Made by a program: the position numbers and the translations under genes | Shown: positions 1 through 64,000 of the stretch, piece by piece | How the letters are laid out: every line of letters starts with the position of its first letter | How positions within the stretch are numbered: position 1 is the first letter of the stretch | Assembly (NCBI GenBank): GCA_911728435.2 | Contig: OU452199.1 | Coordinates: 22,950,860-23,014,859 of the forward strand | Length of the DNA: 64,000 bases | Direction: 5' to 3' | Source: Apoderus coryli | Lineage: Eukaryota; Arthropoda; Insecta; Coleoptera; Attelabidae | The notes under the pieces: generated by a model | The model's input: the letters and a program-made list of their open reading frames with translations, nothing else | What the model was told of the DNA's origin: nothing | Databases searched by the model: none

Positions 1-209
1 GAAAGCTTGGCTAGTGGAAAAGAGTTATCTCATTTCTGATTAAACCTATGCCCTAATTCCCCAATAAACACACATCATTGTTATATATATATATATATAT
101 AATGTTTGTTTCTCTTGGCCAACTTGTTGAAAATACAACTGATGTAAAAATTTTTTGGGATGTATGGCCAGGTGGGTAATGTATGAGTATAAAAACTCTT
201 TATTACTCT

Positions 210-247
210 GCCAAGCTTTCGAATCTTATTTTATTCTTCCTCAGGGC
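210..247 (-). ncRNA. hammerhead ribozyme motif, mirror copy
   Basis: Reverse-complement copy of the motif at 3985-4022, in the terminal repeat of the inverted left Penelope copy. Core CTGAGGA, GAAT/ATTC stem II, GAAA and the GCC/GGC stem I are all preserved. Confidence 0.7.
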
Positions 248-966
248 TACAATACAAAGACACAGTAAATCACCATATAAAAGTTATTACACTTAAAGTT
301 TGTACATATTGTTGTTTTTATTCTTACCTAGGTGGTAATTAAGTTTAACATTCTAAAATATTTCTTAACATCTCTAGAAGCAAGAATACGTTGCTACCAT
401 TGAAAGAAATTGATAGCAAGACTTTTGTTTTAATTTGGATATGGTTTATTTACATTAAAAGTTAGGTTAACGCAGTTGCAAGTCTTCGTTTATTTTATTT
501 ATATTATTAGTAAATATTGTTAATTTGATAGCTATCTCTATAACCAGCGAACGCAGATGAAATTGTTGTCTATGGATGCGGATACTTTTGCTCAAAACAA
601 AAACCCCAGGAACCAGACAACCCTGTCACAATTGTCTAATTCCTCAGAGGAAAAAACATCGACATGACAAAGGATCAATTGTATTGTCTGATACTTGCCA
701 CCGATATCAAACAAATATAAAAAAAATTGTTGTAGGGATATATTATTAGGGAGCGATAAAAGAAGCTAAAAACTGTCACTAATCAGCCTCAAGATCAACC
801 ACCCAAATGGACAAGCAACGATGAAATCTTCCACAAAACAGTCTCGCGGCATTTGCCACTAATACCACGCAACGTTGTTATTTAATAGCAGTTGCTGTCA
901 CCAACTGCCAGAGAGCCCAGATGCAGAAGAGCTCCACCGCCAGCTCGACCTAAATATCCCTGGCTG

Positions 967-1945
967 TTAGTCGTCCAGAGATGATCCCGAGCTGTCAAAC
1001 GTCAAGGCCTCAGTCCTGCTGTTTATGGTAAGTAGATACGAATAAAATATACTGGCTTCGTCCACATCTCTTCTCTTGTTTAATACCTTGTTCCCTTGAT
1101 TGGTCTCAATCATTTCCAAGAATAAGCGTTTTTTAGTATTTTTTTCCTTGTGTAGGATTTTGGTGTCTTCATACTTAGGGACATGACCTGTGTCCATAAA
1201 ATGCTCAGCAAGTGCACAGCTTGGTTTGTGTAATCTGCAATCACTCTTGTGCGATGTTAGGCGGTCTTTTAAAATTCGTGAGGTCTGGCCTATATACGAC
1301 TGATCGCAAGAGGAACATGGTATTGAGTACACAACATCGCTGGATTTCATTATCTCCGTTTTATCTTTCAAGTTGTTGTATAAGTTCCCTATGGTTTTGG
1401 TGAATTTTTGAGCAATTTTAATAGTGGGGAAATTTTTGAATACTTTAATAATCTTTTGCGATACTTGGGGAATTGCCGGAATGGAGTAATAGTACGACTG
1501 CAAAGGTTGTCTTTCATTGTCCATGCATTCATCACGGTCCACTACTCTAGAGCTGGTGTTGTATATTAGGTGTTTTAGTAACTTCTTTGGATATGAATTA
1601 TCTACCAGTAGATTGAATAGTAACTCTTTGTTTTTTTTGTAATAGAGAAGGATGACAAATTTGTTCTATTCTACGTTTTAGTCCAAGTACTAGGTTTATC
1701 TTCATTTTTTCAGTGTGATAAGAATTGTAGTTCATGTATCGCCCAGAGTCGGTTGGTTTTCTATACCAGTCTAGTATGATTTGATTTTGTGGGTTTCTAA
1801 TTACCTTTGTATCTAGAAATGGAACACTATTATCTTTTTCCTTTTCCATTGTGAATTGAATATTTTCGTTGTAGTTGTTGAAAGGGAGTAAAATTTCGTC
1901 TATTTTGCTTGAGGGTACCGCACATATTAAGTCATCGACAAATTT
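967..1945 (-). pseudogene. Penelope RT C-terminus plus GIY-YIG endonuclease, frameshifted left copy
   Basis: Minus-strand homologue of the right-copy gene. The C-terminal piece (967-1542) contains the GIY-YIG-type endonuclease with Cys pair CSSC and the YIGQTSR motif. The upstream RT piece reads from about 1945 to 1600 and begins at the FVDD catalytic motif. The two pieces are out of frame because of a T-run near 1630-1637, one base longer than the matching A-run of the right copy at about 2591-2597. It is therefore a dead duplicate of the 1946-3262 gene. Confidence 0.85.
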
Positions 1946-3262
1946 CTGTTCATCAATGACAAACAACTTCCGGAAAGTTATGTATTGATTAGCCTGGATG
2001 TAGTATCTCTGTACAGTAACATCCCAATACAACTAGTAAAAAATAATATCGACAAAAGATGGGAGGATATCTCCAATTTCACATCCATACCAAAAACGGA
2101 ATTTATGGAAATTATTGAGTTTATTTTTAACAATACCTTTTTCAGCTTCAATAATACTTACTACAAACAAATTTTCGGAACTCCAATGGGAGCAACAATC
2201 TCCCCTATTGTAGCACAATTGGTTATGGATGACTTATTGGATGATAGAATTCCAAGACTCAGTTTTGCAATTCCCTTTATAAAGAAATTTGTCGATGACT
2301 TAATATGTGCGGTACCCTCAAGCAAAATAGACGAAATTTTACTCACTTTCAACAACTACAACGAAAATATTCAATTCACAATGGAAAAAGAAAAAGATAA
2401 TAGTATTCCATTTCTAGATACAAAGGTAATTAGAAACCCACAAAATCCAATCATACTAGACTGGTATAGAAAACCAACCGACTCTGGGCGATACATGAAC
2501 TACAATTCTTATCACACTGAAAAAATGAAGATAAACCTAGTACTTGGACTAAAACGTAGAATAGAACAAATTTGTCATCCTTCTCTATTACAAAAAAACA
2601 AAGAGTTACTATTCAATCTACTGGTAGATAATTCATATCCAAAGAAGTTACTAAAACACCTAATATACAACACCAGCTCTAGAGTAGTGGACCGTGATGA
2701 ATGCATGGACAATGAAAGACAACCTTTGCAGTCGTACTATTACTCCATTCCGGCAATTCCCCAAGTATCGCAAAAGATTATTAAAGTATTCAAAAATTTC
2801 CCCACTATTAAATTTGCTCAAAAATTCACCAAAACCATAGGGAACTTATACAACAACTTGAAAGATAAAATGGAGATAATGAAATCCAGCGATGTTGTGT
2901 ACTCAATACCATGTTCCTCTTGCGATCAGTCGTATATAGGCCAGACCTCACGAATTTTAAAAGACCGCCTAACATCGCACAAGAGTGATTGCAGATTACA
3001 CAAACCAAGCTGTGCACTTGCTGAGCATTTTATGGACACAGGTCATGTCCCTAAGTATGAAGACACCAAAATCCTACACAAGGAAAAAAATACTAAAAAA
3101 CGCTTATTCTTGGAAATGATTGAGACCAATCAAGGGAACAAGGTATTAAACAAGAGAAGAGATGTGGACGAAGCCAGTATATTTTATTCGTATCTACTTA
3201 CCATAAACAGCAGGACTGAGGCCTTGACGTTTGACAGCTCGGGATCATCTCTGGATGACTAA
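1946..3262 (+). CDS. Penelope-like reverse transcriptase with GIY-YIG endonuclease, 5'-truncated
   Basis: An open frame runs from the inverted junction at about 1946 to the stop at 3262 with no interruption, and no ATG marks a natural start. In order it contains the RT palm motif SLDVVSLYSN (near 1990), the GTPMGATISP motif (near 2178), the catalytic FVDD (near 2288) and a long linker. The GIY-YIG domain follows, with the CSSC pair and YIGQTSRILKDR near 2915-2965. This order is diagnostic of Penelope-like retroelements, which reverse-transcribe their RNA at a chromosomal nick. The region before the RT palm is missing, so the protein is probably inactive although the frame is intact. Confidence 0.9.
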   Translation: MFINDKQLPESYVLISLDVVSLYSNIPIQLVKNNIDKRWEDISNFTSIPKTEFMEIIEFIFNNTFFSFNNTYYKQIFGTPMGATISPIVAQLVMDDLLDDRIPRLSFAIPFIKKFVDDLICAVPSSKIDEILLTFNNYNENIQFTMEKEKDNSIPFLDTKVIRNPQNPIILDWYRKPTDSGRYMNYNSYHTEKMKINLVLGLKRRIEQICHPSLLQKNKELLFNLLVDNSYPKKLLKHLIYNTSSRVVDRDECMDNERQPLQSYYYSIPAIPQVSQKIIKVFKNFPTIKFAQKFTKTIGNLYNNLKDKMEIMKSSDVVYSIPCSSCDQSYIGQTSRILKDRLTSHKSDCRLHKPSCALAEHFMDTGHVPKYEDTKILHKEKNTKKRLFLEMIETNQGNKVLNKRRDVDEASIFYSYLLTINSRTEALTFDSSGSSLDD

Positions 3263-3984
3263 CAGCCAGGGATATTTAGGTCGAGCTGGCGGTGGAGCTC
3301 TTCTGCATCTGGGCTCTCTGGCAGTTGGTGACAGCAACTGCTATTAAATAAGAACGTTGCGTGGTATTAGTGGCAAATGCCGCGAGACTGTTTTGTGGAA
3401 GATTTCATCGTTGCTTGTCCATTTGGGTGGTTGATCTTGAGGCTGATTAGTGACAGTTTTTAGCTTCTTTTATCGCTCCCTAATAATATATCCCTTCAAC
3501 AATTTTTTTATATTTGTTTGATATCGGTGGCAAGTATCAGACAATACAATTGATCCTTTGTCATGTCGATGTTTTTTCCTCTGAGGAATTAGACAATTGT
3601 GACAGGGTGTGGTTCCTGGGGTTTTTGTTTTGAGCAAAAGTATCCGCATCCATAGACAACAATTTCATCTACGTTCGCTGGTTATAGAGATAGCTATCAA
3701 ATTAACAATATTTACTAATAATATAAATAAAATAAACGAAGACTTGCAACTGCGTTAACCTAACTTTTAATGTAAATAAACCATATCCAAATTAAAACAA
3801 AAAACAAATGTCTTGCTATTAATTTCTTTCACTGGTAGCAACGTATTCTTGCTTCTAGAGATGTTAAGAAATATTTTAGAATGTTAAACTTAATTACCAC
3901 CTAGGTAAGAATAAAAACAACAATATGTACAAACTTTAAGTGTAATAACTTTTATATGGTGATTTACTGTGTCTTTGTATTGTA

Positions 3985-4022
3985 GCCCTGAGGAAGAATA
4001 AAATAAGATTCGAAAGCTTGGC
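3985..4022 (+). ncRNA. hammerhead ribozyme motif in Penelope terminal repeat
   Basis: The motif reads stem I GCC, core CTGAGGA (fits CUGANGA), stem II GAAT/ATTC around an 8-base loop with one unpaired A before it, then GAAA. A short palindromic stem III (AGCT) precedes the U cleavage site, and stem I closes with GGC. Hammerhead motifs in the terminal repeats of Penelope-like elements are known; the very short stem III is typical of them and may work as a dimer. Activity is inferred from the core only. Confidence 0.7.
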
Positions 4023-4089
4023 AGAGTAATAAAGAGTTTTTATACTACATTACCCACCTGGCCATACATCCCAAAAAATTTGACATCAG

Positions 4090-4990
4090 TTATATATATA
4101 TATAGATATATAAACTTTTGAACTGAGGTCATTTTTAGGATCCAGGGGTCATAAAATGAAGGACTGCATAAAAATTTTTCAAAATTTCGGTTGTGTCGAT
4201 CTCCTGAATAGTTAGATTTTTTTTAAAAATCTACTAAAAAATATATATCAAGGGTTTATATATTTCGTTATTATCTTGCGTAATTGTGTGATATTTAAAA
4301 ATGTATCATAAAACTATTTTACATAGTAGTGTTGGGAACTATTCGTGATCACGTATAGGGGTCTTATCTTATTTTATTATTAAAATAAATATAAACAATA
4401 AGTATATATATATCATTAAAATTTTCAGTCTTTACGGGTAATATATTTTTTTTAGAACTTAGTATTGAATATTAGTATTGTTAAATGACTGATCAATAAT
4501 GTATATTTTTGTCAAGATATACCTAATAATTTCGTATATCAGTATTTGGGAGATCCAAACATTGTTTATTGTACTGAATATTTCTTTTATAATTTTTAGA
4601 ATAGGAATTCAGTGATAAGATTCATTATTTTTTTGTTGTTTCGTAACGATATTTATTAATATAAATATTTCAAATATTTTTGTATTGTGTGTTGAAAAAC
4701 AATTTCGTATAAATATATAATATATCTTTTGAATTTAATTATGGTGAATGATTGTATGGTGGATTCAAGCTTTGTGACATACAAAACATCGTAGGTTTCT
4801 AACTTTACCGCAAAGTTAGTGGCGCACCCCCCTGAAGGCTGACCTAGTCGAGCTTTGCTGTGGTTTAAGCTAAAGCTGTCACAAGGTTTGAAAACGTTAC
4901 CCGATCTCTCTTTTTTTTTGTGTTTTCTTAAATAATAATTTTTAATGATAATAACAAAAATCATATAAATATTCTTCCATTAATTTAAAC
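4090..4990. other. no recognised gene
   Basis: AT-rich sequence with several short TA runs. No open frame with recognisable homology and no clear terminal repeat was seen here. Confidence 0.5.
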
Positions 4991-5608
4991 CGTAGCAAGC
5001 TTAATAAGCCACACCCTCAAGATACTGTTAAAAATAATACAAAACCGTGTGTAAAAACGCTGCGTGAACGAGTTAGGTGCTGAACGATTTGGTTTTCGAA
5101 ACGGACTGGGAACAAGAGAAGCTCTCTTCCGTATACGACTTCTCTTACACAAAATATGTGAATTCAAGAAAAACGTGTTTATTTGCTTTATAGATTTTGA
5201 AAAAGCTTTCAACCAAGTCAAGCATGGATTATTGTTTGAGTACCTCGAGCAGAAAAGTATAAACAACTACGATCTTAGATTGCTGAAATATCTCTATTAT
5301 AATCAGGTAGCTACCATTGAAATGGATGAGATGTTTATAAGGAAGATACCAATTGAACGTGCTATGCGCCATTATCACCAACACTTTTTAATGTTTATTC
5401 AGAGGAGATATTCATAAAATCGATAATGAATAGGAAGGAGGGTGTAAAAATCGGAGGAGAAATAATCACCAACATAAGATACGCCGATGACACTACCATA
5501 TTGGCTGAAAACCTGAAAGACCTACGGACACTGCTCAACTCAGTGCACGAGGCGAGCAAAACTCAATATTATAGACTGTTAGATTGGGTTGACCTGAGTA
5601 TCACTTAA
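4991..5608 (+). pseudogene. RTE-type LINE reverse transcriptase fragment
   Basis: Reads as a non-LTR reverse transcriptase: an N-terminal piece with SLISHTLKILLKIIQNR, then FGFRNGLGTREALF, the palm motif CFIDFEKAF (near 5185), then after a frameshift near 5370 the SPTLFNVYSEE motif and the catalytic RYADD (near 5478). One in-frame stop lies near 5052. Start and end of the element are lost. The motif style is that of RTE-like elements, which encode a single apurinic endonuclease-RT protein. Another fragment of similar style lies at 58247-58590. Confidence 0.8.
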
Positions 5609-7366
5609 ATTTTCAAAACAATGGTATGGTTACTTTTCCCTAAAACTTCTAAGGTACCTACCATCCACCAGCTATCACCCAGTATATACACCGTGTCTTA
5701 GGGTCGATGGTAGGTTAGACGTTTATGGAAAACGAGACAGGATTGTTTTGAAAGTTTCTTCCCTTCAAATGTTTTTCAATAAATAATTTATTTTAAATTT
5801 TTTTGGCGAAAAACAGTTGCCAGAAAAAATATTGTGATTTCTTCGTTTGGTAAGGAAAATCATGAAGTTTTGGCAGTGATTTAACAAGGTCTTGCGGAAC
5901 TCAACTACGTTGACAGATTGGCTTACCAAGTTACAGGATCGTTACTTTCAATAGCATGGTTAACTAGTAAAAATAGACATAAGTGCTTTTTCGCATATCG
6001 AATGAAACCCTGTATATTACTCTGTGCAACCATCAATGTGGTGTTTATGCCTATTTGCAAAAATATTCCCTTTTAAGTACATTTGTTGAGTCACTCAGGT
6101 ATTTGCCATAACAGCTAATTAGTCCTTAAAATTATTTAGTTTAGTTATAGAATTGTGTACTATAATAATAACAGTATCTAGTATAGTTTGGGATTTCCAT
6201 GTTTCGACCAAATGTTTAGAAATTTCATATATTCCAAATAAGGGAAAATAACGGCGTTTTCTGTTATTTAAAAAACAGATATGAAAAAAATTATTTTAGG
6301 AAATAAATGTTAGAAAATTGTCAGTAACTTTCTTGACTAGCAAACATCATATATAAGTATTGCTTGACTTCTGTAAACCATTTTGTTATTTTATGTGAAT
6401 AAATATATTAGTTTGTTTATCTTGCCGATTTTCGTTTGCCTAGTTTCAATTAAAACCAAGTTAAAAGTTCCCCACAACTCTATAGGTTGAAAGACGAAGA
6501 AAATGCTTTAAGATGTAATATCCTGTCCTTGTACCTAAATCATCAAGTTTACTGAATAAAGCCGCTTTTTTGGGAAATGTATGTTTAAAAAAAATAAATT
6601 TTGATGTAACCATGGAAATACCAACTTAATAACATTTTGATGACTTTTATAAGTATACTAGAAACATTATGACTTTGATAAGTATATTAGAAACAATTCT
6701 CGGTGTTTCAAAATATTTTAAAATCAACGTAAATAATGATTCAAATAAATTTATTATGGAATTATTTATATTACACGGGCAATGTGGTCAAATTATTGCC
6801 AGAACTTGCAGAAAACGTAACCAGCTGTAACCTGCATTGTCAGCAATTAACGAGAGGAAGTTTGAAAGATTTGAAAATAATTTTTAATAGTTGCTCATCC
6901 TGTGCATATATAACGTGGTCGTTAAAAAATGAAATACATCAATTTTAGGCACCCGATGTCACTTACGAAAAATGGATTGCCGCTTGAACCCGTCAATTTT
7001 TTATAACTCCTTGACACATCCAGGCATTGAGATTCTACTTATTATAGACTACTAGAATTATAGCTTTTACTATTGCGGCCGAGGGTCAGCATTTCCAGCA
7101 AATGATTGTTTTGTAAGAATTTTTTATAGTATAAATGTCAAAATTTTTGTAACATAAGCCACTGTAATGATTAGGTAGATAAATATACCTTCATAATAAA
7201 GTATAACTCCATGTAACCACCGATAGGTATTTGGCCTTCAAAAATGCCAAAAAAGTTCAGTTTTTTGGTACATGACCTGGGGTGCCTAAAGTTGGTTGTG
7301 TTGCATTTTCAAATGGCACTCTGTAGACAAAAATACTAAATTAATAAAACAACAAATATATTTTTA
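5609..7366. other. no recognised gene
   Basis: About 1.7 kb of AT-rich sequence. Short open frames (for example 6736-6948) show no recognisable motif and are probably chance. Confidence 0.5.
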
Positions 7367-7740
7367 GCAATGGGCTTGTTTAACAAAACAAGACTTAAAT
7401 TCCGAGAGTTTGTCTGTCAACCACTATACTTTCACCAGACGGCCGTTTCGTCGATTCACGACTCATCAGTGGTGATCGGTCGCTAGTTGACAGCCAAACT
7501 CCCGTAAATCGACGAAACGGCCGTCTGGTGAAGGTATAGTGGTTGACAGACAAACTCTCGGAATTTAAGTCTTTTTTTGTTAAACAAGCCCATTTCTAAT
7601 ATAGGCGGTCCCGATTAAGGGAGTATCGGCGAGTCTATGTGTTGGTAGTTGTGCTTTATCGGGTCAGTACCTCCCAAGCAGTCGATATAGTGAATTGTTG
7701 TTCGCTCGGCGAATAGGGCGAGTAAAGGTAAGTTTCGAGA
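7367..7740. repeat. retrozyme-like hammerhead repeat, two halves in inverted orientation
   Basis: A block starting with GGGCTTGTTTAACAAAACAA (near 7373) is followed by its reverse complement ending near 7595, with arms of about 90 bp. The distal part (about 7600-7740) is the reverse complement of the body of the tandem units at 12065-12657. The first arm holds a complete hammerhead motif (7433-7474); the second arm has only the GAAA half. Confidence 0.75.
7433..7474 (-). ncRNA. hammerhead ribozyme, type I-like, complete core
   Basis: On the minus strand: stem I CACCA, core CTGATGA, stem II GTCG/CGAC around a 5-base loop, GAAA, then CGGCC and the cleavage triplet GTC, closed by stem I TGGTG. 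All core bases are conserved. Stem III can form only two pairs around a GGCC loop, as in the short-stem hammerheads of Penelope elements and small retrozymes. This is the best-preserved member of the family in the window. Confidence 0.8.
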
Positions 7741-8039
7741 AATAAATAATTTTCCTAATATTTATGATGTTTAATTTATTCAAAAGCACACTATTGTATA
7801 TTAAAACAGTAATAGAAAAAGTATAGTGTGAAACTCACATGAAATGACCATTTCCTACTCGTATAATACTGGTAGGAAATATATGGCATTTCATGTTCGT
7901 TGCACAATATACTATTTTACAACACCATTGATACTCTTTTACGTATAAAAATGTTGACTTAATACTGTACTTTGTAAACACGGGCCTACCTACTGCTGAT
8001 ATAGATAGTTTTAAGATTGACAACGAAAAAATAACATTT

Positions 8040-8310
8040 ATTGCGATTTTAAGCTATCTTAAATAAATAAATACTTTACTGTCTAACAGGTCGAGACCCA
8101 ATAACAAGACAATTCTAAGTACTAGACAATGGATTTTATCTCAGTAATAAAATAAATAAATGTTAGAAATTACCAGAAAAAAAAAGCATAAACTCAGAAA
8201 TATACACCACAAAGCAACATAAAGTCAATACAAATACAACAAAATCAACAAAGCTCGGTAAAGAGCTGATCTCGATGCATAATTCGTGTTGAAACGCGGC
8301 ACCCTAAACA
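8040..8310 (-). repeat. LINE 3' tail fragment
   Basis: Minus-strand copy of a repeated tail containing CCTGTTAGACAGTAAA (read on minus) next to an AAATA tail. Related tails are seen at 34798-35060 (minus) and 55290-55340 (plus). No coding part was identified. Confidence 0.5.
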
Positions 8311-8693
8311 AATTCATCGTTCGAGAATAAAATTGTGGTAAATTAAAGGGCAGTTATTCCAAGAGGCAAAGGGAGTCAATCAAGCCGTTTATAAGTTTAA
8401 AAAGAAATATTTGACCAGCTGAACCTCTACGAAAAACCAATGAATTAACATTACGTCTGTTTAATAATATATTATGGTCAATGCCTCTCAATGGGAAAAG
8501 CTAACATTTTCTTTGAATACGCTCCAATGTATTGATATGTAACTGGTATAAAGGATACCATATAAAAGAGACATACTCCAATCTAGAGCGGACCAAACTT
8601 ATGTACAGCTGAAGCAGACAGTTAATATCCCGAAGTCGTTGAGCGGAGAATAAAACCAATCATTCGGCATTTTTATTGTTTACACACTTTAGC

Positions 8694-9540
8694 ACCACAG
8701 AAGCAAACTACGAAGCTGGTTGGGAACTTCTCAATAAGAGATAGAAAAATCAGAGACTCTTAGTCTCAAAACTCATTGACAAAATTTTAGACTTACCAAC
8801 AATTCAACAAGAATCCGTAGAAAAAATAAAACACATACACGATGTCACCATGGAATGTATTCAAGCCATATCGAACCTAGGAATCAATACAACATCTTGG
8901 AGTCCCATTATTATACGCATCCTTAGCTGTAAATGGGACCTTGAAACTAACAAGATATACGAAGAAGATCTCACAGAGCCCTTCGTGTGGCTCTGTGAGT
9001 TCCGCAACTCGAAGACTTCATGAACTTCCTTGAAAAAAGATTCCAGTCTCTATAAACTAATTGCTGCATAAAGAAAGCAACCACAATCGTAACAACGCAT
9101 CATGTGGGTACTGCCCTCAACCAAACCACGCTATGTACCGGTGCCAAAAGTTTAAAGACACAACATCAGAGCGAAACCGTTTCATCCGTCAGAAACTTCT
9201 ATGTTCAAACTGTAGCCGTCAATATCATACATTACTACACGAAGAAAGATCAGTTAATCAGCAGAGTAATACTTTAGCTAATAACAGACCAGCAACACGT
9301 TATCCATCAACTCATACTAGACCAAGAGAGACGCAACCACAGGAACAACGAAATGTACCAGTTCCAACTCATCAAGAGAAGAAAACACCGTTCTCGCCAC
9401 GGCACTTGTTACAGTCTACACGCCATTCCAACTCATCAGGAGAAGAAAACACCGTTCTCCTCGCCACGGCACTTGTTACAGTCTCCACGCCATTTAACGA
9501 CAAGCAACTGTTACTGTTTATAACCGGACACCCGGTATTG
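8694..9540 (+). pseudogene. BEL/Pao retrotransposon gag remnant with start of protease
   Basis: The first piece (8694-9024) carries the BEL-type Gag motif ANYEAGWELLNKR followed by an in-frame stop, then a helical segment with LDLPTIQQES and a WDLET stretch. The second piece (9061-9540, another frame) contains the BEL double zinc knuckle: CGYCPQPNHAMYRC and, 20 residues on, LLCSNCSRQYH. A poly-Q/P/R linker follows, then NTVLLATALVTV, which resembles the start of the retroviral-type aspartic protease region. A 60-bp internal duplication (HSNSSGEENT region near 9365-9480) is visible. The gene ends exactly where hammerhead-repeat sequence begins. Confidence 0.75.
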
Positions 9541-9990
9541 TAAAAGAGATGTGTTGGACGACATCTAGTGTATAACTAATAATATGCCGCGTAAATAGAT
9601 TCATTATGACGGCCGGACAGGGAGCCTGCCCCATTTGGTCCAATTACCAACACCGATACACGCTCATATTCTCGACCCGGCCGCCTATATTTGTTCCGGC
9701 TTTTTTAACAAAACAAGACTTTGATGCTCGAGAGTCTGCCTGTGAAATACTGGACTTTCACCAGACGGCCGTTTCGTCGATCCACAACTCAGTACTATAA
9801 CGACCCAGACATTGTATTATGCACAAGATGTCGCTAAACACATCTCATTCATGTAGGTATATACACCACAGCTGTGCGGTCAACTACTGACCGATCACCA
9901 CTGATGAGACGTGGATCGACGAAACGGCCGACTAATTAAAGTACAGTATTTGACAGACTCTCTAGTATCAAAGTCTTATTTTGTTACACA
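9541..9990. repeat. retrozyme-like repeats, degenerate, inverted
   Basis: Two diverged members of the 12065-type repeat. The first (about 9706-9840) keeps CCAGACGGCCGTTTCGTCGAT but lost the CTGATGA half. The second (about 9850-9990) is in opposite orientation and keeps both halves. Pieces of the repeat body, including GACATCTAGTG, lie near 9570. Confidence 0.65.
9896..9935 (+). ncRNA. hammerhead ribozyme, degenerate
   Basis: CACCA, CTGATGA, then GACG and CGAC (one mismatch in stem II), GAAA and CGGCCGAC. The U before the cleavage position is changed to A and stem I is not closed, so cleavage is unlikely. Confidence 0.5.
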
Positions 9991-11040
9991 AGCAGAACGA
10001 ACATTTGTATGTACTCCCATCTCATAAGATTATCTATTTTCATTTCATATATTTAGAAAGACTGATACAAAGAAATGGAATGTAACGCGCATTGATTAGC
10101 AGCTATTAAGACATGAGTAAGATAATTACGATGTAACAGCCTTAATAGTAATTAAATGCATACATATGGTATTTCATCTATGTTATTTTTTTTTGACAAA
10201 TATAAAGTTAAATATGTTATTATTGTGACAGTTACACGGTACACATCATATTCATCCTGAATTTTTATTAGCTGCATGGATTTGTGTCATAATTAAAGTT
10301 GAAATCTTAATGAATAAACCGGCTAGGGCTCGCCGGTCTACAATCATTCCCGACGGCAAAATATTGCGTAGATAGGTAAATAAGTTTTTAGTATGTAGGT
10401 AGTAGGTAATTGAACATTGTTTTCCCCGTCGGGAAAGCTTGTAAACCAAATATTCCATTTTAAAGTATGTCCAATAGTGAGCCATAATTCTGGTCACCTT
10501 GTGCAACAGGAGTAAGAGAGATGATTTTTTAATTTGTATATTCTATAGGTATTATATAACATGCATTAGTTGACCAAGTTATTTTTTAAGTATTTTTAAT
10601 AAAACATAAGAAATGTCTTAACTAAACTTTCAAGTATTTTTTCAGTGTTAAAAATATTCTGCACTTTACTTACTTACTTCACGTTATGCTTCACTTATAA
10701 GTGCGAATGAGCAATCAAATAATGTTATACATATAATGAAAGTATTTTGATTATCTAATTTAATTTTGTTTTATAGGAAAAATAAAATAATTCAAAACGG
10801 TGAAAAAAAAGTTTTGACAATAATTTGTTCAGAAACGTGGGTATTTTTCAATACTTTGTACAAAATATGGTGGTTTCATATGGAAAGCAAAAAAGTACCA
10901 TCAATGTCTTTGCAATTACGCCGAATTGATCAATCTAACTATGGGGTTAAATTTGCACCATAAATATAATAACTCGTTTTTATTCTGCATCGTAATTATC
11001 TTCAATAATCCATAACACAACCTGAATTCATTATTATACA
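9991..11040. other. no recognised gene
   Basis: AT-rich spacer. Open frames at 10252-10506 (minus) and 10766-10963 (plus) have no motif I recognise. Confidence 0.45.
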
Positions 11041-11200
11041 TACTATTCCCATGGCTCGGACGGTAACAGACGGCCGTTTCGCCCAATAGCAGGACTCGTT
11101 TGTGCAGTTTATCCGATTAATACCTTTCATAAATTCAAAACCATTATAGCGTAATATCTTAAATCAGACTAAATAATTTTGAGGCATTTTTCGGATAATT

Positions 11201-11242
11201 ACAGATGGCCGTTTCGTCCAATCTCAGGACTCATCAGTGCTA
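11201..11242 (-). ncRNA. hammerhead ribozyme with changed stem II
   Basis: Minus strand: core CTGATGA, stem II GTCC/GGAC around a 7-base loop, GAAA, CGGCC and cleavage triplet ATC. Compared with the 7433 copy, the innermost stem II pair is swapped (G-C to C-G) with both strands changed together. A partner half-copy lies at about 11067-11095, lacking CTGATGA. Confidence 0.65.
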
Positions 11243-11444
11243 CTAGTCCATGCTTAATACAAAATATATTCCAAATGAGAAAAAACAAATATTTCTAATA
11301 AATTCGTACGTACGTTGATGCTTATGCGGCCAGAATTTAATACCTCACAATTGGGATCCTTTATGCTCGGCTAAATTAGAGAGCATTGGAATTTTTCGCA
11401 CTTACTTTCAAATATATTTACCCTTATTTTTGAATAAATTATTG

Positions 11445-12035
11445 GGAAATGAAACGACGTCTACTCCACAAAATACGTTATTTATATATGTTCAAATCAA
11501 AGGAGGAACATAGCCAGACATGTTTCGGAATATTCTACTCCATCCTCGGTGGCATTACACATATAATTTACAGAAACTCAGAATTTCAGTGATTATACAT
11601 GGAAAAATGCAAACATCTATAATAGGCACCTTGTGAAAAAGAAAAATTAAATTACTATTATATAGGTTACTTAAGGTTAACATATTAAATTTGTTTGTAT
11701 TTCATAGTAATTATCTTAATATATCTAATAATAACTTAAAATTATATACAAAAAGAAATAATACAACGATCAAAATACAAAAAGTAAAAAAAAAATGTAA
11801 TATGTAACCTATATAATAGTAATTTCATTTTAATTTGTCTTTTTCACAAGGTGTCTATTATAGATGTTTGAATTTTTCCATGTATAATCACTGAATATCT
11901 GAGTTTATGTCAATTCTATTTGCTATGCCACTGAAGATGGAATAGAATATTCCGAAACATGTCTGGCTATGTTCCTCCTTTGATTTTAACATAATATATA
12001 AATAATGTAACGTCGTTTCATTTCCAAATACAGCC
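11445..12035. mobile_element. fold-back Penelope-type terminal repeats
   Basis: Two arms of about 200 bp (11445-11650 and 11810-12035) are inverted copies separated by about 160 bp of AT-rich sequence. Each arm contains an ACATGT-centred hammerhead motif and the GGAGGAACATAGCCAGACAT segment. No RT is present, so this looks like two terminal repeats of a Penelope-like element joined without the coding part, or a non-autonomous derivative. Confidence 0.6.
11927..11967 (+). ncRNA. hammerhead ribozyme, ACATGT class
   Basis: Stem I GCCA, core CTGAAGA (fits CUGANGA), one extra T, stem II GGAAT/ATTCC around AGAAT, GAAA, CAT, cleavage triplet GTC, stem I TGGC. All pairs are complementary. The inverted partner near 11515-11560 has CCGAGGA, breaking the invariant U4, and is probably dead. 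Confidence 0.7.
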
Positions 12036-12129
12036 CACTCCTCTTTAAAATAATAAATTGTTTAGAAATGGGCTTGTTTAACAAAACAAGACTTAATGCC
12101 GAGAGTTTGTCTGTCAACCACTATACTTT

Positions 12130-12171
12130 CACCAAAGGGTCGTTTCGTCGATCCACGACTCATCAGTGGTG
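12130..12171 (-). ncRNA. hammerhead ribozyme, unit 1, altered cleavage region
   Basis: Core CTGATGA, stem II GTCG/CGAC with TGGAT loop, GAAA and stem I CACCA/TGGTG are intact. The segment after GAAA reads CGACCCTT instead of CGGCCGTC, so stem III loses a pair and the cleavage triplet is CTT. Confidence 0.6.
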
Positions 12172-12461
12172 ATCGGTCAGTAGTTGACAGCCAAACACTC
12201 GTAAATAATGTGGTATATACCCCACACGGTACAGAGATATAAAAGAATGTGTTTGGCGACATCTAGTTTCTGTTGGTAGTACGCCGAGCGAACAACAATT
12301 CACTATATCGATTGCTTGGGAGGTCACTGACTTCATAAAGCACAACCACCAACACATAGATGCGCCGATACTCCCTTTAGCGGGACGCCTATATTAGAAA
12401 TAGGCTTGTTTAACAAAACAAGACTTAACGCCGAGAGTTTGTCTGTCAACCACTATACTTT

Positions 12462-12503
12462 CACCAGACGGCCGTTTCGCCGATCCACGACTCATCAGTG
12501 GTG
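12462..12503 (-). ncRNA. hammerhead ribozyme, unit 2
   Basis: Core CTGATGA, stem II GTCG/CGGC (one U-G wobble) with TGGAT loop, GAAA, CGGCC, cleavage triplet GTC and stem I CACCA/TGGTG, all on the minus strand. Confidence 0.75.
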
Positions 12504-12657
12504 ATCGGTCAGTAGTTGAGAGACAAACTCTGTGGTATATACCCTACACGGTACAGATACAGAGATGTAAAAGAATGTGTTTGGCGACATCTAGTTTATG
12601 TTGGTAGTACGTCGAGCGAACAACAATTCACTATATCGACTGCTTGGGAGGTCACAA

Positions 12658-14189
12658 CCATTACAAATTATTTGTTTACATGGGAACCCCTATGTTCCCG
12701 CAGACAGACGGCAAGTTGTTACTGCGCAAATTTTCCTGTTTATATTTGCTTAGTATGTAGATTCACAATTCCATCCAATAGTTTCATATTTTTACGAGAG
12801 CGATTATTTTACTGAGCTTTCTATTAACAGCCAAATCTAATTCTAGTTAATGGAGGAACATATTTGTCAGGTTTCCTGTTGCTCCGTTTCATCCTCCTCC
12901 AGGCATAAGCGGCATTAAAAATCTGATATTGGTTTTAAAATTTGTTGAATATTGTAGGCAGATTTAAATTTTTGTAAAGGTAAAGACGTTTTTCATGCAA
13001 TTTACTGAGTTCATGTTTTTTCTTAACATAACTACCTAGTTGCTAAAAAAAAGATTATTAAAAGCATGTTTAATCCAACTTGTATTATCTCTATTTTTAA
13101 AAATACGTTCACTTCTATTTTACTAAAAATGAAACTAATTTAAGATAGGTTTATAAAAATATAAAATTTTATTAAGTATAATCTTGAGATTTAAAAATTA
13201 GTCAATCAATAACAAAATATAAAATATTGTAATTAATTTCAGTGTAAAAGTTAATCTAATAAATATATATTTTATGTTTATATTATTATATTTTAAGTAC
13301 ACATAAAAATATTTTAACTAAATAAATATTTAATATAAAATATTAAATTAAAATTAAAAAATAAATCTAAATAGGAATGTTTCGAAATGATATTAATAAA
13401 TTTCATTATTCTCATTTATTCTAAGTAGTAGGCATTATCTTATATCTGATTATGATACATCTAGAAATCCAGACCAACTACCTCTCATAAATAATTATAT
13501 TAACCGAAGTAAGTGCGTTCCTGTGAATTTACGGTGGTCACTTTTCGGTGAGTTATGTACCTTATTTTTCATACGACAAATCTTTTTGTACTATTATTTC
13601 ATCAATTTCAAATGCCTTTTAAAAAGGTAACTATAAAATCTAGTAGAATCATTGAGTGTTCAAGAAAGTACACTCGACAGTATGGAGTATTATTAACGCT
13701 CGACGCTTTATATTTATATATTATTTTGTAAATATTATTAGATAATAGCAGAACATTATTATCTTGTGCCATTCATAAACAAATATAAATGTAATAGAAA
13801 TTTATCAACTCTGGTTCTAATCATTATGAATCACAACGAAAAATGCAATACATGACATTCCAGCTAGTAAATAAAATAGGGCATGTCAAGGGCATGGTGT
13901 TACAAGAACTAATTTAGAACGCTTTTATAAGAACACAAGGCAAGAATTATGATATGAATGTGACTCAGGAATCGTGTAAACAGAAGCAGATGTCTGTAAA
14001 TGAATAGATAGATAAAAGTATGGATCACAATAGATTCTTGTGGTGGCAGCCAATTCGGACTCATCCTACAAGCACCTAAAAAAAACTCTTCGAGGAATGG
14101 AGTATTACCAACTCAACCAGGGTTACTACCTATTGGGTCAATAACTTTGTGTATAATATTTTTATATTTATCAATTTGTATGTGAATGG
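12658..14189. other. no recognised gene
   Basis: Very AT-rich spacer (13000-13800 especially), with no open frame of note and no terminal repeat that I could pair. Confidence 0.5.
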
Positions 14190-14457
14190 TGTAGTATAAG
14201 GATAAATTAGTTAATGTATACATATTAGATATAAGTTAAAAGCACTAGGAATATATCGCAAAATTGTTCTAATTAATAAGTTAATAAGTAAGTATATTTT
14301 TGTTATATTAAAGATTGCAATTAAGCAATAATAATCAAAACAATTAAATGTAATATTTCTTTATTTTACTATGAATAATTAATTATAATCTAACTATGAA
14401 ATAGAATAGACTCGTTTTATTTAAATTCAACTCCTCTTCAACTCCAAGTTTATCACA
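14190..14457 (+). repeat. 5' LTR
   Basis: TG...CA-bounded repeat matching 16015-16066 plus 19144-19359 with only a few substitutions. The primer-binding site follows directly as TGGCGATCCTGCC (14458-14470), the usual TGG start of a tRNA-complementary site. Confidence 0.88.
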
Positions 14458-14532
14458 TGGCGATCCTGCCTAAAGAACTCACTAGTAGAATAGTATTTTA
14501 AGTTTAAGTAAAAACTCATATTATAACAAGAT

Positions 14533-14766
14533 ATGGGAAATTCAAGAAGTAAAGATGAAGAAATTATAATAGCACAAGCCGGAAACAGTGGTGGTCAGAC
14601 CAATGAATTGAAATTTGGGACAATCCAAGATATACTACATTTGTTGGCTGTTGTATTGTTGGTCCTGATTATTTTATATTTATTATACAAATGGTGCCAG
14701 AAATCAATGCAGAAGACGATCAGGAGAGAAATTTTAAGAAGTAACGTTGGGGTTAACGAGGTTTAA
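14533..14766 (+). CDS. small membrane-anchored protein of the LTR element
   Basis: A 77-residue frame beginning MGNSRSKDEE, with Gly2 and Ser/Arg/Lys as in an N-myristoylation signal. A hydrophobic segment at about residues 33-55 (LLAVVLLVLIILYLLY core) is followed by a basic C-terminal tail (KWCQKSMQKTIRREI). A short MGN-type membrane protein upstream of gag appears in some insect Ty3/Gypsy-like elements (recalled from the family, not checked). It lies 75 bp after the 5' LTR and 150 bp before gag. The frame is intact, and its role in particle assembly at membranes is inferred. Confidence 0.65.
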   Translation: MGNSRSKDEEIIIAQAGNSGGQTNELKFGTIQDILHLLAVVLLVLIILYLLYKWCQKSMQKTIRREILRSNVGVNEV

Positions 14767-14918
14767 ATTATGTTTTAGTAAGCAATAATGGTTACGTATT
14801 TAATGGGTCAAGAGTAATAGTAATATAATATGGGAATGGAAATATGATAGTTATACAAATATAAATAAAATTATTGTTGTAATGGACATATGTAATATAA
14901 GCGCATTAAGCGGATGTT

Positions 14919-15775
14919 ATGTCACGAGAGTTCATTGACTTAAAAGCACTACTGGAAGAAGTACGATGCGCATACAAAAATTTGGAAAAAGATAATTTGG
15001 AGAGAAGAACAAATAGAAAGGTCATAGAAAGTTATTTAGTTAAGTTAGATAAATTCAAATTAGAGCTAAGTAATATTAAGGAAATGTTTTTTAAAAAAGA
15101 TAATACAAATTTAAAGAATCTAAGTAAATATGAACTATACAGTAATGAAATAAATACTTATTTAGAATATAGTAATAAAGTATTAAAAGGTAGACTGACA
15201 AATATAGACAAAAACCCAATAATTCCTCAAGTAATTGCAAATTCATCCGATATAAGCATCATGTCTGAAAAATTTGATTTAAAAACTGCAGCGGGTTTAA
15301 TTCCTATGATGGATGGTTCAGAAGCAACCACAAAACGATTGATTGATAGCATTGAGTTATACGATTCGCTTTTAGATAATGATGGTAAAAAATTATTGAC
15401 AACAAACCTATGTCAATAACACTTTTCTAGTTAACGATCTAAAGGCTCATTTTATTTCTAAACAGTCCGTGTTTGCTTCATCGTCCAAATTAAATAGCGA
15501 AAAACAATACGCTAGATCGATAGATGAATATGGAAAGACCATTGAGGAATTAATGGTAAACTTGACTATTGCGCAAGCAGACGGGAATATAGACAATATG
15601 CAAATCTTAAGGACAGTAACGAAAAAACTGCTATAAATTGTTTTGCTAACGGGTTAAATAGTAGTGAAATGAGAACGGTCATTAAGGCGAGGAACTATTT
15701 GAATTTGAGTGACGCGATTAGTGGTGCGAAAGACGAGGAACTGACATTAAATAATTCTAAATCAATGTACAGACT
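14919..15775 (+). pseudogene. Ty3/Gypsy Gag (matrix/capsid), frameshifted
   Basis: The first piece (14919-15419, 166 residues) starts at ATG 14919 and has a coiled N-terminal half rich in Lys, Glu and Leu. It then enters the capsid N-domain at FDLKTAAGLIPMMDGSE. A frameshift near 15405 moves the reading to the next frame, where SKQSVFAS, then DEYGKTIEELMVNLTIAQAD and NCFANGLNSSEMRTVIKARN follow (about 15455-15700). These are capsid C-domain motifs of Ty3/Gypsy Gag. Another break lies near 15605-15635. The gene stops at about 15775, where pol sequence joins by deletion. Confidence 0.8.
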
Positions 15776-15972
15776 TTGACAAACATTCGAAATTAATAAC
15801 ATATAAATTAGGCGACAAAATTTTAGTAAAAAATGACGCTGGTAAAAAATCAGAACAGATTTTCAATGGACCATATGAGGTAATTGAAGATAGGGCTCCT
15901 AATGTTCTTATTAAAATAAATAATCAAATTTCAGAGGTACATAAAAACCGAACAAAAATATATGAAGAATAA
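15776..15972 (+). pseudogene. pol C-terminus with GPY/F-type integrase tail
   Basis: Short frame containing YKLGDKILVKND and FNGPYEVIED, the GPY/F module found at the C-terminus of Ty3/Gypsy integrases, followed by VHKNRTKIYEE and a stop just before the polypurine tract (GTAGGAGG) and the 3' LTR. Protease, RT, RNase H and the integrase core are all missing, so a deletion joined gag to this tail at about 15775. Confidence 0.8.
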
Positions 15973-16639
15973 ACATTTTTTAAAATTTGTTTTTTTTTTG
16001 GTTTTCGTAGGAGGTGTAGTATAAGGATAAATTAGTTAATGTATACATATTAGATACAAGTTAAAACGTTGATTGAAATATTTAATAAGATTCGGAACGC
16101 TCGTCTCTTTTTCGTTCTTTGCTCAACTGCACTAGCGCATCTGTGAACGGGCAAACTAAGTTCTTAGTCAAGATGCCTGACTGACGCAACTGTATCGATC
16201 GATCTACTACACTGAAAGTTGGATATTGCGGTACAATAGCAACAGATGGCATAGCGGCGTTCTACCCCATTCGTTCATTTCGTTAATGAGACGTTGCCGT
16301 GAGTAGATTTTTTTCTTTTATTCTCTAAAGATTCTCTAGATTCGTTGACTACTTTTATTAAAAATATCGTTGACTGAAATATTTTCTTTTAATAAATGAG
16401 ATAATATAACATATAAAATCCCTAATATATTTAATATACAATTTCATGCTTAATTTATATGATATTTAATAATATACAAGGGTTTTAAAAGATATAAATG
16501 ACTAGGGAAGTAGGGTTCAAGTCATAAAAAATGTTTACTAACATTTATCGTTGATTGAAATATTTATTTCAAAATAGGTTTGTTTTATCATGCAGTTCAG
16601 AACGATTCTGGAACTAATTTATTATTTGGTCGGTGAAAT

Positions 16640-16670
16640 AGTTGATTGAAATATTTAATTTCAATCAACG
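16640..16670. mobile_element. 31-bp palindromic micro-insertion, family 1
   Basis: Two inverted copies of the 16067-type terminus (GTTGATTGAAAT, ATTTCAATCAAC) meet at a TTAA-type centre. Flanks are GTGAAAT (16633-16639) and GTGAAAG (16671-16677), an almost perfect 7-bp direct repeat. Confidence 0.65.
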
Positions 16671-17103
16671 GTGAAAGTTATACGGGAACATGACCAGTTT
16701 TGGTTTGATCAGTGTGGTGACCATCGCAATATTATTATTAAACAATTAATAAAAATAAAATTATTTAGGGCTGTTAAGCGGGTTAGTTCTAGTAATAATA
16801 AAATTAAAGATAACGAATCAGGTAAACCACATAGGAAAATAAGAATATTACATTAGAGTTTTGACTTATAGGTATATTAGTCATCGGCCAAACTGTTTCT
16901 CATATTATGTTATGCAAATATAGTTGTATTCACGGTTAGATGGAATGGGTTTATTTTTTATTTATTTTCTCAAGTTCCTGTTAAATTTTGGTGTATTGTT
17001 TAATTATTAATAAAAACATACTGAGACTAACAAATAAAAACATATAAAAAAAACTTTCTAAATTACGAGTTTCATTTTTTTTTGTTGGACACTGGAGTCC
17101 ACA

Positions 17104-17411
17104 GGGGTTTACCAACTCAAGTGTAAAGATTGTCCAAAAGTTTATATTGGTCAAACTGGACGCAATTTCAAAACACGTTTGAAAGAACATAAAAATTCAT
17201 ATATCACTAATAATACAAATTCTACTTATTCCGATCATTTCATAGCAGATAACCATAGTTTTAATAGCCAAAAATTTACTTTACTAGAAGCACTAGAAAT
17301 TAACAAATGAAGAAATACAGAAAATCTTTTAAACGACCAAACCAATATAAATAATTCTCCTCTTTTGAAATTGTTTGCCTGTCTTCTACCTTTAAATTTT
17401 ATTTCAATGTA
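17104..17411 (+). pseudogene. Penelope-like GIY-YIG endonuclease remnant
   Basis: The frame reads GVYQLKCKDC, then KVYIGQTGRNFKTRLKEHK, HFIADNHSF and ALEINK, followed by one in-frame TGA (near 17309), and continues to SPLLKLF with a stop at 17411. This is the GIY-YIG module with its Cys pair from a Penelope-like element different from that at 2-3 kb. The RT is absent. It is followed by a 45-bp inverted repeat (17441-17490 and 17556-17605) that may be the 3' structure of that element. Confidence 0.75.
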
Positions 17412-17440
17412 AAACACTGTTATGTTGGTATTTACCACTT

Positions 17441-17605
17441 GAGTTCATTTCTGGGGTTTCCATATATTTTTTTTATACCTTACACTATATTATTACTTTA
17501 CTTACCTGTTTTTACCTAATAGTTTAGAAACCAAACTCCAGGTAAACAAAGTAATATTGTGTAAGGTATACAAAAATATATATGGAAAAACCCAGAAATG
17601 AGCTT
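17441..17605. repeat. inverted repeat downstream of GIY-YIG remnant
   Basis: The segment with TTTCTGGGGTTTCCATATAT (near 17449) reappears inverted near 17580 as ATATATGGAAAAACCCAGAA, with ATACCTTACAC and GTGTAAGGTAT as the inner arms. The hairpin spacer is about 65 bp. Confidence 0.6.
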
Positions 17606-19954
17606 ATGTCAGATATTCTTTTACCATTTTATAAGAAGCTACTGTCTAGCGAAACACGTGTAATGTACATAAATTAAAAATAAAATTAGTGGAAATTAAT
17701 AACTTTAATTTAATATGAATGTCCATGGATAGTTACATAATATCAAGTTTACAGGTTGGGTAGATGGGGGATAGATACTACATAGTTTGTAGGTTACTAA
17801 GATAACGTCCCATATTTCAAAAACCATAAGTTTTTCAACCTATGTTTTTCAAGGTAAACCACCCAAAAATTAGTTATTCCACATTCTGTTAAAGTTCTGA
17901 TGGTAAAACCACGAACTCCCTGTATAGCATACATTTTTTTTCACATTGTTACAGACCATTATAAATCGATCTTTGCCATTGTCTTTTATTAAGAAAACTA
18001 AGATATGTCAAACAATTAGTTCTATAAAAAAATTATTATCTTTTTGCCTTTTAGTAGCCTTCAAGAACACAGAATCACAAAAATTTCCCTGGGGAAATGT
18101 ATCATTTTCTTTCCCCTGCCTTTAGAATAGCCGAAATCTGTTATATTAAAACCCATTTTTGCCTTGTATTTTAGACGTTCTTCCGAACATAGAAAAAAAT
18201 GTATATATAACCTTCGACTTTTTAAGTTTCGGGTTAATTTCTTTTTATTCTCTTCAGATCGCCCATGAGGTTCAATAGGTATATCCTTAGCGAGTCGAAA
18301 TCAATATAAAAAAAATTCTTGTGCATTTCCTATGGTACCATATCCATAGTCAACAATTAACTGAATATTGAGATCTATCAATTAGCTCTAAACATGCCGT
18401 ACAGTTATGTTTACTCTGTGACATACTTGGGAGATAATGCTAACGAGCAAACTTAAAAAGAAACCAAATTTCAGAAATCAAAAATAATATTGTAAGGACG
18501 ACCTGTATATACGCAAATGTATAACTATATTATTTGTTTTATGTATTTAAAATTATTTTACTTGCTATCCTAAACAATTTTTTTTATAACTTGTACGTTG
18601 AATTTAACCGTTGATTGAATATTTAATTTAACATAGGTAATGTATGATTTATATTTTTATGATTTATCGAGGATAAGTAATATTTTTATTAAACCAAATT
18701 ATATATTTAGAGACAATAAATTGCTGGAAACAGTTCCATACAAGAAACGAAAAATTCAAAGACATAATCACTTGATTAATTTCATGCTCTCCTACGTTAA
18801 AACACTTTTACAATGAATAAGCGAACAAAACCGATATTAAATATGTCAATCAACGACAAAACTAAAAACTACCTCCGTTTATTACTACCACTACTGTTGA
18901 ATCGGCAACATCTAGTTTTTCGACGGCGTTTCAATAGATGTTCGATGCTACGACGAAAATATTCTTAGGTATTAATTCGTATAGTCGCCGCAACATATGG
19001 GATGACGCCTGTTACCGGGTAGGTGTTCTCTGGGAGAGGGGTAAGGCGAGCATAGCGGGGCGCATTGTCCTTACCCCGCAAGCGACGACCCCCTCTCGTC
19101 CGGCGTTGCGTATCTTATTAAATATTTCAATCAACGGTTAAAAGCACTAGGAATATACCGCACAATTGTTCTAATTAATAAGTTAATAAGTAAGTATATT
19201 TTTGTTATATTAAAGATTGCAATTAAGCAATAATAATCAAAACAATTAAATGTAATATTTCTTTATTTTACTATGAATAATTAATTATAATCTAACTATG
19301 AAATAGAATAGACTCGTTTTATTTAAATTCAACTCCTCTTCAACTCTAAGTTTATCACAATGGATTTATTTTTTATAAATACATATCGGATAGAGAAAAT
19401 AACATCTAATGTTTGAGCAGATAACATGCATAGTGAAACAAAGTTTACAACTACGGCCGGACAAATTTAGAATTCCATTCTATTCATTGAGAACACTAGA
19501 TTCACCCGAACTCCCTTCACTGAAGACTTTGGGGGCTTTTTAAAGGTTGAGATAATTAAAATTGGTCGGTAATTTTCAATATGTGAACTATCATTGGTTT
19601 TAAAAATAGGACAAACTCTAGACAACTTTCAGGCTACAGAAAATTCTCTCGATTTATTAAATGACCAAAACAACTTGGGATCATTATTAATACTAGCTTC
19701 TGCATGTTGAATATAGCGAGAGTAACCATCCGCATGCTTTTAACACTTTATGACATTGACCCTTCCTCTTAATATACCTTATGATTTCAGAAGTATATCA
19801 TGTTGGATATTTGACCATTTGGGATGGTGCTTGATCGTTCTAGATTTGCAGACGTGGCTTGCCCAATATGCATATGATGGTCAATTACTATTTTCTTAAA
19901 TAATGCTTAGGTGGACCATGTACTGCCATATTATAATATTTTTTTTCCTTCACC

Positions 19955-20120
19955 ATGTACATGGAAGAGAAATGGGTAATTTTACGAAAAATAGCGATAG
20001 AGGATCCACGCGAACCTGATGGTATGCCGTGCGCAATATACCATCATGTGATTGACCATATAACGCCTAGTTTGGCCAAATTGATTATTTTATTAAAGGA
20101 ATGTTTGCACAAAAAAATAT
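19955..20120 (+). pseudogene. possible LINE reverse transcriptase fragment
   Basis: The frame contains EPDGMPCAIYHHVIDHITPSL followed by a Leu/Ile-rich helix and KECLHKKI. This resembles the PDGIP...ISPSLxxLINECL...G motif at the start of non-LTR RT domains. No catalytic motif follows, so the call is tentative. The surrounding 19364-21200 has no other recognised gene apart from an AATAAAG-type LINE tail near 20640-20670. Confidence 0.4.
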
Positions 20121-21269
20121 ATTTTTTTAATTTGTTAGCAATATGTTGATTAAACTGAAAAAAATGCAAAATCGTTCAGGTTTATTATACACGTGCTTTT
20201 GAGACCCTGATCACAGGAAAATTTCAACATTTTCGTGTTAGCTGTGTACCTCTAAATTGGATAACGTCTGCACCATATATTAGTCATCAATTGGACAATC
20301 CGCAGAAGTAAAACGTTTTTTGCAGTAATTAATGACAAAACAATTTTGGATTCCTTCACTAACTCTAATTTTCACAACTACCGAAAGACTCAGAATGTTT
20401 CAATGAGAAAGTCTGAGGATTGATCTGTATTGCCAGAATCAGTGAAATCACTGGAATTTAACTAAATTTTAATGTAGGATACAGTCTCGTCTGTTGTCGG
20501 GATATCTCTACTCTGTTGACCAGTATATAGACGCGTATTTTATAATAATAATAATAAATCATTTTATTTCTCTGTCAATTCAAAATAACACTATATTTTA
20601 TTGTTTGTATATTGCTTTGACTACAATTTATACTATTGCCAAACGTAGTGAATAAAGATTATTATTATTAACCTAACGTTAGATTTCAGAAGGTTCGATT
20701 TACATAGATAGCACTCTGGGCACTATTTTTCACATCGTTCGCAGTTGTGCAAGCCTATTTTGATGCGAATGCTATAAATACTATTCTAGGCAACTCAGCG
20801 AAACTGTAACCATGGACGATTTATAAATTTAATATAATTTTCTCGATTTGAAGAATTAATGAAAGCTAACAATAAATTTGGAAGAAAAATAAATAGAAAA
20901 CAGAAAATAAAGATGTAAAACTAGAACTTTTACAAATAGAAGAATAGAACACTAATAATGAATGAATGTGTGTATCTTGTATGTCGGCAACTAAATTTGA
21001 AGTTTTGTGAGGTTTATTTGCAGTATTTGAAATTTAATTTATATTGACGTGTTCAGAAAAATATGGTGGTGAGTTGTACAGTGTTTTTTGTGGAATCAAA
21101 TGTTTGTAGCTGTTAAATTTTGATAATAGGCGTGATATATTAATTGCAAAAAGCTACCTATAGAACTTTTTTGTGCTTATCAATCTGATAAAGTACTACT
21201 ACTAGATCCACTCGCGACAGAACCGGACTTACTGGAACAAGATAATATAAAATAAAATAAAAATATACC

Positions 21270-22616
21270 TTGGGTCATTTTAAGTGTTGCAGCACACGAA
21301 GCACTCGTGCTCATATGTACTACGTTTGTATTAATTGTCACAGTGTGTTACATCAGAGTTGTGTTCAGAAAAACAAGAAAAAGTACAATTTCTGTGGCGA
21401 ACATACATTAATTTGTTGCAACAAAGAAACAAAGGAAACCAATGATACTAGCTTACTTGAGCAAACGGTTTACGAACTTACTCGTGACTCACTTGATAAA
21501 GACAATTACATTCACAAACTTAAAAAGGAAGTCAAACTTTACATGGATCTAGCCACTCAGACCGAGAGCGAGTTCTCTGAGCTATTAGATAAGAGAACAC
21601 TGGAACTCTCAGAAGCAAAAGACAAGATTATCCAACTACAGCGGAAGGTGCAAGAACTTCTTCAAAAACCAGAAGTAATAAACACGTTTACTCAAACAAA
21701 ACAAAATTTGATGGTGAATTCCACAGTTCAGTGCAATATTCCCAAATTAATGAACAGTGTTTCAGTGCAATGTGAAATCCAACGCGTGAAACATAACAAA
21801 AAAGTTCAAGTAGGATCCATATCTGAAAATGTGGAACCAGTAAATACGACAAATCCTATAAAAATTAACAAAAACTACAATAAGCCGCGTGTTGTTTTGG
21901 TATCGGCTGCTAACTCACAGGATATTGCAAGAATTATTTCGAACGAAACGGATGACTTCCATTTCCAATCAATAATAAAATATAATGCAACAGATCCAGA
22001 GCTTCTTCAATCGGCGTATGATATTGCAAGAGACTTTACTAAGAATGACACCATAATTCTTTGGCCAAAAATTCCTCATGTGATGCTCGTCGACTCATTT
22101 ATTAAAAAACTTAGTCAAACAAATCCGATTGTCATCTTACGTCCATGTATATATGACCATCTCGAGCGCAACAAGGGTTTATATTATGACAATCACAATT
22201 TCCTAAGAAACTTGACAAACCAAAAAATTCCAGCTAGACACTTTTTAGATTGTAACGTATTTTTAAAAAGTAGAAACTATCAGAGGAATGGCAGTTCGCT
22301 AACAAAATCAGGAAGAGGTTGTATTGCTAAGGCAATATTGAGTAACCTACGTAACACTTCTGCTGACGATATCTCCGCGTCTGCGTATGCTTTACATGAG
22401 GACCAGACGTACTTAAATAGAATTGAATCATTGATGGGTAGAAAGGTCGACATGCGTCCGCAATTCTTTAGCACGTTCCCTAAACATTACCCGAACCCAA
22501 AAGATATAATGGCTGTACCCAGGAATCACCAATCGGACATAAAATCGTTAAGCAACAACAACAAAAATGAGCGGATTTTTTTAAACCATCTAACCGAACT
22601 AAACAACTCCGGGTAA
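21270..22616 (+). CDS. LINE ORF1 protein with Cys/His finger and coiled coil
   Basis: A 448-codon open frame whose first codon here is TTG; the first in-frame Met is about 15 codons in, and a stop lies 12 bp upstream, so the true start is lost or changed. Residues 6-50 hold a Cys/His cluster (KCC, CINCHSVLHQSC, CGEHTLICC) resembling a PHD/B-box-like finger. Residues 60-130 form an acidic/basic coiled coil. The C-terminal half (VLVSAANSQDIA onward) resembles the esterase-like or RRM-like body of CR1-type ORF1 proteins; which one is uncertain. The stop TAA overlaps the ATG of ORF2, as usual in bicistronic LINEs. Confidence 0.7.
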   Translation: MGHFKCCSTRSTRAHMYYVCINCHSVLHQSCVQKNKKKYNFCGEHTLICCNKETKETNDTSLLEQTVYELTRDSLDKDNYIHKLKKEVKLYMDLATQTESEFSELLDKRTLELSEAKDKIIQLQRKVQELLQKPEVINTFTQTKQNLMVNSTVQCNIPKLMNSVSVQCEIQRVKHNKKVQVGSISENVEPVNTTNPIKINKNYNKPRVVLVSAANSQDIARIISNETDDFHFQSIIKYNATDPELLQSAYDIARDFTKNDTIILWPKIPHVMLVDSFIKKLSQTNPIVILRPCIYDHLERNKGLYYDNHNFLRNLTNQKIPARHFLDCNVFLKSRNYQRNGSSLTKSGRGCIAKAILSNLRNTSADDISASAYALHEDQTYLNRIESLMGRKVDMRPQFFSTFPKHYPNPKDIMAVPRNHQSDIKSLSNNNKNERIFLNHLTELNNSG

Positions 22617-25445
22617 TGCATCTGAATGTGCAGGGAATTCAGGGCAAATTTGAAAAATTGGAACTGTTACTGGACGATAATGATATAGACATTTTTTGTG
22701 TTAGCGAACATTGGGTTATATCGGAGCCTCACTATTCATTGGACAATTACAAACTTGCAAACTATTTTTGCAGAAAGACGTTTATTCCGGGAGGTGTATG
22801 TATATATGTAAAAAATAACATAGAATATAGGAAGATTGATTTTAAATTTTGTATCGAGAAAACATATGAAATGTGTTGTATTGACTGTGTTTTAACATCT
22901 AATGATATTTTAACGGTGTGTGTAATTTATAGGTCTCCCAACTCCAGCTTTCAAGATTTTATCTGTTCTTTCACAAAATCACTTGATAAACTATGTCAAG
23001 TTGATAAAAAAATAGTGGTGTGTGGAGATTTTAATGTTAATCTAATTAATATGGCCGATTCAAACAGTAAAGGTCTGACCAATCTTCTCCAAGAGTACGA
23101 TTTACATCAAACAATTTTTGAACCCACGAGAATAACACGGTTGAGTGCTACATGTATTGACAATATATTTACTAATATTGAGGAGTACCACACAGTTTTT
23201 ATTGAGAGTGACCTCTCTGATCATAGCTACCAGATCATAACATTGGAGGGCTTTCACAACCTCAACCATGAACATCGAAAATCAATGGAATTGAAAAGGT
23301 CTTTTATACCGAACAATATTATGTTGTTTAAAAACCAAATAAATAGGGTTCAATGGCTACCATTGACGAATTCGCCACTACATTGTAATAATTTGTTCAA
23401 TAATTTTTACGAAACAATTTTAGATATTTTTAATTCTGCTTTCCCATTATTGCTTAAGACGCCACAACACACTAAACATACTAAACCGTGGATAAATAGG
23501 GAACTTCGTGAGCTGTCTAAGACTGTTAGAGAGATGGCGGTGCTAAGTAAAAGAATACAAAACAACTTTTACACACAGAAATACAAAGAACTAAAAAAAA
23601 TATACAGCCACAAATTTAAGATTGCCAAAAAGTTCTATAACGACGGCCGAATCAGCCGGGCTGATAACATGAGCAGGGAATGTTGGACGATAATTAACGA
23701 AAAACGAAATCCTGGTAAAAGTACTAATAGAAAGATTATTCGAGAAGTTTTTGATGCCTCTCAACATTTAAAGACAACACCCGCCGATATTGCAAATACT
23801 TTTAGTGATTACTTTATTAGTTTCTCTAGGAAATCTGATTCGGTTGACTTGAAAAAAGCAACTCCTATAAATGTTACTTTAAGATCTTTTTATCTTTTCC
23901 CTGCTACGGTTGACGAAGTTATTAGAGTTGCCAGAAAGGTTTGTAGGAAAAAATCAAGTGGTACAGATAACATTCCAGGGCATGTGGTATTGAGTATTAT
24001 TGAAATAATTGCAGAACCTCTATGCGCGATCATTAATAAGAGTTTTGAGGAAGGTGTTTTTCCAGAATGCCTTTAAAACATCAAAAATAGTTCCTATTTA
24101 TAAACAAAAAGGTGATGCAAAAGATACAAATAATTACAGACCGTTGGCACTACAAAGTCAATTTAGTAAAATATTTGAGTGCTTATATAACATGAGACTT
24201 AATAATTATCTTGAAAAATTTAGGATCCTCTCTTGCAACCAGAATGGATTCAGGATCGGTCGATCAACAGAAACAGCTCTTAATCAGGCTTTAGACAACC
24301 TATACCAGTCACTCAATAATAAGGAGATAGCTCTTGGCCTTTTCTTTGATTTAAGCAAGGCGTTTGATTCCATAAGCCATGATCTTTTGTTTCTGAAGCT
24401 GATTGCTGTTGGTATAAGAGGAACAGCGGCCGCATGGATACGTAGCTATCTTACACAGCGTACACAGGTGGTTGAAATTGCGGGTGTCCGTTCGAGGTCC
24501 GAGATCGTGAGCAGTGGGGTGCCGCAGGGCTCCTGTCTCTCACCTACCTTGTTCAATGTTTTTATTGACGATATCTCTGAAGTTCTGGGTATTTTTGGAT
24601 ATCCCATTCTTTATGCAGACGATACTAGTGTTTTTGTTTCAGCCAAGGATGAAGCAGGGTTAGTTCAGGCTGCCAACGTGGTGACTGGGGCGATGTCTCG
24701 GTGGTGTGTGCATAACGGACTTACCCTTAATGCATTAAAAACGGTTGCTCTCCCTATATCTATAGCAAACAACACCAGCAATAAGAGTTATCTGATACGT
24801 ATAGGAGGTGAGTCTGTAAGGAATGTGAGTAATACCAAGTTTCTGGGAGTGCAGCAAACTGATCTGGGACATACATATTGACACCATACTGCCAAAAGTC
24901 AGTAGCTGTGTGTTTCTGATAAAGAATATTAGAGGTACTGTATCAACTAGCATTCTTAAAATGATATACTTCGGCTTAGTCCAGTCTACCTTGGCATATG
25001 GAATCATATTTTGGGGAGGAGCCTGTGGATCGAGTAGAGTATAGTAGTATAGTATATAAAAAAGGTTATAAGAGCAATACAAAAAATTCCTCAGACAGCA
25101 TCATGTAGGGAACATTTTGTGAATTTGAAAATAATGACTTTTCCTTGCCTCTACATGTACGCACTCATAATTCATATAAAAAAACAAAGTGAATCGTTGC
25201 TTAAAAGAGAAGATGTTCACAATTATGACACTAGAAACAAAAATAACGTGGTTTTGCCATTTTCTAGATTAAGTATTGGTCAGAAAAATCCTAACTATAT
25301 CGGCGTAAAGTGTTATAATAAGATTCTGAAAATTAACAAATTTAAAAACCTAACATTTAGGAGATTTAAGCTGGAGTTGAGAAACTATTTTGTGGATAAA
25401 TGTTTTTATTCTGTGGATGAATTTTTGAACTGTGAAACGGATTAA
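22616..25445 (+). pseudogene. LINE ORF2: endonuclease and reverse transcriptase, frameshifted
   Basis: Residues 1-210 form an exonuclease-endonuclease-phosphatase domain with HLNVQGI at the start, CVSEHW, VVCGDFNVN and SDHSYQ as the active-site motifs. A linker and then RT follow. A frameshift near 24060 moves the RT into the next frame, where NYRPLALQ, FRIGRSTETAL, FFDLSKAFDSI, SGVPQGSCLSPTLFNVF and the catalytic YADDTSVF (near 24620) are all present. A second shift near 24865 leads to the thumb (FGLVQSTLAYGI), and the C-terminal HNYDTRNK module ends at 25445. The domain order is complete. Confidence 0.88.
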
Positions 25446-25545
25446 TAATATGTATCTATTAGTTATTATGTTTGACAATCCCATAATGTAACATGTTGTA
25501 TTGTTATCATTCGGTGGAACTAAGAAATAAATAAATAAATAAATA

Positions 25546-26203
25546 AGTAATAATTATACTTAAAAACTTAAAATACTTTAAATAACAATGTTACTTATTG
25601 AATAATTCCTTTGTGACGATAGTCTCGTTTAAACATTTCTATTCTAAAATATAACTATAAGAGCAAAAGTTATATACGGGAAAACGCGTAGTTATATTGT
25701 ATTACACATTCAAAACTAAACCGAATATTAAAAATGCCTACACCTTAGAATAAATATATTTTTCTGTTTAACTAGGCAAAAATGTAATTTTTTTGCTAGG
25801 CTATCAACCCAGCCGAGGCAACAAATGGGTTTTTTGCCGCATGAAACATAAATTTTCCCGGACTAGCGAAAAAATTATAACACTAACAAAAGTATTGTTG
25901 TTGTTGTTATTCTTATTACAAATTAACAAAATATTTTTATGGGGTTCATAAACCGCAGCTATTTGTGGATGGTTATTATCGAAATGTTTTATAACAATAA
26001 TCACTGTATAAACGTTACTAATTAAGCAAAATCTAATATTTAGTTATCAATTAAATAAAATGAATTAATGAAAGAGTAAGTCTATCAGGGAAATAATATT
26101 TTTTTACAATTTAAATGCACATTTATGTTTAATTGTATAAAGGGACATTTTAATTTCCCGAGTTATCCAATTTTACACCAGTAAAAAAGTTTGCAAGTCT
26201 TAC
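25546..26203. other. PKD intron, no recognised gene
   Basis: AT-rich sequence between the LINE tail and PKD exon D. It is part of the intron downstream of exon D, which continues beyond the left end of the window because no further PKD exon was found. Confidence 0.5.
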
Positions 26204-26373
26204 CAGGCCACTTTCTTCAGATTGTGATGAGTTTGTTGACGCCAAAGTTGAATTACTACCACCCAATGAAGGCACTTGTAAATTAGCCGACCGTCTTCGT
26301 TGTTTCTCGTCAAATAATGTACAATTATTTGGTACCATCACTACACAACGCTTGTGATAATTCTGACCGCATC
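26204..26373 (-). CDS. PKD: protein kinase D, exon D: end of first C1 domain and linker
   Basis: Read on minus from an acceptor (TTATCTTTAG) to a donor (CTG|GTAAGA). It encodes GCGQNYHKRCVVMVPNNC, the last four zinc ligands (Cys, His, Cys, Cys) of the first phorbol-ester/diacylglycerol C1 finger, then RRRSANLQVPSL and a Ser-rich linker. The match to the PRKD family consensus (CEGCGxNYHKRCxxKIPNNC, RRRRLSNVSL) is very strong. Entry phase 1 fits the exit phase of exon C. The second C1, PH and kinase domains are not in this window and must lie beyond its left edge. Confidence 0.92.
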
Positions 26374-27860
26374 CTAAAGATAATTATTATTGCCTCAGTT
26401 TTTTCAAAAATTAAACTAGTCTACATTTCTATAACATATAACAATCTAACAAAAACAATATCGAATATCTACCAAAAATGTTGAAAATGACTTCAGCTTA
26501 TTTCGTATACGGTGAAATATTCTTGGTAAATTTCTAATCGTTTCACACCCTCTTAAATTAGACAAATACAGGGCTTTCCATTTGAAATAGGATACATCAT
26601 AGGTGTTTTTATGATGATTTATTAAAAAATTATTATTATTTAAGTATATTACTTAAATAAAAAAGTCTTTCTCATTTTTAAATGCAGTTCAAAAATAAAA
26701 AGGAATAAAATCATATATTGTAATTATATGTCACTTGTTGTTGCCACATTTTGGAAGCATCCTGTATGTTTGATAATATTGTTTATGTTGTCTTAAGGGA
26801 CCTATCGGCAACAGATATAAAAAAAACCAGCAACAGGATTACGAACACCACGATACGACGACGACACGACGAAGTAGGCAAACTCGATACCACGTCGATC
26901 GTGACGATGAGCGTGATTATGATTAAATATCGTCTGATATATTTGACTGCCGAGTGAAATTAGGGCAAGCAGAAACATTTATTAAAAAAGTGAGGTTATG
27001 GTGCTTGCTATATTATTTTGTTTAAGAAATAGGTATCTATGTGCTAAAAAGTACTTAAATTATACAATATAAATAAAGGATTTATTGTGATAATATTGTG
27101 CAAATAATAATACTGTAGTAGATACCTTACATGCATCAAATATATTATACATTAAATATATATCAGGCACCTCAAATATTACACTCATTTCATACAAAAG
27201 GAAAGAGATTTGGCTTTAAGCCATTCTTCCACTCTTTCCATTCCTAAATTAAAGAGACATCAGATTTATACAAAATAAAACAAACATAAATATTTAAAAT
27301 TTAAATAATTAGAAGGGGAAATGAGCCAATATCAAAAATGATACAATACGCAATAAAACTACCATGAAACAGAATGAAATACAACCATATCGTGACGGCT
27401 CGAAGACACCTTCAGCGATGTCGTCAGATTTTAAGTTTCCCGATAGGTGGACGATAGTCGAGACTGCTGGTAATCACCTCTATCGTGTGTTCGTAATCCG
27501 CCTGCTGTTTCGCCATAAAACTAAGTATTGCATTGGTGTTGCAGTATAATTTTCGGTTTCTGTGTTTTAATTATTTTATCACATATTGATTATTTAGCTA
27601 TCGTTAGTTTTGTTTGTTTTTGTAATTATAGTCAACTATATTTAATTGCTGGAACTGATCTCGTCTCTCAGACAATTGCAAATCAAATATAACTAATATT
27701 TTGCCAAACCTGCTGGATGAACGCCGTGTTAAGTTTTGGTATCATTTAGTATGTAAATAATGAAAATGTAATGTCCCCTAAGTGACATTACTTTAATACG
27801 AGAAATTACCTTATTTTACCGATCATACCAAGTGTCCATATATGAAATAATGATACTCAC

Positions 27861-27995
27861 CCTCACATTTTAGGCCTTGCCTGACTAATCCAAACAACAT
27901 TTCTCCACAAAAATCACAAAAGGTTGGAGTTTTATAAGAGTACACTGAGAGAGCATGTGGTCTAATAATATCAGCCGTATTCGTAGAATTTGTAG
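27861..27995 (-). CDS. PKD: protein kinase D, exon C: start of first C1 domain
   Basis: Acceptor AAATTTTTAG before 27995, donor GAGG|GTGAGT after 27861. It encodes [20 protein letters not shown] and [16 protein letters not shown], the first half of the C1a finger (His, Cys-x2-Cys, Cys-x2-Cys pattern continuing into exon D). In the family this domain binds diacylglycerol and recruits the kinase to Golgi and plasma membranes. Phases join exons B and D without loss. Confidence 0.93.
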
Positions 27996-28207
27996 CTAAA
28001 AATTTAAAAATAAAACATTGGATTAATAGTACAAACCTTCTGCTAAAATAATAGCAGTTATACCATAAATACGTCATATTACCAATATGTATTGATCTAG
28101 AAAGTAGTAGAAAATTGTATAAAAAGCTTCTCTTATACGTATCAAATAATAAAAATATATATTAAAATAAATTAATTAAGTGGTAAAATATGTTTTATAT
28201 ATACTAA

Positions 28208-29885
28208 AGGCGGGTTTAGCCAACTAATAATGGATAGTGCATAATCCATAAAGAATAATGCTTAATACATAGTGGATAATCGATAATGCACAACAAAATA
28301 TAGGTGTTTATACAACTCATAACTTTTATACATAAAGAGAAAAGTGACATTTGACTAGACAGCAGGTTAACCTATACCATTGTCTTTAAACTGTGCCCAC
28401 TCTCTTGTCTATATTTACATTCGATGTAAGTTTCAGTATTACTAACTTAAACTATCATATATATGCTGACGACATTCAACTCTATAAGTCTTTTTCTATT
28501 AAAACGCAGATTGGGCTATGGAAGCCGCGAACACTGATTTGGAGGCTTTTTCAGGTTGGTGTATTGCTAACGGCTTAAAAATCAACCGCAAAAAGTCGGT
28601 TGCATTGTGCGTTGGCGGTGACAGACACAAAAAATTTATAACGGGTAACTATAGGATTTATATCGACCATGTCAACGTTGAGTGGGTGCAGAAATCTAAG
28701 AATCTTGGTGTGATTGTAGATGATAGATTGAGCTTTAACGATCATTGCCAGCAAGTGTATAGGAACTGTTTCTATAGACTTAGCTCGATTTTCCATCTGA
28801 GAGATTTGCTGGACGAATCGACTAAGTTGAAATTAGTCAAGTCACTAATTTATCCGCATATTGAAGACTGCTCTCCTGTTTACTATCATTTTTTGCCTAA
28901 TTACAACAAAGATAAATTGCAAAGAGTGCAGAATGCTTGCATTCGATTCATATGTAAAGTTCCCTATCGCGCACATATTACGCCATACATAAATATGCTT
29001 GGAGAACTCAAAATACCTTGTGGAATCAGATTTTTATACACAGTGATGCTATATAAAGTTTACGCCTCTCAAACACCAACGTATCTAAATGATTTACTCG
29101 AGAGAAGGTCTGCGGTGCACCAGGTAAATATACGTAACGACTCGTTTACTGTTCCTCAGCATACAACTTCTGGGTTCGAGGGTTGTTTTCCGTACATGGC
29201 TGCACATCTGTTGAATGATTTCGGCGATTTGCTGGGTCTCTCGTTGTACATGTCCAAGAATTGTTTAAAAGAGAGAATAATTTAAAAAACAGAATGTTCT
29301 TATTTGTTTTTTTTTTCTAAAATTATGTAATCTTATTGTTTTTTGTTGTCGATAAAAAAATTAATTTATAGGTAGAGTGGTAGAATGGCTTTCCGCCAAA
29401 CTCTTGCCTTTTGTGCACAAAAGGATACTGTTAACTTTTTTTTTTCTTTATTAGTTGTGATAATGTATATTTTAAATAGTGTAATAATTTAAACATTGTA
29501 ACAGTGTTTCTTTTTTTTTGCATAATAAATCATTTATTTATTTATTTAAAGACAATGCTATTACTTTGTGTTGGACTTATTTTTGTTTTGATAGCTTTCA
29601 AATTAAAAATTCTGTTATCACATTTTCAATTATTATTTAGTCTATTTTGTAAATTGAGGTTATGTAAGTGTTTATAATTTATAAATATAAGGCATGCGTA
29701 TTGATATTTTTTGCATAATTTAGTGCATAAAGTTGAAAGTTCCCTACCTTATGCATTATCAACGAAAATTATGAATTATACACTATTCGTTGTATAAACA
29801 GGTACATGTAAGTGTCATGTTTTAAAAATTATCCACTATGCACTAAAATTATGAATTATGCATTATTAGTTGGCTAAACCCGCCT
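28208..29885. mobile_element. TIR element carrying a LINE fragment (Harbinger-like ends)
   Basis: Ends AGGCGGGTTTAGCCAACTAA and its inverse are perfect over about 24 bp, flanked by TAA on both sides (28205-28207, 29886-29888). A 3-bp TWA-type duplication suggests the PIF/Harbinger superfamily, but no Harbinger transposase is seen. Its interior is a LINE 3' part. It sits in a PKD intron. A similar end occurs near 63790 (GTTGGCTAAACCAGCCTTTA). Confidence 0.65.
28440..29282 (+). pseudogene. Jockey/CR1-type RT C-terminus, 5'-truncated
   Basis: Begins with the YADDIQLY catalytic motif (near 28462). After a frameshift near 28510 it continues through the RT thumb (FSGWCIANGLKINRKKS, KNLGVIVDDRLSF) and the C-terminal module (CSPVYYHFLP, RVQNACIRFICKVPY, YLNDLLERR), ending at 29282. 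A 3' UTR with T-runs and a (TTTA)n tail follows to about 29550. Fingers and endonuclease are missing. Confidence 0.85.
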
Positions 29886-30141
29886 TAATTCAAAATATCT
29901 ACAGGCGAGAATCTAATCTAATTTAATTAACTACAGAATAATCCATAATTTTTTTTATATTCAATAGAACACGAAATAGTTGTCGTAGTGAAGACGATCT
30001 CTTTTAGTCAGTCGTAGCATTTTTAACCAACTTATGATGGCTACTAGTACAATTCACTAGTACAATCTATATACTACGTTGATTACAAATAAAAAAAATG
30101 ATCATCCTTGAATTATTATAGATATTCTAAAATCTTAATAC

Positions 30142-30286
30142 CTTTTGCTGTCAAAACAATTTCAATCAAAGTTTCATCAATAATTTCACTAGCTGAGTTA
30201 ATCAGCTGAAGTATGTTATTTGAATTGTACTCATGGCGAAACAATATCAACCTATCCTCTAAAGCATTGATACTGTGATCTGGAAT
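30142..30286 (-). CDS. PKD: protein kinase D, exon B: N-terminal ubiquitin-like domain
   Basis: Acceptor TTTGTTTTAG before 30286, donor AAAAG|GTATTAAG after 30142. It encodes IPDHSINALEDRLILFRHEY then NNILQLINSASEIIDETLIE, aligned with the PRKD segment ending [28 protein letters not shown]. This is the N-terminal dimerisation (ubiquitin-like) region. The exon is 145 bp and exits in phase 1, matching exon C. Confidence 0.92.
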
Positions 30287-30433
30287 CTAAAACAAAGTTT
30301 CATTTAAGGACATTTAGTCAAATTAAATATTAATCTTAGCCGAAACGAGTCGTGTCAAAAACTAGACAGACTTTGAGACCAAAAATATATGCACACAAAT
30401 GGATCAACCTATGGTAAATTTACTGTACGATAT

Positions 30434-31265
30434 AGGTACAGGGTGATTGACGGTGGGTAGTACATTAGAAGTTTTGAAACCTTGAGCGAATCTTGTGACT
30501 TGTGCCACTTCCTGTTATACCGGAAAATTAACTCTCTAATTGCAAATGGAACACTATATATGATTATATTTTTGAATTCCCTGTTCAATTACGAGTATTT
30601 TTTCTTAACCTTTCTTATGTTTTTTAATAATTAATTGATTTCGATTTGTTTTTTGGTCCAAAACAGGTTTATGAAAAAAAAATCGTTATTTCATAGTCGA
30701 TAAAATCTTGAAATTTTTAAGGTACTTTAAGAACGTCTTAGGAAATTGATTTCTCTTGACAAGTTGAACCATAAGGTTACACAGTAAAAAAAATAAGCAA
30801 CTGGAGCACAAAAGAGCAATGGATTCTCTATTTAAAAGTATTATATGATGACATACGCATTTTTAGCAGTTTACGACCTACTAGCAAAAATCAAAATAAT
30901 GCAATTAAAGCCAAGATAACGATTTATTTTATTGTGGTAAACAATGAAACAAACTTGAAATGAAACACAAGAGACTATGTAAGAAATTACTTTTTTAGCA
31001 ACTTTCGAAACGCTGACCATTTACCTCCAAACACTAACATGGACCCCTTCTGTGACGGTGTTTCTTATTTCTATAGAAACTAAGGTTGCGATTGCTTGAT
31101 TCACCTGATGCTGTAACTCCTCCCTGGTGTTAACTGGCGTGTTGTAGAAATGTATTTTAATGTAATACAAGGAAAAAAAAATCCAGGAGTTAAATCGGGA
31201 GATCTCGGCGGCCAATTCCACGGTTCCAAACGCCTAAACAAACTGGTACCAGTTGCTTTGATACA
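30434..31265. repeat. repeat beginning ACAGGGTG with transposase remnant
   Basis: Starts TACAGGGTGATTGACGGTGG, like the fold-back elements at 48145-49146. At its right, on minus (31265-31021), a frame reads WPPRSPDLTP then YNTPVNTREELQHQVNQAI. This is the C-terminal catalytic segment of the IS630/Tc1/mariner-like transposases that end PRSPDLTPxDFFLWG...VYxTPVNTREEL. The aspartate is present but the frame is broken. Confidence 0.55.
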
Positions 31266-31319
31266 CTGCCATTGGAAGGTTTTCTACGAAATCCCCGACT
31301 ACTGTTGTTATTATTTCTA

Positions 31320-32255
31320 AATACTTTTGTGTTGTAAACTTGTCACGAGAAATAACTTTCTTAAGATTTTCTTAAACTTCTTTGTGAGTGTACCAGTAAG
31401 AAAAATTTTTTTCTTGATTAATCGTCAATTTTTTGATATCGAAATTATATTTCATCCCACTGAGGGCCGATTCAACTTAAATGTTACGCTACGTCCAAGT
31501 ATCTGCGTCATAAAATATTGCAGTATCATCAGCAAAGGATATGATTTATATATATAATAAAAAATATTGGGTCAAGCACAGTTCCTTGCGGTACGCCATG
31601 TGACAGTTTTACCGGAACTAATGTCATCGTTTATTTTAACATATTGCGTTCTTTTTTTTGCAAAATAATCCATTTCATACGAGGAGTGTAGATGATATGA
31701 ATGAAACTCGTCTACTCCACAATAATCACGTGTATAATTTAATTCAACAGCCAGCACCATACATGTTTCGAGGTCGTGAACCTCATCATCAGTGGATTTA
31801 CACAATTTAGAAAATAGTAGTAATGGACATTATTTGTCTGATTGATTATATAAAAATTATTACGTCTGAAAAGAATTTTGATTTTTGATATTGTTATAAT
31901 AAAGACTACATCAAGTTTATTTTATTTGTTACTTACCACATTGTGGAAATGTTTTTTATATAAAATTAAAATTATTTAATGAGAATGTACGAAATAACCA
32001 TCTAAATTATACACTCACATTCATATATGATTTTTTCCGTTTTTACACAGTTGTTATAAAGTATTTAGAATTATACGATATTTTTATTAATTATTTTATT
32101 GCGTTCTATTATTAATATAAGATGTAAACAAATTGTGTGTGACGCCTCTTATTCCTAATGAATAGTTTATCAAAATGTTGGTTATGGCATACAGTGTCAA
32201 ACGCCTTTGCTAAATCCAAGAACACACACAGAGAAGGCCTTGAAGTAACTATTGA
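31320..32255 (-). pseudogene. LINE reverse transcriptase fragment, interrupted
   Basis: On minus, CVFLDLAKAFDTVCH (near 32235-32190, palm motif A) comes first. After an interruption of about 430 bp it resumes with RTQYVKINDDISSGK (near 31650), HGVPQGTVLDP (near 31600) and ADDTAIFYDADTW (near 31515). Frames are shifted between the pieces. The interruption (about 31690-32130) contains the hammerhead at 31757-31795, so a Penelope-type repeat landed inside this RT. Confidence 0.7.
31757..31795 (-). ncRNA. hammerhead ribozyme, ACATGT class
   Basis: Stem I CCA, core CTGATGA, extra T, stem II GAGGT/ACCTC around TCACG, GAAA, CATGTA (cleavage after A), stem I TGG. Same architecture as 11927-11967 with a completely different but still paired stem II. 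Confidence 0.65.
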
Positions 32256-33365
32256 TTCGTACATATAGGACAATAGCTGAATGGATCATCGTGAAATGTC
32301 GTTTAACAGCGGCCTTAAATTGTGAAACTAAGGCAGAATTAATGTGCAAATTAAAAGTCCACAAACTTAAGGCCAAAGGATTTTATGACCTGCTCAAACA
32401 ACCGGAAGAGGATACCATTAAACTAATCGATTGTCAAAAAAAATTGGTGCAGCCGCTCGTTCCAGACCAGTCAACCTAATATTGGAGGCGATTGTATTGG
32501 TATTACTTTACAATATGTGAAGGACCCTCTAAATCAACATCAATCAACTGTTACTGCCTACACTTGGGCCAAAAACATACGAGGCAAGGGATCTATTGAA
32601 ATAGTATCAATGGTTAGTCACAAATTGTCCACACTAAATCTGGCAGAAGCTAATTGTATTAAGCTCTTTTGCGATGGATGCCCTGGACAGAACAAAAATT
32701 CTATCGTGATTGGCATGCTTATACATTGGCTTTTCTTTACAGAGTCTTCAGTTCAAGATATTCACTTAATATTTTCCATCGTAGGGCACTCGTTTCTGCC
32801 GCCTTAGAGTTTTTGGAAGAGCTGAGAAAAAAATGAAAAGAAAGGAAGTGATTCTTCATCCAAGGGAATACCGAGAAATATTGTCTGACAGCGCAACCGT
32901 ACTTGATCTTGAAAAAATTTTATCTTCGACTTGAAAAAAGCTCTTGAGGGCTATGTGAAGCCACCCAATTTCCAGTTTTCATTTGCTAAGAGAATTTCTA
33001 TAACGCAGAGATGCCAACAAACTGAAAAAAAAATTGATGTGACAGGGGAAAACAACTTTATATCGGATATTGGTACATACAAATCGGTACTTAGAAACGA
33101 GAAAAGCCTCGCTTCAATCAAACCTGAACCATTGCCAAAGGTCCACTCTATTAAGGCAGCTAAAATAGAAGATGTTGAATTTTTTTTTTAAAAACACTTT
33201 GGATTGGATTGGACAAAAAACATACCCAACGAGGATTTGATTTTCTATAAGAATATTATTAATGACAATGCTCCGGAACAAGACGACAATTCGAATGGTG
33301 AAGATGTTATCGATAATATTGGAGAAGCCGATAGACTTAGAATTATTTTTTTTGTAAATCAGTGA
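32256..33365 (+). pseudogene. DUF7869-like transposon-derived protein, broken
   Basis: Pieces in three frames: KVHKLKAKGFYDLLKQPEED and IDCQKKL (32350-32440); TYTWAKNIRGKGS-type segment with LFCDGCPGQNKNS (32560-32705); VGHSFLPP then RVFGRAEKKMKRKEV (32785-32850); and a C-terminal piece ending EFFF (32931-33191) followed by HFGLDWTKNIP. The order DCQ, DGCxGQNKN, VGHSFxPxDRVF is that of a multicopy insect protein family with an RNase H-like look and carried by transposons (from memory; family name uncertain). At least three frame breaks make it dead. Confidence 0.55.
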
Positions 33366-33864
33366 AATACAACACAGTACTAAGTAAATATTTCGTTATC
33401 GTTTAAAAACATACCCTATGCCTCAACACTGAAATTTTCATAACTCTTTCAATCCACTGATTGGTAACAAAACTTTTTACATCCAAACTTTTTTATCAAC
33501 CTATTTCTTTATCTATATATAATTTTATTATGGAGACCCGTTTCTCACATATATACCAAATATGAAAAACTTATTTCACATACATATGCTAGTACATGTT
33601 TTTTAGATTTTCTCTAAAAATTCTTATGTAGGATTTAGAGACTTTTGACATCGCACGCCTCACGTAGTGATATATTCTTCATGCCAAAATATTTTTTTTG
33701 GTCAAGTCGGTATTTTATCTGAATCGAATGGTGCGATTATGAACCAAAACTGTCACTACTGGACTACCACAAATTGAAATTGGGCTATTGAAGCTAACAG
33801 AGAATATCCTCAGTCAATTAGTTACAGTCGAGGTTACAATAATATAGAAAATATGATAACTTAC

Positions 33865-34006
33865 TTTAGAACTAACAAAACTACATGCCAATTCTTTAAT
33901 ACTTTTTAGATTTAATGTTGACTTTGGTACGGTTACAGTATCTCGAATAAGTCCAAATTGAAACATAAAGGTAACTTCAGGTCCCTTGTCGTCCATTATG
34001 AGATTC
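33865..34006 (-). CDS. PKD: protein kinase D, exon A with start codon
   Basis: ATG at 33996 begins MDDKGPEVTFMFQFGLIRDT and continues to IKELACSFVSSK, followed by the donor GTAAGT at 33864. It aligns with the start of the conserved PRKD N-domain (ISFHLQIGLSREPV ... REMACSIVDQK). An acceptor (TTATTTTTTTAG) ends at 34007, so about 10 bases of 5' UTR precede the ATG and an upstream non-coding exon is expected to the right. This N-terminus is shorter than in vertebrate PRKD1, which has a long Ala/Pro leader. Confidence 0.9.
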
Positions 34007-34099
34007 TAAAAAAATAACACAAATATTTTTAAGAATTGCTTGTTACATAATGTAAGAAGACTTTAAGTTATACTGGAAATTTGCTTCACACTACCATGC

Positions 34100-34290
34100 T
34101 TTCATCTTTCAGACTTTTCGTTGATCCACAACTCATCAGTGGTGATCGGCGGCTATGTGATTCAAATTTCCTACCTTTACTAGGAGCTTATACTAGCACA
34201 AGATACCGAATGATAATAAGATGTGACGACATCTAGTGTGCAAATTGCCGGGTCACACTAGATGTCGCCTCATACATCTTGTTAACAACA
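34100..34290. repeat. retrozyme-like repeat remnant
   Basis: Minus-strand hammerhead remnant at 34108-34145: CTGATGA, stem II GTTG/CAAC around TGGAT, GAAA. The third stem II pair has changed from C-G to T-A on both strands relative to 7433. Stem III is deleted (GAAAAGTC). The body motif GACATCTAGTG occurs twice, inverted, near 34230-34270. Confidence 0.6.
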
Positions 34291-34797
34291 AGTATTTTTT
34301 TATTTATTTGGGCTGGTTTGATTTGGTTGGTTCATTATCAAGTAGTTATTTTAAAAGCATCGACAGTATTTTATTAATTTCTATAGCATAAAATAACTCA
34401 TAGAACAACTAATCAAAGTTCTTGTTTTCATATGTCTTCTAATATTTATAATATTATTCGATTCTTGAATCCAGTCATAGTATGCGTACGTCAATTGCTG
34501 CTACACATAACGTCCAATTTGACCAATGGACGTAAATTAAAGACACAGAATTGACAAAGGCTACAGAATAAATATTTATATTATATTTAGTAATATTTGA
34601 CATTAATTTCTATGCGATTGTTATAGACTAGGGAGGGAAGATAATCAGGTTTGACTTCCCCTCGTAAAACCCGTGTTAAGTCTGTCCCAAAACCTAATAA
34701 TAATTGTTTCCTAAAATGTGAATATAGTATAAAACTGAGTGTGGAATGGTGAAGTTGAAACTTCAACTTAACCAGTAACCCCGTTTGGATCAATCTA

Positions 34798-35060
34798 TAT
34801 AATAATAATAATATTGTTTATTGTCTAACAGGTTAAAGAACCCAATTACAAGACAATATGAATAAAAATATAATCAACTATATCACAACAAACTAATTAA
34901 TAATTCTAAAAAAAAAAAGAAACAAAACAAAAGAAACAATACATAACAATAATAAACATAATTTCATAATTCTACACATTTATATAAAATATGAATATAA
35001 AAGAAATCAACACCAAACAGAAATCGACAGATTACAAATAGAATAGCGCGGGACCCTAAA
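34798..35060 (-). repeat. LINE 3' tail fragment
   Basis: Minus-strand tail of the same type as 8040-8310, with the TCTAACAGGTT segment next to ATAATAATAATA. Confidence 0.5.
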
Positions 35061-36715
35061 TGCTCACGGTGCGGAGAAATCCGAGCACGTTATTTATAAA
35101 AAAAGGTACCTTTACGCATTTACTTATAAGTAAGTATAGTCTAGTACAAGATTAATCAGGACTAAGGAGGCTGCTTATTATAGGAAAACTACGTGATTTT
35201 TTTTTTATGTAGATCAATTATTGTGACTACACTGTATTATACGGGTGTACCGCAACAGTGTGGAATATCAACGTTATGTTTTTTAATGAGACAAGCAGTA
35301 TTTGACCGTACATTTCGATAGCATTATATGAAAATTAAATAAACTTTATTGCATCGTGGATGGTAAACTATGATTATTTGTTCTACTTAAAACTCGTTAT
35401 CAAAATGACAGTTTATTTACAATAGTAAAATCAAACCATTTCACTTAAGGTTTTTTTCGGGTATTTAAGGAAATTTATATAGAAAAATACTTAAGCATTT
35501 CCCTTAATTTAAGTACTAAGTACAAGTTCTTTAGCAAACACTTAGAAATGTAAGTAAAAGTATCGTCGTATTTTGTACCCAAGTACAAATTGTAAGCACT
35601 GCTGGTATTCAGTACATCAGCTCTGAATATAAGTTATATTAGTTTTACCTATTTATCTAAATAGGTAGGTCATGTGTTTATCGGCCTCTTATTTACGGAC
35701 ATCCTGTAGGTCTACAAATTTGTTTAAAACCTATATTTTTTCAAATGGAATCTTTTAATAGCAAAAACTCTTCCGTTTCCAAACTGGTAACTGGTAGTTA
35801 TATCTTGATCATCCTCTTGTCCTTACTATTCACATGTTAAAGACCCCATTTAATATTTCTTTCTATGTAGAAAAAGATTTCTTTCCCTTTTATTTTATAA
35901 TATTTTAATAGTTGATTAAAAATGATGCTAGATAGGTACTTAGAATATAAAAATTGTATATGACAAAACCTCTTCTCTATATTATATATCATACAAATAT
36001 ACTTAGATAACGGTACTTAAAATGTATGAATATAGGAAGTATGTAGCAAATAACTAAAACATATTTATTAGGTAGCTTTAAACTTTTCTCATTTTTCTTT
36101 TGAATAAAAACATTTTAGTTGTAAATCACATTGTACATTCTTAATATTATTAGCAATAATACTGACCTCTTTTTTTTCAGAAATGTAAAATATTCGATGG
36201 AATGGAAAAGTTATTTCAACAATTTCACGTTAGCGACTGCTAAAGACAGTTGTAGGTACTTTTCAAACAACTGTATATTATAATCTCACGAGAAGAACTA
36301 AAAGATTATCACCACTTTCAAATATTTACAATTATTCGATCATTAATTCCAGTTTACGCGAAAACATAATAAAAAAAAGATACAAGATCTTCATATCAAA
36401 ACAAGACTTGCTCATCTGATATAGGTACATGTTAAATATCTCATTTACTATCTACTCATATTCAAAATAATAACTACCTAACTTCATGTAATTGTTCAAT
36501 ATTTTAACTACATGTCGATTCTCGATATACTGAATGAAAACATCGATATAATCATAGGCGCTATACCAGAGAACATCCAAGTTAGTTTCTTTATTCTCTG
36601 GTGATACTGCCACGCGAATTATCAACAATTTTCAGGGGTATTTCTTTTTCAAATTTGGTTGACAGTTAACTGAGAAATGAACTTCAAAATGTGTCAGAGC
36701 CTCCTGTATATCTCC
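35061..36715. other. no recognised gene
   Basis: AT-rich sequence upstream of the PKD start exon; a promoter or 5' UTR exon of PKD could lie here but nothing identifies it. Confidence 0.4.
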
Positions 36716-36823
36716 GGGGTCTATTCTCGAGTTGAGAGAAAGATCATTTCATGAGAACAAGTGACGCAGTTCGAGAGAACAACGCAATTTATTTATTCCT
36801 GAAATTCCCACTTCTGTCAACTA

Positions 36824-37075
36824 TTAGGAGCACGCCTTCTCTTTCTCTTGGTCCAGAGTGAGAGAAGCGACATCCGACATCATATCGAGGAAACATGCGC
36901 AGATGACAGTATTGGGAAGATGAGGGTTATGTTTGTTATTTTGAATTATTTCTGCTAACATTGCTATATGATTTTGTAGAAATTCAACTAAGATAGTTTT
37001 TGCACGTTGTTTGCCTGTGCTTTTCTTATCTACAGCGTCACCAGTGACTACGAGATCCATTTTTATTATAAGCAT
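36824..37075 (-). CDS. hypothetical protein
   Basis: 83 codons starting at ATG 37075 (in-frame MDL five codons later). The sequence is helical and charged (TGKQRAKTILVEFLQNHIAM) and ends in KEKACS. I do not recognise it. Its position inside the end of the outer element suggests it belongs to that element; it may be chance. Confidence 0.3.
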   Translation of the reverse strand: MLIIKMDLVVTGDAVDKKSTGKQRAKTILVEFLQNHIAMLAEIIQNNKHNPHLPNTVICACFLDMMSDVASLTLDQEKEKACS

Positions 37076-38689
37076 TTAGAATGACTAATAATATTACCAC
37101 TGGTACATAAACCAACTGTGTTCAAATAATAAAATGAGCAAAAAATGATGTTTATTTATTATAATCAAAATAATAATAAATTTGACAATTTTGAGATATC
37201 AACAAAAATCACTAAAGTCGCATAAAAAGTAGGTTAAGTGTTACTCTGAAATGTGGCAACAATGCCAGGGTTGCCAACTTGGTAGATTTTCTACTAAATC
37301 TAGTAGATTCAGGCCTTCATTTGGTGGGCTAATTTCTGTTTTAGTGAGCAGTAGAAAATCTAGTAGAATCAGAATTATTACTAAACGGCCTTCTTCTATT
37401 TTGTTGGTGCATTCGTAACTCTAGAAGCGAGCAAACTATAACCGATAATTCACTATATAATTTAATTCATTGTGGAGCTGCTAGATAGCGGAACGTTTCA
37501 GTCTCCGTCTCTTTCGATTTTGCCAGAGAATCTGGGGGAATCACCGTCAGGATCAGTGCGTATTGTAAATTGTATGTGCAGAGTGCATATTATGTTGGTC
37601 TTTACTATTATTTTCGTTTATTAAGCTGGTTTAGAAAGTTACAAACCCTCGGATATTAATAGTGATATTGAGAATAATGATATTATCGACGATGCAACTT
37701 TCAATATTCTCAATTCTGTTTAAAAAAATATAGAGTACATTTTGTTTAGTTAGCTATTTACTCCTATTTTGTATTTATTGTTTTTATATTCAATAATTTA
37801 TTAATATTTAGTTGGTTGTTTACGTTTTTTTTATGTTTGACCCTTTATATATAATATATCTTGTTTCAAAGTAAAATACTGAGTTGCAATAAAGGCACAT
37901 ACCTAAATCTAGCGTTTTATTTTTAAATTTGCATTCGCCATTATAAGTAATTTAATTGATTTTGTGTAGGCAGCCAACAATACTTGTTGTCATGTCATCA
38001 GTGATTAGCACAGACATAGAGCATACATTAAAATGCCAACGTGCCGAGCCAATCAGAGCATTTGGGGCGGGGCTTTCCTTGGCGCGCTTTTGAATTTAAC
38101 CGCTATTGAACTTATTTTGCAACTGAAATTTAGTCGATATTTAATTGGAATGAGTTTTTCAGTAAAATAATTTAAATATTAATATGTACAAGGTATTCGC
38201 TAAAAAAGTCTGTTGAACTTTCCTTGATATACCTAGCTGAAAAACCTTAATTTCGTAGATCGGAAAAACGATACTCAAATATAAATATAAAATCATTTTA
38301 TGCATTACAGATAGGAAGTCAGGCACATTATTGTCAATAGTTTATATTTAAATAATAATTACTATGAACATACAAATTAATACAAATACACCACTACCAT
38401 ACATACATTTATATTATAAGGTACAACACCAAACAAATCTAATATAATATTATACAAGTCACAATAAGAAAAAATAGTATGTAATGTGAAAAAGTGATAC
38501 AATTAAAAGAAAAATATCTAAATTGAAATAGTACACACTCTGACAAAGTAATAATAAATTAAAAACGTTAACTAGCAAATGCACACTTATAAAAAACCCA
38601 CCAAACCAAATAATCCATGTAACAATTTAAATGATATAATTTAGGTATATTATTAAATAAATATCAGGAAAGTATTACCAAATTTATTC

Positions 38690-39363
38690 TTTCTAACTGA
38701 TTATTATGAATCGTTCTAGCATCCTGAATAATACTCCTGCCATTAACTGGGAAACAATAGTGTGTTGCTCTGCATTTGATAATCTTTTTGTTCTTAAGTC
38801 GTCGCTATGTCCCACATGTGTTTCAGCAAGTTTTACTTGTACAGAACCTGTTAAAAAATTAATATAAACCTATAGCAGTAAAATTACATTAATTTGTAAC
38901 CATCTGTTGCTACATTGACTGAAATTCGTGAGAGGCACATTCCACCAATACGAATAGAACCTCCAGTATTTATGCTACGTTTTGTACATGAACTTACAAA
39001 AACTAAAAGCAAGATTTCCACAAACACGCGTATCATTAAGTAGGTAAATAAATGTCCAACCTCTAGAATCGCTTCTATTGCAGTTATATAATATAATTTC
39101 TTCTCCATTATGATATTTATTCCTATACTACGGCAAGCATAGTCCACTTCTCTGTTTTCCTGTTGTCTACAAGCTGTAAAATCTTCAAAAGCTCTAAAAT
39201 GTAAAACGAATTGTTTAATATCTATCTCATGAATGTTGTTGAAATGAGTAATCAAAGTATTATGTTTGGAAAACTTCTCTGGGTTTGTGCATATAGGGCA
39301 TATGAAGTGGTTTAGGTTTAGAGTTCCAATCTCAACATAGATGTACTTACCTACGGAATCCAT
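38690..39363 (-). pseudogene. C2H2 zinc-finger protein of a MULE-like element
   Basis: Exon with a C2H2 finger (CPICTNPEKFSKHNTLITHF) and QQENREVDYAC, then NGEEIILYNCNRS at the donor (39061). A second exon (38901-39002) reads SSCTKRSINTGGSIRIGGMC; a third (from 38847) reads VKLAETHVGH and LSNAEQ, then shifts frame to HNNQLERINLV. The order finger, YYCNRSG, KxxGSxKIxxxCPxxI, THxGH, LERIHL is that of proteins carried by insect MULE-like transposons. Introns are short and follow GT/AG. The first finger seen in the 43.4-kb relative is missing or spliced out, and no transposase core follows. Confidence 0.6.
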
Positions 39364-39473
39364 TTTCTTAACTACAACCCAAGGAACCGTAGCGTAGCTT
39401 CCTTATTCTATGCTATAACCACAGCTAATATTAGCTGTACTATAGCTATAACCAACGGTTGAACACAAGTTCA

Positions 39474-40488
39474 GGTAAACATGCAGTATAGTTGTACTAA
39501 ATTATGGTCTGACCGCGCCGCTGCGCAGTCAGACGAATTTTTATGTGAAAAAGTGTCACTACTCTAACGATGTTGCCAGGTTGGTATCTATTCACTATAA
39601 CGACTGATATAATGAATAATACAATTTTATGATATTATAAATTTATACAGTGGATGTAATTATTATATCATTGCTGGGGGTAAAATGCTGAGTATAGAAG
39701 GTTAGGTAGCAGGCAGGGAAGTGTTGTAAGGGTGTAATAGTGATGATCAGGAAGAGTTAGTAAAAGAGGGTGAGTGTAGAAAGCAGGATTGAGATGAAAT
39801 GTAGTAGGCACGTTGTTGTTATATTAGTTCGATAGCAGTCATTATTAGGACAACACATCCCTGCCTGCTACCTAACCTTCCATACTCAGCATTTTACCCT
39901 CAACCTCCTGCAATATTTGTGTGGATTAGTTCGATAGCAGTCATTAGGTAATCATTGCAGGAGGTTGGTGGTAAAATGCTGAGTATCGAAGGTTAGGTAG
40001 CAGGCAGGGATGTGTTGTCCTAATAATGACTGCTATGGAACTAATATAACAACTATCTGCCTACTACATCTCATCTCAATCCAGCTTTCTACACCCACCC
40101 TCCTTTACTAACTCTTCCTGATAATTACTATTACACCCTTACAACACATCCCTGCCTGCTACCTAACCTTCGATACTCAGCATTTTACCACCAACCTCCT
40201 GCAATGATTACCTAATGATGATTGCTATCGAACTAATCCACATAAATATAACAAATAGGTGTATAACCTAGAGTAGCATTTACATTTAACAAAAGATTAA
40301 TGTGTACATTAATCTTTGATTTAACGGTCAAAAATTAAGCGCCAAATATTCAACCGATTCAACATAATATGTGTGTTTTAAACCTGGCAACACCACACTT
40401 CGATTACAATCTGAACTCCCAAAACTCGTCTGACTGCGCAGCGGCGCGGTCAGACCATAATTTAGTACAACTATACTACATGTTTACC
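39474..40488. mobile_element. Merlin-type MITE, 1015 bp
   Basis: Ends GGTAAACATGCAGTATAGTT and inverse, followed by TCTGACCGCGCCGCTGCGCA-type inner repeats, nearly identical to the ends of the transposase-bearing element at 60868-62830. Flanked by CAAGTTCA (39466-39473) and CAAGTGCA (40489-40496), 7 of 8 identical, the 8-bp duplication expected for Merlin. The interior is a set of alternately inverted copies of GGTTAGGTAGCAGGCAGGG (near 39700, 39868, 39990, 40155). There is no coding capacity. Confidence 0.85.
40291..40318. mobile_element. 28-bp palindromic micro-insertion, family 2
   Basis: AAAAGATTAATGTG meets its inverse TACATTAATCTTTG. Flanked by ATTTAAC at 40284-40290 and 40319-40325. 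The homologous positions in two related Merlin-type elements (47207-47213 and 61031-61037, read inverted) have ATTTAAC once and no insert. Confidence 0.9.
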
Positions 40489-41144
40489 CAAGTGCATCCA
40501 ATATAAATATAGACTTTGCTAGAATTAAACACAAAATATTAAATAACAAATAATGTCTGCGTATCTACACACCAATGGAATTTCTGTTTAAAAGAAAACA
40601 AACTCGACACAGATAGAATATTAGCAATAAAAATTGCTCTTTTAAACAAACTAAACAATAATATGATTGGTATATGAGAAAAATTGAGCATAAATTTGCA
40701 AAATTATTTTCAATGTTCGTTTTTGTTTTGGTATTGCGCCAAACGAAAATAATAACATCAGGTGAATTGCCCGCATCCCGCATGCGCATAATATACAGAT
40801 TTTGATTGGCTCGGCACGTTGGCATTTTAATGTATGCTTGCTCACACTGCACTGATAGCACAGCATTAATAAGTACAGCATTCCGACTCCACGTTGGCAC
40901 TTTGAAATAAACTGTGACGTATGACGCCGCCATTTTGGGTTACAAGTCAGGTCCTAACTAAGCATAATTATAGGTTTCGGTTTCTAACCACAGTACTGTA
41001 TTTTAATTTTTGTAAAAATATTTAAGTAAGTACATAATAATATCGCTGTCAATTTCCGAAATATTTGTGGTGTGTCATAGTGATTGAAAACAGCCTTGAG
41101 TGGTGGTATCAGTTAAATGTTGACATGATTGAGTGATTTTTAAT

Positions 41145-41545
41145 AATAATAATAATAAACACAACAATAATACAGACTTTATTAGTAAAAAAGACATTTT
41201 TATAAAAGTTGAAGCAGTGCTTCCTAACTTAACCTAAACGTAACTTATATTTTAGCTTAAACCTATCTGAAAATAGTTTTACATCGCTGGCCAAATTAAG
41301 TAGGTAGCTTATGTTTACAAATTAATTTCTTCTATTACGTGTCAAACAGCGCTCTTAAACGAAAACCCCTGTAAACTTTTTATATTCTCCGGTAGAGCGT
41401 TGTAATATTTTGAAATCGTATAGGAAAATGACCGCTCAAAGATTGATGTTGAGTCTAGCGGTGGCGTAATGACAGTATTACAAGGAATATTCACATCATA
41501 CACCGATCCCCGGAACTTCAATCTTTCATATAAGTATTCCGCCTA
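41145..41545 (-). pseudogene. LINE RT C-terminal tail
   Basis: On minus: PPLDSTSIFERSFSYTISKY then NALPENIKSLQGFSFKSAV and a stop, followed by 3' UTR and a TAATAA tail near 41150. This is the C-terminal module of CR1/Jockey-type reverse transcriptases (HxTxxFxxSFxYxxxKxYNxLPxxIK). Confidence 0.65.
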
Positions 41546-41946
41546 TTTCCATCGGATGATTTTTATCAATCAAAATTAGTGAATGAAAATCCGACGTTGT
41601 TTCATACTTAACCAGCCGATTTCCTTAATCTTATTGCTAGCTTCTTTCACCCCTTCGAATTCCACATACAAGCCGTGGGCCTGAATTCTGCATCAACTGA
41701 ATCCTGTTCTCAGCAATTTTAGTCAAGCAAGGGCCATATATATATTGTCAATAATATAACCCCTAGCTGATTGCGTTATCATGCTATCTCGCCACGAGAC
41801 AACTTGTGTTTATGTTTTACTTTCATTTAGTTTAAAAACATATTAGATACTGCCATTTCGTAATATAAGTCTTACGGTTATATAAATAGTTGTTATAAAC
41901 GTAAAATTATCTAGTATTCATCTTTATTTTTACTTATTATTCACCT

Positions 41947-42047
41947 AACAGGCTCTGTGGGGAAGCGAAAAAAATGTTTAGAGCAAGTGTACCGCTTATT
42001 GGGACAACATTTTGCAGCACACACATGTCCTTCCTGATTGTTCATTG
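41947..42047 (-). pseudogene. possible THAP-type first exon
   Basis: ATG at 42047 opens a frame with AKCCPNKRYTCSKHFFRFPT, ending at a donor (TTAG|GTGAAT) after 41947. Cys pair, spacer and FFRFP resemble the beginning of THAP DNA-binding domains carried by P-like transposons. The later CxxH part was not found. Confidence 0.35.
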
Positions 42048-42390
42048 TAATAATCATAAGATACGTTAATAAAAATAAAATCCTCTTAATTTTCGCGAAC
42101 AATATACCAAAAACACAGAATTAGATTACAAACATAATATTTATTTATCTCGTACACGCCGACAATGAACTATATATTGAACACAGGAGTGAACGGTATC
42201 TATCTACGTCAATGCGATTATTGTGACGTTTTAACCCATAATGGCGGCATGCGCGACGATATGCGCAGGACGGCTCGCAAGCGGAAAGTCAGAATACTGT
42301 ATTATTTAGTATACTGTGCTGATAGTTCTAAGTCAGAGATATATATATTCCTGTTCTGAGTGCAGGAAGTATAAAATAAACTGTTTCATT

Positions 42391-42672
42391 TTAAACTAAT
42401 AACATATTCCTTTTTATTAAGGGAACTTGGCAACACCTAGTAGATTTTTTGGTAGTTTTAAAAATTTCATATTTCTCGTATAGTAGATTTCTAGTAGATT
42501 CGATAATCTCATTTAGTAGATCTTCTTTCGGAGGTGTTGGCAACCCTGAACAGTGCCTAGAATCGTACAGGATGAACTTCGTTTCGAGAATACAACGCAG
42601 CAAGTTCTCAAGAGAACAATCATAGGATGTGAACCATCGTTTCTCTTGAAGTAAACACTCTCTTTTATTCAA
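42391..42672 (-). CDS. hypothetical protein
   Basis: 93 codons ending near the right end of the outer element. The C-terminal half (GLPTPPKEDLLNEIIESTRN) overlaps the hAT-like right terminus, so at least that part is a frame running through inverted-repeat DNA. I do not recognise it. Confidence 0.25.
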   Translation of the reverse strand: MNKRECLLQEKRWFTSYDCSLENLLRCILETKFILYDSRHCSGLPTPPKEDLLNEIIESTRNLLYEKYEIFKTTKKSTRCCQVPLIKRNMLLV

Positions 42673-43298
42673 CTAGAGAATAGAGCCCCAGTTAACTAAC
42701 AAATAGTTTTAACTGTAGAAGAGATAACGAGCCTTAACGAATGCGCATACGGTTTTCGAAGGATGAAACGGGCGCCGCCCTGTTCCTCCCTCGTTGTGCC
42801 AACCGTAGGAAAATAAATCTGGTGTTAAACGACGATTCGTCTATTAAAGCCATTGCCCTTATACACAGTTAAGGCCATACCTAGGACGTATATGAATCTC
42901 GATGCTTAAACGTAAGATTTTGGTTATGTGTACACTAGAAAGATTCAAAATAGATTTAATGTGCCATCCAATACGAGCATACGTTAATTTCCTTTTATAC
43001 CTAGCCAATGGGAACGTTCGCCCTTGGGTCGTGTTTCCGTGGGTGGCCGTTGTGGATCGGTGGCGTGCATTTCGCTTTATTTTTGCTGTTTGAATATTTT
43101 GGCGCCATAAGCTAGTGCTCTGAATAATATAAACATTATTCTATGCTCTGAATCTGTTACTAGATAAAAAGCAAAAACAAACTCGTTTATAACAGCAATT
43201 TTTATTGCTACATATAAAATAATACTTTATAAGTTATAGTTGCGAATATTTTTTTACCCACGAGCTCCACACTAAAAAGTTGCGAATATTATTGCATT

Positions 43299-43863
43299 AT
43301 GGAATCGAAAACTAGAAGGTAGGTGTATATTAAGCATTAATAGCATTTTCGTGAATAAGAACGTAATATAATTTTTGTATTAACGTTTTGTAGGATGGAT
43401 AATGATAAATTACTTTGCCAGATTTGTAAAATAAGTTTTGCTACCAGTGGCACAAGAAATAAGCACTTGAGGAATTTCCACGGTGAATTAGTTCAGGACA
43501 AGGAGCTAACGAAACACACCATGTGTCCCATCTGTACAAATCAAGAAAAATTTTCCCGGCACGCTAATTTAATTACACATTTGGACAATATTAATTTTAG
43601 GAATTCGGAAGAAATGGCAATCTGGATAGGACAGGAGAATAGAGAAGTAGATTATGCATGTCATACGAGAAGGAAACTTGCTAATGGTGATGAGATTATA
43701 GTCTACAATTGTAACAGAACTAATTCTAAAGGTCTTTATGCCTATGTGCTAAATAACTGATAACACAATGCCATTAATTGTTTTTTAAAAGTCGCAGTAT
43801 GAAAGCGGGTGGTAGTATACACATTAACGGAACATGCCCTTCTAGAATTGTGGTCCAAGTCTT
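43299..43863 (+). CDS. C2H2 zinc-finger protein of the Mutator-like element
   Basis: Exon 1 (43299-43318) encodes MESKTR and ends AGAAG|GTAGGT; exon 2 starts at 43394 after TTTTGTAG and continues in phase. It has two C2H2 fingers (CQICKISFATSGTRNKHLRNFH and CPICTNQEKFSRHANLITHL), then GQENREVDYACHTRR and NGDEIIVYNCNRTNSKG. The next block (about 43788-43863) reads MKAGGSIHINGTCPSRIVVQ and meets a donor AATG|GTATGT at the same codon position as in the 38.9-kb relative. How the block at about 43730-43788 is spliced is unclear. The THxGH and LERIHL parts are absent, so the product is at most an N-terminal DNA-binding fragment. Confidence 0.6.
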
Positions 43864-44151
43864 ACAAAATGGTATGTAATTCAAAAATCATTTATATCAT
43901 TTGCAAGTCTTCATTGGTTATTTTTCATTACCTAAATTTATTAGGATCGGTTAGAGTTACCTTTATCGTGTTTACTTTGTTAATAAATATGGTTTTTTGG
44001 ATTTCAAATGTTTGTATTATTTCCAGTCTTTTATTTTTGCTATTCGTTCTTTGATCCCAATATCCCAATTTTCGTTGACTTAATTCTAAACATAGTTCCC
44101 GGTTTATACAACATAAGCATAATTATAAATTAGTTTAAACAATAATATGAG

Positions 44152-44177
44152 CAAAGATTAATGTACATTAATCTTTG
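44152..44177. mobile_element. 26-bp perfect palindromic micro-insertion, family 2
   Basis: CAAAGATTAATGT followed directly by its inverse. Perfect 7-bp direct repeats ATATGAG at 44145-44151 and 44178-44184. Confidence 0.85.
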
Positions 44178-44476
44178 ATATGAGTAAGCGTATGTAACTA
44201 CTTTTGGGTTTTAGAGAAAGAAAGTACAGCTGAATGTCTTAATTCAAAATTTGCGTTTTGTATGATATTGCACATTATAATTTGTTAATTTACACCTACA
44301 ATCTAGGTATATTAGCGTTATGACTGACTCTTGTAACGGTGCCTATGATTAGAATGCGTTCCATTTTTGTGATTATTATGCTGTATAAACCCGGCTTACA
44401 ACAAGCAGACGCGCGCACGATGATTGTCATTGGCTAGGTATAAAAGGAAATTAACGTATGCTTCCAATACGTATTA

Positions 44477-45056
44477 GGGAGTTAAGGCAAAGCCAGTGAC
44501 GTATACGTAAACGTATCTTTTGACATCTACGCATGCGCTCTTTAAATTTATGATACGTTTAACGATATGAAGGCCGTAAACATATGTACCTCTACGCGTA
44601 TCGTATACTTAAACGTATTGAACCGATTGTTGTCGGAATTACATGAACTTGTACGAATATCTAGAATAGAACATTAAAAACTCCCTCTAAATTGAAAATT
44701 AAGCTAAGCTATTTTGCAATAAATACTTTATTATTATTATTAGTAGTAGTAGTTTATTTTGTAACAATTATAAACATTTTTCTGTTATTGGTTATACAAA
44801 TACATAATAAAATATATATGTATTTGGTTAATAATTAAAAAAACCATAATATTAACAACATAGTAAATGGAAGTAGAAAAATCTAAAATAGTCTTTTTCT
44901 CAAGTAAAGTGTTACCTCTACCTTCCGCATATACGATACGTATTGGATGGCACCTTAACTCTATTTTGAATGACTGCTTATCTAGTGCAAACATAACCAA
45001 AATTTCACGTTTACGTATGGAGATACATATACGTCCTTGGTTTTGCCTTAACTCCC
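44477..45056. mobile_element. TA-type MITE (copy 1), 580 bp
   Basis: Ends GGGAGTTAAGGCAAAGCCA and inverse GCCTTAACTCCC, with TA on each side (Tc1/mariner-like target). The subterminal region is rich in ACGTATACGTA motifs. The frames at 44785-45091 run through it and are not genes. Full copy 2 is at 51506-51979, half copy 3 at 55016, split copy 4 at 57199-63376. Confidence 0.8.
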
Positions 45057-45869
45057 TATTGTCAGTGTTGTTATTGCTATTACAATTGTAACAAATCTAT
45101 TACTTTTTCTATCGTCTATTACTTTATTACGACATTTGTCTAATTTGATAGAAACTATTACTTTTTATGGATTCTATTACTTTTTTATTACTTTCAAATT
45201 CAATTAAAATGTGAAAAAAAATTACTTGTCAAAATCATAAACTTTATACAGTTTCCTACTAAATATCATCTCTTTCTAAAATATTAGATATTCTAAATCA
45301 GTTAGCTTCAACATGGCTTCCTATATAATATGGTCGGCAGGAACATATTGCAGTGGTCGCATCTAGTTAATTTTATAATCTTTACATTACACATTACACC
45401 TATATTCGGGGAATTACCCATGGCGAGTAAATTGGAATTACGTGTTTTAGTGATATTATATTTATTGCGTTTATTCATTAACATATTGTATTTAATTATG
45501 GATAAGTAAGTAACACATACTTATTAATATAATTTACAGTTAACATTAGAGTAGTGCTTTAATCTTTGACGCGCATAGCTAATAGAGAAGCACAAGAGAC
45601 CAAAAAAAACTGTCGCTTTTTTTTTAGGTTTGTGATCAGAAAACAGAGAGCTGCATAACAAATCTTGTCATTATCGACATTTTTAAAAAAAATCTCGATA
45701 CCAATAAAATAAAACATCGTCGTTTGTATTTATGTCATGCGCCCTAGATCCTACATCTAAACACAGTTTAATACGGTTAGAACTGTGTTTGGCTTGTCTC
45801 TTGTTTTCCTTTTGTTGTCATATATCTTTCTTTCTTTTCTAGGGAAATATCCTTGACGGGTTTACGATA
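45057..45869. other. no recognised gene
   Basis: AT-rich spacer between two MITEs. Confidence 0.45.
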
Positions 45870-46317
45870 GGGTTATTCTTTCCTAGTGATTGATCTGAAC
45901 AAGTGAATGTGATTAAACTGAATCTGATTATACTGAACTGAATATTTGGCGAAACCGAAAGATCATCTTTTTTGTGATTGTATTTCACTTAACCTCGAAA
46001 ACTTGTGAAAACAACCAAATCTGCTCTGAAAACTGGAAAATTATTTCTTCCATGATATTATTATCCATGTTTTAAACTTTTACAATTTATTGGTTTCATT
46101 CGAAATCATATACCAATTATTATCTCTCAATATTCAATACTTTTAGAGGTTAACTGAACGAACTAACCGGTATCAAGAGGTTGATCATTAAGCGGGAAGG
46201 GGGGTAGGAATTTTAATCAGTTTGGTAGAAGTGACCGATGTTGAAAGAATACACACAATCGTGAATGAACTGACAATTTTCAGATTGTTCACTTAGTTCA
46301 GTACGAAAGAATAACCC
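45870..46317. mobile_element. 448-bp MITE, TA-flanked
   Basis: Ends GGGTTATTCTTTC and inverse GAAAGAATAACCC, with inner similarity TGATCTGAACAAGTGAA against its inverse near 46285-46305. TA flanks both ends. No coding capacity. Confidence 0.6.
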
Positions 46318-47042
46318 TATTATTATCAGAGATATGAACTATCTCTGGATATTATTAATATAAGATTGTTATGAGGATTGTTCCCACAAGGGTCAGAAAT
46401 AGTCTGGATTCTGAGCATAACGTTGTTGACGTGCGGTTTGCGCAGAATCCTGACTGATTCTGACGCTTGTGAAAACAAACCTATAATGTATTTCTATTTG
46501 TTACATTTCTATTACTTTTTAAACATATATCTATTACGTTTATTACAATTAGACACCATTTTCTATTACTAAAAAATTTTTGCCAGCAACAACACTGCGT
46601 ATTGTAGGCACAGAATAACCAACAATCAGAATACCGACACAGAGCCCCTGCCATTGAAAATGCAGTATGAACAGACGCTATTTTGCGGGCATAGAGCTCA
46701 GGAGCATACTCGGCTACAGCTGACAGGGCCGGCCTTAGGGTGTTTAATAAAATAAATATTAGTACACATTTTTATTACTTTTTTATTGATTTTTCCATAT
46801 AGTTAATTTATTTCGGTTGACTGATGTTTTGAAATTTTTATTTATACATTTTATTGTGAAAAATAGTTTCATTCTTAAATACAATTTAATAACATATTGG
46901 ATCGGAAAACTTTGTCATGGATGGTGAAAAGGAACATTTTTACATATATCATATAAAACGCGCATGCCACTGCCTAGTGCACTTCCCAAAATTTTTATGG
47001 GTAATCTTCACAGATCTAGGAAGGAGGATTTTCTAGATCTGT
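46318..47042. other. no recognised gene
   Basis: No supported feature; a 13-bp inverted pair around AGATCT (47012-47042) adjoins the next MITE. Confidence 0.4.
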
Positions 47043-48144
47043 GGTAATCTTGCAGTATACATGTGTGAAATTATGGTCTGACCGCGCTGCTGCGCAGTCA
47101 GACGAATTTTGGGAGTTGAGATTGTAATCGAAGTGTGGTGTTGCCAGGTTTAAAACACACATAAGTATGTTGAAACGGTTAAATATTTGGCCCTTAATTT
47201 TTGGCCGTTAAATGTAAATGCTACTCTAGGTTATACACATTTGTTGTATTTATGTGATTTATATTTGTGTGAATTAGTCCGATAACAGTCATCGTTAGGT
47301 AATCATTGCAGCAGTTTGGGGGTAAAATGCTGAATATGGAAGGTTAGGTAGCAGGCAGGGATGTGTTGTAAGGGTGTAATAGTAATTATCAGGAAGAGTT
47401 AGTAAAGGGGTGGGTGTAGAACGCTGGATTGAGATGAGATGTAGTAGGCATATAGTTGTTAGTTCGATAGCAGTCATTGTTAGTACAACACATCCGTGCC
47501 TGCTACCTAACCTTCCATACTCAGCATATTACCCCCAACCTCATGCAATGATTACCTAACAAAGTCTGCTATCGAACAATTATGTGCCTACTACATTTCA
47601 TCTCGATCCTGCTTCCTACACACACCATCCTTTACTAACTCTTCCTGACCATCACTATTACACCCTTACAACACATCCCTGCCTGCTACCTAACCTTCCA
47701 TACTCAGCATTTTACTTCCAACCCCTTGCAATGTAATAATTTCATCCACTGTATAAATTTATAATATAATAAAATTGTATTATTTGTTCTATTAGTCTAT
47801 AATATAATATAATATAATATATACATTAAAATGCCAACGTGCCGAGCCAATCAGAGCATTTGGGGCGGGACTTTCCTTGGCGCGCTTTTCAATTTGAATT
47901 TAACCGCTATTCAACTTATTTTGAAACTGAAATTTAGTCGATATTTAATTGGAATGAGTTTTTCAGTAAAATAATTTAAGTACGACACCAAACAAATCTA
48001 ATATAATATTATACAAGTCACAATAAGAAAAAAATAGTATGTAATGTGAAAAAGTGATACAATTAAAAGGAAAATATCTAAATTGAAATAGTACGCAATC
48101 TGAAAAAGTAATATTAGATTTGTTTGGTGTTGAACCTTATAATA

Positions 48145-49146
48145 TACAGGGTGTCCTACGGTGGCAACCCATTAGATTATTTCAGAAACTACTTCGACTT
48201 GAATTTTGAAATATCAGTGTCTATATTGTCAGATATGCTCTACTCAAATAATATAATAGCAACGGCATAGCACTTCCGGTTATACCGGAAGTTGATGGCA
48301 ACTTTGTTATTTTAAATGGAACACCCTATATATTATTACATTTTTGGATTCTAAATAACATTTCAGACATATTTCATGTATCATGTGATATACCTAACGT
48401 CAGTCGTTTTTGACTTATATCAAGATTTATGTCAAAATTGACAGTTTAGGGCTCCATAAGAATTCCGTTTTTTCCTTGTAAATCAGTATTTAATAATTAT
48501 TTTGCAGGTATTTTCTTATCAGGTGGGATCTTCTTTTTCGAATTGACAAGACATTTTCTGATTAGTTTATACAGGGTGGTCAAAAAATTATATTGAAAAC
48601 GGTTCGAGAAAAACAGTTGAAAGTCAATTTTTTCCAATGGTATGGTATATTATTATTATTTTATCTTCCATAGCATTAAAAAATAATGCAATTTTGTAAT
48701 AGGTTTTTGACCACCCTGTATAAACTAATCAGAAAATGTCTTGTCAATTCGAAAAAGAAGATCCCACCTGATAAGAAAATACCTGCAAAATAATTATTAA
48801 ATACTGATTTACAAGGAAAAACGGAATTCTTATGGAGCCCTAAACTGTCAATTTTGACATAAATCTTGATATAAGTCAAAAATGACTGACGTTAGGTATT
48901 GGCCATGATACATGAAATATGTCTGAAATCTTAATTAGAATCCAAAAATGTAATAATATATAGGGTGTTTCATTTAAAATAACAAAGTTGCCATCAACTT
49001 CCGGTATAACCGGAAGTGCTATGCCGTTGCTATTATGTTATTAGAGTAGAGTATATTTAACAATATAGACACTGAAATTTTCAAAATTCAATTCGAAGTA
49101 GTTTCTGAAATAATCTAATGGGTTACCACCGTAGGACACCCTGTAT
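48145..49146. repeat. 1-kb fold-back palindrome
   Basis: ACAGGGTGTCCTACGGTGG at the left, its inverse at the right, and near-perfect complementarity through ACTTCCGGTTATACCGGAAG to the centre near 48640. The frames at 48676-48879 and 49724-49909 are the same arm sequence read in two places. Confidence 0.75.
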
Positions 49147-49529
49147 ATGTATGTATGGTAGTGGTGTATTTGTATTAATTTGTATGTTCATTGTAATTAT
49201 TATTTATTATCATTGTGTATAATTTAATATATAAATATAGCTAAAAATAAACTATTGAGAATAATGTGCCTTTTTTATTTCCTGACTTCCTATCTGTAAT
49301 TCATAAAATGATTTTAAAATTAGATAGGTATCTTCAAATTATACATAAATATATTTGAGTATCGTTTTTCCGATATACGAAATGAAGGTTTTTCAGCTAG
49401 GTATAATAAAATAAGTTGAATAGCGGTTAAATTTAAACTCAAATGCGCGCCAAGGAAAGCCCCGCCCCAAATGCTCTGATTGGCTCGGCACGTTGGCATT
49501 TTAATGTATGCTCAGCATATATTATACCT

Positions 49530-51065
49530 AGTGTCTATATTGTTAAATATGCTCTACTCAAATAATATAATAGCAACGGCATAGCACTTCCGGTTATACC
49601 GGAAGTTGATGGCAACTTTGTTATTTTAAATGAAACACCCTATATATTATTACATTTTTGGATTCTAAATAAGATTTCAGACATATTTCATGTATCATGT
49701 CCTATACCTAACGTCAGTCATTTTTGACTTATATCAAGATTTATGTCAAAATTTACAGTTTAGGGCTCCATAAGAAATCCGTTTTTCCTTGTAAATCAGT
49801 ATTTAATAATTATTTTGCAGGTATTTTCTTATCAGGTGGGATCTTCTTTTTCGAATTGACAAGACATTTTCTGATTAGTTTATACAGGGTGGTCAAAAAA
49901 TTATATTGAAAACGGTTCAAGAATAACAGTTGAAAGTCAATTTTTTCAAATGGAATGGGTATATTATTATTATTTTATCTTCCTTAACATTAAAAAATAA
50001 TGCAATTTTGTAATCGGTTATCACTTTCTAAAATGCATAGTTTTCGAAATATGGTCATTTTAAATTTTTCTGCAGCGCCTACCGTTGTCTCTCTGGAAGC
50101 TAGCTAATTAATTTAGTTAGCCATGAAATTATGGTCATTTTAAGGTCAAAGTAAACGTCAAATTAATAAAAATGAAAAATACTTATTGATATTATAAATT
50201 TATTATTAATTCATGGAGAATAAAATAAAGTGATTAATATCACCTGTAGAGTATTAAACGAGAGAAACCCCCATTTGCTAACGATGACTAGAGAAATTAG
50301 GAAGAATTTTGAGAAATCATTTAGAGCAGGTTGGGAGGTATACAAATCAAGTATTACAACGAACTAAGACTAAAATTTAAAATAATACAGCAGAAATGAA
50401 CAGAAGATTAAACTAAATAAATGTTCAACTAAAAAAAGTTAATCAACTAACGATACAAAAATGACGATATTTCGAAAACTATACATTTTAGAAAATGATA
50501 ACCTATAACAAAATTGCATTATTTTTTAATGCTACGGAAGATAAAATAATAATAATATACCCATGCCATTGGAAAAAATTGACTTTCAACTGTGTTTCTT
50601 GAACCATTTTCAATATAATTTTTTGACCACCCTGTGTAAACTAATCAGAAAATGTCTTGTCAATTCGAAAAAGAAGATCCCACCTGATAAGAAAATACCT
50701 GCAAAATAATTATTAAATACTGATTTACAAGGAAAAAACGGAATTCTTATGGCGCCCTAAACTGTCAATTTTGACATAAATCTTGATATAAGTCAAAAAT
50801 GACTGACGTTAGGTATAGGACATGATACATGAAATATGTCTGAAATCTTATTTAGAATCCAAAAATGTAATAATATATAGGGTGTTTCATTTAAAATAAC
50901 AAAGTTGCTATCAACTTCCGGTATAACCAAAAGTGCTATGCCGTTGCTATTATATTATTTGAGTAGAGCATATTTAACAATATAGACACTGAAATTTTCA
51001 AAATTCAATTCGAAGTAGTTTCTGAAATAATCTAATGGGTTACCACTGTAGGACACCCTGTATAT
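49530..51065. repeat. second fold-back palindrome with internal inverted-repeat insert
   Basis: Same arms as 48145-49146. The inner segment about 50013-50510 has its own ends GGTTATCACTTTCTAAAATG and, inverted, ATTTTAGAAAATGATAACC. Confidence 0.65.
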
Positions 51066-51505
51066 GTATGTATGGTAGTGGTGTATTTGTATTAATTTGT
51101 ATGTTCATTGTAATTATTATTTATTATAATTGTGTATAATTTAATATATATAGCTAAAAATAAACTATTGAGAATAATGTGCCTTTTTTATTTCCTGACT
51201 TCCTATCTGTAATGCATAAAATGATTTTCAAATTAGATAGGTATCTTCAAATTATACATAAATATATTTGAGTATCGTTTTTCCGATATACGAAATGAAG
51301 GTTTTTCAGCTAGGTATAATAAGTTGAATAGCGGTTAAACTCAAATGCGCGCCAAGGAAAGCCCCGCCCCAAATGCTCTGATTGGCTCGGCACGTTGGCA
51401 TTTTAATGTATGCTCACATTCTCACCTAAAATTCGTCTGACCGCGCCGCTGCGCAGTCAGACGAATTTCACACATGTATACTGCAAGATTACCGTTTTAT
51501 TATTA

Positions 51506-51979
51506 GGGAGTTAAGGCAAAACCAAGGACAAGGACGTATACGTATCTCCATACGTAAACGTGAGATTTTGGTTATGTTGTGTTATGAACAACAAAAACTG
51601 TGAATCTATATTAAAAATTAAGCTAAGCTATTTTGCAATAAATACTTCATTATTATTAGTAGTAGTAGTTTATTTTGTAACAATTATAAACATTTTTCTG
51701 TTATTGTTTATAGGTATACATAATAAGATATATAGGTATTTGGTTAATGATTAAAAAAACAATAATATTAACAACATAGTAAATGGAAGTAGAAAAATCT
51801 AAAAGAGTCTTTTTCTCAAGTAAATTGTTATCTCTACCTTCCGCATATACGATACGTATTGGATGGCACCTTAACTCTATTTTGAATGACTGCTTATCTA
51901 ATGTAAACATAACCAAAATCTCACGTTTACGTATGGAGATACGTATACGTCCTTTGTTCTTTGTTTTGCCTTAACTCCC
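51506..51979. mobile_element. TA-type MITE (copy 2), 474 bp
   Basis: Same family as 44477-45056, ends GGGAGTTAAGGC and inverse with TA at each side. Shorter because part of the left interior (GACATCTACGCATGCGCTC region) is missing. Confidence 0.8.
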
Positions 51980-52504
51980 TATTTTTATAACTAAAATCTA
52001 AAATACACTAAACACTATAGGCAAAGCTGAAAGTCAGTCTATAACAATTAAAACAATCCAACAATATTACGAAACCAAAGATTAATCTACACAATAGATA
52101 GTCAGCCCAATGCATTAAAATCAGAACATCTCTAAGTATGCCTGCCACTACGTGGCGTAGACTAGCGTGTAAAGCATAGAGCAGTATTGTCACAGCCAGA
52201 AACCGTTTTGTAGTTTATTAATATCAAAAACAAAACGCAACGTATAACAATTATTTAGATCATTTGCAACAGATATGCACCGGCAATGCTGTATTGTCAG
52301 AGAGAGAAATTGATGAAATTCTGTATTAATCTGGAGGGGATACGCAGGGAGGGTAGAAAAAAAAACAAGCGAATGTGGTGTGTGTCGTGCTGTTGCCAAT
52401 TCGTCGGTAAAAGAAACACACAGGGTGATTTATTACAAGTACAGTATTGAAATAAAAGCCTAATCTCTATGAATTAAATTTAATATAATAATATTTAATC
52501 CATG

Positions 52505-52546
52505 TCATACATGTTTCAAGACTAGACCAGTCCCATGATCAGTGGC
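52505..52546 (-). ncRNA. hammerhead ribozyme remnant, ACATGT class
   Basis: CTGATCA replaces CTGANGA (the invariant G8 is lost), stem II GGGACT/AGTCTT is still paired (two wobbles), then GAAA and CATGTA. Probably inactive. Confidence 0.5.
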
Positions 52547-54489
52547 GAACAATCGTTAAATGAAAAGCTTTTAGATAGAAACATACTTTTGACTAAATAT
52601 TTCACGTAGACAATGTGGCAAAGATGTAACAAGATTGTTGTAGATCTTATAATACCTATAATAAAAAAATTATCAGTGCTACCTATATTATATTAGGTAT
52701 ACCTATTATAATAGTATAGGTACTTAAATTTTACTTCTTTTTAATGTTTCTTCGGGTAAATAATAAGTTCGGTAGGAATAGGGCTTTGGGTATGAAACAA
52801 AAAAGATAGAAAATAGAAATTTGATATAGGGGTAGTTCTAAGCATTTACAAGTTTGTGACGTGTAGCGATTTTCGATGCCGCCCCCGGAGGTATACATGA
52901 GGGCGGCGCAATGCCGTTTTAAATATCTCGTTTCGCTTCCTTGGAAAATAAAAAATTATAACTGATAACTGAAACTTAGTACTTAATACGTGGGCGTAAG
53001 AGGTAAGCTCACTTCACAGGTCTCTATTAATGAAAGAAAGTTAACATTTTGAGCATCTGCGTAAAATTAAATGTATCCGTTTGGTGGGTAGTTTTGATTA
53101 CAATAAGTCGGTGCCAAGCCCAAGCCCGAAACAAAATAAATCTATATTTACCTACTACCTATTTGGCTTGGTACCGACTATTATGTGCATTGTTGTCTTT
53201 TGAATGATATTTGTATTTTGTTATTTTTCGTATTTTTTATTAGTTCTTTTGACAGCTCTGGTGTCATCAATACACCTGTATCCCGAATTGCACCAAATTG
53301 CGATGCTATTGAACAAGCATATAATCCTAAATATAATATTCTTTTTGAACTACCTGTATCTCGAAAACCAAGCCGTAGCGGACCCATGTACATATGAAAT
53401 TTGTATCTTAAAATTAGTCAAAGAATCACCCTTTAAAGTTTGTACAAGTACTTATGCAACACCCTGTATACATAGATACTTTGATTTGCAATTTGCAAAT
53501 CTGTCAAACTAGGTAATGCTGTTTTTTTTTATTTACTTTCAAATATGGTGTTATGTAATTGTAATCAAATTAAATGTTTGGGGATGATATTTACGAGTTT
53601 TATTTTTTTATATAGAGAAACTGTTATTCAGTTTTTAAGGATCAATCTGAAGCAGACGATTGTACTTGTTAAAACATGAAAAAAGTTATTGTCGTGATAC
53701 TTTTAACACCCTGTTGGTGGGTTTTTAAAGCTTTTTACGAAACGTGTTAACAATACAATCTACATAAATCGTTAGTTTTTTAAAGTTTTATGATCATTGC
53801 ACAAAAACCAATATTAGGGAGACTGTAAGTTTTTTTTCAATTCGGCGTTGCAGAATTTGAACCTAATTGTGATAATTGTGTTATTTTACTAGTATAGATA
53901 TTTTTGAGTAAATTAATTCGGTTATAATCGATGAGTAGAATCTTTGGAGTAAAATACATTTCACAAAAACCCTGAACCATATTTCTCAATAGATTTAAAT
54001 TTTCATTAAAAACAGATTAAAAATTCTAATTTTTTACATCTTGCATTTCGAAACCGTATTTTTTTAAATAATTATTGTCATGCTGGAAATTTCAAACCTT
54101 ATTTACTTCAGCAACTTGTAAAAAGCACAGCCTTTTTAATATTAACATTTCTTAAAATCGATATTACGCGATAACGATGACTTTCTATCAATATCACAGA
54201 AGGATACATTTATTACGTATATAATTTGTTAGATTTTACATCTCCGAATTGAAACACACGCAAAAAATGTGCATAAAAAAGTTAGGGTAGCATTTCACGC
54301 CTGTATGCCCCTTTAATTTACCCGCCTCTGATATTTATTTTTTCATAATGTTAACGACAAGTTGAATCTGCTGTTTGAGTTTGATCCTTAAAACTGAATC
54401 AGGTAATAACCGGAAGTCCTATCTATAACGCCAAATTTCGTTAATTTAAATATAACTTTTTGATGCATCCTTATATCCGAAATTTAAAA

Positions 54490-54525
54490 TTAAATGACTA
54501 AAATAATATTATTTTAGTCATTTAA
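54490..54525. repeat. 36-bp perfect palindrome
   Basis: TTAAATGACTAAAATAAT and its inverse without spacer. The 10-mer ATTTAAAATT occurs on both sides, overlapping the palindrome ends, so it could be another micro-insertion; the AT-richness makes the boundaries ambiguous. Confidence 0.5.
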
Positions 54526-55015
54526 AATTATTGTCTAAAACATTTAATAAACCAGCCCTGTATATTTATACTATTATAGTAATTTCTTTTATTTTCGTCC
54601 ATACACATTAATCTTTGCGTAGATAGGTATACGTATACCATATAATTTTAAACAAAAAACACTGCTGCACAGTAGTACATATATGATACCTATAATATAA
54701 AAACAAACTCCCACCTCGTAGGGGAAAGTATACTCGTCCTTGTCTAACATTGCCCATATGATTATTTTATTTCAACACAATACATATAACGCCATCTACA
54801 ATTTCCATAATTTCCATGGTTGCATGTTTTTCTAATAGATGTAGCTCGTGTCGAGACAGTTTCAATTTTTGTTTTACTTCCCATATACGCTGACTATCTA
54901 TTGTGTAGATTAATCTTTGACGAAACTATAAACATTCACTAATATTACAACACCACAATATAACATGTACAAATATTGTGCGCCACTACTGTGCGAGACG
55001 AAGCGAGAAATAGTA

Positions 55016-55070
55016 GGGAATTAAGGCAAAACCAAGGACGTATACGTATCTGCATACAAAATACTATTGC
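55016..55070. repeat. TA-type MITE, left-end fragment (copy 3)
   Basis: GGGAATTAAGGCAAAACCAA with ACGTATACGTATCTGCAT following; the rest is lost. Confidence 0.55.
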
Positions 55071-55289
55071 GAGTAGTACGGTACGGATGATATGGAAGTG
55101 GTTTACATGGACACGGAAAATATTTGTGGTCACTGTTTCTTGCACCCCTTCTTTGAAGGCTGTAGAGAGGTAAGACGCCTAAGGGGTTGTATAAACAAAC
55201 AAATATTATATAATAATAAAATAAATAATTAGAATGCTCAAGTCCTTAAGATATTTTCCAGTATTAGAATTTTTACTTATTTCTCGTTT

Positions 55290-55345
55290 CTGCTTAGATT
55301 TATTATTATTGGGTTGTACCTGTTAGACAATAAAGTATTTAGATA
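55290..55345 (+). repeat. LINE 3' tail fragment
   Basis: GGGTTGTACCTGTTAGACAA followed by TAAAGTA, the plus-strand version of the tails at 8040 and 34798. Confidence 0.5.
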
Positions 55346-56239
55346 TTTAATGTAATTTTTTATTTCTTAAATTCCTTTATTCCATTTTTTTATTTGAATG
55401 TTAACAAATGGTAAAATTTAATTTTAAATATACCTATAACATAACAGTAATATTACATTTAATCAAAGCCGGTACTGTTGAAAAATAAGTTACTGATGAT
55501 CATGCGCATTATGGACAGCTCTACACTTTTGGTTACATTTTTGTACTACGGGATTATCATTCCAGAGTATATATATATATATATATAATATAAGATTTCT
55601 GTGATTAAAATGCCAACGTTCCGAGCCAATCAGAGCATTTGGGGCGGGGCTTTCCTTGGCGCGCTTTTGAATTTGAATTTAACCGCTATTCAACTTATTT
55701 TGAAACTGAAATTTAGTCTATATTTGATTGGAATGAGTTTTTCAGTAAAATAATTTAAATATTAATATGTATAAGGTATTCGCTAAGAAAGTCTGTTGAA
55801 CTTTCCTTTGTAGTAGGTATTTCTTGATATACCTAGCTGAAAAACCGTCATTTCGTATATCGGAAAAACGATACTCAAATATATTTATATATAATTTGAA
55901 GATACCTATCTAATTTTAAAATCATTTTATGCATTACAGATAGGAAGTCAGGAAATAAAAAAAAAGGCACATTATTCTCAATAGTTTATTTTTAGCTATA
56001 TATATTAAATTATACACAATGATAATAAATAATAATTACTATGAACATACAAATTAATACAACACCACTATCATACATACATAGTTATTATAAGGTACAA
56101 CACCAGACAAATCTAATATAATATTATACAAGTCACAATAAGAAAAAATAGTATGTAATGTGAAAGTGATACAATTAAAAGGAAAATATCTAAATTGAAA
56201 TAGTAGGCACTCTGAAAAAGTTATAATAAATTAAAAACG

Positions 56240-56640
56240 TTAACTAGCAAATGCACAATGGTACATGAACTTACAAAACCTAAAAGCAAGATTTCCACAA
56301 ACACCCGTATTATTAAGTAGGTAAATAAATGCCCAACCTCTAGAATCGCTTCTATTGCAGTTATATAATATAATTTCTTCTCCATTATGACATTTATTTC
56401 TACTACGGCAAGCATAGTCCACTTCTCTGTTTTCCTGTTGTCTTCAAGCTGTAAAATCTTCAAAAACTCTAAAATGTAAAACGGATTGTTTAATATCTAT
56501 CTCATGAATGTTGTTGAAATGAGTAATCAAAGTATTATGTTTGGAAAACTTGTCTGTGTTTGTGCATATGGGTGGTTTAGGTTAAGAGATCCAATCTCAA
56601 CATATATGTACTTACCTACCGAATCCATTTTCTTAACTAC
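56240..56640 (-). pseudogene. C2H2/YNCNRS zinc-finger gene fragment
   Basis: Same gene as at 38690-39363: ATG at about 56626 (MDSV, donor GTAG|GTAAGTAC), a damaged CPIC finger, then VDYACRSRN and NGEEIILYNCNRSDSRG. The downstream exon is only partly kept (CKFMYHC). Confidence 0.55.
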
Positions 56641-56723
56641 AACCACAGAATAAGGAACCGTAGCGTAGGTTCCGTATTCTATGCTATAACCACAGCTAAT
56701 ATTCGCTGTGCTATAACTATAAC

Positions 56724-56755
56724 CGTTGATTGAAATATTTAATTTTCAATCAACG
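56724..56755. mobile_element. 32-bp palindromic micro-insertion, family 1
   Basis: CGTTGATTGAAATATTTAAT followed by TTTCAATCAACG. Perfect 7-bp direct repeat CTATAAC at 56717-56723 and 56756-56762. The paralogous stretch near 39440 (AGCTATAACCAACGG) has no insert. Confidence 0.88.
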
Positions 56756-57817
56756 CTATAACCAACGGTAGAACCCACGTTTATGCAATATAAATATAGA
56801 CTTTGCTAGAATTAAACACAAAATATTAAATAACAAATACTTAATGTCTGCATATCTACACACCAATGGCATTTATGTTTAAAAGGAAACAACCTCGACG
56901 CAGATAGAATATTAGCAATGAAAATTGCTCTTTTAAACAAAATAAATAATAATATGATTGGTATATATGAGAAAAATTGAGCGCCAAACGAAAATAATAA
57001 CATCAGGTGAATTGCCCGCATCCCGCATGCGCATAATATACAGATTTTGATTGGCTCGGCACGTTGGCATTTTAATGTATGCTAATTATACCGCATGCGC
57101 ATAATATACAGATTTTGATTGGCTCGGCACGTTGGCTTTTTAATGTATGCTAACACCCGTTACCTCGACGGATGCGTGTACTAGGAGAAAAATAAATAGG
57201 GAGTTAAGGCAAAGCCAGTGATGAATACGTAAACGTATCTTTTGACATCTACGTATGCGCTCTTTAAATTTATGATACGTTTAACGATACGAAGGCCGTA
57301 ATAGTATATTAAGTATAAAGGGCGGTAAAGCATTCGTTGCAGCCCGCCGCTGTATAGACGCACGAGTGAGCGAAGCGAGCGAGGGCAGCTATACAGCGAA
57401 GGGCTGCAGCGGCTTTACCGCCAGTGGTGCTTACAACTGTTTTTCGCCTGCCTCTTCATGCTACAATATTAAACCAAAAGAACTTTATTTTAATAATTAA
57501 TTATTTCTGTTATGAACTGACAGTTTTTGACAGTAATTAATGGGAGTATTTTTTTGACGTACATGATAATAGGCGTTATCAAAGACCTTAGTAACACAGG
57601 AGACAAAATATTTCATTGATAACGTGCTTTCAAACACGAGCCAACATTACTTGTAAACAAGTAATGTGTAAGAGAGAGAAAGACTTATCCTTGTCGCCTT
57701 CAAGTTGCTCATTGGCAACGTTGTAATCTCCGCTATGCGTTCTGCAGCCAGTGGCGTACTGATCGCTGACTGCTTTTGAACTATGTATACAATACATAAT
57801 ATATAATTAATAGCCTA

Positions 57818-58215
57818 CATTAAAAAGCCAACGTGCCGAGAATTTAACCGCTATTCAACTTATTTTGAAACTGAAATTTAGTCGATATTTAATTGGAATG
57901 AGTTTTTCAGTAAAATAATTTAAATATTAGTATGTATTCGCTAAGAAAGTCTGTTAATCTTTCTTTGTAGTAGGTAGGTATTTCTTGATATAGCTGAAAA
58001 ACCTTCATTTCGTATATCGAAAAAACGATACTTAAATTAATATATTTATGTATAATTTGAAGATAATCTAATTTTAAAATCATTTTATGCATTACAAATA
58101 GGAAGTCAGGAAATAAAAAAAGACACATTATTCTCAATAGTTTATTTTTAGCTACATATATTAAATTATACACAATGATAATACATAATAATTACTATGA
58201 ACATACAAATTAATT
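57818..58215. repeat. MULE-like element fragment (38021 family)
   Basis: TACATTAAAAAGCCAACGTG followed by AATTTAACCGCTATTCAAC and the rest of the family's left half, ending where LINE sequence begins. The GAGCCAATC...GCGCGC part is deleted. Confidence 0.65.
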
Positions 58216-58246
58216 ATGTTTTTGCAGACTTTATGCAGTTTCTGTA

Positions 58247-58590
58247 TCACTTTTTAATAAGTATGAAGTCTATTTGATTGCGAATAATTCTCTCAGGGGT
58301 ATGGGCGCTAGAGGTCCACGTATAGAGCCTTCTATTTGGAAGTTTAAAAAAGGTGTTTGAGACAATGAAATCATGTTCCTGGCAGAACTGAACTAGCCGG
58401 TCTCCTCTATCGTTTGCTGTACCTAATCCGTATATACCGGTAATATCCTCTCGTGGTGTACTTCCTACTTTGGCATTAAAATCGCCCATGATAAAAGTCA
58501 CCTCTGATTTTTTCGCCAGCTTCACGGTATCTGTGATTTGTTCCTTAAAACTATCAATAGATCTTTTAATGATTTTAAGTCGTCTAACTT
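58247..58590 (-). pseudogene. RTE-type LINE endonuclease fragment
   Basis: On minus: SFKEQITDTVKLAKKSEVTF, then IMGDFNAKVGSTPRED, GLGTANDRGDRLVQFCQEHD, NTFFKLPNRRLYTWTSS and NQIDFILI. This is the C-terminal half of the apurinic-type endonuclease of RTE elements, with the GDFNAKVG and QIDFI motifs intact. It sits downstream of the last THAP exon, truncating that gene. Confidence 0.85.
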
Positions 58591-59983
58591 GATTTTGGCA
58601 CGTTATTTTATTTTTTTAAATTCCTATATTTTTTCTTCTCTTAGTAGGGGTTGAAAAGTCACTACTATCCATATCACCAGGATAACGCCTTTTCCTAAAA
58701 AATATCAAGCCCCTGGTAAATTATACTAAAAAAAGAGCTTTTTATGAACAAATATCAAAATTTCATAACGGTAAAATGTAAATTTGAATAATGTACCAAA
58801 TATACCAACATTTAGCTTCAGCCCCTTTTATATCACCCGCTTCTGAAACATGTTGGTGTAATACCTACCTCTTTTTACTTCCAATTTTTGCACTAGCTAC
58901 AGGGGCTTCAATTATATCAGAATGGGATTCTCCTGTTTCTGATGCAGTTTCTGTCACAGAACTGGTTGAACCCTTGTTGGCTTCTAATGAAACTGGCTGT
59001 GGAGGTGCCAGGTATAGATTCAACAATTATACTTTCAGACCTAAAATATGTATTAATTCAATATATCAAAATATTAAAAAACCTTTCTAAAGGATACCTT
59101 TTGATTAGGGACCCCATATTAGCGGTTGAAACAGTGGACTCTATAATAGTTTTTTCTAATAGCTGAGCAATCCTAAAAATGGATATAAATGCGGTTAATG
59201 CACATACCTACTTAGCTAGTTTAATTTCATCCAAAAATTAATAATAACAGAACTTACTTAGGATATTCTTTCGGTATTGGAGGTGTTCCAAAAACAGATG
59301 AGTCCACAGACCTAACATTTGTGGTTGAGTCAGAGCTAGAAGAATATAAATTATTATTATAATATAATAAATATAATTATAAATATTTTTTACCTAGTGG
59401 ATGCATCATCCAAAAATAAAACACCTTCACACCGTCGAAGATTTGCACCCTTTCTAACGAATCATGCTCCCTTAGATTTCGTTACCAGATCCTCTGGGAA
59501 AAAATGATCCGAGCATAACCATGGATTTTTTGGCAAAAGTGGTCCTTTAGCAATGCCAACTAAAGAAAACCAGAGTTTTCGTTTTTCCGGTTCCTGAGGA
59601 AACCTAATTTAAAAAATACAATATAAGTACCTAATGTAAAAAGGCTATAATCAGCCTTATACTCCAGAGCTAGGGAGGTAATATCCTACGTAGATTTACC
59701 ACTTACTTCTTTAATGCTGCTTTGAATTACTAAACGGTTACATTGTTGGGCGTAAATGAACCAACATTATTTTCAGAAAGTATCTGTTTGCTTTTGTTAC
59801 TAATAATTTAATAGAAATAAAAATTCAAAATGTAACAAATTTATCATATCAAACAAACCCCGCCACTGTGTAAACTAACACTAAACACAAACAAATTTCC
59901 AAACATAACCACACTTACCTGTGAAAAGTTAAATCTGGAAATAAACTATCCACTTTTCCACAAACTACACAACCACGAACCAT
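58560..59983 (-). pseudogene. THAP-domain protein of the P-like element, six exons
   Basis: Exon 1 (59919-59983) starts MVRGCVVCGKV and ends TFH at CACAG|GTAAGT. Exon 2 (59394-59603) reads FPQEPEKRKLWFSLVG and CSDHFFPEDLV, giving the C2CH zinc ligands of a THAP DNA-binding domain; a TGA interrupts it at 59462-59464. Exons 3 (59258-59335), 4 (59098-59172) and 5 (58869-59040, one frameshift) encode a Ser/Thr-rich linker. Exon 6 (from 58694) has KRRYPGDMDSSDFSTPTKRR and a helical tail with QNQVRRLKI, a pattern common after THAP domains in transposase proteins. Exon phases join consistently. The catalytic part is missing. Confidence 0.72.
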
Positions 59984-60482
59984 AGTTATTCAATAAATAT
60001 TTAAAGTTTAAAAAAACACACACAAGAATATCGCAAAACAGGAAAATACTTCAAAAAACGATGGAAAGCGATAATGACATGAGTGTTTCTCAACGTCAAC
60101 GTCGCAAATTATAATTTCATTCATAACGCCGTTATCTGTCGTACAAGAAGCGTAAAGTTGTAAACGATGTTGCCGTAGTGCGCTTTTATTTTACTATGAG
60201 AATAATTCCTAAAATAAAATAATTATCCCGTTTTATACAATTTAATCTTAAAATGAACTAATTTATAACCTAAGTATAGTAATAAAAATTTTTATTAACA
60301 TCCTAGTTACAAATAATTATTTACATCGTTCATTTTTTATTTGTTGTGACAAAAATTTAAAGATATTTCAAATACATTTGTAAGTCTGGCAATGCTTGTA
60401 TTAGGATAAATAAAGGAAGGAACGATGTTTGCTAACCCTGAAAACGTAAACAATGGGGTCTCCTGTATTATTAAGGTCTTTG

Positions 60483-60867
60483 GGCGTTATCCTTTGACAA
60501 ACTCAGATCAGATAAACTTATGTGACAGGCTCACATGGCAATGTGGAGTATTTTAAATGTAGAAAGAAACTGTCAAATTAGTATCTGAGCGTGTACGCTA
60601 TACAAATGTAATTTTAGAATCTTAGGTATATTTCGGTACTAAAATAATAATTATAAAGTGATTACTAATTAATAATGGACAATTTTAAATAATTAAATGA
60701 GTTTAGCGGAATGGCAGACGACTACCTAAGTAAATTTTCTCAATTAATTTGTCAACTTATCCTCTAGATGGAATGCACATTAAGTTAAGTGAGTGAAAAC
60801 TACTGATGTTAACGTTATTATTGGAAATCTAACAGTGCCGCCATCTATGAAAAAAAATTAAAATGAG
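60483..60867. other. no recognised gene
   Basis: Spacer between the P-like and Merlin elements; part of the unknown carrier block. Confidence 0.4.
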
Positions 60868-62830
60868 GGTAATCATGCAGTATAGTTGTACTAAATTATG
60901 GTCTGACCGCGCAGCTGCGCAGTCAGACGAGTTTTGGGAGTTCAGATTGTAATTTGAAGTGCGGTGTTGCAAGGTTTAAAACACACATATTATGTTGAAA
61001 CGGCGGATATTTGGCGCTTAATTTTTGACCGTTAAATGTAAATGCTACTCTAGGTTATATACCTATTTGTTGTATTTATGCGATTTATATTTGTGAGAAA
61101 ACTTGTGTATTTGTGTAAAAAAGTTTATTATTTATAGTTATTTAGCAATTTCATTTAAAATGAATGCTGCAGCAAGACCTCAAGCAATCGTTCGCGATGA
61201 AGAAATCCTCAACGAAGACGACGTTAAAAGAGAAAGCCATCGATATATTACCTTACAGTTTATGGACCTATTAAAGTGGCTAGCAAGAAGAAGATTGATA
61301 AGAAACACATTAATGTGTGATTTGTGTGAGGTAACCCTTTAAATACATTCAATTATCATGTTATTATCAAATATAACCTTTTAGATTCCAATGAAACTAT
61401 GGTCGAATACACAGCGATCCGATGGGGCTTGCCCAAATTGTAGAAAGAGGGTATCGCTGAGGAAAAACTCATTTTTTGACACGAGTAGGTTACCCTTACA
61501 GAAAAATACTTTTAATTCTGTATGGGTGGTCATTGGATTACCCTCAAACTACAATAGCCTATGAAGCAGGCGTAGAAGTGGGACACACTATTGTCGATTG
61601 GTGCAATTTTTCTCGTGATATTTGTGAGCAGGACTTGTTCAATAACCCTTCAGTTATTGGCGGGCTGAACGACGATATGACGGCAAAAGTTGTAGAAATT
61701 GATGAAAGTAAGTTTTTCCATCGGAAGTATCATAGAGGTCATTGGAAGGAGGGACACTGGGTTTTTGGTGGAATAGAGAGAGGTACCGGCAAATGTTTCC
61801 TTGTGGATGTACCGGACCGAACTGAGGCAACATTAAGTGCTATTATTGAACAGTAAATTGCAAATAATATACATAGGTACATTAAAATGCATGTGAAATT
61901 TGGTTGGCTTCTGTAAAAATTTTATCAGAATAATTATTGTTTATTTGCATTTTGCTTTAGTATAAATTGTAAAAATAATTTAATTTGCAATAATTTTGTA
62001 GAGTTCCCCATGGAATGTTGGGTTTTTATTGTGCTATTATTAAACAGTTACAATGTTATTATAGGTATATTATGCCAGGCACAATTATTATGTCTGATGG
62101 TTGGAGAGCGTATTTTAACCTCAATAGAATTCATGGAGGTATATACGAACATCGTGTAATAATTTTTATTTTATTAAAATAATGATTTTTATTTTGCAGC
62201 AAATCATCTGAATAATAGAAAACCAGAAATTATTTGTTATTGTATTTATTTTATTATTATTTAGTTCCCACTATTCTGTAATTTATTAAAAATAAATTTG
62301 GTTCAATATAATATACTTTTATTTTCCTCAAATACATAAATTAGTTCTCCAAACATGTATTTTCTTATAGTTTTGATCCTATTGTCCTATTGAAACAGTT
62401 TAAATATGCATTATAAATCTTGCAATCGTAATTTCCTTTAATATCATATGTATTTCCAACATCACTTTAAGTGTTCGTTTTACGCACGTAACCTTCAGTA
62501 AGTGAGTGAGAGATTACCATGCCACATCACTTCTACTCACATCAGTTTTACTCATCTACTTTAAGAAAAACATTCCAAGTACTGAAATAACCCTATATTT
62601 CGCTTCCCATCGATTTATTAGTAATTACATTAAAAAAATAATGATAATAATTACATCCACTGTATAAATATATCATAAAATTGTATTATTCATTCTATCA
62701 GTCAATATAGTGAATAGATATCAACCTTGCAACATCGCTAGAGTAGTGACACTTGTTCACATAAAATTCGTCTGACTGCGCAGCTGCGCGGTCAGACCAT
62801 AATTTAGTACAACTATACTGCATGATTACC
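60868..62830 (+). mobile_element. Merlin (IS1016/ISXO2-like) DNA transposon, 1963 bp
   Basis: Ends GGTAATCATGCAGTATAGTT and inverse, with the inner GTCTGACCGCGCAGCTGCGC repeat. Flanks AAAATGAG (60860-60867) and TATATGAG (62831-62838) agree at 6 of 8. It encodes a Merlin transposase in exons. The matching ends of the MITEs at 39474-40488 and 47043-51493 make this the likely source of their mobilisation. Confidence 0.85.
61160..62160 (+). pseudogene. Merlin transposase, spliced, frameshifted and 3'-truncated
   Basis: Exon 1 (61160-61330) starts MNAAARPQAIVRDEEILNED and ends LMCDLCE at GTAACC. Exon 2 (61385-61852) begins IPMKLWSNTQRSDGACPNC, a zinc-ribbon Cys pattern (CDLC, CPNC) spanning the splice. 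One extra A near 61502-61506 shifts the frame; it then reads ILYGWSLDYP, the ISXO2 domain with VVEIDESKF (first catalytic Asp) and HWVFGGIERGTGKCFL. Exon 3 (from 62065) has PGTIIMSDGWRAYFNL (second Asp). The last catalytic region (ISXO2 NHS...IES) is missing after 62160. Intron boundaries follow GT/AG and keep phase. Confidence 0.82.
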
Positions 62831-62855
62831 TATATGAGCGGGCGCTAATTGGTCA

Positions 62856-62883
62856 TTTACCGCCCGCATATGCGGGCGGTAAA
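62856..62883. repeat. 28-bp perfect GC-rich palindrome
   Basis: TTTACCGCCCGCAT and its inverse without spacer, 25 bp outside the Merlin element. The GGGCGGTAAA half also occurs at 57329. No flanking direct repeat. Confidence 0.6.
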
Positions 62884-63378
62884 ACTCTGTTTAAGTGCAG
62901 GCAGGCGAAAAACATATGTACCTCTACGCGTATCGTATACTTAAACGGATTGAACCGATTGTTGTCGGAATTACATGAACTTGTACGAATATCTAGAATA
63001 GAACATTAAAAACTCAATCTAAATTGATATTTAAGGTAAGCTATTTTGCAATAAATACTTTATTATTATTAGTAGTAGTAGTAGCTTATTTTGTAACAAT
63101 TATAAACATTTTGCTGTTATTGTTTATAGGTATACATAATAAAATATATAGGTATTTGATTAATAATGATATTAACAACATAGTAAATGGAAGTAGAAAA
63201 ATCTAAAATAGTCTTTTTCTCAAGTAAAGTGTTATCTCTACCTTCGGCATATACGATACGTATTGGATAGCACCTTAACTCTATTTTGAATGACTGCTTA
63301 TCTAGTGTAAACATAACGAAAATCTCACGTTTACGTATGGAGATACGTATACGTCCTTGGTTTTGCCTTAACTCCCTA

Positions 63379-64000
63379 GTAAGTCCACAGCAAAGTGAAT
63401 CTGGGTGAGATCCCATAACTTCTACTTTAGACAAAAATACAACTTTAGGGATCAATCCTTTAGAAAAGCACATAAACATCGAACACCTTCTACAGAAAGA
63501 AAATCAAGAAGCAAGATGGATGAAGTAATTAAGGGGGCACAGGAATCTATAGATCCAAAGTGATGGTAAAAGAAATCGGAACGTGCATGAAATAATCTAC
63601 ATTCAAGCTGTTTATCTTCTTTTATAGGTTATATATTATATTGATTGTTTAAGCTCGCCTGCGGACCTGCGCACATTGCCATTGGTCGTAATCATAATCA
63701 AAAAGTTGAAATAATTGAACTTTCACAGACTGTTTTTGTCACAAGGCTCTCGACCGTAGTCGTCGGTATTCTTATTCTCTATTCTTATTCGTTGGCTAAA
63801 CCAGCCTTTAAATGCAAAAATGCACAATGAAAACTGGTGGTCAAGATTCGTAAACATTTTTATACAAACTTTTTTTCAACTTAATTTGCACCCCTGAAGA
63901 CGTTACGCCACTGCCAAGGGTGGAGCATGGCGGCTTACTGTATTAGCAGTTCGCGCATCTGTCAAACTCTTTCTCTCTCCTCTATATTTATGGTTGTAAC
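63379..64000. other. no recognised gene
   Basis: Apart from a terminus similar to the Harbinger-like element (GTTGGCTAAACCAGCCTTTA, near 63790), nothing is recognised. Confidence 0.4.

Follow-up and report, generated by a model that had tools for sequence, protein, structure and literature searches.

At positions 40284–40325 of the window (the whole stretch of 64,000 nucleotides of Apoderus coryli DNA that was analysed), a 28-bp near-palindrome lies between two copies of ATTTAAC. A preliminary description of this locus saw the signature of a transposition event, and proposed a transposase able to move, or leave behind, a unit that consists of two transposon termini. The locus raises the question of which of the two took place. 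The evidence points strongly to the second: the palindrome at 40291 is very probably the healed excision site of a DNA transposon of the P superfamily.

The insert at 40284–40325 and its carrier

The two copies of the 7-bp target duplication, read from the sequence, occupy positions 40284–40290 and 40319–40325 (both + strand), and the insert AAAAGATTAATGTGTACATTAATCTTTG lies between them at 40291–40318 (+ strand); the coordinates first reported for this arrangement are exact. The insert is assigned as an excision footprint of the CAAAG family by its junction class and by copies at loci L068 and L097. One end contributes 13 nt to it and the other up to 18 nt, with a 3-bp overlap. Its first base is A; the L068 copy has C there.

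The footprint is a passenger in a MITE (positions 39474–40488, ends GGTAAACATG, flanks CAAGTTCA and CAAGTGCA), which may be of the Merlin type, the label given in the preliminary description. Merlin elements have an 8–9-bp target duplication and Merlin-type ends. A second copy of the MITE, at L097 on contig 1, has this footprint at the corresponding position (98.6% identity over 349 bp) and displays GGTAAACATG termini and its own 8-bp duplication, CTTACTTG; the match in the window copy is 7/8. The Merlin likeness concerns the carrier only and not the source of the scar. Since the L097 copy has the same footprint together with its own 8-bp duplication, insertion and excision of the transposon most likely occurred in a MITE copy that moved later, with the scar travelling inside. 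The 7-bp target duplication at 40284 is genuine. A MITE copy bearing the scar did move; that the short palindrome itself moved as a unit is not supported.

Two relatives of the MITE in the window are empty at this site, as had been described, with a single ATTTAAC at 47207–47213 and at 61031–61037 (both − strand, GTTAAAT on the + strand). A third copy that spans the site, at L020, is empty as well, with a 7-bp overlap between the two halves of its alignment; each of the three has one ATTTAAC. No allele with the transposon still in place was seen at the 40284 site, and this is counted against excision.

Remnants and long elements in the window

The 40291 insert is not unique, and eight such remnants are listed in the window. 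A CAAAG-family footprint at 44145–44184 is a perfect 26-bp palindrome (44152–44177) between ATATGAG repeats; it sits in a host repeat, and the same scar is present at five other fetched places (a group of six). At CTATAAC repeats there are two further footprints, a likely one of 20 bp (CACAGCTAATATTCGCTGTG, positions 56691–56710, or 56684–56717 with its repeats) and a CGTTG-family one of 32 bp (positions 56724–56755, or 56717–56762 with its repeats). A paralogue at 39420 holds a palindrome resembling the first of these, and the site paralogous to the second (39446–39452) is empty. At L021:3592–3645, footprints of families CCCAGATAAA and CAAAGATTAAT nearly adjoin at CTATAGT repeats. The arrangement recalls the pair at 56684–56762 and suggests that one target was used repeatedly.

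Three damaged or one-sided remnants all lie within a single element (16067–19136, below). These are an old CGTTG-family footprint of 31 bp at 16633–16677 (duplication GTGAAAT/GTGAAAG, 6/7); a one-sided footprint, CGTTGATTGAATATTTA, at 18602–18632 (+ strand, ATTTAAC repeats), in which about 18 nt of one end are retained and the other end is gone; and an asymmetric footprint of 24 bp at 18825–18862 (− strand, ACAAAAC repeats), which retains about 20 nt of one end with a single mismatch. A remnant of a family with an 8-bp duplication, CACAGATCTAGGAAGGAGGATTTTCTAGATCTGTG, is found at 47001–47051 (35 bp at 47009–47043, between GTAATCTT repeats). It sits in another MITE copy, and relatives at 39474 and 60868 are without it. 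The family has CACAGATCTAG ends, and its second member is the 32-bp footprint L021:3534–3565. A palindrome at 54493–54522 with TAAAATTA repeats was left out of the count as AT-rich.

The description of the insert as two transposon termini back to back was right. Long elements of the window are capped by termini identical or closely similar to those of the scars, which argues for excision. The 2,844-bp element at 52076–54919 (52069–54926 with its duplications) has a 31-bp terminal inverted repeat, CAAAGATTAATCTACACAATAGATAGTCAGC, and bears the CAAAGATTAAT termini of the CAAAG family. Its ACGAAAC duplication (52069 and 54920), together with the footprints, gives this family a 7-bp target duplication, in line with the 7 or 8 bp of the P superfamily. 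At the position where the 40291 and 44152 scars read GT, this element reads CT; it is therefore a close relative of their source and not the exact source. The 3,070-bp element at 16067–19136 (16060–19143 with its 7-bp duplication, GTTAAAA) has termini CGTTGATTGAAATATTTAATAAGAT, with CGTTGATTGAAATATTT at both ends. No transposase was recognisable by eye in the stop-to-stop frames of these two elements. Among the loci examined there was likewise no autonomous CAAAG or CGTTG element, one that has CAAAGATTAAT or CGTTGATTGAAA termini and encodes a transposase, which also counts against excision.

Other terminal families and repeats were seen. The 2,903-bp element at 57580–60482 (57572–60490 with its 8-bp duplication GGCGTTAT; termini CAAAGACCTTAGTAAC/CAAAGACCTTAATAAT, ends CAAAGACCTTA) includes a fragment that by eye resembles a LINE endonuclease. 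The terminal family CATTGTCTTT shows three junctions with 7-bp repeats, all different (L005:3005–3031, L022:3725–3744 and L021:4061–4077), the last being imperfect and short. Positions 186–4046 form a giant, near-perfect inverted repeat whose arms are ~99% complementary, and both arms carry reverse-transcriptase/GIY-YIG-like frames; this is perhaps a Penelope-like element in head-to-head copies, the family name being given by eye.

The palindrome class and its 7-bp duplications

The genome (428 Mb in 129 contigs) was searched with the pattern CAAAGATTAATN{0,28}ATTAATCTTTG, which allows up to 28 bases between two 11-mers. It is present at 1,152 places, and one identical 26-mer accounts for 346 of them; the reversed control gave 0 for both. 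This result argues for excision. Scars that are shorter, one-sided or mutated escape the pattern, and long remnants are beyond its reach. A search for the exact 26-mer in IMG/VR gave no match.

The preliminary description had proposed a genome-wide check for flanking 7-bp repeats. For the 26-mer, 45 of 50 listed places (of the 346) were examined; those left out are C5:18449565, 18480050, 18947521, 25357702 and 25761064. There are 39 non-identical flanks, and these show a 7/7 duplication in 24 cases, 6/7 in 13, 5/7 in one and 2/7 in one. A full match in a 6-, 8- or 9-bp register was found in 0 of the 39. Grouping by flank similarity, which collapses copies of the same host repeat, reduces the 45 places to 33 independent sites, with a perfect 7-bp repeat in 21, 6/7 in 11 and 5/7 in one. 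The non-26-mer sample consists of all 34 such sites among the first 50 places listed of the 1,152: 29 have a perfect 7/7 repeat and five have 6/7, and no two share a repeat group. Pooled, the 67 independent sites comprise 50 with a perfect 7-bp repeat, 16 with 6/7 and one with 5/7, so that 66 of 67 match at six or seven positions. The presence of 7-bp duplications at 26-mers and non-26-mers alike also argues for excision. The target sites of the 26-mers are AT-rich, with a preference for T in the second and A in the sixth position.

The 26-mer copy without a repeat (2/7) is at L028 and is a member of the repeat group of the window scar 44152. In addition, L019:5271–5312 is a 42-bp palindrome with CAAAGATTAAT ends whose flanks, judged by eye, are inverted, a 7-bp direct repeat being absent.

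The abundance of the 26-mer is partly due to copying of scars within other repeats, as the reduction from 45 places to 33 sites shows; this is weighed against excision, and because of such copying, and of the scars that the pattern misses, the share of 26-mers (346 of 1,152) does not measure how often repair yields them. Copies of one host repeat differ in what they hold: some, such as L002:1501, contain one of the GTTATGG 26-mers, and L082:61 contains a 35-bp palindrome with a different junction. L082 may record two separate repairs of one insertion, or else an insertion or change that a 26-mer underwent later.

When the window was filtered strictly for palindromes inserted between 7-bp direct repeats, three sites other than 40291 passed, compared with 0 or 1 in each of 20 first-order Markov simulations. 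A mutation of its first base kept the 40291 site out of this set, and a separate scan picked it up. In a wider sample (the fetched loci and the window), compared with three second-order Markov sequences, exact 7-bp repeats were found at 31 palindromes vs. 1, 3 and 4 in the simulated sequences; 26-mers make up 17 of the 31 (16 from loci picked because they contain one), and the remaining 14 are the fairer figure. Repeats of 8 bp gave 9 vs. 0, 1 and 1, those of 5 bp 32 vs. 27, 19 and 19, and those of 9 bp 2 vs. 1, 1 and 1. The picture is blurred by a twofold excess of 6-bp repeats (17 vs. 8, 8 and 6) and by an excess of 10-bp repeats (3 vs. 0, 0 and 0).

Junctions, P transposases and rival explanations

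The nearest parallel is the excision of P{wa} in Drosophila melanogaster, described as the rejoining of 17-nt 3′ overhangs (PMC2895639). Between its two 8-bp duplications, the product described there retains no more than 17 nt of either end; joins are by microhomology (5–10 nt in 29%), blunt, or with a templated insert, and 14 isolates in Table 1 of that paper have CATGATGAAATAAC(AT)GTTATTTCATCATG between the 8-bp duplications. The Apoderus scars share this anatomy of a duplication, two joined ends and a second duplication, which argues for excision. They differ in having a 7-bp duplication and up to 18–19 nt of an end. Moreover, the P{wa} data come from a laboratory assay in Rad51 (spn-A) mutants, in contrast to the natural genome considered here. 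Another known system is Galileo, which like 1360/Hoppel of Drosophila belongs to the P superfamily. Its duplications are given as mostly 7 bp and in a few cases 8 bp, at a palindromic AT-rich target, GTANTAC (PMC4168063); the duplication length and an AT-rich target are shared with the scars, and the typical 7-bp duplication is a further argument for excision of a P-superfamily element. Unlike those of the scars, the ends of Galileo are described as very long and internally repeated, with different terminal sequences, and the word “footprint” is absent from that paper.

P transposases are present in this genome. The Tnp_P_element model has at least 84 matches, and a 717-aa open frame is found in three near-identical loci. 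In one of these, Pfam shows P-type RNase H, GTP-binding insertion and HTH domains; three transposases of the genome outside the CAAAG family have the P-type RNase H and GTP-binding insertion domain. Among the 120 relatives of the 717-aa frame listed (of 307), the named organisms are beetles, ants and a bee, and include Leptinotarsa, Diabrotica and Callosobruchus. Both ends of the element were located in two of the three loci (6,009 bp, duplication CTAGTAG; 6,007 bp, CCCACAC). No ends were found in the first 3.2-kb transposase loci L045–L054, and none that were convincing in L058–L060. The left end CCCAGATAAACAGG and the right end CCCAGATAAAGTAAGTATC differ, so that a footprint of this element can be read by side. 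Such a footprint is L021:3592–3616, where 16 nt of the right end and 11 nt of the left end, with a 2-bp overlap, lie between CTATAGT repeats. This joining of right end to left end, in a genome with P transposases, argues for excision, although it is the single footprint tied to a sequenced P-transposase element, which is counted on the other side; the CAAAG ends are too alike for the two to be distinguished. By analogy with this one footprint, and from anatomy and duplication length, the CAAAG and CGTTG families are assigned to P, and the CAAAG family would presumably use a P transposase.

The failure to find a transposase for the CAAAG family is what speaks for a cut-and-paste transposon outside the P superfamily that leaves about 18 nt and duplicates 7 bp. 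We consider this improbable. A stagger of 17 nt is termed unusually long in a review of the P element (PMC7776569) and is a distinguishing feature of it, the 7-bp duplication and the target preference (T2, A6) resemble Galileo's GTANTAC (PMC4168063), and an element of this genome with a P transposase leaves, at the one L021 site, a footprint of the same kind.

The 34 non-26-mer sites display 20 different junctions, each site with its own 7-bp repeat. In 27 of the 34 the junction is free of filler and needs no more than 19 nt of an end (18 or 19 nt in 15); the other seven have 1–9 filler bases. One side matches the terminal repeat for at least 18 nt in 23 of the 34, and the other side mostly for 11–13 nt. 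Thus both target duplications are kept, the retained length is limited (at most 19 nt, 1–2 over 17) and the junctions vary, all of which argues for excision. Two GT-type overhangs of 17–19 nt share just two stretches of at least 4 nt, TGTACA and ATTAAT. Annealing at TGTACA gives the 26-mer, the commonest product, and annealing at ATTAAT gives a 16-mer, which occurs once (L013) with a perfect duplication; that the two overlaps yield these products is again in favour of excision. Of the few footprints of the CGTTG family that were sampled, none has the junction predicted to be commonest (the 26-mer CGTTGATTGAAATATTTCAATCAACG); to a small extent this speaks against the microhomology prediction for CGTTG, and against excision. 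The detail that would have been expected least is the retained length of 18–19 nt (19–20 nt in the CGTTG family), longer than the 17 nt of Drosophila P; it is also counted against excision.

These junctions bear directly on the suggestion that the 26–28-bp unit is itself mobile, a minimal element of two termini that a P-type transposase could insert. It would account for 346 identical 26-mers, with 7-bp duplications at most of those examined, and for empty sites of the insertion type (47207 and 61031), and the 26-mer subset taken alone would show the uniform interior across differing target duplications that a mini-transposon should have. The class as a whole does not show it: with 20 junctions at 34 sites, as many founding units would be needed. 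The excess of 26-mers is itself predicted by the 6-nt self-complementary overlap and by copying in host repeats, and cuts 17–19 nt inside each end would probably overlap within 26 bp. A mobile unit is therefore very unlikely, and of the two actions proposed for the transposase, leaving the unit behind agrees with an excision anatomy like that of Drosophila P, and moving it does not agree with the variety of junctions. It is just as hard to credit that internal deletions, by abortive gap repair or slippage, reduced resident transposons to their ends, for although defective copies from inefficient gap repair of P elements have been described (PMC4168063), deletions should scatter over the whole element and not stop at 19 nt in all 27 filler-free junctions, and remnants keeping 20–39 nt of one end, which the pattern can reach as it cannot the longer ones, were not seen at the 34 sites.

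The excision of a P-superfamily transposon may be pictured as follows. The transposon would have entered the Merlin-type MITE, with duplication of a 7-bp target. Its transposase would then have excised it with a long stagger, so that the terminal inverted repeats left 3′ single strands of about 17–19 nt on the two flanks, and these flanks would have been rejoined by end joining at short complementary stretches. Such a staggered cut, with joining of the polymerase-theta type, would give the product duplication, end, inverse end, duplication. The MITE copy bearing the scar would have moved afterwards, with the scar as passenger.

Beyond this locus, we put forward tentatively, and with somewhat more doubt than confidence, that a P-type transposase in this genome cuts 18–19 nt inside the ends at a 7-bp insertion spacing, that end joining is a frequent fate of excision, and that the genome is a natural record of P-type breaks, thousands by extrapolation, left by five or more terminal families (CAAAG, CGTTG, CACAGATCTAG, CATTGTCTTT and CCCAGATAAA). 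No genome-wide natural record of P footprints was found in titles and abstract openings of the open-licence literature; one may exist elsewhere.

What appeared to be a transposon smaller than a MITE thus becomes a readable record of transposon excision. For annotation, short terminus-to-terminus palindromes with target duplications may be scars and not elements, and such scars can multiply within other repeats. A P-type family with hundreds of natural end-joining events could offer a way to locate the cuts of the transposase outside the laboratory assays in Drosophila, and to learn which end-joining route mended breaks in the germline.
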